Virus record (IMG/VR): IMGVR_UViG_3300049440_000162
Location: 1-40,368 of that record
Length of the DNA: 40,368 nucleotides
DNA from: a virus
Reading direction: 5' to 3' (one strand)
The notes under the pieces: model-generated
The model's database searches: none
What the model saw: the letters and a program-made list of their open reading frames with translations, nothing else
Told to the model about the DNA's origin: nothing
Position numbers and translations under genes: made by a program
In this document: in pieces, positions 1 to 40,368 of the stretch
Position numbering within the stretch: the stretch's first letter is position 1
Layout of the letters: the number at the start of each line of letters is the position of its first letter

Positions 1-31
1 GGCGGCATGAACGAGCATGTTGCTATTAACA
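1..31. repeat. Terminal direct repeat, left copy (assembly overlap of a circular genome)
   Basis: Bases 1-31 match bases 40338-40368 at 30 of 31 positions; the mismatch is C at 23 against G at 40360 (Ala against Gly codon). The repeat lies inside one reading frame, so joining the ends keeps the tape-measure frame. This is what an assembler leaves on a circular or circularly permuted molecule. The mismatch may be a population variant or a read error. Confidence 0.85.
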
Positions 32-1845
32 TCGGCGGCGACTGGTTCGAGAGTGGTGGGCAGCGCGGCGATACCGCGGGGCCGTCACCGAACGCGGCGA
101 AGGGGCTCAACAAGTTCGTCGGCACCCCACACGCCGTCGCGGCCGCAACGGGCGGGGGCATCGCCCTGGCGCAATCGACGGGCGGCGGGACGAGCGATCT
201 GACGGGTGCCGCCGGTGGTGGTGACCTCGCCAGTATCATCAGCGGTGCGGCCACCACTGCCGGTCGCGCTGGGGCTGGTGCGATCCAGGGAGCCGGGATC
301 GGCAAGACGCTGGCGAGCCTCAACCCGCAGGACGCGCAGAACACGCTTGCCGCCTATCAGCAGATTCTGCCGATGCTGCGTGAAGCGGCGAACATGAAAT
401 ACCCCGAACTGCCCGTGACGGCAGAGAACGAGGCATTGCAGCAAGGTCTGGGCTTCCTCCAGGCGTGGGGTCAGGCGCAGGGCGACATTCGCACGGGTGC
501 ATCGGGCTTCGCCGACGACATGCAGCGCGTGACCGACATCATCGGTGGGCCACTCGGCGCGGCATACGGCCGCATCCTCCAGGCGCAATACCAGTCCGCG
601 CGCATCAACGAGCAGATCGTCTCCACGCAGAGCGCGATCACGCAGTTGGACACCGCCCATCAAGCGACGGTCGATCAGCGGACGGCGGCGGACCGCGCTT
701 CCGGCCGCCAGCAGACAATGCAGGGCTGGGCCGACCAGGCGTCCGACCAGGCACGGCAACGGCGGCAGCAGGCGGGCGCGCAGGGGATTCAGGATGCGCA
801 GAGCGCCGAGAACCGCGGCTACACCGGGGTGACGCGCTCATTCCAGGACCGGCAGCGCGCGTTGCAGTTCTCGCAGCAGGTGCAGGGCACCGACCTGCAA
901 AATCAACTGGCGGACCTCCAACAGCAGCAGACGAGAACCGGCTACCAGCGGACGGCGCAGGAGCAACTCGTCTCGGCGCAGGTCAAAGGCGCCGGCACGA
1001 ACGAGGCAGCGGCGCAACTGGCGGCGAACCTCGCTGCGATGCATGACCGCGACCTCCTGCAGAAGGACGCGGACACGAAGGCCATCGATGATCTGCAGGA
1101 GAAGATCCGCCTGCAACAGAAGCAAGCGAATCTCGACTCCTACAATCTGGAGACGGAGCAGATTCAGGCGCAGCGGGCACACGAAGACCGGATGGCGCAA
1201 CTTGACGATCAGGCCACGGCGCAGCAGCGGAACGCCCAGGCGGAGGACGAGGCGATCCAGGAGAGTCGGACCGCACGCGATCAGGCCCACCAGATGGAGC
1301 TCTGGCAGGTCGAGGATAGCCGTGCCGCCGAAGATGCCGCATACCAGCAGCAAAAGGCGTCGCTGGAGGAGCGACTGACCGGCTTGCAGGCGGAAAAGCA
1401 GGCGCAGGACGACCTCATCACCACACTGCAGCAGATGATCGGGCTGATGGGACAGTTCGGGGACGCCGGCCAGACCGCACTCAGTCAGCTCGTCTCCGGC
1501 ACGCAGGGGATGCTGACAGGCGAGTCGAAGGCGAGCCATCCCACGGGCGGCTGGATACCGAAGCTCGCCGCCGGCGGCACCGTGCCGATTGGCGGCCAGG
1601 CATTCGTCGGTGAGTCGGGCATCGAGCATCTGCTGATGACTCCGAAGGGAGCGGTCGTCACGCCGATGGGGTCGGCTCCTGCTGCATCGGGTGGTGGGGT
1701 CGTCGTCAACATCGGTACGATCAACGGCGGCATGAGCGAGGACCAGATCGCGGACGTGACGCAGCAGTTCAATCAGGCGCTGCGCGACGCGGTGCGTAAG
1801 GCCGGCACCGCGTCACGCGCCCAGAGCCGCGCACTCGGAAGGTGA
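1..1845 (+). CDS. Tape-measure protein, C-terminal part (continues from 37101-40368)
   Basis: This is the 3' end of the gene that starts at 37101. The frame is open from base 1 and ends at the TGA at 1843-1845, adding about 614 residues. The first residues (Asn-Glu-His-Val) complete the NlpC/P60-like peptidase begun at the right end and supply its probable catalytic His. A long stretch follows, rich in Gln, Ala, Asp and Arg (about residues 190-480 of this part), predicted as coiled coil and typical of tape-measure rods. The end is a Gly/Ala-rich segment and a short amphipathic tail. The distal tail gene follows directly. Reading it as a separate gene starting at base 7 would be an artefact of the cut point. 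Confidence 0.85.
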   Translation, partial: GGMNEHVAINIGGDWFESGGQRGDTAGPSPNAAKGLNKFVGTPHAVAAATGGGIALAQSTGGGTSDLTGAAGGGDLASIISGAATTAGRAGAGAIQGAGIGKTLASLNPQDAQNTLAAYQQILPMLREAANMKYPELPVTAENEALQQGLGFLQAWGQAQGDIRTGASGFADDMQRVTDIIGGPLGAAYGRILQAQYQSARINEQIVSTQSAITQLDTAHQATVDQRTAADRASGRQQTMQGWADQASDQARQRRQQAGAQGIQDAQSAENRGYTGVTRSFQDRQRALQFSQQVQGTDLQNQLADLQQQQTRTGYQRTAQEQLVSAQVKGAGTNEAAAQLAANLAAMHDRDLLQKDADTKAIDDLQEKIRLQQKQANLDSYNLETEQIQAQRAHEDRMAQLDDQATAQQRNAQAEDEAIQESRTARDQAHQMELWQVEDSRAAEDAAYQQQKASLEERLTGLQAEKQAQDDLITTLQQMIGLMGQFGDAGQTALSQLVSGTQGMLTGESKASHPTGGWIPKLAAGGTVPIGGQAFVGESGIEHLLMTPKGAVVTPMGSAPAASGGGVVVNIGTINGGMSEDQIADVTQQFNQALRDAVRKAGTASRAQSRALGR

Positions 1846-1855
1846 GGGTACCGGT

Positions 1856-2794
1856 ATCGGGTTCTTAAGGTACCTGTACCAGCTTGATCTGGATCCGGCT
1901 GACGGCGCCTACGTGCCGTACGAGTTCCGGCCGATCAACATGAGCATGAGCCGTGATTTTGCGCGACGGGAGTCCGTGCTGGTGGTTCCGGGCGCGGATT
2001 CAGTGCTGGACGCTTTCGGCGCCGGCGCCGGCCCGATGGACCGGCGCGATCAATCGTTTTCGTTCCGCCGCTTCACCCACGGCAACAATGACGCCGTCTA
2101 CGATACGCTCGCCGCCTGGCTCGCGCCCGGTCTGCCGCTCCGCCTCGTCTACCAGACCGACCAGTTGGGGCTCTGGTATACCGTCGGCTACAATCCACGG
2201 ATCGCGCTGACGGAGACGTCGGGCGGCAACTGGGGCGAGGACGGGTATCTTGACTTCACCATTACCTGGCGCATCCGCCCCGACTGGCGCGCGCGGTTCA
2301 GCGAGGATAGCGAGCGCTTCACCTCCGTCTCCCGCTTCGCCCCCGGGACCGTCTTCGGCGGGACGGGGACGATACCGATCACCGCGAACCCGCAGGCGAT
2401 CTCGATCGATGCGCGCGGCACGGCGGGCCTCGATCTGCCCACCCTCCCCGACACCGGCGCAACGATCTCCGTGCATGGGCCGGTTGGCGGCAGTCTCGGC
2501 TTCCGGGTGACCAGTTTCTCCGCTTTCGCCGTCGATGCGTCGGGGACGAAGCAGCCACTGTACTTTGACGTGCCGTTCCCGCTGCCGCTCGCCACTGACA
2601 GCGTCACGCTCAACTTCGCGTCGCAGACGTTCCTGCATAACGGTGCGCCGTTTCGGCCGGTCAAGCCCGCATATCAATCGCACTACTGGGAGATCGCGCC
2701 CGGTGTGCTGAACGGTGGTCAGGTCGCCGCGCTCGGCACGTCCCCCCTGGTGGGCGGGCTGATCCGCTTCTCGTGGTTCCGTAAGCGCGCATAG
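1856..2794 (+). CDS. Distal tail protein (Dit-like), non-canonical start
   Basis: It lies directly after the tape measure, where the hub protein joining tail tube to tail tip is encoded in siphoviruses. The first in-frame GTG is at 1913, but the frame upstream is clearly coding (FLRYLYQLDLDPADG just before it) and looks like a distal-tail N-terminus. No ATG, GTG or TTG exists in frame upstream. An AGGTGAGGG ribosome site at 1840-1848 sits seven bases before an ATC at 1856, chosen here as a possible rare start; CTG at 1874 is the alternative. The C-terminal half is beta-rich. The TAG stop at 2792-2794 touches the left arm of a hairpin element. Function is inferred from position and general character. 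Confidence 0.65.
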   Translation: MGFLRYLYQLDLDPADGAYVPYEFRPINMSMSRDFARRESVLVVPGADSVLDAFGAGAGPMDRRDQSFSFRRFTHGNNDAVYDTLAAWLAPGLPLRLVYQTDQLGLWYTVGYNPRIALTETSGGNWGEDGYLDFTITWRIRPDWRARFSEDSERFTSVSRFAPGTVFGGTGTIPITANPQAISIDARGTAGLDLPTLPDTGATISVHGPVGGSLGFRVTSFSAFAVDASGTKQPLYFDVPFPLPLATDSVTLNFASQTFLHNGAPFRPVKPAYQSHYWEIAPGVLNGGQVAALGTSPLVGGLIRFSWFRKRA

Positions 2795-2909
2795 TGGTTC
2801 ACCGCATGCCGATCCTTGCCCCTTTGCACGAGACCGTGTCAGTGCGGTTCGCGGCAAAGGGGCAAGGATGTACCGCTACGAAGACGGTCACATGCATGCG
2901 GTGAACCAC
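2794..2909. repeat. Hairpin element HE1, long (nested) form
   Basis: Outer arms of 16 bp are perfect: GTGGTTCACCGCATGC at 2794-2809 and its complement at 2894-2909. Inside the outer core a second complete hairpin occupies 2812-2869 with 16-bp arms (ATCCTTGCCCCTTTGC and complement) and a 26-nt core. The inner unit sits between the leading CG of the outer core and its GTACC. The element starts on the last base of the upstream stop codon and ends 20 bases before the next start. It has no T-run, so it is not a standard terminator. Confidence 0.9.
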
Positions 2910-2929
2910 GGAGAGGACGAGGCACCATC

Positions 2930-4336
2930 ATGCCCATGAGTTACGCTTCGGCGGGTGTGGTCGCACCCGCGAACGCGACCGACAACTCGTTCGTCTTCTT
3001 CAAGGCGACATTCGATCATATCTTCGGCGTCTTCAACAGCTTCGAGACGGCGAACAATGCCGCACTCGCGACGACGAACAGTAACGTCGCGGGGAACACC
3101 TCGAGCATCGGCACGATCAACACGCTGCTCGGCACGCGCACCGCGGCCGCGTCGGCGAACTCGATGATGATGCGCGACGCCAACGCGGCCACCGCGCTCG
3201 GCGGCCTCTCCGTGGTCTCCACGCAGCCGGGCGCCGCGACCGTCGTGCTGCGGCCGATCAGCGGACAAACCTTCCCCCTCGTCACGGTGCAAAACGCGGC
3301 GGGCACGGTCAACACCGCCTATATCGGCTTTGATGGCTCATTCACCTCGACACCCGGCTTTGTGGGCGACCTCGCGGGCAATGCCACGGGCGTCAAGGGG
3401 ATCGCGGCACACGCCCTGCTCGTCGGCGCCGGTGCGGGCGCCATGGCCGCACTGCCGCCTGGGTCCGCGGGCTATGTCCTGACATCGCAGGGAGCGGCGC
3501 TCGATCCCGTCTGGTCCGCCCCGACTGGCGGCAGCGGCGGCGGCGGAACGGCGTCCACGATCACGACGGGCGGCACCGGCGATGCGTCACTGATTGACAT
3601 CACGACGCCGCTCGTCCAGAACGTCGTCAACGCGCTCTCCGTCACCGGCGGCACGAGTCTGCAAATCGCCGCCAGCAGTAGCACGAAGCTCGGACTCTCG
3701 GTCGGCGGGCGCTGGCGCACGAATACCGCGAACGCGACGACGAACGCCGTGTCGGGCGGAGCCGGGAACCGCTATCTGGTCGCGGACATCTCGGGCGCGG
3801 TCGTCGGTGGCAACGGCATCGCCTTCTCGCTGAATACCACAGCAACGCTGACGAACCAGTACCAGTTGCTCATCTGCGCGGTGCGCTGGGATGGCACGAC
3901 GCTGCAACTCGATGCCTCCACCACCGACTTCACGAATCTTGTGCCGACAATCAACTCGACCGGCTTTCTCCCCGCCGTCCTCGCACAGGATTACACCGCT
4001 GGCGCGCTGACGAACGCGGGCTTTCAGAACCTGGCGAATGGCATCACCACCACGCTCCATTTCCCCACGGCGCTGCGCGGACTGATCGTCTTTAGCTTCG
4101 ATCTCGCGCAAGGCGCAGCGGCACAGAACGGCTATCTCTATCTCAGTGTCGATGGTGGACTCGTGGGGAAAAACGTCCAGTTCAACGGCGTGCCAATCAA
4201 TCAGACGCTGACGCTGACCGGGCAGCTGCGCGTCTCGCTCGGTGCGGGTGCACATACGTTCGTCGTGCAGGCATTTTGCGGCACGGTCGGCCCGACGGTC
4301 GGCGCGGTCAGCGTCAACGGCTTCTTCTATCGGTAG
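2930..4336 (+). CDS. Minor tail or tail-fibre-like protein
   Basis: A 468-residue protein rich in Ala, Gly, Thr, Ser and Asn, with few charged residues and many short beta-prone repeats, a composition usual for phage fibre and minor tail proteins. The N-terminal 80 residues (FKATFDHIFGVFNSF and following Asn/Ala/Thr heptad-like stretch) may form an attachment or trimeric stalk. A Gly/Ser-rich hinge lies near residue 200, followed by a beta-sandwich-like C-terminal part. The start ATG at 2930 is preceded by GGAGAGGACGAGG; an earlier in-frame start at 2816 lies inside the hairpin element and is not used here. No enzyme motif is visible. The next gene, an SGNH hydrolase, follows after 11 bases. 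Confidence 0.65.
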   Translation: MPMSYASAGVVAPANATDNSFVFFKATFDHIFGVFNSFETANNAALATTNSNVAGNTSSIGTINTLLGTRTAAASANSMMMRDANAATALGGLSVVSTQPGAATVVLRPISGQTFPLVTVQNAAGTVNTAYIGFDGSFTSTPGFVGDLAGNATGVKGIAAHALLVGAGAGAMAALPPGSAGYVLTSQGAALDPVWSAPTGGSGGGGTASTITTGGTGDASLIDITTPLVQNVVNALSVTGGTSLQIAASSSTKLGLSVGGRWRTNTANATTNAVSGGAGNRYLVADISGAVVGGNGIAFSLNTTATLTNQYQLLICAVRWDGTTLQLDASTTDFTNLVPTINSTGFLPAVLAQDYTAGALTNAGFQNLANGITTTLHFPTALRGLIVFSFDLAQGAAAQNGYLYLSVDGGLVGKNVQFNGVPINQTLTLTGQLRVSLGAGAHTFVVQAFCGTVGPTVGAVSVNGFFYR

Positions 4337-4347
4337 GAGGACAGCGG

Positions 4348-5421
4348 ATGACCATGACGCGCATCGACCAGACGGACGCCAGCGTGACCCTGGGTGGCGG
4401 ACACTGGGGCACCGCCGTCGCGGACGCCAATGCTGTCGGTGGCACCTACGCACGCACGACCACCAATGGTGACACGGCGACCATCGTCATCCCGGCCGGT
4501 CCTTCGACGGCGATCCTCCAATGCACACGCCTGTCGACCGGCGGCGCGCCCACGATTGTCAACACGACGCTGGGCAGCGCGCCGGTCACGTGGGATCAGA
4601 CGAGCGGCACGAACAATGCCGCCGCCGGCTGGGTCGTCTCGAAAGCTTGCAGCCCGCCGATTGCCCTCAATCCCGCGGTCCCGAACACGATCGTCGTCAC
4701 CGCAGCCGGTGGCGGGGCGACGCTTGATGCCTATGAGAAATACACGCCGTCCGCGATCACGGCCGGGCGCTTCACCGTGGCCGGGCACTCGATCACGCAG
4801 GGCGCGTTCATCACCAGTCCGACGACGAACCGCTTCACCGCCCTCGCCGCAACCTGGCTCAGCATGACGGAGGACAACACCGGGACAGCGACCGGGGCAA
4901 CGCTCGCCGATAACAATCAGGCCGCGTCCCCGGTGCCGCTCTGGACGATCATCCATGTCGGCACGAACTGGGATCAGCGCACACCGGAAATTGCCTGTTG
5001 CATGATCGGGATCAACGACATCTCCACCCTGCTCGCTGCTGACCCGACGCCGGGCTACTACCTCGCCCTCTTCAAGCAGCGCCTGCGCGAGTTGACCTGG
5101 CGGATGAACTACAGCGTGCCCGGCTGCCTGGTGCTCCTCGTCAGCATGACGCCAAACACCAACCTAGGCGGCGCGGTGACGCAGGCGAATATCGTCGCCT
5201 TCGACCGCGCCATTCAGCAGGTCGCCCTCGAGCCAACGATGACGAACTGCCTGTACGTCAACTGCTGGGATGCGCTCAACACCACCAACTACGCATCGGC
5301 GGCGATCCTCTCGGACGGGACGCACCCGACCATCTACGGGCACGACCTGATGGCGCGGGCGCTGTTCAAGCAGGTCGCGGCGCGGCGGGCGTCGCCGGCC
5401 GCACTGCGGTTGGTTGCGTGA
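4348..5421 (+). CDS. Tail-associated SGNH/GDSL-type hydrolase
   Basis: A 357-residue protein. The first 130 residues are a beta-rich, Thr/Ala-rich module like those on tail fibres; an SGNH hydrolase domain follows. Visible motifs are the nucleophile block GHSIT (Ser148; the usual GDS has His in place of Asp), a block III-like GINDIS, and DGTHPT near the C-terminus supplying the Asp-x-x-His pair. Such domains on tails act as esterases or deacetylases on host surface polysaccharide, which is the inferred role. A strong AGGAGG site precedes ATG 4348. The stop overlaps the next start as TGATG. Confidence 0.75.
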   Translation: MTMTRIDQTDASVTLGGGHWGTAVADANAVGGTYARTTTNGDTATIVIPAGPSTAILQCTRLSTGGAPTIVNTTLGSAPVTWDQTSGTNNAAAGWVVSKACSPPIALNPAVPNTIVVTAAGGGATLDAYEKYTPSAITAGRFTVAGHSITQGAFITSPTTNRFTALAATWLSMTEDNTGTATGATLADNNQAASPVPLWTIIHVGTNWDQRTPEIACCMIGINDISTLLAADPTPGYYLALFKQRLRELTWRMNYSVPGCLVLLVSMTPNTNLGGAVTQANIVAFDRAIQQVALEPTMTNCLYVNCWDALNTTNYASAAILSDGTHPTIYGHDLMARALFKQVAARRASPAALRLVA

Positions 5422-5774
5422 TGTTGGAAAGGAGTTTGCATGTGAATCCTGCCCATGCTGCCCAGCGGGCGCCCGCACCCGAGACCGTTACATCCTTGGC
5501 GGCTTGCCGCGAACCGCTCCAAAACGAGGTTAGGCGCCTGTCCGAGGATGAGTTGTGCTACCACCGGAGGGTCGTCGCGGCAGTGCAGGAAGCACGGCAG
5601 CGATTGGCGCTCGCGGAGGCAGTGGGGAGCGCGTGGTTCGCGCACCTGATGGAGCGCTACGGGCTCGCCGAGACCGATGTCGTCGAAGTCGATGGCGCCA
5701 TCACGCGCGTGTCCGCACCGCGGGACGCGCGTGTAGTGCGCGACACGGCATCGCCGTCTCCAAAGAAAGGCTAG
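5421..5774 (+). CDS. Small hypothetical tail-region protein
   Basis: A 117-residue protein translationally coupled to the hydrolase (TGATG). The N-terminal 32 residues are encoded by a decayed hairpin element (5426-5516) and are probably not part of the original fold; a second possible start is GTG 5442 with AAAGGAG upstream. The conserved-looking part is alpha-helical (LSEDELCYHRRVVAAVQEAR onward) and ends with a basic tail. The size and position fit a small tail-completion protein or linker, but no family is recognised. Confidence 0.55.
   Translation: MLERSLHVNPAHAAQRAPAPETVTSLAACREPLQNEVRRLSEDELCYHRRVVAAVQEARQRLALAEAVGSAWFAHLMERYGLAETDVVEVDGAITRVSAPRDARVVRDTASPSPKKG
5426..5516. repeat. 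Hairpin element HE2, truncated long form (remnant)
   Basis: A left arm-like segment at 5426-5439 ends in TTTGC and is followed by ATGTGA, the reverse-orientation core start. Further on, CGTTAC is followed at once by ATCCTTGGCGGCTTGC and CGCGAACCG, which matches a left inner arm plus half of the inner core as in HE1 and HE7. The right inner arm and right outer arm are missing. It looks like a long-form element that lost its right half and was absorbed into the reading frame. Confidence 0.45.
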
Positions 5775-5777
5775 CAG

Positions 5778-8096
5778 ATGGCGCGGCTGACCTGTTGGAC
5801 GGTCGGTGCGAACCCGGTCCCGCTCCTCACCTGTGTCGGCGGTACCGTCGTCCTGACCGAAATCGACCAGTTCACCGCGCATGACCTGGAGTTCGCGGCC
5901 GCCGATGCGCGCACGATCCAGGCGATGAAGGAATGGACCCTGCTCGAACTGGTGCAGGAGGGCGTCGGCACGATCGGCTACGGGTACGTCGTCAATCCCC
6001 GCCAGAGCGTCAGCGACCAGGGCGCGGGCACCATCCGCGTCAGCCTCGAGCAACTGACGCACGAGTTGACCTGGCACCGGACGCGGCGGGGCTGGCAGGC
6101 ACAGAACAACATCTCGATCGTCCAGGCACGCCTCGCGGCGCTGGCACCCGGCTGGACCGGCGTCTTTACGGACCTGTACACGGTGGACCCGCAAGGGAAC
6201 CCGCGCGATCTCACCGTGCAGGTGACACTGAACAACCCGACCGCACTCGGCGGCTATCTGCAACTCGCCCAACAGTTCTCACAGCATGCGCGCCTCGGCA
6301 CCCTCGTCGATGCGACCGGCAACCCGGCGCGCATCCTCGAGATGGGCCAGTTCGGCGCCGCCCCCACGGTGACCTTGCAGGATGCGAAGGGTGGCGATCT
6401 CGACGCCATGGGGCGCAACACGACCATGCGCGTCCCCGCCAGCGTCGAATGGCAGCCGAACAATGTCGAGGACTTCTGCAACGTCACGGTGCCATTTGGC
6501 GGCGGGCAGGACACGGATTCACTCGTCACGCTGGAACGCCTGTGGCGGATCATCAATGACCCCGCCTACCCGGATGTCGGGCGGTACGGTTCCGATGCCG
6601 ACTCGACGGCACGCACGGGGAGGGCGAGCCTGTTTCCTGAGTACGATCCCGCCTATCCGATCACGGACCCGGAGCATCCGCCCACGGGCACGATTCAGTA
6701 TGACGCGCAGGGGAATCTCCTCCAGGGGGCGTACAACACGCGCGGCGTCACCCTCGACGGGCACTATGACTACATCGTCTACGATGCCGCCAGTTATGCC
6801 ACCTACGGGCACAAGGAGACCAAAGACTATATCGATTCATCGCTGACCTACCCGTCCGCGGATCCCGCCGATCAGGTCTACACCGCGCGCGCTCTCTATG
6901 TCTCGGTGGTTGGGTTCTTCAAACGCTACGCGCACCCGCATCACGCCTTTACGTGCACCGTCAACGATGCGAACACGCTGCCGACACGCGCGGGCGACCT
7001 GGTCGCCACGGATTTCCAGCACGTCTCGGTGGCCGAGAACGCCGCGGTCGTGGAGATGAACATCACCGAGAGCATGCGGGTGATGCAGGTGACGCGGGCG
7101 TTCAACGGTGATGATCCCGCAGTGGACACGTACACCCTCTCGAATCTCGGGCGCTTTGATGCGACGGACGCCACGGGTGCGGCGGATACCGCGCAGACGA
7201 TCGTCGCCTTGCAGCGGCAACAGGGAACGGGCCTGGCTCCGTATACGCGCGACTTTGCGGGCAACATCGATGTCGCGAACCCGATCACCGTGTCCATCTA
7301 CGTGCCGCAGTTGCATTTCCGCTGGCACGAGTTCCGGGTGCAGTGCGACTGGCTCCCGTTTCGTGGCACGGCGACGACGGCACACACCATCCAGGGATCG
7401 CCGATCGTCACGGTCGGGGCCGTGGAAATCCTGATCGCGACGCCAGCGGACATCAACGCCGTCGCCGCGAATATCGGCGGTATCCCCGATCACGTGCACG
7501 GCATGGCGGTACTCGGCAACACACGGGCCTTCACCATCTCTAGCACGCCTGCCACGATCTCGCCAAATAACTACCTCTGGGTCGGCGGATCGGGAACCAA
7601 TCTGGTGCTGAACGCGAACAGCCTCACCGGCACGCTGTACACCGGCACGCCGCCGGGCAGCCATCAGCAGGTCAATCTCGATCCGACCGCGCATCCGCAC
7701 GTGGTCAAGAAGCAGGGGGAAACGGTGGGCCACCTTCCGGCGGGGACGGTGATCGGCCCCGTACCGGACCACGCGCATGACGTGGAGAAGCGCATCCCCA
7801 CCGGGCAACCCGCCCCTGCGTCCATCACCCTGACGATCAATGGGGTCAGCCTCTCCTCCGGTGCCTCGGTGCAGGGGACACGTGACCCGCTGCTTGGCAA
7901 CGCATTCACGTCAGCCTTTGTTGCCAATGACATCTCGGTGGAGATGGAGGCGGCCGGGAGGCCGGGATCGGTCGTCCCGCTCCGGTTTGACGCGGGCACG
8001 AGCGCGGGCAATCCCTTCGGGGTGGGTTTCCTGCAAATCTCGGTGACTGCGGTGGAGGAACTCGGCGGCCTGGCAAGCACCTTCCGCGCATCGTAA
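5778..8096 (+). CDS. Large tail-tip/baseplate-like structural protein
   Basis: A 772-residue protein, the largest after the tape measure, in the position of tail-tip or tail-associated proteins. The N-terminal half (about residues 20-230) resembles baseplate-hub type modules in style, with mixed alpha/beta and many aromatic residues. The middle has Asp/Tyr-rich loops. The C-terminal part (about 570-770) repeats His-Val-His-like turns (DHVHGMA, PHVVK, DHAHD), a pattern seen in trimeric fibres that bind metal through His clusters. No hydrolase motif is clear. The role in host contact is inferred from position and composition. Confidence 0.6.
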   Translation: MARLTCWTVGANPVPLLTCVGGTVVLTEIDQFTAHDLEFAAADARTIQAMKEWTLLELVQEGVGTIGYGYVVNPRQSVSDQGAGTIRVSLEQLTHELTWHRTRRGWQAQNNISIVQARLAALAPGWTGVFTDLYTVDPQGNPRDLTVQVTLNNPTALGGYLQLAQQFSQHARLGTLVDATGNPARILEMGQFGAAPTVTLQDAKGGDLDAMGRNTTMRVPASVEWQPNNVEDFCNVTVPFGGGQDTDSLVTLERLWRIINDPAYPDVGRYGSDADSTARTGRASLFPEYDPAYPITDPEHPPTGTIQYDAQGNLLQGAYNTRGVTLDGHYDYIVYDAASYATYGHKETKDYIDSSLTYPSADPADQVYTARALYVSVVGFFKRYAHPHHAFTCTVNDANTLPTRAGDLVATDFQHVSVAENAAVVEMNITESMRVMQVTRAFNGDDPAVDTYTLSNLGRFDATDATGAADTAQTIVALQRQQGTGLAPYTRDFAGNIDVANPITVSIYVPQLHFRWHEFRVQCDWLPFRGTATTAHTIQGSPIVTVGAVEILIATPADINAVAANIGGIPDHVHGMAVLGNTRAFTISSTPATISPNNYLWVGGSGTNLVLNANSLTGTLYTGTPPGSHQQVNLDPTAHPHVVKKQGETVGHLPAGTVIGPVPDHAHDVEKRIPTGQPAPASITLTINGVSLSSGASVQGTRDPLLGNAFTSAFVANDISVEMEAAGRPGSVVPLRFDAGTSAGNPFGVGFLQISVTAVEELGGLASTFRAS

Positions 8097-8107
8097 GGAG
8101 CGAGGGA

Positions 8108-8389
8108 ATGGACGCCAGCGTCGCCCTGATCACGACCCTCGGCGCGATCGCGGTGGCGCTGATCTCCGGCGGCTTCGCCTTCGCCACACAGCGCGGCAAG
8201 GGCAGCGGCGATTATCTGCGCGAGCGGATCGCCGTCCTCGAAGCGCGTGAGGACACCACCCTCGCACCGCTCGTCGCCGCGGTGCAAAGCCAGCAGGACT
8301 CGATCGCGCAGATCGCCCAGCTGGTCACGACGGTGATGGATGAGATTCAGTACCGACGCCGGCGCCAGCAGGAAGGGAGCGATGACTGA
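8108..8389 (+). CDS. Small single-span membrane protein, possible holin or lysis accessory
   Basis: A 93-residue protein with one strong hydrophobic N-terminal segment (about residues 5-26), then a short basic stretch and a soluble helical tail with coiled-coil character. AAGGAGCGAGGG precedes ATG 8108. The stop overlaps the start of the next membrane protein (TGATG). Together with that gene it precedes the endolysin, so a lysis role is likely but unproven. It could also be a tail-anchoring membrane protein. Confidence 0.6.
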   Translation: MDASVALITTLGAIAVALISGGFAFATQRGKGSGDYLRERIAVLEAREDTTLAPLVAAVQSQQDSIAQIAQLVTTVMDEIQYRRRRQQEGSDD

Positions 8390-8670
8390 TGGCCGCATTC
8401 CTGAACGTCGCGGAACTCCGGCTCGTCGCCCTGTATCTCGCCACGATCGCGAGCGCCGCCGTCATCGGCTTCCTGGTCGCGCGTTCGATCAACCGGCAGC
8501 AACGGCGTGCCGCGGAGGTCGACGCGGTGCAGCACATCATCGAGGCGGACAAGCGACGGGAAGAGGCGGAAGCGCTCGCCCGCACGAGCGAGGCGCAGCA
8601 ACAGCGGTTAGGACGCGTGATGAAGGGGAAGGCTGGAGATGAACACAAGGCAGATTCCCAGCATCGATGA
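8389..8670 (+). CDS. Small single-span membrane protein
   Basis: A 93-residue protein with one membrane segment at about residues 12-32 followed by a highly charged helical tail rich in Arg, Glu, Gln and Ala. It has the same architecture as its upstream neighbour, to which it is coupled through TGATG. The pair could be a holin/antiholin or spanin-like pair; no lipobox or signal-peptidase site is evident. The last 30 bases overlap the following gene in another frame. Confidence 0.6.
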   Translation: MAAFLNVAELRLVALYLATIASAAVIGFLVARSINRQQRRAAEVDAVQHIIEADKRREEAEALARTSEAQQQRLGRVMKGKAGDEHKADSQHR

Positions 8671-9013
8671 TGAGGGCGTCTCACCGCCATACCGACCGCC
8701 GGGGTCGATGGCGAGAAACATGCCGCGGCCATTGCCGTCACCGCCGCCGCCGGTCGGGTGGCGCGAGCACCCGCGCGTCATTACCGCCGGTCCCTGGGCC
8801 ACGATGCTCTGGTGGTACGCGTGCGATCTGGTGCGGGAGCGTGGCGGCGGGACGACGATCAGCATGCGGGACCTGAAGCGCTTGCTCGATTGGGATGAGA
8901 TCGGCCGCAAGCCGCGCACGGTGATTGACGCGGGCATCGACGCGGGATTCTTCGCCAAGACTCAGGATTCGATAATGGTGTTCATAGACGCGCTCGATGA
9001 GCGGCGGGGGTAG
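8639..9013 (+). CDS. Hypothetical protein
   Basis: A 124-residue protein. The first 45 residues are Pro-rich and probably disordered. The remainder is compact with an aromatic cluster (WATMLWWYACDLV) and a possible small helical domain (LKRLLDWDEIGRKPRTVIDAG). It overlaps the previous gene by 32 bases. No family is recognised; the position between membrane proteins and endolysin suggests a role late in infection. The 153 bases after it hold no gene I can support. Confidence 0.5.
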   Translation: MNTRQIPSIDDEGVSPPYRPPGSMARNMPRPLPSPPPPVGWREHPRVITAGPWATMLWWYACDLVRERGGGTTISMRDLKRLLDWDEIGRKPRTVIDAGIDAGFFAKTQDSIMVFIDALDERRG

Positions 9014-9166
9014 TCGACGCCTTCTCACGCGGAAAAGCCCGTGGCGTGGCTCTCAGCGCGTTCTGGAGGCATTCCTGGAGGGGCGGCGGCGGGCGGGGCA
9101 GGCCACCCACTTCCCCCTGACCCCGACCGCCGTCACCACCCACGCCCACGATGATCGGAGAACCGG

Positions 9167-10471
9167 ATGCAGACGACGCTTGACCGCGCTTCGTATGGCT
9201 TCAATGCGCTGTCGGCGACGCAATACGAGGCGATTGTTGACGCCGGCGACATGGGCCTCGAGTCACCGATGCACGGGCAGGAAAACTACCAGGGGTTGAT
9301 GCTCGCGGCGAAGGGGATCAACGCGGATGCGCGCGTGCTTCTGTCCGGGCTGCTCTTCGAGGGGCACATGGGGGCAGATCCGAACCTTGTGGCTGCCTCA
9401 GTGAACAATCTTTCAGGGATCAAGTGGGCGGGGCAGCGCAGCGCCACCGATTCCGGCATCCCCGCTGATACCGGCGGCACGTACGCGGCGTTCGCCACCC
9501 TGACTGCGTTCTTCGGTGAATATGCGCGCACCTTGGTCAACGAGTACATCGGCCCGTACTTCGAAGCCGGCGACATGGCCAATGCATGGAGCGTCTACAT
9601 CACCGGGCGGCCGAACAGCGGCCACGGCCAGGAACGTGTTGACCAGTGGGCGTACTATCGGGATCACTATCCACCGCAGGATACCGCCGGTCCTGTCAGC
9701 GGTGTGTACGGCGCGGACCTGATTGCCATGTTGCACACACAGATCGGTCACCCCTCCAGCGATGGGTATGATGCCCGAAATGGAAATCACGCCTGGAGCT
9801 ATTGGTGCCGCGCGGCGGTGGAATCCACCGGGCGCAACTGCGGGCTCGAGGTGGTTGCGCACACGAGCGCGCTGGCGGCGCAACAGGCGGCGGCGGCTCA
9901 GGGATTGCTCAACACGCGGGACGCACCGGAGCATGGCGCGGTGGTGCAGTTCGACACGCGATTCTACGCACCGGATGGCCATACCGGGCTCTATGATGCA
10001 GATGAGGGGATGCTGCTCGGCACACTGACGGACGGCACCGGGGTCGGCTACCGGCAGTGGGGACCGGGGACGTATGGTTACGCGGGGTGGTACCGGATGC
10101 CGGGAGTGCTGGCGCCGCGCCGCGATGCGACGGGGATGCCGCCGCCGATCCCCGCACCGGATGATAACTACGTCATCCCCGGCAATCCCTACAACGAATC
10201 GATCACGGATCCCAACCACCGGATCGGCGTCGGCGGCGGCATCAAAGCGAAGTGGCAGCAGACACCCGACCCGCTCTCGATCTTCGGTTTCCCTGTTGCC
10301 AACGAGACACAAGCGCTCGTGACCGAACCCGATGGAAGCACCGTGCAACAGCGGACGGTACAGTTCTTTGAACGAACAGTCCTGATCTTTCAACCCGAAC
10401 ACGCCGGCACGGCATGGGAAGTGGTTGTGTCTCTTCGTGGTCAGACGATTACGGAACTGGTGGTCGCATGA
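9167..10471 (+). CDS. Endolysin with glucosaminidase-like and CHAP-like domains
   Basis: A 434-residue lytic enzyme. Residues about 25-165 resemble a glucosaminidase/lysozyme-like domain (GLLFEGHMGADPN, then NNLSGIKWAG, the pattern of FlgJ/LytG-type enzymes). Residues about 205-310 resemble a CHAP-like amidase/peptidase, with a Cys in WSYWCRAAV and a His in DGHTGLYDAD. The C-terminal 90 residues contain an LSIFGFPV segment reminiscent of LGFP-type wall-binding repeats. It has no signal peptide, so release depends on a holin; the LLH-like gene follows with an ATGA overlap. The two-enzyme design suggests attack on both glycan and peptide bonds of the host wall. Confidence 0.75.
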   Translation: MQTTLDRASYGFNALSATQYEAIVDAGDMGLESPMHGQENYQGLMLAAKGINADARVLLSGLLFEGHMGADPNLVAASVNNLSGIKWAGQRSATDSGIPADTGGTYAAFATLTAFFGEYARTLVNEYIGPYFEAGDMANAWSVYITGRPNSGHGQERVDQWAYYRDHYPPQDTAGPVSGVYGADLIAMLHTQIGHPSSDGYDARNGNHAWSYWCRAAVESTGRNCGLEVVAHTSALAAQQAAAAQGLLNTRDAPEHGAVVQFDTRFYAPDGHTGLYDADEGMLLGTLTDGTGVGYRQWGPGTYGYAGWYRMPGVLAPRRDATGMPPPIPAPDDNYVIPGNPYNESITDPNHRIGVGGGIKAKWQQTPDPLSIFGFPVANETQALVTEPDGSTVQQRTVQFFERTVLIFQPEHAGTAWEVVVSLRGQTITELVVA

Positions 10472-10821
10472 ACGTCCCGGAGCTCCTCGCCAGCATCATC
10501 CTGACGATCGTCGGCGCGGCGACCACCTGGCTGCTCGCCGCGGGCGCGCTCTGGCTGCAGAAACACGTCTCGAGCGACAAACTCGCGCTCGGCATGACGA
10601 TCGCCCAGGTCGCGGTGCAGGCGACGGAGCAGATCGCCGCGAAGACCGGCTGGGACGGCGACACGAAGTTCAAGGTGGCGCAGGAGCGACTCCTCGCCCT
10701 CGCAAAGAACACTGGCATCAATTTGACGCCGGAGCAGGTGAGCAGCCTCATTGAGCACGCAGTGCACCAGTTGAAAGAAAGCCAGGAGCTCCTCCGCGCA
10801 GCAGCAGATCCCTTACCCTGA
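10468..10821 (+). CDS. Phage holin, LLH-like family
   Basis: A 117-residue protein with one N-terminal membrane segment (about residues 5-27) and a soluble helical C-terminal domain (ALGMTIAQVAVQATEQ, then an Asp/Lys-rich turn and EQVSSLIEHAVHQLK). This layout matches the LL-H type holins found next to endolysins. The start overlaps the endolysin stop as ATGA. It would permeabilise the inner membrane to free the endolysin. It is the last gene before a terminator. Confidence 0.75.
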   Translation: MNVPELLASIILTIVGAATTWLLAAGALWLQKHVSSDKLALGMTIAQVAVQATEQIAAKTGWDGDTKFKVAQERLLALAKNTGINLTPEQVSSLIEHAVHQLKESQELLRAAADPLP

Positions 10822-10847
10822 CATTTCTCCCCTCTTCCCCATCTCCC

Positions 10848-10888
10848 GCCCCTTCTCGCTGTCGCGGCGGGGAGGGGCCTTTTTATTT
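10848..10888 (+). terminator. Intrinsic terminator at end of late operon
   Basis: A 10-bp stem pairs 10848-10857 with 10869-10878 (six GC-rich pairs followed by GC and GU pairs) around an 11-base loop and is followed by a run of five T and an AT-rich tail. It closes the rightward lysis genes and faces the leftward gene ending at 10883. Confidence 0.75.
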
Positions 10889-11098
10889 GTTGGGCGCTCC
10901 TTCCGGTGGCGGCGGGGCAGGCGAGGCATCCTCCCATGCCAGTGCGATCACGTCCCGCATGCTTCCAACCGGGCCGGGATGCGCGTCGAGCCAGTCCCGC
11001 ACCCGCTCAATCGTCCCGCGCCGCTCGTTGTCTGCGAGATAGAGCGTGAGAAACGCGAACTCGCTCATGAAGATCGGTGGGTACGTCTGCTTTGCCAT
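10883..11098 (-). CDS. Small hypothetical protein
   Basis: A 71-residue acidic protein with a hydrophobic-aromatic first third (FMSEFAFLTLYLADN), a helical middle and a Pro-rich tail. ATG 11098 overlaps the TGA of the upstream gene (TGATG); an in-frame GTG at 11101 is the alternative start. It forms a two-gene leftward unit with the coiled-coil protein and is convergent with the lysis genes. No family is recognised. Confidence 0.6.
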   Translation of the reverse strand: MAKQTYPPIFMSEFAFLTLYLADNERRGTIERVRDWLDAHPGPVGSMRDVIALAWEDASPAPPPPEGAPNK

Positions 11099-11544
11099 CA
11101 CTCCTCCTCCTCGCGCCCGTCCGTGGCTGTCGCGGTCAGGGCAATGCGCACAACCTCGGCAATCGCGTGGCGCATCCCCCGCGTAAACGAGTGGGCGAGA
11201 GAGGGCTTGGTGGGCAGGGTGTGCTCGGATCGGCTCTCGGCGCGATCACTGACCTGCTTCATCGCCTCCCGCAACTGCGCTAGCCCGCGCAGGGCGGCAT
11301 CACGCTCGCGCTCTGCGGCGGCGAGGCGGGCGCGGAGGGCGGCATTGACATCTTCCTGTCGCGCAATCTCCTCTACTAGCACGCGCGCCCGATCATGCGG
11401 ACGCTTCTCGAAATAGTCGGGATCAAGCGCGTCGAGCCGCTCCATCATTTCCGTCGCAATCATGCCGCCGTCGTCGCTGGTGAAGTGCGGAAAACGGTTG
11501 AGTTTGCTCATCGCTGCCCCCGCGACATGTTGTGGGTCACTCAT
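11098..11544 (-). CDS. Hypothetical protein with central coiled coil
   Basis: A 148-residue protein. Residues about 50-100 form a coiled coil (VLVEEIARQEDVNAALRARL and on), followed by a basic helical segment and an acidic tail of four Glu. GGAGGAGG stands nine bases before ATG 11544. The gene is isolated from the lytic genes and read leftwards, as lysogeny accessory genes often are. The function is unknown. Confidence 0.65.
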   Translation of the reverse strand: MSDPQHVAGAAMSKLNRFPHFTSDDGGMIATEMMERLDALDPDYFEKRPHDRARVLVEEIARQEDVNAALRARLAAAERERDAALRGLAQLREAMKQVSDRAESRSEHTLPTKPSLAHSFTRGMRHAIAEVVRIALTATATDGREEEE

Positions 11545-11589
11545 CGTAGTCCTCCTCCGTGGGCGGGATGGTTTGAACCGCTCTTCTAT

Positions 11590-11618
11590 GGTTTATCCCG
11601 TCCCAACGCGCTTTTCAA
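11590..11618 (-). promoter_or_regulatory. Weak candidate promoter for the 10883-11544 pair
   Basis: On the minus strand TTGAAA (11613-11618) is separated by 17 bases from TAAACC (11590-11595), 46 bases before the start codon at 11544. The -10 is poor, so this is a tentative call. Confidence 0.3.
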
Positions 11619-11668
11619 GCGCCACCCCTATGGGTCGCTCTTCTCGCCCGCTCCGTAGCCCTCCTACC

Positions 11669-11697
11669 GTGACAATGATGTAACTCTGTGTTACACT
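11669..11697 (+). promoter_or_regulatory. Candidate promoter with overlapping operator
   Basis: GTGACA (11669-11674) and TACACT (11692-11697) are 17 bases apart. A perfect 6-bp inverted repeat, TGTAACtctgtGTTACA at 11679-11695, covers the spacer and most of the -10, a classic place for a repressor. The next gene start is 50 bases downstream. The local sequence is more AT-rich than its surroundings. Confidence 0.6.
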
Positions 11698-11746
11698 GCT
11701 TGCAGATGAGGCGATGGGCCTCACAGATGAGACGGGAGCAAACGAG

Positions 11747-12052
11747 ATGACGACCGACGCACTGAAGATCAGCCAACTGCTCACCGAGGAAACAGCGTCC
11801 ATCGCCGCGAAAGCGGTTGCACGGCGTGAGATGGATGACAACGCGATGCCCGCAGGCGTCCATCCCGGCAACATCGGCGTCATCGCTGAACCCCGCATCC
11901 GCCGCGCCCTCAATGCCACGTTCACCGATCATGCGCACATCAACGACGCGCGCCGCGCCCTTCGCCCGATGGCTGACGAACTAGTTGCGGAGATCGCGGA
12001 GCGGTTGGTGTCGGGTGAGGACTTCGAGACGGTCAAGCAGTCGTATTTCTAG
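11747..12052 (+). CDS. Small hypothetical protein, probably regulatory
   Basis: A 101-residue, alpha-helical, moderately acidic protein with no membrane segment. ATG 11747 follows GGGAG at eight bases; an in-frame ATG at 11714 lies too close to the predicted transcription start to be preferred. First gene of the rightward 11.7-13.9 kb cassette and 11 bases upstream of an HTH protein. No family is recognised. Confidence 0.6.
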   Translation: MTTDALKISQLLTEETASIAAKAVARREMDDNAMPAGVHPGNIGVIAEPRIRRALNATFTDHAHINDARRALRPMADELVAEIAERLVSGEDFETVKQSYF

Positions 12053-12063
12053 GGAGGACAGCG

Positions 12064-12504
12064 ATGACATTTCACATCGAAACCCGCGACATGTTCGAGA
12101 TTCCTGACGGATGGTATCGACGCCCCTACGAGCAGCGGACAACGCTGGAGGCAGCAACCGCACGGGCAGACGAACTCTTCAACAATCACGTGCCCGGTGA
12201 TGATATTGTCGCGGTGCGTGTCGTGGACGATTCTGGCGCTGCCCTCTTTGCGCTCCCTAATCGCCGCAGCGGTCTTGACGATGCGCCGCCATATTTCGGA
12301 ATCGCGATGATGCCCCCCGACGACCTACGCGCCCGCAGGAAGGCACTCGACATCACGCAGGCGCAACTCGCACAGTGGCTCCAGATTGCACGGGCGACGG
12401 TCAACCGATGGGAGCGAGGGCGGGAACCAATCCCGCCCTATCTGCATCTCGCCCTCGATCGTCTGGATCAACTCGCTGCCTTCGGCAAGACCGTGAGAGA
12501 ATAG
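12064..12504 (+). CDS. HTH (XRE-like) transcriptional regulator
   Basis: A 146-residue protein. The C-terminal part (about residues 95-140) is a helix-turn-helix of the XRE/Cro type: LRARRKALDITQAQLAQWLQ, then a recognition helix in ARATVNRWERG. The N-terminal 80 residues form an unfamiliar alpha/beta domain containing a DDIVAVRVVDDSG strand pair. GGGAGGACAGCG precedes the ATG. It may bind the dyad at 11679-11695 and control its own operon; this is inference from position. Confidence 0.75.
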   Translation: MTFHIETRDMFEIPDGWYRRPYEQRTTLEAATARADELFNNHVPGDDIVAVRVVDDSGAALFALPNRRSGLDDAPPYFGIAMMPPDDLRARRKALDITQAQLAQWLQIARATVNRWERGREPIPPYLHLALDRLDQLAAFGKTVRE

Positions 12505-12529
12505 TTATCGCTCTCGCCACTCCTGCTGA

Positions 12530-12727
12530 ATGAGCCGTGCCCGCACGACGATAGCCATCTCTTTGATCGCAGACCGCCGCAGTTCCATCGCCATCATCCG
12601 CGCGCTGCTGGATGATCCCCCGCCCACCGCATCCGCGAACCGGCTCGCCGCTGAGAAGGTGGGACGGGATTGGATCGTGTCTGACGACGAGACGAACGGG
12701 GGCGGCGCGTGTAGCCGCCTCCACTGA
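12530..12727 (+). CDS. Small hypothetical protein (doubtful)
   Basis: A 65-residue frame with GC-rich third positions like the surrounding genes and a plausible helical core, but no clear ribosome site. An overlapping minus-strand frame (12505-12747) is about as long, so strand choice is not secure. It sits in an otherwise empty 241-base gap between the HTH gene and the zinc-ribbon gene. Confidence 0.35.
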   Translation: MSRARTTIAISLIADRRSSIAIIRALLDDPPPTASANRLAAEKVGRDWIVSDDETNGGGACSRLH

Positions 12728-12745
12728 ACTATAGAGGAGTACACC

Positions 12746-12919
12746 ATGACGACGAAAATAGCGATGGGCGCGGCGGAAAAGGTGTGGTTCTGTCAGTCAT
12801 GTGAGGAAGTGATCGAAGATCCCGTGACGCTCTATCAGTGCGGCGAGTGCGGCACGGTGTTCAGTCGGGATACGAGCGCGAATGGCACTTCGCCGGCGCC
12901 CCCACGGACGTGCCGATGA
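12746..12919 (+). CDS. Small zinc-ribbon protein
   Basis: A 57-residue protein with two Cys pairs, CQSC (residues 16-19) and CGEC (32-35), spaced as in single zinc ribbons, plus a disordered Pro/Thr-rich tail. AGAGGAG precedes ATG 12746. Its stop overlaps the next start (ATGA). Likely a nucleic-acid or protein-binding module; the partner is unknown. Confidence 0.7.
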   Translation: MTTKIAMGAAEKVWFCQSCEEVIEDPVTLYQCGECGTVFSRDTSANGTSPAPPRTCR

Positions 12920-13167
12920 CGATCGCCATGCAGGGCATCCACGTCCCGGATGATGCCTGGGAGTGCCGGCAGTACATGCCGGATACAACCGCTCCCTATC
13001 ACTCCGACCGGCAAACGATCCGCGACGCGATGGAAGCGGGACGGGTACCGCCCTCCTTCGCGCGGCTCCTCGACGACGCGACGCATGCGGGCATCCTGCG
13101 GGTGAAGGAGTGCGCGGAGATCATCCGCTCCGGCGCCGGAGCGGCCTGCATGGCGGCAACGCCATGA
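12916..13167 (+). CDS. Small hypothetical protein
   Basis: An 83-residue protein coupled by ATGA to genes on both sides. It is helical with a mildly acidic N-terminal half and an Ala-rich end. No domain is recognised. The reading frame is supported by two four-base overlaps and by codon bias. Confidence 0.65.
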   Translation: MTIAMQGIHVPDDAWECRQYMPDTTAPYHSDRQTIRDAMEAGRVPPSFARLLDDATHAGILRVKECAEIIRSGAGAACMAATP

Positions 13168-13613
13168 CATACGACTACATGATGACCTTCCACTACACGC
13201 GCCTCGACAAACCCCGCGCGGATGGCGTGAACGTCTCGCTCTGGCCGAATCAGTACATCCACGCCACGAGCGACCGGGAGGCGCTGCGGAACGCCATCGA
13301 CTATTGCACCGAGCACCACCTGCGACTGCGCGGCCTGTACTACCTGAAACCTGTCCCATTCACGGAGATGCCCGAAGAGAACCGCGCCGAGATGCGCTAC
13401 ATCTGCCAGCCGGTCGGCACGCGGACAGGCCACGGGCCGTGGAGCGACGACTTCGCCGCATACACGCTCGCAGGCGCACGCTGCCTGTGGCCGCCGACAG
13501 ACCTCTATCCGAAGGGCACATTCCACTGGCCGAATCGCTCGTGGAATCCATGGGTGCTCTTCGGGACGCGGGATGCGGACGGCACGGTGACACGCTTCGA
13601 AGGTGCGCCGTGA
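13164..13613 (+). CDS. Hypothetical protein
   Basis: A 149-residue protein rich in aromatic residues (many Tyr, Trp, Phe), with a central helical stretch (SDREALRNAIDYCTEHHL) and a C-terminal aromatic-rich region (FHWPNRSWNPWVLFGTRDAD). It starts and ends in four-base overlaps (ATGA, GTGA) with its neighbours. No family is recognised. Confidence 0.65.
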   Translation: MTYDYMMTFHYTRLDKPRADGVNVSLWPNQYIHATSDREALRNAIDYCTEHHLRLRGLYYLKPVPFTEMPEENRAEMRYICQPVGTRTGHGPWSDDFAAYTLAGARCLWPPTDLYPKGTFHWPNRSWNPWVLFGTRDADGTVTRFEGAP

Positions 13614-13843
13614 CCTACTTCGTCCGCACCTTCCGCGCCGATCCCGGCTGCACCTACGGCACGGTGATCGACCGCACGCCCTACGAGCGGCACACCGAGG
13701 CCCGCACGGTCTATGACCGGGAAGCGTGGTACGTCATCGCCGCTGCATCCGGGGACCGGTGGCCGGCCGTCAAAGCCAAAGGAATCAACACCATGACCCG
13801 CATCACCAAACGCGAACATGCCACCCTATTCGACACCCCATGA
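13610..13843 (+). CDS. Small hypothetical protein
   Basis: A 77-residue protein with a GTG start overlapping the previous stop (GTGA) and an ATGA overlap with the next gene. Its sequence is a small alpha/beta type with several Tyr and Arg. The function is unknown. A much longer upstream extension in this frame is rejected because it lies wholly inside the preceding gene. Confidence 0.6.
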   Translation: MTYFVRTFRADPGCTYGTVIDRTPYERHTEARTVYDREAWYVIAAASGDRWPAVKAKGINTMTRITKREHATLFDTP

Positions 13844-13923
13844 TCGACGTCGCCGCCCTGGAAGCGGAAATCGCCCTCCTGCAAGGGATTCTGGTCTCGC
13901 GCGGCATCCCGTACGATAGTTAG
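13840..13923 (+). CDS. Very short peptide gene (27 residues)
   Basis: A 27-codon frame beginning at the ATGA overlap with the previous gene. Residues 2-20 form an amphipathic helix (ALEAEIALLQGILVSRGI). The tight coupling argues that it is translated, although the size leaves doubt. Confidence 0.45.
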   Translation: MIDVAALEAEIALLQGILVSRGIPYDS

Positions 13924-14006
13924 CCCGGGGCTATGCTGTCCAATAAACGATCTTATGCGACAAGAACTGACCTGTTCTACGGTTTGTTCTGCGGTTTTTC
14001 TAGAAC
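13921..14006. promoter_or_regulatory. Cluster of AGAAC/GTTCT half-sites and a palindrome
   Basis: The convergent gap opens with a perfect palindrome, TAGCCCGGGGCTA (13921-13933). It then carries AGAAC (13963), GTTCT (13974), GTTCT (13986) and AGAAC (14002); the middle two sit in 12-base direct repeats of the form GTTCTRCGGTTT, and a further GTTCT lies at about 14056. AGAAC and GTTCT at 13963-13978 are an inverted pair six bases apart. The gap is AT-rich relative to its flanks. This looks like a protein-binding array; no gene is visible here. Confidence 0.45.
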
Positions 14007-14074
14007 ACGCACCCGAAAACGCGCCTGCTGAGCGTCTCGACCGGGAGCATCCATGCCTGTTCTAAATCCGCCCG

Positions 14075-14650
14075 TCATCGCTTGCTTCCCTTGAAGAGTC
14101 GGCGCTGCTCCTCGAGCGTCAGTGACCGACCGCGGATCTCCTCAAGATTCGCGCGCGGGGAGACAATCCCCTGCGTAGTCTCTGATGTAGTCTCTGATGT
14201 AGTCTCTGATGTAGTCTCTGAATTAGCGTGGCGGTTTCCGCCATTCTTGTCTGGCGCTTTTGGACATTCAAGGATGGCGCTTTCCGCCATTACAGGATGG
14301 CGCTTTCCGCCATCCTTGGATGCGAGGTAATCGTCAACGGCATCGTTGAGTCGCTCCAGATTGACGCGATAGTAGAGCCGGGCCGGCGTACCGCGTTTGA
14401 CCTCTTCGAGGAACTGGCGGTCCTTGAGCACCTTCCGCGCCGTCTCCTGCTCTCGCCGCGACAGTCCCGTCTCCTCGGTCAACTCATCCTGCGTCTTGTA
14501 AATCCAGCCATCGGCGTCTTGCTGCCTGCCCGTCCATTGCACGAGGTTGCAGATGAAGACGCCCGCCGTGAGCGCGCCTGTGATCTGGGTCAGTTCCGGT
14601 TGGTAATAGATCGGGCGGCCGAGGCCGGTGAGGAAATCAGAGAATCTCAT
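14075..14650 (-). CDS. Winged-helix replication-initiator-like protein
   Basis: A 191-residue protein. Residues about 1-110 resemble the N-terminal winged helix of phage replication initiators (GALTAGVFICNLVQWTGRQQ, DGWIYKTQDELTEETGLSRR, then LKDRQFLEEVKRGTPARLYY as the wing). The region from about 110 to 165 is a low-complexity linker containing a fourfold SETT repeat encoded by 12-base tandem repeats. The end is a short basic helix. GGGAGG precedes ATG 14650, which lies 14 bases inside the upstream HNH gene. The iteron-like repeats inside it recall phages whose origin lies in the initiator gene. Confidence 0.65.
   Translation of the reverse strand: MRFSDFLTGLGRPIYYQPELTQITGALTAGVFICNLVQWTGRQQDADGWIYKTQDELTEETGLSRREQETARKVLKDRQFLEEVKRGTPARLYYRVNLERLNDAVDDYLASKDGGKRHPVMAESAILECPKAPDKNGGNRHANSETTSETTSETTSETTQGIVSPRANLEEIRGRSLTLEEQRRLFKGSKR
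14176..14223. repeat. Four 12-base tandem repeats
   Basis: TAGTCTCTGATG occurs four times head to tail, the last copy ending in AAT. On the minus strand it encodes Ser-Glu-Thr-Thr repeats. A repeat number multiple of three bases keeps the frame, so slippage is tolerated. It may be part of an origin array with the adjacent inverted repeats. Confidence 0.85.
14229..14315. repeat. Three short dyads (candidate origin iterons)
   Basis: Copies at 14229-14245, 14272-14291 and 14295-14315 share the dyad TGGCGxTTTCCGCCAT (x is G or C), each able to form a short hairpin. They are read in different frames of the protein gene, so the DNA sequence rather than the peptide is repeated. Position inside a replication-type gene and next to tandem repeats suggests a replication origin. 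Confidence 0.55.
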
Positions 14651-14909
14651 CAGCGACCTCCCGCTCGAGGCGCAGATGGCATGGGCTGCAGAGCGGGATG
14701 AGGTTATCGACTTCGTATCGACCGCCTCGCGCGCCGCTCAGGAGGCGAAGCAGATGGTGCCGATGCGTTGTGCGCCACTCTTCGACGCCGCACCGCGCGC
14801 ACCGTCCTTGCCAGCGATACAGGACTTCCCCGCGCGTCTGAGCGCTCGGTCTCAGGGCTTGCCGTGTGAGACTATCTGTTTCATCGAGGGAATACCGTGA
14901 TATACTCAT
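14637..14909 (-). CDS. HNH endonuclease
   Basis: A 90-residue protein with a clear HNH fold: a first zinc pair CARC, the His pair in HRHHLLRLLSGARGG, Asn in VDNLIPLC, and a second zinc pair with the final His, CSPCHLRLE. The start chosen is the ATG at 14909, which has GGAGG eight bases upstream; the frame is open further upstream but without a better start. Small HNH proteins in phages work in packaging or as free homing nucleases. This one is not beside the terminase, so its role is open. It overlaps the downstream gene by 14 bases. Confidence 0.75.
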   Translation of the reverse strand: MSISRYSLDETDSLTRQALRPSAQTRGEVLYRWQGRCARCGVEEWRTTHRHHLLRLLSGARGGRYEVDNLIPLCSPCHLRLEREVADEIL

Positions 14910-14992
14910 GGTGCCGCGCCTCCACAGTAGGTGCTGCCATGTCCTCGAGCCGCGACAACGGCGTCGGGGACTTCTCATTTCGTCCGCGTATT

Positions 14993-15376
14993 CTACCCGA
15001 GCCGGAGCAGGCGCCGCAACCAGTTGCGCTTCTCTGGGGTGTCGCGAGGTGCTGCGGCCGGCAGCGGTGCTGCGGTGCTGCGCATCGCTGCGAGCTCGCT
15101 GCGCAGCGCCTGGATCTCATCGCGGAGATCCTTGGCCCACGCAGGGGTGTCCTCGGGGTGCAGCGGGTGTTGCACCGCAGCGGTGTTGCGAGGAGCAGCG
15201 GGCGCCGCGAGGCGGTAGAAGGCGCGACCGTCAATCAGTTGCCGCTCCGCCGTTCCCGCGCTCACCCATTGCTGGACCGTCCGCTCGCTGCGCCCGACCA
15301 TGGACATGAACGTCGCCTTATCCATCCACGGACGCTCATCCTCCGATCTTTTCGATTCGTTTCCATTCGTTTCCAT
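14993..15376 (-). CDS. HTH and coiled-coil protein
   Basis: A 127-residue protein. Residues about 18-55 form a helix-turn-helix of the excisionase/MerR-like or HTH_17 type (DKATFMSMVGRSERTVQQWV followed by a basic wing with GRAFYRL). A Pro/Ala linker leads to a coiled coil at about 80-105 (DLRDEIQALRSELAAMR), then a basic Arg/Leu-rich tail. The coil suggests a dimer. The start at 15376 lies within 10-base tandem repeats; MDKATF further in is an alternative. Confidence 0.6.
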   Translation of the reverse strand: METNGNESKRSEDERPWMDKATFMSMVGRSERTVQQWVSAGTAERQLIDGRAFYRLAAPAAPRNTAAVQHPLHPEDTPAWAKDLRDEIQALRSELAAMRSTAAPLPAAAPRDTPEKRNWLRRLLRLG

Positions 15377-15384
15377 TCGTTTCC
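15355..15384. repeat. Three 10-base tandem repeats across a start codon
   Basis: ATTCGTTTCC is present three times in a row (minus strand GGAAACGAAT). Each junction creates an ATG, but because the period is ten bases each lies in a different frame. The start of the HTH-coiled-coil gene uses one of them. Gain or loss of a unit would move the start or its frame. Confidence 0.8.
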
Positions 15385-15432
15385 CGCGCTCCGGCCTCTA
15401 TACATAATGCGTAGATGTTGTAATATCTTGCG

Positions 15433-15452
15433 TGTGTATGATCGCGTACACA
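15433..15452. promoter_or_regulatory. Operator-like inverted repeat
   Basis: TGTGTA (15433-15438) and TACACA (15447-15452) form a perfect dyad in an AT-rich 185-base gap between the repressor gene and the HTH-coiled-coil gene. It lies upstream of the latter, read leftwards. No convincing -35/-10 pair was found beside it. Confidence 0.4.
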
Positions 15453-15561
15453 GAGGTACCTGGCATGGGGCCGACGTTGGCCACAGCCGGCGTCACGCGC
15501 CCCCGGAGGAATGAGGCCGTGATGAATCATGGTGCGCGACCTGATGCCATTCCTTGTGACG

Positions 15562-16098
15562 TTAGCGTTGCCCAACTGCGGATCGTTCGCGAGGCCCGCC
15601 GGCGTCGCCGTTTACGGACGGTGCCGGCGATTCCGCCCCCGGCATTCCCACCCGAGTTGTTTGTCCGCCACCTCTTTCGACCGCCGGCGCACCCATACGA
15701 ATCGCCCAGTCCTTCACCGCCCAAGCCAGATCGGCAATGAGTTGCACGTCGGCCTCGGAGCCGAGCGGTGGCAACTGATCCGCCAGCATCTGCACGTAGG
15801 GGTTGATGTAGAGATCCGGGTCGAGTTGGCTGAGGTCGAGTTCCGTGAGGAATCCGGCCGCCAGCAGCAGCCGGGGCATGGGAATATGCAACGCATCTGA
15901 CCAGGCCCGTAGGTCACCGGGCGTCACGCCGACGACCTCGCCGCGTTCCCATTTACTGACATGCGACTGCGACATGCCGAGCACGTCCGCGGACTGATCC
16001 TGGCTCGGGTAGCGCCGCTTCCGTTCTCCCTTCAAGAAGCGACCGAACTTCAGCCGCAGTTCCGCGTCGCGTGCGTCCCGCTCTGTCCGTACGTCCAT
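15562..16098 (-). CDS. XRE-family repressor (CI-like)
   Basis: A 178-residue protein. Residues about 15-75 are an HTH_3 domain (FGRFLKGERKRRYPSQDQSA, then SQSHVSKWERGEVVG). The middle helical part (LRAWSDALHIPMPRLLLAAG) is like helices that follow the HTH in XRE proteins. The C-terminal half is helical then disordered; there is no LexA/CI-type Ser-Lys peptidase, so induction by self-cleavage is not expected. GGAAGGGGAAG precedes ATG 16098. Divergent from the early operon and sharing its control region, it is the best candidate for the immunity repressor. Confidence 0.8.
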   Translation of the reverse strand: MDVRTERDARDAELRLKFGRFLKGERKRRYPSQDQSADVLGMSQSHVSKWERGEVVGVTPGDLRAWSDALHIPMPRLLLAAGFLTELDLSQLDPDLYINPYVQMLADQLPPLGSEADVQLIADLAWAVKDWAIRMGAPAVERGGGQTTRVGMPGAESPAPSVNGDAGGPRERSAVGQR

Positions 16099-16128
16099 GT
16101 ATCTTCCCCTTCCTTCCCCACCGTCCAC

Positions 16129-16157
16129 AGAATAACTACAAATGCGCGTATTGACAA
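16129..16157 (-). promoter_or_regulatory. Repressor promoter (leftward)
   Basis: On the minus strand TTGTCA (complement of 16152-16157) and TATTCT (complement of 16129-16134) are 17 bases apart and lie 31 bases before the repressor start. Its -35 shares bases with the -35 of the rightward early promoter, so the two polymerases would compete. Confidence 0.65.
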
Positions 16158-16179
16158 ACGCAAAAACGCCTACTACAAT
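16151..16179 (+). promoter_or_regulatory. Early promoter (rightward), near consensus
   Basis: TTGACA at 16151-16156 and TACAAT at 16174-16179 with the ideal 17-base spacer. It drives the ribbon-helix-helix gene and, by inference, the whole early operon to about 24.6 kb. Confidence 0.85.
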
Positions 16180-16189
16180 CGGTGGTAGG
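16169..16189. promoter_or_regulatory. Candidate operator over the early -10
   Basis: CCTACTAC (16169-16176), five bases, then GTGGTAGG (16182-16189): an inverted repeat with seven of eight pairs. It covers the -10 and the transcription start of the early promoter and runs up to the ribosome site. Either the XRE repressor or the ribbon-helix-helix protein could bind it. Confidence 0.55.
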
Positions 16190-16198
16190 AGGTGCCAC

Positions 16199-16441
16199 AT
16201 GGAACCGAAACGCCGCGGGCGCCCGCGGATTGGTCAGCTTGCGACATTCACGGTCAGGCCGGAGCAAAAGGCGCAGATTGAGGGGCTGGCAAAGCTCTGG
16301 GACGTGAATCAATCGTGGGTTTTTCGTTATTGCCTCGATCAAATATTACCGTCGCTTAGCACGAATCCACCTAATCCCTTTGCCACTGATCGTGGTGATA
16401 TGGCGATCGGGTTGAAGCACGAATGTCAGGAGGTCGCATAA
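16199..16441 (+). CDS. Ribbon-helix-helix (Arc/CopG-like) DNA-binding protein
   Basis: An 80-residue protein: a basic N-terminus (MEPKRRGRPR), a beta strand (LATFTVRPEQKAQIEGLAKL) and a second helix (DVNQSWVFRYCLDQIL), as in ribbon-helix-helix dimers. AGGAGG precedes ATG 16199. As first gene of the early operon and opposite the repressor, it occupies the place of a Cro-like regulator. The C-terminal 25 residues look disordered. Confidence 0.75.
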   Translation: MEPKRRGRPRIGQLATFTVRPEQKAQIEGLAKLWDVNQSWVFRYCLDQILPSLSTNPPNPFATDRGDMAIGLKHECQEVA

Positions 16442-16443
16442 CG

Positions 16444-16863
16444 ATGCCTGAGATCGCAGCCGCGGGTATCCCCACCATTGTTGCCTACCTCACGGCGCCA
16501 CGCGCGGATGAAGAAGCGTTTGCCAAGAAGCGCACTGCACGCTCTCGTGCAAACGCTTCTTCAGCTATCGGTCACGAGGGTATGCCAGACGCATGCTTGA
16601 CCGACGCATCTTTTTACATTTTGGATCACCCGATGCCGTGTACAGCCGAACTGTCACATGCATCGGGTGATCCAACTCCCGCGAGAGGGGGTGAGGGGGA
16701 TGGACGGGAAACTGATCCGCGAGGGCGACCTGGTGGACCAGCTGATGGACTTCAACGCGCGGCTGATGCAGCGCAACCGGGAGGACCAGCGCGCGCTTTG
16801 GATCACCCGATGCCGTGTACAGCCGAACTGTCACATGCATCGGGTGATCCAAACGACGACTGA
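16444..16863 (+). CDS. Small early gene extended by hairpin elements
   Basis: ATG 16444 follows AGGAGG and comes two bases after the previous stop. The first 22 residues (MPEIAAAGIPTIVAYLTAPR) look native. The rest of the 139-residue frame passes through three hairpin elements (16509-16563, 16621-16675 and the copy at 16798-16852) and overlaps the next gene by 164 bases, so most of it is probably not original protein. Removing the first 55-base element gives a short product of about 33 residues ending near 16600. No function can be assigned. Confidence 0.4.
   Translation: MPEIAAAGIPTIVAYLTAPRADEEAFAKKRTARSRANASSAIGHEGMPDACLTDASFYILDHPMPCTAELSHASGDPTPARGGEGDGRETDPRGRPGGPADGLQRAADAAQPGGPARALDHPMPCTAELSHASGDPNDD
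16509..16563. repeat. Hairpin element HE3
   Basis: Perfect 15-bp arms TGAAGAAGCGTTTGC and complement around a 25-nt core. The core stem is AGCG/CGCT and the bulged C is kept. It lies inside the frame that starts at 16444. Confidence 0.85.
16621..16675. repeat. Hairpin element HE4
   Basis: Perfect 16-bp arms TTGGATCACCCGATGC and complement around a 23-nt core beginning CGTGTACAG and ending CTGTCACAT. It is identical over 55 bases to HE5 at 16798, but the flanks differ. It lies just upstream of the ribosome site of the next gene. Confidence 0.9.
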
Positions 16864-16945
16864 CCGAGTTGGCGCTCGCACTCGAACAGCGCCGGCGCAA
16901 ACACGCGCCAATCGACATGCCGACAGCAGACGGGCAAACGTCTGA
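16700..16945 (+). CDS. Small early gene frameshifted by a hairpin element
   Basis: ATG 16700 follows a GA-rich ribosome site. Residues 1-33 (MDGKLIREGDLVDQLMDFNA and on to QRAL) form a good helical N-terminus. HE5 then interrupts the frame; as read, translation ends at 16945 after a poor-quality Thr/Arg-rich stretch. If the 55 bases 16798-16852 are removed, the frame continues as RRLTELALALEQRRRKHAPI and a short tail to a TGA at 16956-16958, with much better codon bias. So either the gene is broken by the element or the hairpin is bypassed. The protein family is unknown. Confidence 0.6.
   Translation: MDGKLIREGDLVDQLMDFNARLMQRNREDQRALWITRCRVQPNCHMHRVIQTTTDRVGARTRTAPAQTRANRHADSRRANV
16798..16852. 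repeat. Hairpin element HE5 (twin of HE4)
   Basis: Same 16-bp arms and 23-nt core as HE4; one further T-A pair extends the stem to 17 bp. It sits inside a coding sequence, and its length (55, not a multiple of three) shifts the frame. Exact removal restores an open frame. Confidence 0.9.
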
Positions 16946-16986
16946 GGCGGCGGAGTGAACTGGATCCTGCTTAGGAGATTGTACAC

Positions 16987-17250
16987 ATGGAATCATCAAT
17001 GGTCAAGGAATCAATGGGAAGCCCTTTGCATGTGACCGCAGAGGACGGTACACGGCAAAGGGCTTCCCACCCTCCTGTCGTCATGGCGGACGAATCGGCA
17101 TGGGTGCGGCTGCTCGCCCCGCGGAGCCCACAGGAGGCAGCGATGGCGCAGCGGATTGCCGTGGCGTCGCGGCACATCTGGGCATTCCGCCTTCGTCTCA
17201 CGGTGGAGGAGCGCATGGCGTGGTATCGCGCATGGGGGTGGCAGGAATGA
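16987..17250 (+). CDS. Small hypothetical protein with N-terminal hairpin insertion
   Basis: An 87-residue protein. HE6 encodes about residues 10-28, in frame. The rest (MADESAWVRLLAPRSPQEAA onward) is helical with several Arg and Trp. AGGAG lies 11 bases before ATG 16987; ATG 17083, after the element, is a possible original start. The stop overlaps the next start (ATGA). No family is recognised. Confidence 0.55.
   Translation: MESSMVKESMGSPLHVTAEDGTRQRASHPPVVMADESAWVRLLAPRSPQEAAMAQRIAVASRHIWAFRLRLTVEERMAWYRAWGWQE
17015..17069. repeat. Hairpin element HE6
   Basis: Perfect 15-bp arms TGGGAAGCCCTTTGC and complement around a 25-nt core in the reverse orientation. Its arm shares AAGCCCTTTGC with HE7. 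It lies near the 5' end of the gene starting at 16987 and keeps the frame open. Confidence 0.9.
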
Positions 17251-17888
17251 GTCGGAAAGAGCCCGCGCGTCCGACGCATGAGGACGCGAAAGCGATCCGC
17301 CGGGCCGTCGCGTATCTGGAGAAGCTTGGCCGCCTGGACGAACTCCAGCGCGCGGTGATGGCGGATGTCGCGGACATCCTCGACGAGGCGCTCACGAGCG
17401 GAGCGGTGATCCGGATCCGCATCCTGAATCAGGGGACGCCACCGAGCGAGAGGAAGCGACAGGCGGCGCGGGCCACGCTGGTCAAGGCGCGCGCCAGGAA
17501 GTTCGTCTACGCGGCGCCCGAGTGGACGTCGGAGGAGAACGTGCTCTTCCGCCACCTGTGGGCGGAGACGGACACGCCAACCGGGGTGATTGCCGACCGT
17601 TTCGGGCGCACGCCGACCGCGGTACAGAATCATGCGACGGAGCTGGGCGTGCGTCGATCTCCGGGCTATCTGGCACGCACGACGCCACTCGGTCGCGCGC
17701 GTCTGGTGATCGCGCGGCGGCGGGCGCAGGAGCAGTTGGCACAACGGAATTTGGAAAGCCCTTTGCACGAGAGCGTGGAGTGCGCTTCATCCTTCTCCGC
17801 TTGCCGCGAACCGTCTCTGTGCGGTCTCGTGCAAGCGGAGAAGGATCGGCAAAGGGCTTTCCAACAGGAACTGGTGGAAGTGATATGA
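17247..17888 (+). CDS. Myb/homeodomain-like DNA-binding protein
   Basis: A 213-residue protein. Residues about 10-60 are helical (EDAKAIRRAVAYLEKLGRLD). Residues about 90-135 form a SANT/Myb-like helical module: EWTSEENVLFRHLW, then GVIADRFGRTPTAVQNHATE, resembling helix-turn-helix proteins that read DNA with a third helix. The C-terminal 38 residues come from the in-frame long hairpin HE7; native sequence returns only for the last few residues. Start and stop both overlap neighbours by four bases (ATGA). Its neighbour is the RecT-like gene. A regulatory or recombination-accessory role is inferred. Confidence 0.6.
   Translation: MSRKEPARPTHEDAKAIRRAVAYLEKLGRLDELQRAVMADVADILDEALTSGAVIRIRILNQGTPPSERKRQAARATLVKARARKFVYAAPEWTSEENVLFRHLWAETDTPTGVIADRFGRTPTAVQNHATELGVRRSPGYLARTTPLGRARLVIARRRAQEQLAQRNLESPLHESVECASSFSACREPSLCGLVQAEKDRQRAFQQELVEVI
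17751..17864. repeat. Hairpin element HE7, long (nested) form
   Basis: Outer 16-bp perfect arms TTGGAAAGCCCTTTGC (17751-17766) and complement (17849-17864). A complete inner hairpin at 17789-17846 has 16-bp arms ATCCTTCTCCGCTTGC and complement and a 26-nt core nearly the same as the inner core of HE1. The inner unit sits at the same site of the outer core as in HE1. At 114 bases it keeps the host frame and encodes 38 residues. Confidence 0.92.
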
Positions 17889-18883
17889 CAACAACGTCGA
17901 CCCGGTCGGTGACCATCCGACCGGAACTGGAGATCAGCTCAGAGGAGCGGTTCTCGCACGAGGACATCGAACTGATGCGCGCCACGATCTGCAAGGGCGC
18001 GAGCGATGCGGAGTTCCGGCTGTTCCTGAACCAATGCGTGCGCACGGGGCTGGATCCGTTGGCACAGCAGATCTACAGCGTGCCGCGCGACGGTGGGCGC
18101 GTGATCCAGGTGGCGATTGACGGCTATCGGCTGGTCGCGCAGCGCACGGGCGCCTACGCGGGCAATGACGAACCGACGTTCGACACCGAGGAGGGCGAGC
18201 ATCCGAACATCGCCCGCGTGACCGTCTGGCGGCTCGTGGATGGTGAACCGCGTTCGTTCACGGGGATCGCGCGGTGGCAGGAGTTCAAGCCGCCGCCCCG
18301 CCAGGACATGATGTGGCTGAAGATGCCGTGGCACATGCTGGCAATGGCCGCGGAACGGCAGGCGCTGCGGAAGGCGTTCCCGCAGGAACTGGCCGGGCTG
18401 GAAACGAGCGACGATCCGCCGGTTGAAGGCCCTCATGCCGCGTACCGCCAAGACGGTCACGTGCATGAGGGCCTTCAAGAGGCGACACCGGCGCGCGTCA
18501 TCCGCACCGCGCCACCGCCGCAGCCGATCGCCCGGCCCCGCGCAGGTGGTTCCTCACGGTCACAACTCCGTGAAACAGTCGCGAACGCTGCACGGACCGC
18601 GATCAAGGCGACCATCGCCCCGATTGGTTCACCCGATGCACGTGACCGTGCAGTGCGGTACGCGGCATCGGGTGAACCAATACCGGCGGGACCGGATGAA
18701 GAAGACGCAGTGCTGCGGGACGAACTGCGCGAGCTGGGCACGCGCGGGTTCGACCTCGACAAGTTCCTGACGGGGCGAAACAAGGAACTGGACGACCTGA
18801 CGCGCGGGGAGCTGGAGGGGATCCTGCCGAACGCGCGAGCGGTGGTGGCGAAGCGGGTGGAGCGGCTGACGCAGCAGGCATAA
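17885..18883 (+). CDS. RecT/Bet-family single-strand annealing recombinase
   Basis: A 332-residue protein. Residues about 20-175 match the Bet/RecT annealase core: RATICKGASDAEFRLFLNQC, RTGLDPLAQQIYSVPR, GYRLVAQRTGAYAG and an AMAAERQALRKAFPQEL helix. It anneals complementary single strands for recombination and repair. The C-terminal region has two hairpin elements in frame (HE8, HE9), separated by a Pro/Arg linker, before a conserved-looking end (LRDELRELGTRGFDLDKFLT and on), probably a partner-binding helical module. It starts in an ATGA overlap. It is longer than usual for Bet-type proteins, partly because of the insertions. No partner exonuclease of RecE or Exo type is seen. Confidence 0.85.
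   Translation: MTTTSTRSVTIRPELEISSEERFSHEDIELMRATICKGASDAEFRLFLNQCVRTGLDPLAQQIYSVPRDGGRVIQVAIDGYRLVAQRTGAYAGNDEPTFDTEEGEHPNIARVTVWRLVDGEPRSFTGIARWQEFKPPPRQDMMWLKMPWHMLAMAAERQALRKAFPQELAGLETSDDPPVEGPHAAYRQDGHVHEGLQEATPARVIRTAPPPQPIARPRAGGSSRSQLRETVANAARTAIKATIAPIGSPDARDRAVRYAASGEPIPAGPDEEDAVLRDELRELGTRGFDLDKFLTGRNKELDDLTRGELEGILPNARAVVAKRVERLTQQA
18423..18478. repeat. Hairpin element HE8 in the recombinase gene
   Basis: Perfect 16-bp arms TTGAAGGCCCTCATGC (18423-18438) and complement (18463-18478) around a 24-nt core beginning CGCGTACCG and ending CGGTCACGT. It lies in the disordered linker after the annealase core, and the recombinase frame stays open through it. Confidence 0.92.
18624..18680. 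repeat. Hairpin element HE9 in the recombinase gene
   Basis: Perfect 16-bp arms TTGGTTCACCCGATGC and complement (one more A-T pair outside) around a 25-nt core in the reverse orientation. Its arm differs from HE4 at one base, and the other arm carries the matching change. Its 57 bases keep the frame. Confidence 0.92.
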
Positions 18884-18944
18884 CAGGTCAGAGTTGGGCG
18901 GGTGCGGCAGCGCGCCCGCTTTTGTATCGGAGAGGGAGGCAGCG

Positions 18945-19430
18945 ATGGACACGCGACCATACGGCACGATCCCGAGTGACGAAGACTTCGCGGACACCGA
19001 TTGGCTGTCCGCGGCGGACCTTGAAGCGATCGCGGATCGGCTGATCGAGACGAAACCCGACCTGCAGCATCTGTACGACTTCAAGACGGTTTATTTCTGG
19101 AAGCGTTCGGGGGGCGTGACGGGCGGGCAGGCGACGATGGGGAAGTGCCGCCGCGTCTCAGGCGATCTGAAAGCGATGGCGCCGGGCGCCGACTTCATGG
19201 TCTGGCTCGCGGCGGATCATTGTCGGGAACAGGAGATCACCGTCTATCAGGCGGAAGCCTATGTGTTTCACGAACTGATGCACACAGCACAGGACGACAA
19301 GGGCAGGCCGCGCATCCGGCCGCACGACTTCGTGGGTTTCGCCGCGGAAGTCAGAGAGTTTGGACTCTACGACCAGATGCTCCAGGCCGCCGGTGTTGCC
19401 TTCCAACAGTTGGCTTTGGTGCCTGCGTAA
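18945..19430 (+). CDS. Putative phage metallopeptidase
   Basis: A 161-residue protein with a zinc-peptidase motif: VFHELMH (His109, Glu110, His113). A third ligand may be one of the downstream residues in RPHDFVGFAAEVREFG. The small size and sequence style fit putative phage metallopeptidases seen in early regions. GGAGG precedes ATG 18945. The target is unknown; a host or defence protein is possible. Two hairpin elements separate it from the replication gene. Confidence 0.7.
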   Translation: MDTRPYGTIPSDEDFADTDWLSAADLEAIADRLIETKPDLQHLYDFKTVYFWKRSGGVTGGQATMGKCRRVSGDLKAMAPGADFMVWLAADHCREQEITVYQAEAYVFHELMHTAQDDKGRPRIRPHDFVGFAAEVREFGLYDQMLQAAGVAFQQLALVPA

Positions 19431-19433
19431 CGG

Positions 19434-19489
19434 CTGGGAAAGGGTTTGCCGTGTCGAGTACCGGCTCGCACACGCAAACCCTTTCCCAG
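19434..19489. repeat. Hairpin element HE10
   Basis: Perfect 16-bp arms CTGGGAAAGGGTTTGC and complement around a 24-nt core whose inner stem is CGAG/CTCG, a full compensatory replacement of the usual ACCG/CGGT. It starts three bases after the metallopeptidase stop. Confidence 0.92.
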
Positions 19490-19515
19490 AATGTGCCCGC
19501 TTGTGTATCGGGTCA

Positions 19516-19571
19516 TCGGTTGACCCGTTGCCGTGTACGGCCGGCACCGTCACACGCAACGGGTCAACCGA
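19516..19571. repeat. Hairpin element HE11
   Basis: Perfect 16-bp arms TCGGTTGACCCGTTGC and complement around a 24-nt core beginning CGTGTACGG. It is 26 bases after HE10 and 19 bases before the replication gene start. The arms are unrelated to those of HE10. Confidence 0.92.
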
Positions 19572-19590
19572 ACCAAGGACGGGGGCGCCG

Positions 19591-20541
19591 ATGGCGCGGT
19601 TGCCATGGTTTCGGATGTGGTCGGAGGCACGAAACGATGCGAAGTTGCGTCGGCTGGATGATGCGGAGTTCCGTGTCTGGTTCAATCTGCTGTGCTTCGC
19701 AGCCGAGCAGGAAGAGCGCGGTCACATCGCCCGGAGCGACGCGTTTCTCCTGGCCGTTGAAGTGTGCAACGGCGATGTCCCACTGCTGAAACGCGCGGTG
19801 GCGTTACTGGCGTTACATCATCTCGTCCGTGCGGAATGGTGCATTGAGGCGGAGCAGGATGCGGTCACGATCACGTTCGCAAGTTGGGATCGCCGCCAAT
19901 ATGACAAACCGTCCGACCGGCCAGAAGCCGTTGCAGAGCGGGTAAAACGGCATCGCGCGAAAAATGAAACGCCTCGTAACGCGGCTGAAACGCGCGAAAA
20001 CGCGCGTAACGCTGAGATTAGATTAAGAGAAGAGAAGAAGAGAGAAGAGAAGAGACCTCCCATAGACATACCCGGTCCCCGCGCGCCCGCACCCGCGCCC
20101 GCACGCACACCTGCGCGCGAGGCGCCGCCTGCTCCGGTGGCTGCGGTTGTGAATGCGCTGACCCAGGCACTTGCGTATGACGAGGATGCCCGGCTCTCGG
20201 CGAAGGAACACGATCGGCTCGTGGCATCGGCGACGGAGATCCTCGGCGCGGGCGGCACGCCGGAGGATGTGCCGGTCCGGGCGGAACGCTACGCCCGGAA
20301 GTACCCATCGATCGCGGTGACGCACGGCGGCCTGGCGGGGCACTGGGGCGAGTTGGCGGTCGAGCCACCGGCACGTGCCCCGCCGAATGGACGTGGTGCC
20401 CCGGTCACGTTCACGCGACAAATCGAGACGAATAACGCGGCCGCATCCGAGGAATTTCTCGCCGTCATGGAAGGCGCGGCACATGGATCATCTGCAGTTC
20501 AACGGCCAAATGAACCGCCTCGCGGCCGCCTACCGGATTGA
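19591..20541 (+). CDS. Replication initiator / DnaD-like protein
   Basis: A 316-residue protein. The N-terminal 110 residues resemble phage replisome organiser domains (MARLPWFRMWSEARNDAKLR, DDAEFRVWFNLLCFAAEQEE, then a winged-helix-like LLKRAVALLALHHLVRAEW). A highly charged segment (REEKKREEKR) and a Pro/Ala-rich linker follow, and then a small helical C-terminal domain. In such phages this protein binds the origin and recruits the helicase through the loader encoded next. It overlaps the next gene by 59 bases. The ribosome site is weak. Confidence 0.7.
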   Translation: MARLPWFRMWSEARNDAKLRRLDDAEFRVWFNLLCFAAEQEERGHIARSDAFLLAVEVCNGDVPLLKRAVALLALHHLVRAEWCIEAEQDAVTITFASWDRRQYDKPSDRPEAVAERVKRHRAKNETPRNAAETRENARNAEIRLREEKKREEKRPPIDIPGPRAPAPAPARTPAREAPPAPVAAVVNALTQALAYDEDARLSAKEHDRLVASATEILGAGGTPEDVPVRAERYARKYPSIAVTHGGLAGHWGELAVEPPARAPPNGRGAPVTFTRQIETNNAAASEEFLAVMEGAAHGSSAVQRPNEPPRGRLPD

Positions 20542-21022
20542 GATCCCGGCAGCGACCAGGGCGGCATACTGGACCATCTTTGGTTCGGGCGATGATGCGC
20601 GCTTCGCGACCGCATGTGAGCAGGCCCTGCGGACGGAGCGCAGCTTTCCGACGCCGGCCGCGCTCAGCGAACTCATCAACGGCTCGGTGGAAATCCGGCG
20701 TCGGACGGGAGTCGCTGGCGGGTCAGGCGGGCCGCCGCGTCAGTGGACCGCCGCGGACTTCGACGTGCCGTTCGTGGCGAAGCCGACGCCCTGGCGGCCC
20801 GGCTCGCGTGCACACGAGCGATGGCTGCACGCATCGGCGCGGTTGATGACGCTGCTCGAGCGCCGGCTGACCGAGCGCCTGGCGGAACTGGACAACCGGC
20901 CCGATGATCCCGAGCTGCAGCGCCGCGTCCTGGTGCTGACGCGCACGCTGGCCGAGCGGAGCACCTGGCACGCGCACTTCGAGGCGACCGGGGAATCCCT
21001 GATGCCCGCAGGTGCCCCATGA
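20483..21022 (+). CDS. Helicase-loader-like replication protein
   Basis: A 179-residue protein. Residues about 10-70 (YRIEIPAATRAAYWTIFGSG, then FPTPAALSELINGSVEIRRR) match in style the N-terminal domain of phage helicase loaders and replication P-type proteins, which read a short helical bundle ending in a Phe-Pro-Thr motif. The C-terminal half is helical and Arg-rich. Position directly after the initiator supports the role, which remains inferred. It overlaps the next gene as ATGA. Confidence 0.55.
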   Translation: MDHLQFNGQMNRLAAAYRIEIPAATRAAYWTIFGSGDDARFATACEQALRTERSFPTPAALSELINGSVEIRRRTGVAGGSGGPPRQWTAADFDVPFVAKPTPWRPGSRAHERWLHASARLMTLLERRLTERLAELDNRPDDPELQRRVLVLTRTLAERSTWHAHFEATGESLMPAGAP

Positions 21023-21345
21023 GTACCCCCCGCGCCATCATCGACGCGCACACCACGGAGGCGGAGTTTCAGTGGCAGCTCATGCAACTGGCGCGCTTGT
21101 GCGGGTTCATGTGTTATCACCCGTTTGACTCGCGCCGCTCCGCGATTGGCTATCCCGACCTCACACTCGTCCATGCCGAGCGTGGCCAACTCGTCTTTCT
21201 TGAGGCAAAACGCGAGTCAGGGAAGACGACGCCGGCGCAGGACGCATGGCTCATCGCGCTCGGTGCGGTGCCGGGCGTTGTCGCGCGGGCGGTCCGGCCT
21301 TCCGATTGGGAAACGATCGCGGCAATCCTGACGGGAGATGGTTGA
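21019..21345 (+). CDS. VRR-NUC domain nuclease
   Basis: A 108-residue protein covering the whole VRR-NUC fold: an N-terminal Glu in TEAEFQWQL, Asp47 in GYPDLTLV, and Glu62-x-Lys64 in FLEAKRESGKTT, the PD-(D/E)xK catalytic set. Stand-alone phage VRR-NUC enzymes cleave branched DNA and are thought to resolve replication or packaging intermediates. The start is in an ATGA overlap, and the stop overlaps the antitoxin start (TGATG). Confidence 0.85.
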   Translation: MSTPRAIIDAHTTEAEFQWQLMQLARLCGFMCYHPFDSRRSAIGYPDLTLVHAERGQLVFLEAKRESGKTTPAQDAWLIALGAVPGVVARAVRPSDWETIAAILTGDG

Positions 21346-21593
21346 TGGCACACGCACTGCATCCGATCCAGGCCCTGGCGCCGCCGCCGGTTACCGGCGA
21401 TCAGCGCATCTCCTCCACCGATCTCTACCGCCGACTCGGTGACGTGCTCCATCGCGTTTCGCGCGGCCATCAGCGGGCCATCATCACGACCCACGGTCGG
21501 CCCGTCGTCGCGATCATCTCCGTCGAGGAGTTGGAGTGCCTGCGGGCGATCGAACGTGAGTGGCGCGCGCAGCGTGGGGAGGAATCGCCATGA
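21345..21593 (+). CDS. Phd/YefM-like antitoxin
   Basis: An 82-residue protein. Residues about 22-60 fit the Phd/YefM N-terminal DNA-binding fold: SSTDLYRRLGDVLHRVSRGH followed by RAIITTHGRPVVAIISVEEL. The C-terminal helix would bind a toxin. No toxin gene of RelE, Doc or YoeB type follows, as the next gene is a transporter. It may repress its own region or neutralise a host toxin. Both ends overlap neighbours by a few bases, so it is an integral operon gene. Confidence 0.75.
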   Translation: MAHALHPIQALAPPPVTGDQRISSTDLYRRLGDVLHRVSRGHQRAIITTHGRPVVAIISVEELECLRAIEREWRAQRGEESP

Positions 21594-22384
21594 GTGCGCC
21601 TCTCGACCTCGCGGCCGTGCGAAACGCGCGAAAAGGCAATCCACACCGTTCTGCCCGTTTGCGCGTCGTCTGGGGCATCTCAGCCGCACTCCTGTATCTC
21701 CTGTGCATCATCGGCGCCAACTGGCTGCTCGCCACGTTCGGCGTCGTCACGGTCTTCGGACTCGCGATGCCCGCGGGCGTCTTCGCCGCCGGCGTCAGTT
21801 TCGGCGCGCGCGACTGGCTTCAGGAGACGGCGGGGCGGCCGGCGGTCATCCTCGGCATCGCCGTCGGGGCGATCCTTTCGACGGTCGTCTCACCCCTCCG
21901 GTACGCGCTCGCCAGCGGACTGGCGTTCCTGTGCAGTGAGACGTGCGACATGCTGGTCTACAGCCCACTGCGCACGAACCATCGTGCCTGGGCCGTGACC
22001 GCGTCGAATACGGTGGGCGCCGTCGTCGATAGCGCCGTGTTTCTGCTCATCGCTTTTGGCAGTCTCGCATTCTTCTGGGGGCAGGTGATCGGGAAAGAAC
22101 TCATGATTCTGCCGGCGCTCGTGGTCCTCTGGTTGGCGCGACGGCGGCGGGCCGTCGCGCGCACGACGAAGGATGAAGCAATGCCAACCCCAGCGATGAA
22201 TGGCCCGGGTGCATGCGGGAAGGAGTGCCCGCTTGCGGGAGGCAAGGTTGCGGGCAACACCTGTCCGTGGATCGACCACTGCGCGATGTGGCGCGACGAA
22301 CTGGCCTTCGAGCGGTTGGAGCAGCGGGAGAAGGCGGAGCGGCTGGCGAAAGAGCACCCAGAGATGTTTCGCGGTCCGCGGTGA
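21590..22384 (+). CDS. VUT/YhhQ-family queuosine-precursor transporter with Cys-rich tail
   Basis: A 264-residue membrane protein with about five to six membrane segments between residues 25 and 180. Family-like features are ANWLLATFGVV, a GARDWLQETAGR loop, SGLAFLCSETCDMLVYSPLR and ASNTVGAVVDSAVFLLIAFG, which fit the VUT (YhhQ, DUF165) transporters that import preQ0/preQ1. After a basic stretch comes a cytoplasmic tail with CGKEC, GNTCPWIDHC and a charged helix, not usual for the family. A start at 22182 could give that tail as a separate small zinc protein. The stop lies inside the left arm of HE12. Confidence 0.75.
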   Translation: MSAPLDLAAVRNARKGNPHRSARLRVVWGISAALLYLLCIIGANWLLATFGVVTVFGLAMPAGVFAAGVSFGARDWLQETAGRPAVILGIAVGAILSTVVSPLRYALASGLAFLCSETCDMLVYSPLRTNHRAWAVTASNTVGAVVDSAVFLLIAFGSLAFFWGQVIGKELMILPALVVLWLARRRRAVARTTKDEAMPTPAMNGPGACGKECPLAGGKVAGNTCPWIDHCAMWRDELAFERLEQREKAERLAKEHPEMFRGPR

Positions 22385-22433
22385 ACCCTTTGCCGTGTAC
22401 GGCTGGAACCGTCACATGCAAAGGGTTCACCGC
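22378..22433. repeat. Hairpin element HE12
   Basis: Perfect 16-bp arms GCGGTGAACCCTTTGC and complement around a 24-nt core beginning CGTGTACGG and ending CCGTCACAT. The TGA stop of the transporter gene is inside the left arm, as with HE1. Confidence 0.92.
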
Positions 22434-22442
22434 TCACATGTG

Positions 22443-22480
22443 GGAAGGGGTTTGCGTGATGGCGGGCCATACACGGCGAA
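22443..22480. repeat. Hairpin element HE13, decayed copy
   Basis: Ten bases after HE12. The core in reverse orientation keeps GTGATGG and CCATACACGGC with the bulged C and a compensatory ATGG/CCAT stem. The left arm ends in TTTGC but the right arm is no longer complementary. The next gene's ribosome site and start codon lie inside it. Confidence 0.5.
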
Positions 22481-22758
22481 TGCCGGGGGAATCGACGGTG
22501 TATCAACGCCTGGCGCGGCGGGGCTTCCCGGTCATCGGGCATTACCTCGGTGCCGTCCTGACGTGGCCTGCGTATGCCGATAGCGAGAGGGTGGAGTCCG
22601 AAGTGGCCCGCATCGAAGCGGCATTCCCGTTCACACCGGAGTTTGAGGGTCTGATTGAGAACACGGACGCAATCAGTGAACTCCCGTATCAGCCACGGCA
22701 CTTCTCCTCGGACATCGACCACATGAAGCGGGCGGGGAAGCCGGAGGAAACACCATGA
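22459..22758 (+). CDS. Hypothetical protein
   Basis: A 99-residue protein with no recognised domain; the C-terminal half is acidic with a Pro-rich end. ATG 22459 follows GGAAGGGG; ATG 22438 is an alternative. The ribosome site and the first codons fall in the decayed hairpin HE13, so the element may supply the translation start. It overlaps the next gene as ATGA. Confidence 0.55.
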   Translation: MAGHTRRMPGESTVYQRLARRGFPVIGHYLGAVLTWPAYADSERVESEVARIEAAFPFTPEFEGLIENTDAISELPYQPRHFSSDIDHMKRAGKPEETP

Positions 22759-23036
22759 TTCAAGTCACTGAGGAAGCATGGTCAGGACTCAAGGACGAGG
22801 TGAAGTACCTCCGCACCGCCATTGCCGAGCGGGAGGAGGAGGCTTTGCGTGTGAGCGCACTACACGCCACACAGCAAAGCCTCCTCCTTGCTCGTATCGC
22901 CGCGCTCGAAGAGGCGTTGGCGTTCTATGCGGCAGATGACGGGGGCTGTTCCTTTGCCGACTATGACGTTGACACCAAGCGATTCGGCAAGCACGCCCTC
23001 GCCGCGCTCACCCAGGCGGCGGAAGGGGCTGGATGA
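22755..23036 (+). CDS. Coiled-coil protein carrying a hairpin element
   Basis: A 93-residue protein. Residues about 8-55 form a continuous amphipathic helix or coiled coil (LKDEVKYLRTAIAEREEEAL, then SLLLARIAALEEALAFYAAD). HE14 lies in the middle of it, in frame, and its translation (ALRVSALHATQQ) still suits a helix. The C-terminal 35 residues contain a GGCSFADYD turn and an Ala-rich helix. No family is recognised. Confidence 0.6.
   Translation: MIQVTEEAWSGLKDEVKYLRTAIAEREEEALRVSALHATQQSLLLARIAALEEALAFYAADDGGCSFADYDVDTKRFGKHALAALTQAAEGAG
22834..22888. repeat. Hairpin element HE14
   Basis: 15-bp arms AGGAGGAGGCTTTGC and complement, plus a G-T pair outside, around a 25-nt core. The core is the most diverged of the intact copies but keeps the bulged C and a GCG/CGC inner stem. 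It lies in frame in a coiled-coil gene. Confidence 0.75.
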
Positions 23037-23542
23037 TGACTGACACCGCCACGCCACGCACCGGCAGCGCGCAGGGGGTGCACGAGACACGAACAACGCT
23101 CTCCTTGCAACCCATCTCCTACCGTGAGGCGGTCGCATTCATCGCGCAGCACCATCGCCACCACGAACCGCCGCACGGGTACAAGTTCGGCATCGCCGTC
23201 AATGACGGGGAGAACGTTGTCGGCGTCGTGACGGTGGGGCGTCCGATTGCGCGCATGCTGGACGATGGCTATACCGCCGAAGTCACCCGCTGCTGCACCG
23301 ACAGCACGCCACACGTTGCGAGCAAACTGTACGCGGCGGCATGGCGGGCATGTCGGGCGATGGGCTACCGCAGGCTCATCACGTACACGCTCCGAGACGA
23401 GACGGGCGTCTCGCTCTGTGCAGCTGGCTGGCGAGTTGTCTATTACACGAAGGATCGCCCCGGTGGGTGGGACATGCCGGGAAGACCGCGCGTGGTGACG
23501 TACCCGACGACCGCGAAGACGCTGTGGGAGGTGGTTGCATGA
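23036..23542 (+). CDS. XF1762-like, GNAT-related protein
   Basis: A 168-residue protein. The segments FIAQHHRHHEPPHGYKFGIA, GRPIARMLDDGYTAEVTRCC, AAWRACRAMGYRRLITYTL and a final ASGWR-like AAGWRVVYYT resemble the phage/bacterial XF1762 family, which has a GNAT-like fold. The best-known phage relative of this fold is Mu Mom, a DNA-adenine modifier, but no specific Mom signature is certain here. Its reaction is therefore unknown. ATG 23033 and 23036 are both possible starts. Confidence 0.65.
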   Translation: MTDTATPRTGSAQGVHETRTTLSLQPISYREAVAFIAQHHRHHEPPHGYKFGIAVNDGENVVGVVTVGRPIARMLDDGYTAEVTRCCTDSTPHVASKLYAAAWRACRAMGYRRLITYTLRDETGVSLCAAGWRVVYYTKDRPGGWDMPGRPRVVTYPTTAKTLWEVVA

Positions 23543-23601
23543 CTTCACGCCCCACCGCCACGCCACGCACCACCGCAGCAGTGGAGAGGGGAGAGGGATG
23601 A
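23539..23601 (+). CDS. Very short peptide (20 residues, doubtful)
   Basis: A 20-codon Thr/Pro/Arg-rich frame beginning at the ATGA overlap with the previous gene and ending at the next start. It may be a real leader-like peptide or simply the spacer that carries the next ribosome site. Confidence 0.25.
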   Translation: MTSRPTATPRTTAAVERGEG

Positions 23602-23828
23602 TGGCAACGCGAAGGAGGGGAGATCGTCTTCCCCCGTACATGTTCTACACCTGCCCCGGCTGTAACAAGCAGGGAGCGGCGATGTTCACGCTGGACTCTC
23701 TCCCCCTCGACTGGGATTGCTCATCGTGCGGAATGCCATCCCATCTCTGGCGTGATGGGGAGAGGGTCATCCTGTCATTCGACCATCCCGATTGGGTACA
23801 GGTAGACACGCTGGAGGGGGCCTCATGA
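23601..23828 (+). CDS. Small zinc-ribbon protein
   Basis: A 75-residue protein with CPGC and CSSC pairs about 25 residues apart, a basic N-terminus and an acidic C-terminal strand pair. GGGAGAGGG precedes the start (ATG 23598 also possible). It overlaps the next gene as ATGA. The likely function is nucleic-acid binding; the partner is unknown. Confidence 0.65.
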   Translation: MATRRRGDRLPPYMFYTCPGCNKQGAAMFTLDSLPLDWDCSSCGMPSHLWRDGERVILSFDHPDWVQVDTLEGAS

Positions 23829-24148
23829 CCCGCGGCCACCCCTCACCGCACCCGGTCGTCCGTGACCCGACGACCGGCGCCCGCATGAAGCACTGCCCGA
23901 CCTGCGGCCAGGAGCGCAGCGTCGACAACAACGAGTTCGCCACCCGGTACAACCCCCACGGCACCGGCGTGCAGTACCGCTCCCAGTGCCGTGCGTGCGA
24001 TGCGGCGCGGGGCCGAGAGTATCGGGCGCGGCTGGGCGAGGAGTATCGGGAGCGTGAGGCGATCCGCAATCGAGAGCGTTGGGCGGCCGTGCGTCGCCGC
24101 AGGAGGGCAGAGCGATGGCGAGGATCCTCGTCGGACGATCGGAGGTGA
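23825..24148 (+). CDS. Zinc-binding, Arg-rich protein (HNH-like N-terminal zinc knuckle)
   Basis: A 107-residue protein with CPTCGQ and CRACDA pairs flanking a FATRYNPHGTG loop, the zinc knuckle typical of phage HNH nucleases and related DNA-binding proteins. The HNH catalytic residues are absent. The C-terminal 45 residues form a very basic helix (many Arg and Glu). It may bind DNA without cutting. Confidence 0.6.
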   Translation: MTRGHPSPHPVVRDPTTGARMKHCPTCGQERSVDNNEFATRYNPHGTGVQYRSQCRACDAARGREYRARLGEEYREREAIRNRERWAAVRRRRRAERWRGSSSDDRR

Positions 24149-24153
24149 CCGCG

Positions 24154-24642
24154 ATGGTGGCGATGGTTGACGATACACACCGCACGATCCCGCCTTTCCC
24201 GTGGGGGGCGCTCCGGTTCATCTTCACCTCCGGGGGCGACTATTCATCCGACCGGACGCTGATGCCCGTCACGATGACCGCGCACCGCAGTTCCGATGGC
24301 ATCCGCGGTGCGGCGCTCGCACGCGCCAACTGGGGGCCCGTGACGACCGCGATTCAGCGCGCCTTCCACGAGTCGCGGGAGCGTCACCACCTGCATGCTT
24401 CACATTGGAAAGTGCTGATCGCCTGCGAAGTTGGGATGGTCCAGCGTCCGGATAGTCGCGGGCGGCTCCAATGGTGCGTCTATTCCGCCGCGCATCCGAA
24501 CTCGGTGGTGCCCGATGACGAGGCCGCGCGGCTGTTTGGGATCACCGCGGGCTCGGTGCGCATCTACCATACGCAGGTGCGCCACGCCATCGAGGACGAG
24601 TGGGAAGACTTGCATGCAGGCTGGTCGCTTGACGGTCCTTGA
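24154..24642 (+). CDS. HTH protein, probable late-transcription regulator
   Basis: A 162-residue protein. The C-terminal part has a helix-turn-helix (DDEAARLFGITAGSVRIYHT followed by QVRHAIEDEW) like the last region of sigma-type and ArpU/RinA-like phage activators. The N-terminal half is a mixed domain with GALRFIFTSGGDYSSD. The start is taken at ATG 24154, with GGAGGTGA five bases upstream and just after the previous stop; ATG 24115 is possible. Being last in the early operon and directly before the packaging genes, it is well placed to switch on late transcription. This is inference. Confidence 0.6.
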   Translation: MVAMVDDTHRTIPPFPWGALRFIFTSGGDYSSDRTLMPVTMTAHRSSDGIRGAALARANWGPVTTAIQRAFHESRERHHLHASHWKVLIACEVGMVQRPDSRGRLQWCVYSAAHPNSVVPDDEAARLFGITAGSVRIYHTQVRHAIEDEWEDLHAGWSLDGP

Positions 24643-24657
24643 CAGTTTGTATATGCT
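24629..24657 (+). promoter_or_regulatory. Candidate promoter before the methyltransferase/packaging genes
   Basis: TTGACG (24629-24634) and TATGCT (24652-24657) are 17 bases apart in an unusually AT-rich patch at the end of the regulator gene. A second TTGACA at 24639-24644 has no matching -10. The strength is uncertain; it may need an activator. Confidence 0.4.
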
Positions 24658-24679
24658 TTACAGCAACACTCGTACTGTC

Positions 24680-24706
24680 CCCGGCAGCCCGCCGGGTTTT
24701 GTTTTG
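24680..24706 (+). terminator. Intrinsic terminator or attenuator
   Basis: CCCGGC (24680-24685), five-base loop, GCCGGG (24691-24696), then TTTTGTTTTG. It lies after the early operon and 18 bases before the next coding sequence. It could end early transcription, or, sitting downstream of the candidate promoter at 24629, act as an attenuator for late genes. Confidence 0.75.
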
Positions 24707-24724
24707 CCCGCCAGTGAGGGTGCC

Positions 24725-25930
24725 ATGCGCAGCGATCGTCTCGGTGCACTGACGCCGGATCGGCGGAATGCGCGACGCCACACACCCCGCAACATCGGCA
24801 TGATCGAGACGAGCCTGCAAACCGATGGCTTCGGTCGTTCCATCCTCCTCGACCGTGACGGCAACATTCTCGCCGGCAATGGCGTCACCGAGGCGGCCGG
24901 AAATGTCGGCCTCGAGGATGTGATCGTCGTACCGTCCGATGGCACGAAGGTGATCGCCATTCAGCGCACCGATGTGGAACCGGGCAGCGCGCGCGCCGTC
25001 CGCCTCGCCATCGCGGACAACCGCACGCAGGAGTTGAGCGACTTTGATCCGGCGGTGATTGCCGCGCTCAGTGAAGAGATCGACCTGTCGGACTTCTGGC
25101 AGGCGGATGAGATGGACGCGCTCCTGGCGGGCATCACTGAGGACGTGCCTGCTGGCGATGATCCGGGTGCGGAGATGGATCGCGGCGATGAACTCGCGGC
25201 AGAGTACGGGGTTGAGCCAAATCAGCTTTGGGTGCTCGGCAGGCATCGGCTGATCGTGGGCGACTGCACCGATGACGCGACGATTGATCGCCTGATGGAT
25301 GGACAGCGTGCAGCAATGGTCTTCACTGATCCGCCCTATGGCGTGGACTATGATGGCGGGCTGAACGAGACGAAGCGCGACCGGATCATCGGTGACACCT
25401 CCGCCTCGCTCTATGCCGCCTGCATCGGCACGACCGCGCCATACTGCAATCCGCACGCACCGTGGTATCTCTGGTTTGCCGGCACGGTCGGCAAACCAGT
25501 CTATGAGGCCGTCGAGTATTACGGATACACCGTGCGCGCAATGATCGTCTGGAATAAGACCGATGCCCATTACGGCAACTTCATGGCGCAGTACATGCAG
25601 AAGCACGAACCCTGCCTGTACTGCGTGAAGGAGTCGCCGCAGTGGTACGGCCCCACGAATGAAGTGACCGTTTGGGATGTGAAGCAACCGAGCGTCAACG
25701 AGCATCATCCGACACAAAAGCCCATAGAACTCGCGGTGCGAGCGATTGAGAACAGCAGTGTGCGGGGTGCGCTCGTCTGCGATTGGTTCCTCGGCAGCGG
25801 CACGACCCTGATTGCCTGCGAGCAGATGGGGCGTACCTGCTACGCCGCAGAGATTGAACCGCGCTATGCCGCCGTCTCCATCAAGCGATGGGCAGACATG
25901 ACGGGCCTCACGCCGCGACGGGTGGACTGA
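24725..25930 (+). CDS. ParB-domain DNA methyltransferase (first of a tandem pair)
   Basis: A 401-residue fusion. Residues about 10-110 form a ParB/Srx-like N-terminal domain (DGFGRSILLDRDGNILAGNG, then IADNRTQELSDFD). Residues about 165-395 are an N6_N4-type DNA methyltransferase of the beta order: catalytic DPPYG (202-206) first and the SAM-binding FLGSGTT (about 356-362) last, pointing to adenine-N6 or cytosine-N4 methylation. Such fusions are common near terminase genes and probably protect phage DNA from restriction. GTGAGGG precedes ATG 24725. Its last 42 bases are repeated exactly at the end of the next gene. Confidence 0.85.
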   Translation: MRSDRLGALTPDRRNARRHTPRNIGMIETSLQTDGFGRSILLDRDGNILAGNGVTEAAGNVGLEDVIVVPSDGTKVIAIQRTDVEPGSARAVRLAIADNRTQELSDFDPAVIAALSEEIDLSDFWQADEMDALLAGITEDVPAGDDPGAEMDRGDELAAEYGVEPNQLWVLGRHRLIVGDCTDDATIDRLMDGQRAAMVFTDPPYGVDYDGGLNETKRDRIIGDTSASLYAACIGTTAPYCNPHAPWYLWFAGTVGKPVYEAVEYYGYTVRAMIVWNKTDAHYGNFMAQYMQKHEPCLYCVKESPQWYGPTNEVTVWDVKQPSVNEHHPTQKPIELAVRAIENSSVRGALVCDWFLGSGTTLIACEQMGRTCYAAEIEPRYAAVSIKRWADMTGLTPRRVD

Positions 25931-25932
25931 GT
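25891..25932. repeat. 42-base exact repeat (copy at 27111-27152)
   Basis: The 3' ends of the two methyltransferase genes, including the stop codon and two following bases, are identical at 25891-25932 and 27111-27152. The flanking coding sequence is much less similar, so recent conversion or a duplication junction is likely. Confidence 0.9.
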
Positions 25933-27150
25933 ATGCACTTACACATCAGCGATATCAAGCCCGCGGTCAAGAATGCGCGGGTCAGAACTGAGCGCGGCGC
26001 GGCCATGATTGCCAGGAGCATCAGCGAGAACGGCTTTGGTCGCTCCGTGCTGCTCGCCAATGACGGATCGCTGATCGCGGGCAGCGGCACGATTGACGCC
26101 TCGGCTGAGGTTGGCTTGGAGGACGTGATTATCGTCCCCTCGGATGGCACCAAGATCATCGCGGTGCAGCGCACCGATGTCGCACCGGGGAGCAAGCGGG
26201 CCCATGAACTCGCAATCGCTGACAATAGGACGACTGACCTCAGCGACTTCGATCCGGCAGTGATTGCGGCGCTCAGCGAAGAGATTGACCTGTCGGACTT
26301 CTGGCAGGCGGATGAGATGGACGCGCTGCTGGCGACGATGGCCGCCGACGATGCGCCTGCGGGAGAAGACCCTGGCGCGCAGATGGATCGCGCCGAGGAG
26401 TTGAACCAGAAGTGGCAGGTGCAGCGCGGCGATCTCTGGGAGATCGGGCGGCATCGGCTCCTGTGCGGCGATAGCACGGATGCGGGCGATGTTGCGCGGT
26501 TGATGACCGGCGAGAAGGCGGCGATGGTCTTCACCGATCCGCCATATGGTGTGGAATACATCGGTGGCACGACGCGGCGCGATGCGATTCAGGGCGATGA
26601 GACGCCCGATCTGTATGCCCCCGCAATGCTCCTGATTGCCGCGCACACGATCCCGAAAGCGGCGGTTTATCTGTGGCACTCGGACAGTAAATCCGCTGCC
26701 GTCTCCGCTGCCGTCTCCGCTGCCGTCTCCGCTGCCGGATTCGAACGCCGCTGCACGATTATCTGGAACAAGAACCTGGCGCAGTTTGGCGCACTCGGAG
26801 CGCAGTACAAGACGAAGCATGAGCCGTGCTATTACCTCTACAAGCACGGCCAATCGCCCCACTGGTACGGGCCGACAAATGAAGTGACGGTGTGGGATGT
26901 GGCGCGGGAATCTGTGAATGAGGATCATCCGATGCAGAAGCCGCCTGAACTCGCAGTGCGCGCGATGGAGAATAGCAGCCAATCCAGCGACGTCGTCTTT
27001 GATGGTTTCCTCGGTGGCGGCTCCACAATAGTCGCCGCCGAGCAGACCGGCCGCCGCTGCTACGGCATCGAGATTTCCGAGAAGTATTGCGCCGTGATCC
27101 TCGAGCGCATGGCAGACATGACGGGCCTCACGCCGCGACGGGTGGACTGA
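25933..27150 (+). CDS. ParB-domain DNA methyltransferase (second of a tandem pair)
   Basis: A 405-residue paralogue of the preceding gene with the same layout: ParB-like N-terminus (ENGFGRSVLLANDGSLIAGS), catalytic DPPYG near residue 205, SAM-binding FLGGGST near 362. It has a fourfold Ser-Ala-Ala-Val type insertion near residue 254-268 that the first copy lacks. The two proteins share a long identical segment around DLSDFWQADEMDALL and an identical C-terminus, but differ in the middle where target recognition resides, so they may methylate different sites. ATG 25933 is two bases after the previous stop. Confidence 0.85.
   Translation: MHLHISDIKPAVKNARVRTERGAAMIARSISENGFGRSVLLANDGSLIAGSGTIDASAEVGLEDVIIVPSDGTKIIAVQRTDVAPGSKRAHELAIADNRTTDLSDFDPAVIAALSEEIDLSDFWQADEMDALLATMAADDAPAGEDPGAQMDRAEELNQKWQVQRGDLWEIGRHRLLCGDSTDAGDVARLMTGEKAAMVFTDPPYGVEYIGGTTRRDAIQGDETPDLYAPAMLLIAAHTIPKAAVYLWHSDSKSAAVSAAVSAAVSAAGFERRCTIIWNKNLAQFGALGAQYKTKHEPCYYLYKHGQSPHWYGPTNEVTVWDVARESVNEDHPMQKPPELAVRAMENSSQSSDVVFDGFLGGGSTIVAAEQTGRRCYGIEISEKYCAVILERMADMTGLTPRRVD
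26692..26737. repeat. 12-base tandem repeat in methyltransferase 2
   Basis: TCCGCTGCCGTC occurs three times and partly a fourth time, encoding repeated Ser-Ala-Ala-Val. The unit is a multiple of three, so copy-number change would only lengthen a loop. Confidence 0.85.
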
Positions 27151-27171
27151 GTTTATACGCATGAGGTTTGT

Positions 27172-27789
27172 ATGGCCGCTCCGAAGCGCACGAAGGCACA
27201 ACGCGAGGCTGATCTTGCGGAAACGGCGCGGATGTATTGCAGCGGATATCGGCAGGCGGACATCGCGACGGTACTCGATGTCTCACAAGCGCAGATTTCC
27301 CTCGATCTGAAGGCGATCTTCGCGGATTGGCGCAAACAACGCGACGGCGAGATCACGCAATGGACGAACGAGGAGTTGGCGAAGATCAACGCCCTCGAAC
27401 TGGAATACTGGGAGGCGTGGCGGCGCTCGTGCGCGGATCGCAAGCGCGTCGTCAAGGAGCAGCGCAAGGGGCCGCCCGCGACGAAAGGCGGCACGGCGAC
27501 ACAGACGAGTCGAGCGGCGGTGACGGAAGAATCGATGCTCGGCAACCCCGCTTTTCTCGGGGGCGTGCAGTGGTGTATCGAACGACGCTGCAAGATTCTT
27601 GGCATCGATGCACCGACGAAGGTCGCGCCGACAACGCCGGACGGCATGAATCCCTACGCAGGTGTACCCGATGATGTTCTCCACGCTGAACTCGTCCGCT
27701 ACGCGCTCGCGTTTGGAACTGCTGCTGGAGGAGCGGCGCTATCGCTGGACGATGAACGCTCGCCCGAATCAACTGCCGCCGCCCGGTAG
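27172..27789 (+). CDS. Terminase small subunit
   Basis: A 205-residue protein. Residues about 5-55 are a helix-turn-helix (KAQREADLAETARMYCSGYR, then IATVLDVSQAQISLDLK), as in small terminases that read the packaging site. A helical oligomerisation part follows (ELAKINALELEYWEAWRRS). The C-terminal 60 residues look disordered. It directly precedes and overlaps the large subunit by about 120 bases in another frame. Confidence 0.8.
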   Translation: MAAPKRTKAQREADLAETARMYCSGYRQADIATVLDVSQAQISLDLKAIFADWRKQRDGEITQWTNEELAKINALELEYWEAWRRSCADRKRVVKEQRKGPPATKGGTATQTSRAAVTEESMLGNPAFLGGVQWCIERRCKILGIDAPTKVAPTTPDGMNPYAGVPDDVLHAELVRYALAFGTAAGGAALSLDDERSPESTAAAR

Positions 27790-28921
27790 CTGGCGCACGT
27801 GGCTCATCCAGGCAGGGCGCGGGTTCGGCAAGACGCGCATCGGTGCCGAATGGACGCGGGAGAGCGTCAAGCACTTCCCGATTGTCAACATCATCGGTGC
27901 GACGGCAGATGATGCGCGGGACATCATGATCGAGGGTGAGAGCGGGATCCTTGCCTGCTGCCCCGATCACGAGCGTCCCGACTACCTGCCATCCAAACGG
28001 CGTCTGGAGTGGCCCAATGGGGCGCGGACGCTGATTTTTACGGCGGATGAACCCGAACGACTTCGCGGCAAGCAGCATATGCGCCTGTGGGGCGACGAGA
28101 TCGGCGCGTGGCGATACGTTGAGGCGTGGGATCAGGCGATGTTCGGTCTGCGTCTCGGTGCCGATCCGCGAGCCGTAGCGACGACGACGCCGCGCCCGAC
28201 GATGCTGATTCGTAACCTGATCGCGGACCCGACGACCGTCGTGACGCGCGGTAGTACCTACGATAACCGCGCCAATCTCGCGCCGCAGTTCCTCGACCAG
28301 ATCATCAAGCGGTACGAGGGCACACGGCTCGGTCGGCAGGAACTCGGCGGCGAACTGCTCCTCGATGTCCCCGGCGCCCTGTGGACGCTGGCGATGTTCG
28401 ATGAACGGCGCCCCGCACCCGACCTGAAGCGCGTCGTCGTCGCCATTGATCCCGCGACCTCCGCGAATGAGGGGAGCGATGAGACGGGCATCATCGTTGC
28501 CGGTCAGGGCATCGACAACGACTGGTACGTCCTCGCGGATCGCTCGGGCATCTTCGCGCCGAATGCGTGGGCGAAGCGCGCGATTGCTGCCTATGACGAG
28601 TTCAACGCGGATCGGATCGTTGCCGAAGTCAACAATGGCGGCGATATGGTGGAATCGACGCTACGCACGGTGCGCAAGAACATCGCCTATACGAAAGTGC
28701 ATGCCTCGCGGGGCAAAGCGATCCGCGCCGAACCGATCGCCTCACTCTACGCGCAGGGCAATGTCTGGCACGTCGAGCCGTTCATCGCGCTGGAAGATCA
28801 ATGCTGCAACTGGACACCTGATAGCGGCGACTCGCCCGACCGCTTGGACGCGCTGGTCTGGGCCTTGACTGAACTGAGTGCGGGCGAGTCGCGCGAGATC
28901 ACGTTCGCACTACCGGCCTGA
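27671..28921 (+). CDS. Terminase large subunit
   Basis: The packaging ATPase-nuclease, about 416 residues. The ATPase has Walker A GRGFGKTR (about residues 49-56) and Walker B MRLWGDEIG, after the usual ARPNQLPPPG adenine-side motif. The nuclease has AIDPATSANEGSDETGI and a closing DALVWALTEL, the RNase H-like acidic set. The start is uncertain: GTG 27662, ATG 27671 and ATG 27674 all lie inside the small-subunit gene, and the N-terminal helix (LELLLEERRYRW) appears genuine, so the overlap is real. It drives DNA into the prohead and cuts concatemers. Confidence 0.92.
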   Translation: MMFSTLNSSATRSRLELLLEERRYRWTMNARPNQLPPPGSWRTWLIQAGRGFGKTRIGAEWTRESVKHFPIVNIIGATADDARDIMIEGESGILACCPDHERPDYLPSKRRLEWPNGARTLIFTADEPERLRGKQHMRLWGDEIGAWRYVEAWDQAMFGLRLGADPRAVATTTPRPTMLIRNLIADPTTVVTRGSTYDNRANLAPQFLDQIIKRYEGTRLGRQELGGELLLDVPGALWTLAMFDERRPAPDLKRVVVAIDPATSANEGSDETGIIVAGQGIDNDWYVLADRSGIFAPNAWAKRAIAAYDEFNADRIVAEVNNGGDMVESTLRTVRKNIAYTKVHASRGKAIRAEPIASLYAQGNVWHVEPFIALEDQCCNWTPDSGDSPDRLDALVWALTELSAGESREITFALPA

Positions 28922-28940
28922 CCAATGAGGAGTGTCGAGA

Positions 28941-30383
28941 ATGCCAGAAAAGCGGAAAGGCATTCTCCACAAACTACTCTACGGGGACTTTCCTGACCCG
29001 GAGGCGAAGGCTGCGCCCGTTGCGCCAGCGGTCCCGTTCGCGAATACTGGGTGGTTCGGCAACTTCACCACGGGCGGCCAGATGACGGGCGGCACGCTGC
29101 CCGTCACCTTCCCCGGTTCGCGCGTCAACTATCAGCAGTCCGTCGGCGAGATGGAGATGTCGTCGGCGATCATGGCCTGCGTCCAGTACGTGCAGCGCGT
29201 CTTTCCCGAGGCGCCGCCGCGGGTGATCAACCGCACCGACGCCGGCGACGAGGCGATCCCCGATCATCCCGTCACGCGCCTGATTGATGAGCCGAACCCC
29301 TACATGTCCTGGGAGACGGTCTCGCAGGCGCTGCTCGCGGATTACAACGTTCACGGCAATGCGTACCTGCTCAAGTTCCGCAACGCGGCCGGTATCCCCG
29401 CGGAACTCTGGTATGAACCGCAGATCTCGATTCGGCCGACGTGGGACCCGGCCGGGCAGCAGTTTCTTACCGGCTATCAGATCTGGCGGACGGGCAAATG
29501 GTACCCAATGGCGGTGGAGGACGTGGTCCATTTCCGCTGGTCGCAGGACCCGCGCAATCCGCGCATGGGTCTCTCGCCACTCCGTGCTGCCCTGCGACTG
29601 ATCTACAACGACGAGGAAGCGGAAGCCTACACCGCCGCGATCCTGCACAACATGGGGTCTCCGGGCGCGATCATCTCGCCATCGGGCGACAAGGTCATCA
29701 GCAAGGATGAAGCACAGGCACTGATGACCTATTTCAACTCGCGCTTCACGGGGGATGGCAGGGGCGCGACGATGGTCGCGACGGGTGGTTTACAGGTCTC
29801 GACGCCGAGTTGGAATCCGAAGGACCTTGACCTGACGAACATCCACCACTTCAGTGAGGCGCGCATCTCCGGGCTGATGGGCGTGGCGGCGATCGTCGCC
29901 GGTCTGTCCATGGGACTCGAGCATGCAACCTACGCGAACTACCAGGCCGCCCGCGAAGCAACCTACGACGGAAACATTATGCCGACGTATGCATCATTCG
30001 CGGACACCTTGACCCGTGCGTTGCTCCGTGACGATTTCAACGGATCGCAGGATCAGTACGTTGAGTTCGACACCAGCAATGTGCGGGCCCTCCAGGAGGA
30101 TGCCACCGCGGTCGCCGACCGGACGACGAAGCTTTTTACGGCCGGCATCATCGACCGGGCGACCGCGCTGAAGATGGTCGATATCGAGTCCGTCCCGGGA
30201 GACGAGGGCATTTACCTGTTGCCGCGAGGGGCTTCCTTTAGCGATGGGTCGATTGCGGAGCCCGTCAGCCCGGTGATCGAGAAGGTGAACACGGAACCAG
30301 GTGCGCCGGCGTCGGTAGCGACGAACGGCAATCAACCGGCTGCGGCGGCGCAGGCTGCGGTACCGATCGGGAGTCAGCCATGA
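28941..30383 (+). CDS. Portal protein (HK97-like)
   Basis: A 480-residue protein. Features of HK97/SPP1-type portals are visible: an N-terminal SSAIMACVQYVQRVFPEAPP helix, HPVTRLIDEPNPYMSWETVS, a YNVHGNAYLLKFRN strand, VEDVVHFRW and GLSPLRAALRLI, then the clip/stem region. The last 40 residues are Pro/Ala-rich and disordered. AGGAG precedes ATG 28941. Twelve copies would form the channel for DNA entry. It overlaps the next small gene as ATGA. Confidence 0.92.
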   Translation: MPEKRKGILHKLLYGDFPDPEAKAAPVAPAVPFANTGWFGNFTTGGQMTGGTLPVTFPGSRVNYQQSVGEMEMSSAIMACVQYVQRVFPEAPPRVINRTDAGDEAIPDHPVTRLIDEPNPYMSWETVSQALLADYNVHGNAYLLKFRNAAGIPAELWYEPQISIRPTWDPAGQQFLTGYQIWRTGKWYPMAVEDVVHFRWSQDPRNPRMGLSPLRAALRLIYNDEEAEAYTAAILHNMGSPGAIISPSGDKVISKDEAQALMTYFNSRFTGDGRGATMVATGGLQVSTPSWNPKDLDLTNIHHFSEARISGLMGVAAIVAGLSMGLEHATYANYQAAREATYDGNIMPTYASFADTLTRALLRDDFNGSQDQYVEFDTSNVRALQEDATAVADRTTKLFTAGIIDRATALKMVDIESVPGDEGIYLLPRGASFSDGSIAEPVSPVIEKVNTEPGAPASVATNGNQPAAAAQAAVPIGSQP

Positions 30384-30544
30384 AACTCACGTTCGCGGTG
30401 CTCCTGTTTTTGATCGCGGCAATCATCTTCGGGTTGGATTTCCTGCTGGGATTCACGACAGTCGACTATGCCCGCTTGCGTGTCCACTCGCTTGGATGGT
30501 GTCTCGTCGCGCTGGGGCTCATGCTTTGGAAAGGTGGCCTCTGA
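30380..30544 (+). CDS. Small two-span membrane protein
   Basis: A 54-residue protein with two hydrophobic stretches (about residues 4-25 and 37-50) separated by a polar loop. The start overlaps the portal stop (ATGA), and the protease gene follows one base after its stop, so it is translated with the head genes. It is unusual to find a membrane protein between portal and protease; the function is unknown. Confidence 0.65.
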   Translation: MKLTFAVLLFLIAAIIFGLDFLLGFTTVDYARLRVHSLGWCLVALGLMLWKGGL

Positions 30545-30545
30545 G

Positions 30546-31715
30546 ATGGATACGCTCGTGATGTTCGGTGGCGCGGTCAAAGCCCTGGGCGATGGGCGCG
30601 TTGGCGGCTACCTCATCACCTTCTCCGATGCGGCCAGTCCGGACCTCACCGGCGAGTACTTCACCAAGGACACCGACTACGACCTCGCGGACGGTGACTC
30701 GCGCTCGGTCTATTACGCGCACGGCCTCGACGAGCAGTTGGGCGTGAAGAAGATCGGCCGCTTCACCGCGAAGACGGATGCGATTGGTATCTGGGTTGAG
30801 GCGCAGCTGAACCTGCGTGACGAGTACGAGAAAGCCATCCTCGACCTGGCCGCGAAAGGGAAACTCGGCTGGTCGTCGGGCGCGCCGGCGCATCTCGTCA
30901 CCCGCAAGGCGGTGGAGACGAAGGACGGCGCGACAGTCCGCGAGATCACCCACTGGCCGATTGCAGAGGGATCGCTCACACCGTGCCCGGCGGAGCCCCG
31001 TAACGGCGCCGTGGCGTTGAAATCTCTTTCGTCGATTCTCGGTCTCCATCCCACAAACCACACAAAAGCCCTGCCCTCGGGCATGTCGTACGACGATCTC
31101 CGCACGCTCCTCCAGGACGAACTCAACGAGGATTTCCCTGACGACGACGACGACCCGGATAGCTGGAACCGCGGCCTGTGGATTCGTGATGTCTACGACG
31201 ATGCGGTGGTCTACGCCGACGAGGAGGACCTGTTCCGTCGCACCTATCAGGTGACCGCGGGCAATGACATCGTCTGGGGGCCGGAGGAGAGCGTCGTGCG
31301 CGTGACGACCTACGTCACCGCCACCGACGTTGACGAGGCCAGCGACGGTGAAGGCGATTCGGCGATGGGTATGCCCAAGAGTTTCAATCACGGCGTCGCG
31401 CCTGCTGCGATGCCGTTTGCACAACACATCGAAACCGCGCTTGCTGCGGTGGACGGTGTGATACAGCGCGGGTTCGCGATCAACGAACTGCGCATCAAGT
31501 CCGGGCGTGTCTTCTCCGCAGTCAATCGCAAGAAACTGCAGGAGATGCATACCCAAATGCAGACCGCCCACGCGGCAATGGGAACGCACATCGCCACGAT
31601 GCAGGCGCTCCTCAACGAGACCGAACCGGCGGCGAAGAGCAATGCCGGGATCGAGCAGATCTACCTCCGCATGCTCGCACGCGAGGCAGAGGCCCTCGGC
31701 GTGGAGATCGCGTAA
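30546..31715 (+). CDS. Prohead protease with scaffold-like C-terminal part
   Basis: A 389-residue protein. The N-terminal 170 residues are an HK97-type serine protease: catalytic His59 in YYAHG and Ser110/111 in GWSSGAPAH, with LTPCPAEP following. The C-terminal 200 residues contain an acidic stretch with five Asp in a row and a helical end (VNRKKLQEMHTQMQTAHAAM), which could serve as an internal scaffold. The protease matures the capsid by removing the scaffold and the N-terminus of the major capsid protein. Confidence 0.8.
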   Translation: MDTLVMFGGAVKALGDGRVGGYLITFSDAASPDLTGEYFTKDTDYDLADGDSRSVYYAHGLDEQLGVKKIGRFTAKTDAIGIWVEAQLNLRDEYEKAILDLAAKGKLGWSSGAPAHLVTRKAVETKDGATVREITHWPIAEGSLTPCPAEPRNGAVALKSLSSILGLHPTNHTKALPSGMSYDDLRTLLQDELNEDFPDDDDDPDSWNRGLWIRDVYDDAVVYADEEDLFRRTYQVTAGNDIVWGPEESVVRVTTYVTATDVDEASDGEGDSAMGMPKSFNHGVAPAAMPFAQHIETALAAVDGVIQRGFAINELRIKSGRVFSAVNRKKLQEMHTQMQTAHAAMGTHIATMQALLNETEPAAKSNAGIEQIYLRMLAREAEALGVEIA

Positions 31716-31732
31716 CGAAAGCGAGTGACACA

Positions 31733-32995
31733 ATGCCCACGTTGGTTGACATGGGCCGCGAACTGGATCAGAAGCGCGGCGAACTGAAGAAACTCTTCGA
31801 CGATCACCGCAAGATCATCAATGGCTCCACAGAGTACGACCTGTCCGCCGATCAGGTGGAGGAAGTACGCCGGCGTGAGGCCGAACTGGCGCCGCTGCAG
31901 GACGCCTTCAAGCAGGCAGAGCGCCTCGCCGCCATCGACCGCGACAACCAGAAGGGCGTCGAGGACCTCGGCCGCATCGTGCGTCCCGTGCCGTTCGCTG
32001 GCGGCTCGGCCGACGGTGAGGGCGCGACGCCGGGCAGCACGCCCGCCACGAAGTCCCTCGGTGAGCGGTTCGTCGCCAGCGAGGCGTACAAGAACTGGCG
32101 CCCCGGTGGTGGGCAGCAACAAGCATTCTTTGAGTCGCCGGAGGAACTTGGGTTCACTGCCAAGACGACGTTCACGACGGCTGTGTCCACGCTGACCCAG
32201 TATGACCGCCAGCCCGGCATGGTGATGCTCGGGCAACAGGCGCTCACCATCGCCGATCTCATCTCGCAGGGTGAGACGACGATGAACACCATCCGCTATG
32301 TCCGTGAGGATACCTTCACCAATGCGGCCACAACCGTCGCGGAGGGCATCGCTAAGCCGGAAGCAGCCTTCGATACCTCTGAAGCGGACGCCCCCGTGCG
32401 CAAGATCGCCGTGACCGCGAAGGTCACCGACGAAATGTTCGCGGACTTCCCGATGATCCGCGACTACGTGGACAACCGGTTGCGGTTCATGGTCGCACAG
32501 CGGGAAGAGGCGCAGCTCTTGCTCGGCAACGGCACGCCGCCGAATATCCAGGGCATCGAGACGACCTCGGGCATTCAGACCCAGGCGCTCGGCACTGATC
32601 CACTTCCGGATGGCGTCTTCAAGGCGATCACGAAGATCGCCACGGTCGGCTTCTTCCAGGCCGATGGCGTCGTCTTCCATCCGCTCGACTGGCAGAACGT
32701 CAAGTTGCTCAAGACGGCTGACGGTATCTACATCTGGGGCAGTCCGACCGATGGCGGCCCTGATCGCATCTGGGGATTGCCGGTGGTCGCCACCGTCGCC
32801 CAGACCCAGCACACCGCCATCGTCGGCGCCTGGAAACTCGGCGCACAGGTCTTCCGTCGGCAGGGCATCACGCTCGAGACGACAAACTCGAACGAAGATG
32901 ACTTCAAAACGAACTTAATTGCTTTGAGGGCAGAGGAGCGCCTCGCTTTGGCCTGCTACCGTCCGCTCGCGTTCTGCACACTGACGGGGCTATAA
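31733..32995 (+). CDS. Major capsid protein (HK97 fold)
   Basis: A 420-residue protein. The first 90 residues are a coiled-coil delta domain (GRELDQKRGELKKLFDDHRK and EVRRREAELAPLQDAFKQAE) typical of HK97-like precursors and probably removed by the protease. The mature part shows the E-loop and P-domain style (PGMVMLGQQALTIADLISQG, VREDTFTNAAT, ITVTAKVTDEM-like KIAVTAKVTDEMFADFPMI) and ends in a strand LRAEERLALACYRPLAFCTL. It directly follows the protease, as usual. It forms the icosahedral shell. Confidence 0.92.
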   Translation: MPTLVDMGRELDQKRGELKKLFDDHRKIINGSTEYDLSADQVEEVRRREAELAPLQDAFKQAERLAAIDRDNQKGVEDLGRIVRPVPFAGGSADGEGATPGSTPATKSLGERFVASEAYKNWRPGGGQQQAFFESPEELGFTAKTTFTTAVSTLTQYDRQPGMVMLGQQALTIADLISQGETTMNTIRYVREDTFTNAATTVAEGIAKPEAAFDTSEADAPVRKIAVTAKVTDEMFADFPMIRDYVDNRLRFMVAQREEAQLLLGNGTPPNIQGIETTSGIQTQALGTDPLPDGVFKAITKIATVGFFQADGVVFHPLDWQNVKLLKTADGIYIWGSPTDGGPDRIWGLPVVATVAQTQHTAIVGAWKLGAQVFRRQGITLETTNSNEDDFKTNLIALRAEERLALACYRPLAFCTLTGL

Positions 32996-33022
32996 CCTGT
33001 TTCGCTAAGTAAGGAGCCATCC

Positions 33023-33262
33023 ATGGCTGTGACTTCGACATACATGCCGACCACTGGCCCCACAATCATGCCGGGGTCCAGACAGCGTCTGGCTGCCGGG
33101 AGTACAGGAAGCGCGGGCGCTCCGACTGCCAACGTCACTGGCCTCGGGACCGCCGGTGTCGGTTCGCTCTACACGGACACGACCACTGGCATCCTGTGGA
33201 TCTGTACTGCCACGGACGGCGCGACCACGATCACGTGGACGAAGGTTGGCCTGCAGACGTGA
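33023..33262 (+). CDS. Small head protein (decoration or fibre-like)
   Basis: A 79-residue protein rich in Gly, Thr and Ala with a C-terminal LYTDTTTGILWICTATDGAT segment, the short beta-hairpin repeat seen in small head-fibre and tail-spike tips. AAGGAG precedes ATG 33023. Position right after the capsid gene suggests a head decoration protein. The 113 bases after it contain only a possible 23-residue frame (33275-33346) that I do not call. Confidence 0.6.
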   Translation: MAVTSTYMPTTGPTIMPGSRQRLAAGSTGSAGAPTANVTGLGTAGVGSLYTDTTTGILWICTATDGATTITWTKVGLQT

Positions 33263-33375
33263 GTCCCCGCCTCCATGTCGGTCCTGGCCGCGGAGTTCGC
33301 GACCCACTGGGTAAACACGAAGCAGTACGCACGGGCGGGTCGGTAACGATCCGCCAGATCACGGAGGAGACACCG

Positions 33376-33642
33376 ATGTACACGTCTGAAACCGCGATAT
33401 ACGCCGACAGCGAGGGCAACGTCGTCCCCGAGGACAGCCCCGATGCGGCGATCATGGTGGTTGCCGCCGGCGGCACGATCACGGACGAGGAGGCGGCGAA
33501 GTACGGTCTGACGGACGAGAGCGCGGCGTCCGACGAGGGTGCCGCGTCGAAAGTCGCTGAGCGGTCAGCAGCACCCACCGAAGACAAGGGTCCTGGCCCT
33601 GACCCGCAGGCGCCCACCGGCACGAAGCCCGCCAAGAAGTAG
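33376..33642 (+). CDS. Small acidic head-region protein
   Basis: An 88-residue protein with a folded N-terminal third (YADSEGNVVPEDSPDAAIMV) and a disordered, Ala/Pro/Lys-rich tail ending in Pro-Ala-Lys-Lys. GGAGG lies eight bases before ATG 33376. Small proteins of this kind occur between capsid and connector genes; the function is unknown. Confidence 0.6.
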   Translation: MYTSETAIYADSEGNVVPEDSPDAAIMVVAAGGTITDEEAAKYGLTDESAASDEGAASKVAERSAAPTEDKGPGPDPQAPTGTKPAKK

Positions 33643-33650
33643 GGTCTCCC

Positions 33651-34193
33651 ATGAGCGTTCCCATCGAGGTCCATGACGCGGTGGTGGCACTGGTTGAGCC
33701 GACGCTTGACCCCGTGCTCACCGACGCGGAGATCGACGCGGCGATCCTGCGGACGATGGGCTTCCGCACGTGGACGGCGGCGACGACCTACTACCCGGAT
33801 GTGCTCGTGACGCCGACGGTGCCGAACGGGTGGGCGTACGCGCCACTGACGCAGTCACAGGGCCCGTATTGGGCCTATTCGGACCCGAACTTCACGGGCA
33901 GTGGCATCCCCGGTGTCTCCGGTGACACCGAACCGACGTGGCTGATCCCCGCGAGTAGTCGCAACCCGGCGGCCTACGTGCAGGACGGGACGATCACGTG
34001 GGCGGCGGCGGTGCCGACGAACGGACCGTACGATGTCAAGCGTGCTGCCGCAGAATGTCTCCGCGCCAAAGCGCGCAAGGCGATGAACCGCGTTGATTCC
34101 TCCGTCCCAGGCGCGGTCAGTGCACGGGAAAGCCAGATGTATCAACAACTGATGGCCGCGGCCGCGCAGCTGGAACCGGTAGGGCTGTACTGA
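33651..34193 (+). CDS. Head-tail connector (adaptor-like)
   Basis: A 180-residue protein. The N-terminal VVALVEPTLDPVLTDAEIDA and C-terminal YDVKRAAAECLRAKARKAM helices match the helical bundle of SPP1 gp15/HK97 gp6-type adaptors. The middle 70 residues (Tyr/Pro/Gly-rich, with SGDTEPTW) form an inserted beta-like loop not usual in the family. It is predicted to dock beneath the portal. Confidence 0.65.
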   Translation: MSVPIEVHDAVVALVEPTLDPVLTDAEIDAAILRTMGFRTWTAATTYYPDVLVTPTVPNGWAYAPLTQSQGPYWAYSDPNFTGSGIPGVSGDTEPTWLIPASSRNPAAYVQDGTITWAAAVPTNGPYDVKRAAAECLRAKARKAMNRVDSSVPGAVSARESQMYQQLMAAAAQLEPVGLY

Positions 34194-34194
34194 C

Positions 34195-34566
34195 ATGGTG
34201 ATACCGTACGTCCCCACCGACCGCCTCGACCGCTTCCGCGTGCTCGATGAGCGCGCCATGCCTGACACGTGTGACATCGTCTCAGTGGACCCGGGCACCA
34301 TCAATCCCGATGGCAGTGGCGAGCCCGGCGAAATCACCACGACGACCGTGCCCTGCCGCTTCCTCGATGCGGCCGGCGCGGCAGAGATCCTGTTTGCGAT
34401 GCGGCTGACGGTGGAGGCCGGCGGCATCCTCTGGGTACCGGTCAGCACGGTTGCCACAGAAGAAGACACCGTGACGTTCAAGGGCGACACCTGGCAAATC
34501 GTTGGGACATCGTTGGGGCAAACCTTTGCCACCAGCCTCCAGCTGGCCGTGAAGTTGGTGGAGTGA
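34195..34566 (+). CDS. Head closure / stopper protein
   Basis: A 123-residue beta-rich protein: MPDTCDIVSVD, TTTTVPCRFLDAA and VSTVATEEDTVTFKGDTWQI, in the style of SPP1 gp16-like stoppers. It starts one base after the connector stop and overlaps the next gene as TGATG. It would close the head after packaging. Confidence 0.7.
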   Translation: MVIPYVPTDRLDRFRVLDERAMPDTCDIVSVDPGTINPDGSGEPGEITTTTVPCRFLDAAGAAEILFAMRLTVEAGGILWVPVSTVATEEDTVTFKGDTWQIVGTSLGQTFATSLQLAVKLVE

Positions 34567-34901
34567 TGAGCGTCACGATCAGCATTCAGTCGAACGTCAC
34601 CCCGCTCGATGCCGCCATTGAGCACATGGAACGCATCGAGGAGATCGTGTCGCACTATGCGGGGTTGATTGAGGAACGGGCGAAGACGCTGGTTCCCGTC
34701 AAAACAGGCGCGCTTCGTGCTTCGATAACCACGCATCTCAATGGACTGGTGGCTGAGGTGACCGCCGGTGAGGGCCTGTCGTATGCCGTTGTCGTGGAGT
34801 ATGGCGGTCATAATCGCCCTTCCCAGCCCTTCATGAGGCCAGCCATCGAAGCCTACGCCGACGAGTTCGTCCGCGCGATCATTGCGGTGGTGGGAGGCTA
34901 G
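34566..34901 (+). CDS. Neck protein (HK97 gp10-like)
   Basis: A 111-residue protein with the family pattern: helix HYAGLIEERAKTLVPVKTGA, LRASITTH strand, SYAVVVEYGGHNRPSQPFMR and a final helix. HK97 gp10-like proteins join the neck and tail. ATG 34566 overlaps the preceding stop. Confidence 0.85.
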   Translation: MSVTISIQSNVTPLDAAIEHMERIEEIVSHYAGLIEERAKTLVPVKTGALRASITTHLNGLVAEVTAGEGLSYAVVVEYGGHNRPSQPFMRPAIEAYADEFVRAIIAVVGG

Positions 34902-34903
34902 GG

Positions 34904-35350
34904 ATGTCGCTCACAGCCGTCCCGCGCGCCCTCGACATCCATGCGATTGGCATCGGCATCCGGGCGGCGCTGCTGGCCAACCCGACGATCGTGGCCGCTG
35001 TCGGCACGCGCATCTACCCGGACGACGATGTGTCGAGCGGCCCGTTTCCCTATCTCGTCTACGCCGTGGTCTCCGATCAGACGCAAGGGTGGTACTCACA
35101 TGCAGGAGTCAATGACCTCTGGCAGGTCACCGCCGTTGACCGGCCAGCCGGGCCGGGCTACTCGACGACCGTGGTCTCAAACCTCGGCGCCGCCATCCAG
35201 ACGGCGCTCCTCGATACCCCATGGACCGTCTCCGGCTGGCACCTGACCGCAGTACTGCGCGAGAACACCCGGCCCTACACCGAGAACGAGCAGGGGGTCG
35301 TTTTCCGGTATGTGGCCGTGACCGTGAGAGTTGAGGCCTTCAAGATCTAA
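34904..35350 (+). CDS. Tail terminator protein
   Basis: A 148-residue protein. GIRAALLANPTIVAAVGTRI, then PYLVYAVVSDQTQGWYSHAG and AAIQTALLDTPWTVSG fit the DUF3168/gpU-like tail terminators that cap the tail tube. It sits between the neck protein and the tail tube genes, as expected. Confidence 0.8.
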   Translation: MSLTAVPRALDIHAIGIGIRAALLANPTIVAAVGTRIYPDDDVSSGPFPYLVYAVVSDQTQGWYSHAGVNDLWQVTAVDRPAGPGYSTTVVSNLGAAIQTALLDTPWTVSGWHLTAVLRENTRPYTENEQGVVFRYVAVTVRVEAFKI

Positions 35351-35361
35351 AGGAGTCCATC

Positions 35362-35514
35362 ATGGCAGAGGACAAAGCAGCCGAGAAGCCAGCGAGCAAG
35401 AGCGCGGAGGAGAAGGCAGCAGCGGACGCGCAGGCCCACGCCGAAGAGCAGGCGGCGCTCTTCGAGAAGATGCGTGCTGAGGAGCGAGCTGCCCGACTGG
35501 GCAAGGCACCGTAA
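35362..35514 (+). CDS. Small charged helical protein
   Basis: A 50-residue protein made almost only of Ala, Glu, Lys, Asp and Gln, predicted as one long helix (SAEEKAAADAQAHAEEQAAL). AAGGAG precedes ATG 35362. Its stop codon lies inside a 17-base direct repeat. Its composition suggests a structural filler or an assembly aid; the function is unknown. Confidence 0.6.
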   Translation: MAEDKAAEKPASKSAEEKAAADAQAHAEEQAALFEKMRAEERAARLGKAP

Positions 35515-35546
35515 TCGCTCACCGTGACGAATCGCTCACCGTGACG
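35513..35546. repeat. 17-base tandem direct repeat
   Basis: AATCGCTCACCGTGACG occurs twice in direct tandem. The first copy includes the end of the upstream stop codon; the array ends 16 bases before the ribosome site of the tail tube gene. Confidence 0.9.
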
Positions 35547-35575
35547 TTTAGTTGCATCGCATAGGAGGCGACGTT

Positions 35576-36268
35576 ATGACGTTCCTAACAGTTACGACGG
35601 GGGTAGGAGGTGGGATAGGCTGGATCCGCGGCGCAACCACGCTGGCGACCGCCGAACCGTGCTCCGCCATTACCGTGCTCTCGGGCAGCCCGACGACGTA
35701 CCCCGCCAACCAGTGCTTCCGCGTGACTGCACGGGCGCATAGCCTGCTCGATCCTCGCAGCCCAACCATCGTCAAGAACGCCACGGTGGCGGCGAAGACG
35801 ACGGACTACTTCATCAACTGGGGCACGGGCGAGATCGTTTTCTACACGCCGCTCACCGGCACGCCGACGATCACCATCGACTGCGGCTGGATCTCCACGG
35901 CGACCGGCTCTGACCTGCGTCTCCTCTCCCACGTCAACAACTGGCAGGAGGGCACGACCGCCGCCCAGATCCCCGCCGATGAGTACGGCACGCGCATCGT
36001 CCCCTCGTTCGCGGGCAAGGTGTCCGGTACGTTCCAGTTCGACTACTACAGTTCGTCGGACATCGTCGATCTCGGCCACGCCCAAAGGCTGAATGGCAAC
36101 TACTTCGTGTTCGCCCTCTACGAGGATGTCGTCACCAACCGGATGCGCATCATCTATGCGAACCTTGGCGGTTTCCCGATCACGGCTCCCGGCGCGGGTA
36201 TGATAGGCGGCACTCTCACCGGGGGACTTATGGCCGATGTTACCTTCAGAAATGAAGTTCTCATCTAG
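35576..36268 (+). CDS. Major tail (tube) protein
   Basis: A 230-residue, beta-rich protein of the size and position of the siphovirus tail tube protein, after the terminator and before the assembly chaperones. Strand-rich segments include TDYFINWGTGEIVFYTP, KVSGTFQFDYYSSSDIVDLG and the C-terminal TGGLMADVTFRNEVLI. AGGAGG precedes ATG 35576. An in-frame start at 35552 has no ribosome site. Confidence 0.75.
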   Translation: MTFLTVTTGVGGGIGWIRGATTLATAEPCSAITVLSGSPTTYPANQCFRVTARAHSLLDPRSPTIVKNATVAAKTTDYFINWGTGEIVFYTPLTGTPTITIDCGWISTATGSDLRLLSHVNNWQEGTTAAQIPADEYGTRIVPSFAGKVSGTFQFDYYSSSDIVDLGHAQRLNGNYFVFALYEDVVTNRMRIIYANLGGFPITAPGAGMIGGTLTGGLMADVTFRNEVLI

Positions 36269-36331
36269 CTAGCTATCTACGATGGCGAGCGGGGCGGCGG
36301 GCAGCGTGACACCCCTCCCAATGTCCTGCTC

Positions 36332-36391
36332 GTCACGAAAATCAGCGGTGTTCACGAAATCGTGTCACGAAAATCAGGGGTGTTCACGAAA
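36332..36391. repeat. 28-base direct repeats before the chaperone gene
   Basis: Two 28-base copies with one mismatch at 36332-36359 and 36364-36391, each holding CACGAAAATCAG and GGTGTTCACGAAA. They fill much of the 134-base gap between tail tube and chaperone genes and run up to the ribosome site AAAGGGG. They may be regulatory or recent slippage. Confidence 0.9.
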
Positions 36392-36402
36392 AGGGGTGTT
36401 GT

Positions 36403-36861
36403 ATGTCCGAGAACGGCGCGAGCCCGAACGGCCTGACGGCGATTGCGCGCCTCAAACAGAAGAGCGAGCAGCGGTACATGCCGCAGCCGCTGCAGATTGA
36501 CGGCGACACGTACTACTTCCGCCGCCTCGACGGCTTCCAGGCCGATACGCTCGTCAAGCTGCAGGCGGAAAACCCGAACCTCTCGACGGCGCGCTATGAT
36601 GCGACCGTGGCGGCAATGGCATTTGTCAGCGACACGGGCACGCCGCTGACGGCGGACGAGGCGCTGGCGATCGGCGCCTGGTTTTACCAGCCGGCACGGG
36701 AGTTCGTGCAGAAGATCACCGGTGATTTTCGCGATGAGGCGGCAGTGAAAGCCGCTGAACCCGGCCCTTTTATCCAGAAACCTATGCTCTCTATGGTCTC
36801 GCCGCCGCCCTCCACAAAACCGTCTGGGAAATCCGCGACCTCGTCGACGCCGACCCGCTGA
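36403..36861 (+). CDS. Tail assembly chaperone G-like (unshifted product)
   Basis: A 152-residue protein. The N-terminal 120 residues are an alpha/beta chaperone domain (LTAIARLKQKSEQRYMP, YYFRRLDGFQADTLVKLQAE, LTADEALAIGAWFYQPA). The last 30 residues after the slippery site are a low-complexity Ser/Pro/Lys tail. It is translated from ATG 36403 with AAAGGGG eight bases upstream. It binds the tape measure during tail assembly, by analogy to lambda gpG. About the same region also makes the longer product below. Confidence 0.8.
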   Translation: MSENGASPNGLTAIARLKQKSEQRYMPQPLQIDGDTYYFRRLDGFQADTLVKLQAENPNLSTARYDATVAAMAFVSDTGTPLTADEALAIGAWFYQPAREFVQKITGDFRDEAAVKAAEPGPFIQKPMLSMVSPPPSTKPSGKSATSSTPTR

Positions 36862-37097
36862 CCTTCAGGCGACACTGTGACTGGTACGAGACCTTCTGCT
36901 CGCAGGAGGCCGGGATGGGGATTCCCGCCTCAGATCCCGCACGCATCTTCGGCATCGGCCTCAAGGCGATGCGTGAGCAGATGCGCACGGCGTTCCCGGA
37001 GCCCGAGACGGACGAGCAGCGGGAAGCCCGCTTCGCGGCGCAGGCCGACGCGCAGGTGCAGGCGAAGTTCGAGGCCGCCAGGCAAAGCCAGGAGTAA
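36403..37097 (+). CDS. Tail assembly chaperone GT-like (-1 frameshift product)
   Basis: The reading frame one base back from 36771 is open to a TAA at 37095-37097 and clearly coding: YPETYALYGLAAALHKTVWE, DPLTFRRHCDWYETFCSQE and a Glu/Ala/Gln-rich end. It has no own start with a ribosome site before 36915. Shifting by -1 at C-CCT-TTT (36765-36771) joins 123 codons of the first frame to 108 of the second, giving 231 residues. This is the conserved G/GT arrangement of siphovirus tail chaperones. Confidence 0.85.
36765..36771 (+). other. -1 ribosomal frameshift slippery site
   Basis: The heptamer CCCTTTT is in the X-XXY-YYZ register: codons CCT and TTT in the unshifted frame re-pair as CCC and TTT after a slip of one base. 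It sits just before the tape-measure gene in the chaperone gene, the usual place. No strong stem-loop is evident directly downstream. Confidence 0.85.
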
Positions 37098-37100
37098 CGC

Positions 37101-40100
37101 GTGCCTGATTCCCTCGTCCGGGTACAACTGCAGGCGACCGGCGCGGACCAGATCCTGGCGACGCTGCGTGCGGTGCGGCAGGAAGTGGCGCTGCTCGGGC
37201 AGCAGAGCGCGCGCATCAACCTGGCCGCGAACACGACCGTCGTCAACCAGCAACTCGGGCAGGTCACGACCCAACTGACGCGCATCAATGCGATAACGGC
37301 ACGGGCGCGCGTGGACGTCGATACGTCGCAGGCCGAGAGCAGACTCTCCGGGCTGGAATCCAAGGTCTCGTCGCTGATGACCGGCACCCTGGCGGCAGCC
37401 GGGGCGATTATTGGCGTGCAGATCACGCGCGGCATCGGCGCGGCGACCGACGCCATCGTCGGCTTCAACAGCACGCTCGAACAGACGCGCATCGCCTTTA
37501 CCTCGCTCTTCGGTTCCGCCTCGCGGGCGAACGACTTCATGGCGCAGTTGCAGGACTTCGCCAAGAAGACTCCGTTTGACTTCGAGGCCGTCAATCACTA
37601 TGCGCAGCGCCTGCTCGCGGTCGGCTTCGCGGCAAAGGATGTGATCCCCGACCTGACCGCGATGGGCAATGCCGTCGCCGCCGCTGGCGGCAACTCCGAG
37701 ACGCTCGACCGCGTGACGCTCGCGCTCGGTCAGATGCACGGCAGTGTGAAACTGACCGCCCAGGACATGAACCAGCTGATCCAGGCGAATATCCCCGCCT
37801 GGCGCTTGCTCGCGGACCAGATCGGCGTCACCGAGGCGCAGGCGCGGAAGATGGCGGACGCCGGCAAGATCTCCGGCGCGGACGCCTCTGCGGCGATCAT
37901 TGCCGCCATGAGTCAGCAGAACGTCGGCCTGATGGACCAGATGTCGAAGACGTTTGCGGGCCGGCTGGAAAACCTCAAAGACACCTTCCGCAGTGAAATG
38001 GCGGATCTCGGCAAGCCGCTCTTCGAGGAGCTGTCGAAGGCGGTCGATCTGGCGAGCGAGGCGCTGGCGTCGCCGAAGTTCAAGCAGGCCGCGCTGGACA
38101 TGGTCAACGACCTGACGGCCATCACGCGCGCCGCCGAATCAGTTGGCACCGCCTTTGGGAAGATCCCGCCCGGCGTCTCCTCCTTCCTCGAGGGCGCGCT
38201 CGCTCCCGGCCACGCGCTGATTGGCGCCATCAAGTCACTGGGGGCCGGGCCCAACCTGCCGGGCATGACCGTCCCTGAACCGCCCGCCGCCGCAGGCGAA
38301 GCCCCCGGCGGTGGCGCCGCATTGCTCCAGCAGCGCGCGGCCACCGGCATCATGACGGACTTGACGAATCAGGTACGCACGGGCGCGATGACGGCCGACC
38401 AGGCGCGCCAGCAGTGGCGGGCGCTCTCCGAGACGTTCGGCGGGCTCTTCGGCAATGCCTCGGATCTCTCGCGCCTCTTCAGCGGCGAACTCAACCAGGC
38501 GATCGCGGACCATATCACGCAGGTCAATGACGCGACGGCCGCGCATGAGCGGTTGCAGGACACGCTCAAGCAGGCGGGCCAGGCCCAGGCACTCGGGGCT
38601 TCCTCCGAGGATGTCGGTCGCGCGATCTTCGGCATCACGGGCACGGGTGCGCAGGCGACGCCCGAGCAGATCCAGCGGGCGAAACAGGACATTCAGGACC
38701 TGACGACCGCCTATCAGCGCGCCGCCTCCGTGATCGGCACGGTCGATCTCGCGCACGGCATCGCCGGCTTCGCGGCGGTCGCGCCCGACCTCGCCCGCGC
38801 CCGTGACAGTCTGCGCGACCTCGGCCAGAGCAACCAGGCACTCGACAACCTCGCCTCGCTCGCCACCCAGTTCAAGTCCCTCACCGACGCCACGGATGCG
38901 GCGACGACCGCGTACCGCGGCTTCATGCTCACGCTCACGGAGACCGACCAGAAGATCCAGCAACTGAGCACCTTCCGCGGACAGGTGACGGCCGCAGTCA
39001 GCGATGCCGACCGCCGGCGGTCACTCGGGATTGCCACGCCGGAAGACCTGACGCTGCTCGCGAACTATAAAAATATCCTCGCCAACATCGACACGATGAA
39101 GACGGGATTGCAGCGGAACGCCACGGGCGACATCCTCGGCATCGCGGCGAACTACCCCGACCTGAAGAAGAGCGACGACACGCTGCGGGACATGATCGGC
39201 AAGCTCGGCGGCCCGCAGCAGCTCGAGATCGATGTCAAGACGAACACGGACAAGGCGCTCGAGCAGATCAACGACCTGCTGACGAAACCGCATCAGGCAA
39301 CGATTGACGTCCAGATCGCCACCCATCTGACGGGGCTGCCGCCTGCACTCGCGAACATCATCGCGAGTGCCGCTGGCGCACAAGCGGTGGGAGGGGCCAG
39401 CGATGGCGGCTACGCGCGGCCGACGACGCAACGCCTGGTCGGCGGCGGCCCGTACGGCAGTGGCACGCTCTATCAACCGGGCGGCGCGATCGGCAGCGCT
39501 GGCGGCGGTGGGGCTGGCTGGAACCAGTTCCAACCGCTCTCGCAGGCACAGTACGGCGGCATCGTCTCCTCCGGGCCGCTGGCGAACCCGCAGGTCTATG
39601 CCGGGGTGATGGCTGCGGCGCAGGAGTACAACGTCGATCCGCGCGCCTTACTCGCCTTCGTCAAAAATGAGGGCGTTGCGCCATCGCTTGCTGCCGTCAA
39701 CAACTTCGGCGGCATCAAGGGAAAAGGCGGTCCGGCCGCGCCCGCGAATGAAGGCGGCACCTACGCCGCGTACAGCAGTCCCGCCGATTTCTTCCGCTCG
39801 CTGGCCGCGAATCTCACCACCGGCGCCTACGCGGGCGACTATCAGTCGGGCAATCTCGCGGCCGTGCGCCAGCGGTACGTGGCCGGAAGTGCGACACCGA
39901 GCGCAGCGCAGCAAGCGAACATCGCGAACACCGTTTCCTCCTACAACGACCTCGTGCAGCAATACCCGTCAGGCGCTGGTGGCGTGATCACGCCGCAGGT
40001 GCCGGGGTCGTCAACGCTGACCAGTCGCGTGTCCCTGACGCAGCCGACACCGATTCAGGCGGGCGCGGGTCAGACGGTAACGCCCAATCAGGTCGCGGCC

Positions 40101-40368
40101 ATGCGCAAGCGTGCGAACGAACTCGCGGGCAGCGCCTATGTCTACGGCGGCGGTCATTCCAGCCAGGATGCGGGCGGGTTCGACTGTTCCGGCTACGTGA
40201 TCGAAGTGCTGCGCGCCGGCGGTATCAACGCGCCCTTCACCGATGCCGGTGGGCTCTACAAGTGGGCACAGACGGCGGAGGGATCGAAGCTCCTCGACGC
40301 CGCGGGCATCCAACTGGGCTTCTACAATCCCGGCGCCGGCGGCATGAACGAGCATGTTGGTATTAACA
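37101..40368 (+). CDS. Tape-measure protein, N-terminal part (continues at base 1)
   Basis: This is the first 1,089 codons of the tape measure, from GTG 37101 (AGGAG upstream) to the window end. Residues about 1-110 are coiled coil; about 110-320 form the conserved tape-measure N-terminal domain (TLEQTRIAFTSLFGSASRAN and DFMAQLQDFAKKTPFDFEAV). A long helical middle follows. Residues about 830-960 form a glucosaminidase-like domain (YNVDPRALLAFVKNEG, NNFGGIKGKGG). Residues about 1000-1085 are an NlpC/P60-like domain with catalytic Cys in FDCSGYVIEV and His across the junction. The domains would thin the host wall as DNA enters. With bases 1-1845 the full length is about 1,693 residues. Confidence 0.9.
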   Translation, partial: MPDSLVRVQLQATGADQILATLRAVRQEVALLGQQSARINLAANTTVVNQQLGQVTTQLTRINAITARARVDVDTSQAESRLSGLESKVSSLMTGTLAAAGAIIGVQITRGIGAATDAIVGFNSTLEQTRIAFTSLFGSASRANDFMAQLQDFAKKTPFDFEAVNHYAQRLLAVGFAAKDVIPDLTAMGNAVAAAGGNSETLDRVTLALGQMHGSVKLTAQDMNQLIQANIPAWRLLADQIGVTEAQARKMADAGKISGADASAAIIAAMSQQNVGLMDQMSKTFAGRLENLKDTFRSEMADLGKPLFEELSKAVDLASEALASPKFKQAALDMVNDLTAITRAAESVGTAFGKIPPGVSSFLEGALAPGHALIGAIKSLGAGPNLPGMTVPEPPAAAGEAPGGGAALLQQRAATGIMTDLTNQVRTGAMTADQARQQWRALSETFGGLFGNASDLSRLFSGELNQAIADHITQVNDATAAHERLQDTLKQAGQAQALGASSEDVGRAIFGITGTGAQATPEQIQRAKQDIQDLTTAYQRAASVIGTVDLAHGIAGFAAVAPDLARARDSLRDLGQSNQALDNLASLATQFKSLTDATDAATTAYRGFMLTLTETDQKIQQLSTFRGQVTAAVSDADRRRSLGIATPEDLTLLANYKNILANIDTMKTGLQRNATGDILGIAANYPDLKKSDDTLRDMIGKLGGPQQLEIDVKTNTDKALEQINDLLTKPHQATIDVQIATHLTGLPPALANIIASAAGAQAVGGASDGGYARPTTQRLVGGGPYGSGTLYQPGGAIGSAGGGGAGWNQFQPLSQAQYGGIVSSGPLANPQVYAGVMAAAQEYNVDPRALLAFVKNEGVAPSLAAVNNFGGIKGKGGPAAPANEGGTYAAYSSPADFFRSLAANLTTGAYAGDYQSGNLAAVRQRYVAGSATPSAAQQANIANTVSSYNDLVQQYPSGAGGVITPQVPGSSTLTSRVSLTQPTPIQAGAGQTVTPNQVAAMRKRANELAGSAYVYGGGHSSQDAGGFDCSGYVIEVLRAGGINAPFTDAGGLYKWAQTAEGSKLLDAAGIQLGFYNPGAGGMNEHVGIN
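40338..40368. repeat. Terminal direct repeat, right copy
   Basis: Matches bases 1-31 at 30 of 31 positions and keeps the tape-measure frame across the junction, so the genome is about 40,337 bases when closed. Confidence 0.85.

What the first reader, a model, noticed from the sequence alone, without database searches (positions are those of the whole stretch)
16509..22888. A family of covarying hairpin elements scattered through the early operon
About 14 copies (12 clear, two decayed) occur at 2794, 5426, 16509, 16621, 16798, 17015, 17751, 18423, 18624, 19434, 19516, 22378, 22443 and 22834. Each clear copy has 15-17 bp arms that vary in sequence but remain perfectly or almost perfectly complementary, and most arms end in TTGC or ATGC. 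The core follows one plan: CG, a 3-bp stem (Y-G-W), one bulged C on the 3' side, a 4-bp upper stem, and a 4-8 base loop. The upper stem appears as ACCG/CGGT, ACGG/CCGT, ACAG/CTGT, CGAG/CTCG, AGCG/CGCT and ATGG/CCAT, full compensatory changes. The Y-R and W-W pairs of the lower stem covary too, with one A-G mismatch in HE3. The bulged C is present in every core that can be folded. Structure, not sequence, is kept, as expected if a protein or ribosome reads the folded strand. I do not recognise a described family with variable arms and this bulged core; Rickettsia palindromic elements are the nearest known idea.
Basis: partly seen in the sequence, partly recalled or inferred. Interest (0 to 1): 0.95.

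Follow-up and report, generated by a model that had tools for sequence, protein, structure and literature searches.

The report
Jumping DNA hairpins in phage genomes
This phage and dozens of related phage contigs carry a previously uncatalogued family of 55-base DNA hairpins that jump cleanly into new sites, even in frame inside essential genes and inside one another, which matters because how such a tiny hairpin with ever-changing but always matching arms moves is unknown.

Summary
The window holds 12 intact hairpins (arms of 15 bp or more; 0 in 60 shuffled sequences), two of them inserted inside two further, interrupted copies, plus two remnants. The same hairpin occurs in 39 of 47 IMG/VR records searched, about 70 distinct elements from several phage lineages. 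It is absent from 131 loci of mostly more distant relatives. One core pattern gave a single armless match in 85,000 prokaryote genomes. Covariation is overwhelming: 98.1% of cells paired, score 0.684 against 0.157 shuffled. The elements are mobile. Near-identical genomes show clean empty sites (54 and 56 bp, 66/66 flanking bases identical, no target duplication), copies nest in each other, and RecT and a portal-like gene carry in-frame insertions. About 39% lie antisense to the nearest supported gene, so an mRNA element is unlikely. Arms are strictly Watson-Crick (3 G.T in 840 pairs) and unlinked to cores. Loops occur in both orientations (21 reverse-complement pairs against 0 reverse). Best reading: a non-autonomous, REP/MITE-like mobile hairpin moved in trans by an unidentified structure-reading enzyme. 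It lacks the REP tag, and no Y1 transposase was found in 36 records. Mobility is well shown; the enzyme, and how arms are renewed, are not.

The parts
16508..16564 (+). intact hairpin element, 15-bp perfect arms; core CAAGAAGCG-CACTGCA-CGCTCTCGT with an A-G mismatch
   Evidence: CM R1 64 bits
16621..16675 (+). intact hairpin element, 16-bp arms; identical to 16798-16852
16798..16852 (+). intact hairpin element, second copy identical including arms, different flanks
17014..17070 (-). intact hairpin element, reverse orientation
   Evidence: 73 bits
17751..17864 (-). outer hairpin element (16-bp perfect arms) interrupted by the inner element 17789-17846
17789..17846 (+). intact hairpin element nested in 17751-17864
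18423..18478 (+). intact hairpin element inside the RecT-like gene, open reading frame kept
18624..18680 (-). intact hairpin element inside the RecT-like gene; an exact 19-residue in-frame insertion relative to four homologues
19434..19489 (+). intact hairpin element just after the stop codon of the metallopeptidase-like gene
19516..19571 (+). intact hairpin element just upstream of the next gene
22378..22433 (+). intact hairpin element at the 3' end of the Vut_1-like gene; also present in close relative L036/G028
22833..22889 (-). intact hairpin element inside a small ORF; also present in L036/G028
2794..2909 (+). outer hairpin element (16-bp perfect arms) interrupted by inner element 2812-2869
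2812..2869 (-). intact hairpin element nested in 2794-2909
22441..22490 (-). decayed remnant: recognisable 5' arm, degenerate 3' arm
   Evidence: sequence; below CM threshold
5424..5520 (.). decayed, apparently once nested remnant: left halves TTGGAAAGGAGTTTGC (5424-5439) and ATCCTTGGCGGCTTGC-CGCGAACCG (5492-5516) without 3' arms
   Evidence: sequence; below CM threshold
17885..18880 (+). RecT-like single-strand annealing gene carrying two in-frame elements

Best explanation
These are non-autonomous mobile DNA hairpins of phages. Each unit (15-16 bp arm, a bulged inner core, matching arm; about 53-57 bp) inserts cleanly at a new site without duplicating or deleting target bases, in either orientation, and survives where it does little harm: at gene ends, in frame in protein linkers, or inside another copy. 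Shown: the family, the structure, precise presence/absence, nesting, in-frame insertion, spread over several phage lineages. Inferred: that an enzyme supplied in trans, probably by the host, reads the folded single strand through the WTGC arm end, the two bulges and the G.T pair, in the way REP transposases and IS200/IS605 transposases read bulged hairpins; and that arms are renewed as perfect complements by copying one arm from the other rather than by stepwise compensatory mutation.
For: Empty sites: G007 (L008) versus L233, 66/66 flanking bases identical, 54 bp inserted at ctac^aggt; G009 (L010) versus G005, 66/66 identical, 56 bp inserted next to a stop codon; G005 versus G007, 57 bp, 91% score; G033 versus L229, 97%. 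No target-site duplication among 70 sites. Two identical copies in different flanks. Nesting inside other copies in about 9 of 74 elements. RecT 18624 is an exact 19-residue insertion against four empty homologues; similar in-frame insertions in RecT 18423, a portal-like gene and a G004 gene. Found in 39 of 47 records, not in 131 of 152 loci reached through portal and capsid. Core invariants: bulged C 67/67; WTGC kept even when the search pattern does not ask for it (35 of 36 stretches are the same loci). Arms: 3 G.T in 840 pairs; arm distance about 6.2 of 15 whatever the core distance. Orientation 38:24 to nearest supported gene.
Against: No candidate enzyme: no Y1_Tnp in 36 records, and no host genome with the family (one core pattern only). 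No fixed tetranucleotide at the foot and no GTAG/CGTC tag. Both strands fold equally well with DNA energies (mean -22.5 and -23.0 kcal/mol), so strand-specific reading rests on the sequence asymmetry alone. Direction (gain rather than precise loss) is inferred from most homologues being empty. Net insert length varies between the core plus 30, 31 or 32 bases, so the exact ends are not fixed. Only tolerated insertions are visible.
Confidence: 0.62

Rival explanations
1. RNA regulatory or processing element: the hairpin works in the transcript (protein binding, RNase site, terminator, translational signal) and compensatory mutation under selection keeps the fold.
For: Strong covariation; invariant bulges and a G.U pair in 58 of 65; many copies at gene ends; mild, non-significant sense excess 38:24.
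Against: About 39% antisense; arms almost free of G.U, whereas REP-type elements thought to act as RNA often show G.T pairing (PMC3733652); copies sit inside coding sequence in frame; sites differ between close relatives.
Confidence: 0.12
2. Passive hairpins: spread only by general phage recombination, with perfect arms kept by quasi-palindrome correction (template switching) and no dedicated enzyme.
For: Arms perfect and nearly G.T-free; arms of interrupted outer copies are still 15-16 bp perfect although their core is broken; arm and core unlinked; loops occur in both orientations, as expected of recombination between inverted stems.
Against: Precise insertion of the unit alone with no flanking homology; template switching would also erase the bulges and the G.T pair, which are kept.
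Confidence: 0.15
3. Ends of, or derivatives from, an IS200/IS605-type or REP-type system, moved by a host TnpA(REP) that was not sampled.
For: Bulged hairpin, no target duplication, many copies, strand-asymmetric core; in E. coli REP the bulged C27 is contacted by TnpA (PMC8266576).
Against: No GTAG or CGTC tag and no fixed cleavage tetranucleotide; no Y1_Tnp in phage records; the conserved part is the inner core, not the foot.
Confidence: 0.2
4. A sub-question: the repeated CG^TG insertion of ATC-type arms reflects one old nesting event that has since diversified, so independent nesting is rarer than it looks.
For: 5 of 5 insertions at that site carry ATC-type arms versus 1 of about 70 others, Fisher p=3e-7.
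Against: Nesting at at least four other positions, including in an arm; inner orientation relative to the outer copy differs between cases.
Confidence: 0.4

Closest known systems
REP sequences (GTAG- or CGTC-tagged) with TnpA(REP)
   Same: Small bulged hairpins in many copies; stem changes are complementary; presumed non-autonomous elements moved in trans; a bulged C matters for recognition in E. coli REP (PMC8266576, PMC3733652).
   Different: REP stems are 5-13 bp with a tag at the foot; here arms are 15-16 bp, variable to the foot, no tag, and the constant part is the inner core. Found in phages only so far; no Y1 gene in the phage records.
Rickettsia palindromic elements (RPE)
   Same: Palindromic elements inserted in frame in unrelated protein genes (PMC10969869).
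   Different: RPEs are about 150 bp bacterial elements; these are 53-57 bp with a bulged core, in phages, and also between genes and inside each other.
MITEs
   Same: Short, non-autonomous, inverted-repeat ends.
   Different: Classical MITEs have terminal repeats of constant sequence and leave target duplications; here arms vary and no duplication is seen.
Integron attC sites
   Same: Folded strand with extrahelical bases, variable stem sequence (own knowledge).
   Different: In attC the ends are constant and the middle varies; here the reverse. No cassettes seen between copies; the integrase was not searched for.
Cluster K mycobacteriophage extended start-associated sequences
   Same: Phage repeats with inverted arms of about 17 bp (own knowledge; term seen).
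   Different: Those sit at translation starts with a constant sequence; these do not.
Mitochondrial GC clusters and double-hairpin elements
   Same: Tiny mobile hairpins without their own gene (PMC4478555, PMC5910586; titles and abstracts).
   Different: Different sequence, structure and genome type.

Membership tests
REP / REPtron | GTAG or CGTC tetranucleotide at the foot of the hairpin | tested here: not met
   In 70 elements GTAG occurs 2 times near the left foot and 0 near the right, CGTC 1 and 2; no 4-mer dominates outside the arms
REP / REPtron | Associated TnpA(REP)/Y1 transposase gene in the same genome | tested here: inconclusive
   0 of 36 phage records, many are fragments; host unknown
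REP / REPtron | Imperfect palindrome with a bulge or mismatch | tested here: met
   Bulged C 67/67, second bulge, G.T pair 58/65
IS200/IS605 ends | Insertion without target duplication | tested here: met
IS200/IS605 ends | Fixed short target/cleavage motif next to the hairpin | tested here: not met
   No conserved flanking motif
Classical MITE | Terminal inverted repeats of constant sequence with target-site duplication | tested here: not met
   Arms differ by about 6 of 15 positions; no duplication
Rickettsia palindromic element | In-frame insertion in protein genes | tested here: met
   RecT twice, portal-like gene, G004 gene; many other copies are between genes
Rickettsia palindromic element | Sequence relation to an RPE family | not tested
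   No RPE library searched beyond Rfam (no match)
Structured RNA family | Match to a known Rfam family | tested here: not met
   No match at gathering threshold; weak unrelated matches only
Intrinsic terminator | Hairpin followed by a T run in transcript orientation | tested here: not met
   No T enrichment 3' of the element; copies inside translated genes
attC site | Conserved end boxes recognised by an integron integrase, flanking cassettes | tested here: inconclusive
   Ends vary and the inner core is constant, which argues against; the integrase gene was not searched

The most novel reading that the evidence does not exclude
A mobile hairpin with a new life cycle: the constant bulged core is the heritable part, while both arms are rewritten together as a perfect complementary pair (one arm copied from the other) and the tip flips freely, so arms, lower stem, upper stem and loop reassort as separate concentric layers. 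This would be a self-templating palindromic element unlike any known transposon, moved by an unknown structure-reading enzyme.
Probability: 0.22. Interest if true: 0.9.

Novelty: new variant of a known kind. Interest (0 to 1): 0.72.

Why it matters
If true, several phage lineages, presumably sharing hosts, carry a common pool of one of the smallest kinds of mobile element, with clean empty sites, nested copies and in-frame insertions in recombination and structural genes. It gives a natural data set (about 70 distinct copies, clear presence/absence) for asking how a hairpin without a gene moves, which enzyme reads a bulged single strand, and whether strong covariation can arise from copying between arms rather than from selection on an RNA. 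The last point is a warning for covariation-based RNA discovery.

Tried and rejected
Target-site duplication: none. Arms derived from the target: empty sites contain neither arm; arm 12-mers outside elements are mostly remnants or matches in coding sequence. Arm sequence set by flanking bases: mutual information shows only the position-16 pair clearly. Y1 transposase in the phages: none. Candidate phage gene shared by all element-bearing contigs: only structural genes and HNH nucleases stood out; no convincing mobiliser. Strand choice by folding energy: both strands equal. DNA similarity to GenBank phages: none. Host through genome contigs: the single pattern scan gave one armless hit, in an archaeon, judged chance. 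Bypass or intron-like removal: not needed, since genic copies keep the reading frame. Literature searches for phage hairpins of this kind returned nothing matching.

Full report
OBSERVATION. The window is an IMG/VR virus record of 40,368 bases with a RecT-like gene, portal, major capsid and ParB/methyltransferase genes. A pattern-free search finds 12 hairpins with perfect arms of 15 bp or more and a 23-26 nt core; 60 Markov-1 shuffles give none. Two of them (2812-2869, 17789-17846) lie inside the core of two further hairpins whose 16-bp arms are still perfect (2794-2909, 17751-17864). 5424-5520 and 22441-22490 are remnants below the detection limit of the covariance model.

STRUCTURE. Searches of viral contigs with core patterns and a structure scanner gave 67 distinct elements. 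Alignment A1 of 65: 16-bp arm ending WTGC; an unpaired C or T; G paired with T (58) or C (6), once A with T; YGW stem; NNNG/CNNN upper stem; 5-10 nt loop; invariant bulged C on the 3' side. Counting pairs: 98.1% of cells paired, 18 of 24 pairs with changes on both sides, covariation score 0.684 against 0.157 in shuffles and at most 0.155 when slid. A relaxed pattern that does not demand WTGC returned 36 stretches, 35 of them already known, so WTGC is not a search artefact. Rfam has no such family.

DISTRIBUTION. Model R1 matches 39 of 47 records, in phages of several lineages: relatives of the window (portal at least 84% identical), lineages whose portals are only 39-42% identical, and a second group (G002, G004, G010, G012, G020, G025) that shares few structural genes with the first. 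Of 152 loci found through portal and capsid, 131 carry none; these are nearly all of the more distant relatives plus some short close ones. One core pattern scanned over 85,000 prokaryote genomes gave a single match without arms. That pattern covers about two thirds of cores, so absence from cellular genomes is likely but not proven.

MOBILITY. Joining flanks in a script and comparing with relatives gives empty sites. L008/G007 versus L033/L233: all 66 flanking bases identical, 54 bp inserted at ctac^aggt. L010/G009 versus L038/G005: 66/66 identical, 56 bp inserted beside a stop codon. G005 versus G007 (57 bp, 91%) and G033 versus L229 (56 bp, 97%) agree. No duplication or loss of target bases is seen in the two perfect cases, and the 70 sites together show no duplication. 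Two copies in the window are identical including arms but have different flanks. About 9 of 74 elements are nested in another copy, one contig has a triple nest, and one insertion lies in an arm. In RecT the copy at 18624 is an exact 19-residue insertion against four empty homologues; 18423, a portal-like gene (G029/G014) and a gene of G004 carry in-frame copies too. Orientation to the nearest supported gene is 38 same, 24 opposite (p=0.098).

ODD GENETICS. Among outer arm pairs only 3 of 840 are G.T and 7 mismatched, although arms of different elements differ at about 6 of 15 positions. Stepwise compensatory change should leave G.T intermediates. Arm distance is the same (about 6.2) whether cores differ at 1 or 14 positions; cores identical over 25 nt can carry arms differing at 7-9 of 15 positions. 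Loops recur both directly (36 pairs) and as reverse complements (21 pairs), never reversed or complemented (0, 0), so the tip has flipped relative to the bulges. Loops also recombine with different upper and lower stems. Interrupted outer copies keep perfect arms. This suggests arms are renewed together by copying one from the other, and that inner layers are exchanged or inverted by recombination. This is inference.

MECHANISM. The best account is a non-autonomous mobile hairpin read as a folded strand by an enzyme acting in trans. For this speak the invariant bulges and G.T pair (which plain palindrome correction would erase), the clean insertion without duplication, and the analogy with TnpA(REP), which contacts a bulged C and acts on one strand (PMC8266576). 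Against membership in REP: no GTAG or CGTC foot tag, no fixed flanking motif, no Y1_Tnp in 36 records. Both strands fold equally well. The host and the enzyme are unknown.

UNEXPLAINED. All five nested insertions at the CG^TG position of an outer core have arms beginning ATC, against 1 of about 70 others (p=3e-7). Either arms guide insertion there, or the composites descend from one event and then diversified. Net insert length is the core plus 30, 31 or 32 bases.

VERDICT. Observation confirmed and extended. Interpretation partly supported: structure is kept, but the elements are mobile DNA, not an operon regulator. Novelty: a new variant of a known kind (REP/RPE/MITE-like palindromic elements), with a real chance of a new replication mode.

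Noticed in passing
G026:2272-2343 and 7802-7873; G012:13718-13803; G019:19318-19403: Longer versions of the element (72 or 86 nt) whose loop is replaced by an extra structured insert; arms and lower core unchanged.
   Followed up: partly
window 2812, 17789; G039 5952; G019 17570; G002 8779: Every insertion at the CG^TG position of another element's core has arms beginning ATC(C/T)T.
   Followed up: partly
G005:12906-12968, G016:8577-8639, G030:12677-12739: A different recurring hairpin (GAGTGTTTCACGG ... CCGTGAAACACTC, 37-nt spacer) in three contigs.
   Followed up: no
G006:3220-3395: Cluster of palindromic CGGCAGATTCTGCC-type repeats.
   Followed up: no
G012:36830-36910: Hairpin with element-like 15-bp arms ending TTGC but an unrelated 51-nt middle.
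   Followed up: no
window 21560-22381: Vut_1-type membrane gene (a family that includes queuosine-precursor transporters) in a phage, shared with G004, G006, G013, G015, G026, G028, G032; hints at modified DNA or tRNA.
   Followed up: no
window 24431-25930: ParB-like domain fused to a DNA methyltransferase.
   Followed up: no
L133:2615-3454 and family (9 contigs, 18 copies); L106:2199-3116 family (6 contigs): HNH endonuclease families repeated in element-bearing contigs; whether linked to the hairpins is untested.
   Followed up: partly
window 14265-14322: Unrelated imperfect inverted repeat CATTCAAGGATGGCGCTTTCCGCCAT.
   Followed up: no

Follow-up and report, generated by a model that had tools for sequence, protein, structure and literature searches.

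A 55-nt hairpin splitting a small phage gene is probably a recent insertion of a short mobile palindrome

Introduction

In the 40,368-nt viral record analyzed here (the whole of which we refer to as the window), a small gene on the plus strand (16700-16958) is split by a 55-nt hairpin that breaks its reading frame. This raises the question of whether the hairpin was inserted recently or whether it is passed over when the gene is expressed. A first, sequence-only reading had left both options standing, i.e., a recent insertion or a transcript hairpin over which ribosomes jump, as they do in T4 gene 60 and at yeast mitochondrial byp elements.

Results

Homologues with an empty site identify the ancestral frame

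As written, translation from the ATG at 16700 yields 81 aa and ends at a stop at 16945. With positions 16798-16852 removed, the N-terminus continues into RRLTELALALEQRRRKHAPI...SEAAE, giving a 67-aa product (MDGKLIREGDLVDQLMDFNARLMQRNREDQRALRRLTELALALEQRRRKHAPIDMPTADGQTSEAAE) that terminates at 16956-16958; both stops had been predicted in the sequence-only reading and are borne out by translation. No function could be assigned to the gene, and a family search with its product returned no match to any family. Two related contigs of the viral collection, L041 and L042 (the latter overlapped by L026 and counted together with it as one), encode the joined protein as an intact 72-aa chain with five extra residues, 78% identical over all 67 residues. 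Where these homologues read CGC-GAG-TTG-CGA-CGG, the window carries CGCGCGCT[55 nt]ACGACGA, corresponding to a net insert of exactly 55 nt, the edges of which are ambiguous by 1 or 2 nt owing to the T and A found there. Deleting the hairpin thus does rejoin the two gene halves as had been proposed, and the suggested comparison with homologues lacking the element revealed an empty site followed by the expected downstream frame. Taken together, the alignments indicate a genuine frame-break and mark the frame past the element as ancestral.

Codon usage had been put forward as a further argument, the downstream frame being said to share the bias of neighboring genes. While the first 32 codons of the gene score +12.3, the homologous frame past the element reaches -0.2; this is better than the as-written frame (-9.9), but it is not itself a positive score. 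Codon bias therefore supports the homologous frame in relative terms only, and weakly when taken alone, so that we assign the downstream frame by homology instead. No decay is visible in this frame, a finding explained by recency but also by translational bypass. Judging from the sequence, the gene most likely specifies at present an 81-aa product whose C-terminus is foreign, and the hairpin has probably impaired it; the hairpin is probably young, or else the gene is dispensable.

The hairpin has an identical copy 177 nt upstream

The frame-breaking element (HE5; 16798-16852, plus strand) consists of a perfect 16-bp stem and a 23-nt loop, scores 65.8 bits with the covariance model described below, and folds with z-scores of -8.6 (DNA) and -8.3 (RNA). 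The window itself contains a dozen hairpins that combine a stem of at least 15 bp with a loop of this size, as against none in six Markov-resampled controls. Intrinsic termination is not suggested by the surrounding sequence, in that no T-run follows HE5 (the next bases being ACGACGACTGACC) and T is not enriched in the flanks of 66 element sites.

A sister copy on the same strand (16621-16675), missing from L041, lies 177 nt away and is identical to HE5 over 56 nt, for which reason HE5 is probably very recent. Four sites occupied in the window (16621, 16798, 17015 and 18624) are unoccupied in relatives. Since the homologous gene is intact and the sister copy identical, the direction of change appears to have been gain and not precise loss.

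HE5 belongs to a structurally conserved hairpin family

Relatives of HE5 were gathered by pattern scans. The family is present in more than 25 metagenomic contigs of uncultured phages, some of which share no more than 28-42% identity with the window in their portal and capsid proteins, and a covariance model detected the element in 27 of 27 records, all of which had been preselected as carriers. Members are 54-60 nt long and pair a perfect 15-17-bp stem of variable sequence, ending inwardly in TGC/GCA, with a conserved core made up of two single-base bulges and two 4-bp helices. Longer versions of ~86 nt, with an extra GC-rich hairpin in the apical loop, occur in two contigs (L037:5925-6030 and L023:85-190).

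Across 52 aligned members, 99.6% of cells are paired, with 304 cells changed on both sides versus five on one side only, and a single G-U outside a fixed G-T position. A hand tally of the 16 outer pairs gave 256 two-sided changes, ~167 of them transversions, for which there is no route through G-U. From this two-sided, nearly pure Watson-Crick covariation we infer that the stem is constrained at the DNA level.

The family is apparently undescribed so far. Rfam gave no match above chance, a scan of 84,980 species genomes for the exact core pattern gave no hit, and blastn retrieved the element neither from INPHARED phages (7-kb query) nor from PLSDB (one element as query), the pattern and blastn searches being of limited sensitivity. 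A terminase search for the host returned diffuse matches, mainly alphaproteobacterial and of 47-56% identity, and the element was absent from six such genomes. Open-licence literature, searched with few term combinations, yielded no description of the family.

Copies concentrate at gene junctions and are mostly frame-preserving inside genes

The window holds 13 family hairpins in total, one of them split by another. Besides HE5 and its sister, one copy lies in an upstream short ORF (16508-16564, plus strand; hairpin scan and covariance model) and one at 17015-17069 (minus strand; homologue comparison and covariance model), near the start of its host gene (16987-17250), which is a net 18 residues longer than the L041 homologue. 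The split copy (17751-17864, minus strand) harbors a second one in the opposite orientation (17789-17846), and recT contains two in-frame copies, at 18423-18478 (plus strand; net 15 residues relative to homologues) and at 18624-18680 (minus strand; exactly 57 nt, or 19 residues). The covariance model further located intergenic copies at 2812-2869 (minus strand), 19434-19489 (plus strand, directly 3' of a stop codon) and 19516-19571 (plus strand), a copy supplying the stop codon of the preceding predicted gene (22378-22433, plus strand), and one in frame within gene 22755-23036 (22834-22888, minus strand), in addition to the split pair. The hairpins at 22378 and 22834 are both present in L038, a 10.6-kb contig near-identical to the window at ~19.8-30.4 kb. 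A fragment at 5481-5516 resembles the left arm and loop start of a CGCGAACCG-class element but has no right arm, and is possibly a decayed or rearranged copy.

Among 66 distinct sites in the family, 58 fall between genes or no more than 45 nt from an end of a predicted gene, compared to ~18 expected for random points and a maximum of 31 over 300 trials; a stop codon lies in or next to 14 sites, and a start codon in or next to 11. All eight interior copies fall in genes predicted as a single open frame, and the method of gene prediction thus accounts in part for their appearing in frame. Homologues independently support an in-frame reading for the two RecT inserts (+19 residues at 18624-18680 and a net +15 at 18423) and for the 16987 gene (+18). 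The 16621 copy adds a net 54 nt, but its in-frame reading is not counted as firm, since the surrounding 16444 ORF is a doubtful gene. HE5 is the only clear interior frame-breaker. A frame test by codon scores over 99-nt flanks proved too noisy for use alone, and the further frameshifts that it called (in L031, L036 and L040) were rejected, as they lie where neighboring genes meet. Likewise, a surplus of open frames within the elements was seen relative to hairpin-symmetric shuffles only and not relative to ordinary shuffles, and was for this reason left out of the evidence.

Filled and empty sites indicate mobility

Two pairs of contigs with identical flanks differ by the presence of an element, i.e., L019 (5103-5156; 54 nt) versus L036 and L021 (515-570; 56 nt) versus L020, and neither pair shows a target-site duplication. 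The window, L002, L004 and L037 all contain copies nested within the core of another copy, and L023 carries three copies with one and the same stem. Family copies insert precisely and in either orientation. No target-site motif was found, the flanks beyond the stem carrying no information across the 66 sites; selection therefore fits the placement of the copies better than sequence targeting does. We consider it very likely that the element at 16798 is a recent insert of a short mobile DNA palindrome, derived from the 16621 copy or from the same source, which split the gene and shifted its frame. This bears out the insertion half of the sequence-only reading, supported by the empty sites in relatives and by the identical sister copy.

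Discussion

The main rival to a recent insertion is programmed translational bypass, in which ribosomes would detach from the message no later than the hairpin and take up translation again beyond it, such that the 67-aa protein would still be made. HE5 shares with the T4 gene 60 gap and the Magnusiomyces mitochondrial byp elements (PMC5009743) a block of ~50 nt that forms a hairpin and splits a gene out of frame, and both halves of the interrupted gene match the intact homologue without decay. In gene 60, however, take-off and landing both occur at GGA codons, a stop comes right after take-off and a nascent-peptide signal takes part, although some of these requirements are relaxed in byp elements (PMC5009743). 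At the edges of HE5, the needed frame offers no identical codon pair, the nearest being CGC/CGA, both of which a single Arg tRNA could perhaps read; nor does a stop follow take-off, the frame remaining open through the element until 16945. Moreover, relatives in the same genome are either intergenic or translated at the sequence level, the interior ones preserving the frame, which speaks against skipping as a general habit of the family, and the hairpins are found in either orientation and for the most part outside genes. Given the frame kept elsewhere, the lack of matched codons and the two orientations, we favor insertion over bypass; skipping during translation, the other option of the sequence-only reading, is unsupported and appears very improbable.

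Two further explanations can be weighed against the same observations. A misassembly, whereby a second, identical copy was misplaced from 16621 to 16798, might be suspected from the occurrence of two identical copies 177 nt apart within one metagenomic record. Yet on either side the flanking sequence agrees with the homologue as far as the junction itself, and copies at other sites obey the same insertion rules, which renders an artefact even less probable than bypass. We give the least credence to removal of the hairpin ahead of expression, either from the RNA or by precise excision from the DNA, which would restore the gene. Filled and empty sites do differ by exactly the element, as such excision would predict, but Rfam offers no match, searches of 15 carriers, several of them fragments, turned up no common recombinase, and the in-frame maintenance of the RecT copies would be needless were the elements removed. 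We know of no splicing elements this short.

If HE5 is indeed a mobile palindrome that inserted recently, it would most likely move as DNA, in the form of a folded single strand or a cruciform. The element may be recognized through its double-bulged core, with the stem kept perfect by re-copying one arm from the other and a putative enzyme mobilizing the element in trans. Harmful insertions into genes would be lost, leaving a bias toward gene junctions. Searches of 15 carrier records, several of them fragments, revealed neither a Y1/HUH transposase nor a reverse transcriptase, and an integrase in two. That the family represents a new type of minimal phage-borne mobile element, i.e., a single 54-60-nt hairpin recognized by its core, rebuilt arm from arm and mobilized in trans with no target duplication, is a tentative proposal that we hold to be possible but rather less than probable.

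Of the systems described, REP/BIME palindromes, which are mobilized by RAYT (Y1/HUH) transposases, resemble the family in being short, bulged, mobile hairpins with many grouped and mostly intergenic copies (PMC3733652). In contrast to REPs, the elements here have no conserved foot (a tetranucleotide tag of the GTAG/CGTC type), their stems measure 15-17 bp versus mostly 6-9, and G-T pairs, frequent in REPs, are nearly absent (PMC3733652). Unlike the REP/RAYT system, the family is also borne by phages, in carriers of which none among the 15, several fragmentary, showed a Y1 transposase. Rickettsia palindromic elements (RPEs) likewise insert in frame into proteins, as do the 19 residues in RecT at the sequence level; by description, RPEs are set apart by a length of ~150 bp and a location mainly within genes, whereas the family here spans 54-60 nt and sits mainly at gene junctions (PMC10969869). 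With prokaryotic MITEs it shares a non-coding, non-autonomous nature and terminal inverted repeats (PMC10969869), but no target-site duplication accompanies the two filled/empty pairs, and it is the inverted repeats that vary freely and the center that is conserved. The RHE hairpin families of sponge mitochondria also invade a compact genome at mostly intergenic positions; RHEs are organellar, unlike the phage family (PMC2800124).

Bypass, if true, would add one more rare phage case, but the balance of evidence is unfavorable to it. The lasting result is a family of tiny mobile palindromes, conserved in structure and apparently undescribed, that is carried by uncultured phages. Its filled/empty pairs, nesting and near-pure Watson-Crick covariation provide material for studying how very short hairpins move, while RecT and similar phage proteins offer cases for studying the tolerance of translated inserts.

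Elsewhere in the window, a 31-nt near-exact repeat with one mismatch occupies both ends (1-31 and 40338-40368), and the record is therefore probably a complete phage genome, circularly closed or permuted. A Mom-like DNA modification gene is located at 23033-23542, and the region 24800-27150 comprises two tandem, diverged N6/N4-type DNA methylase genes (75% identical in 300-nt blocks), which are found in L038 as well.
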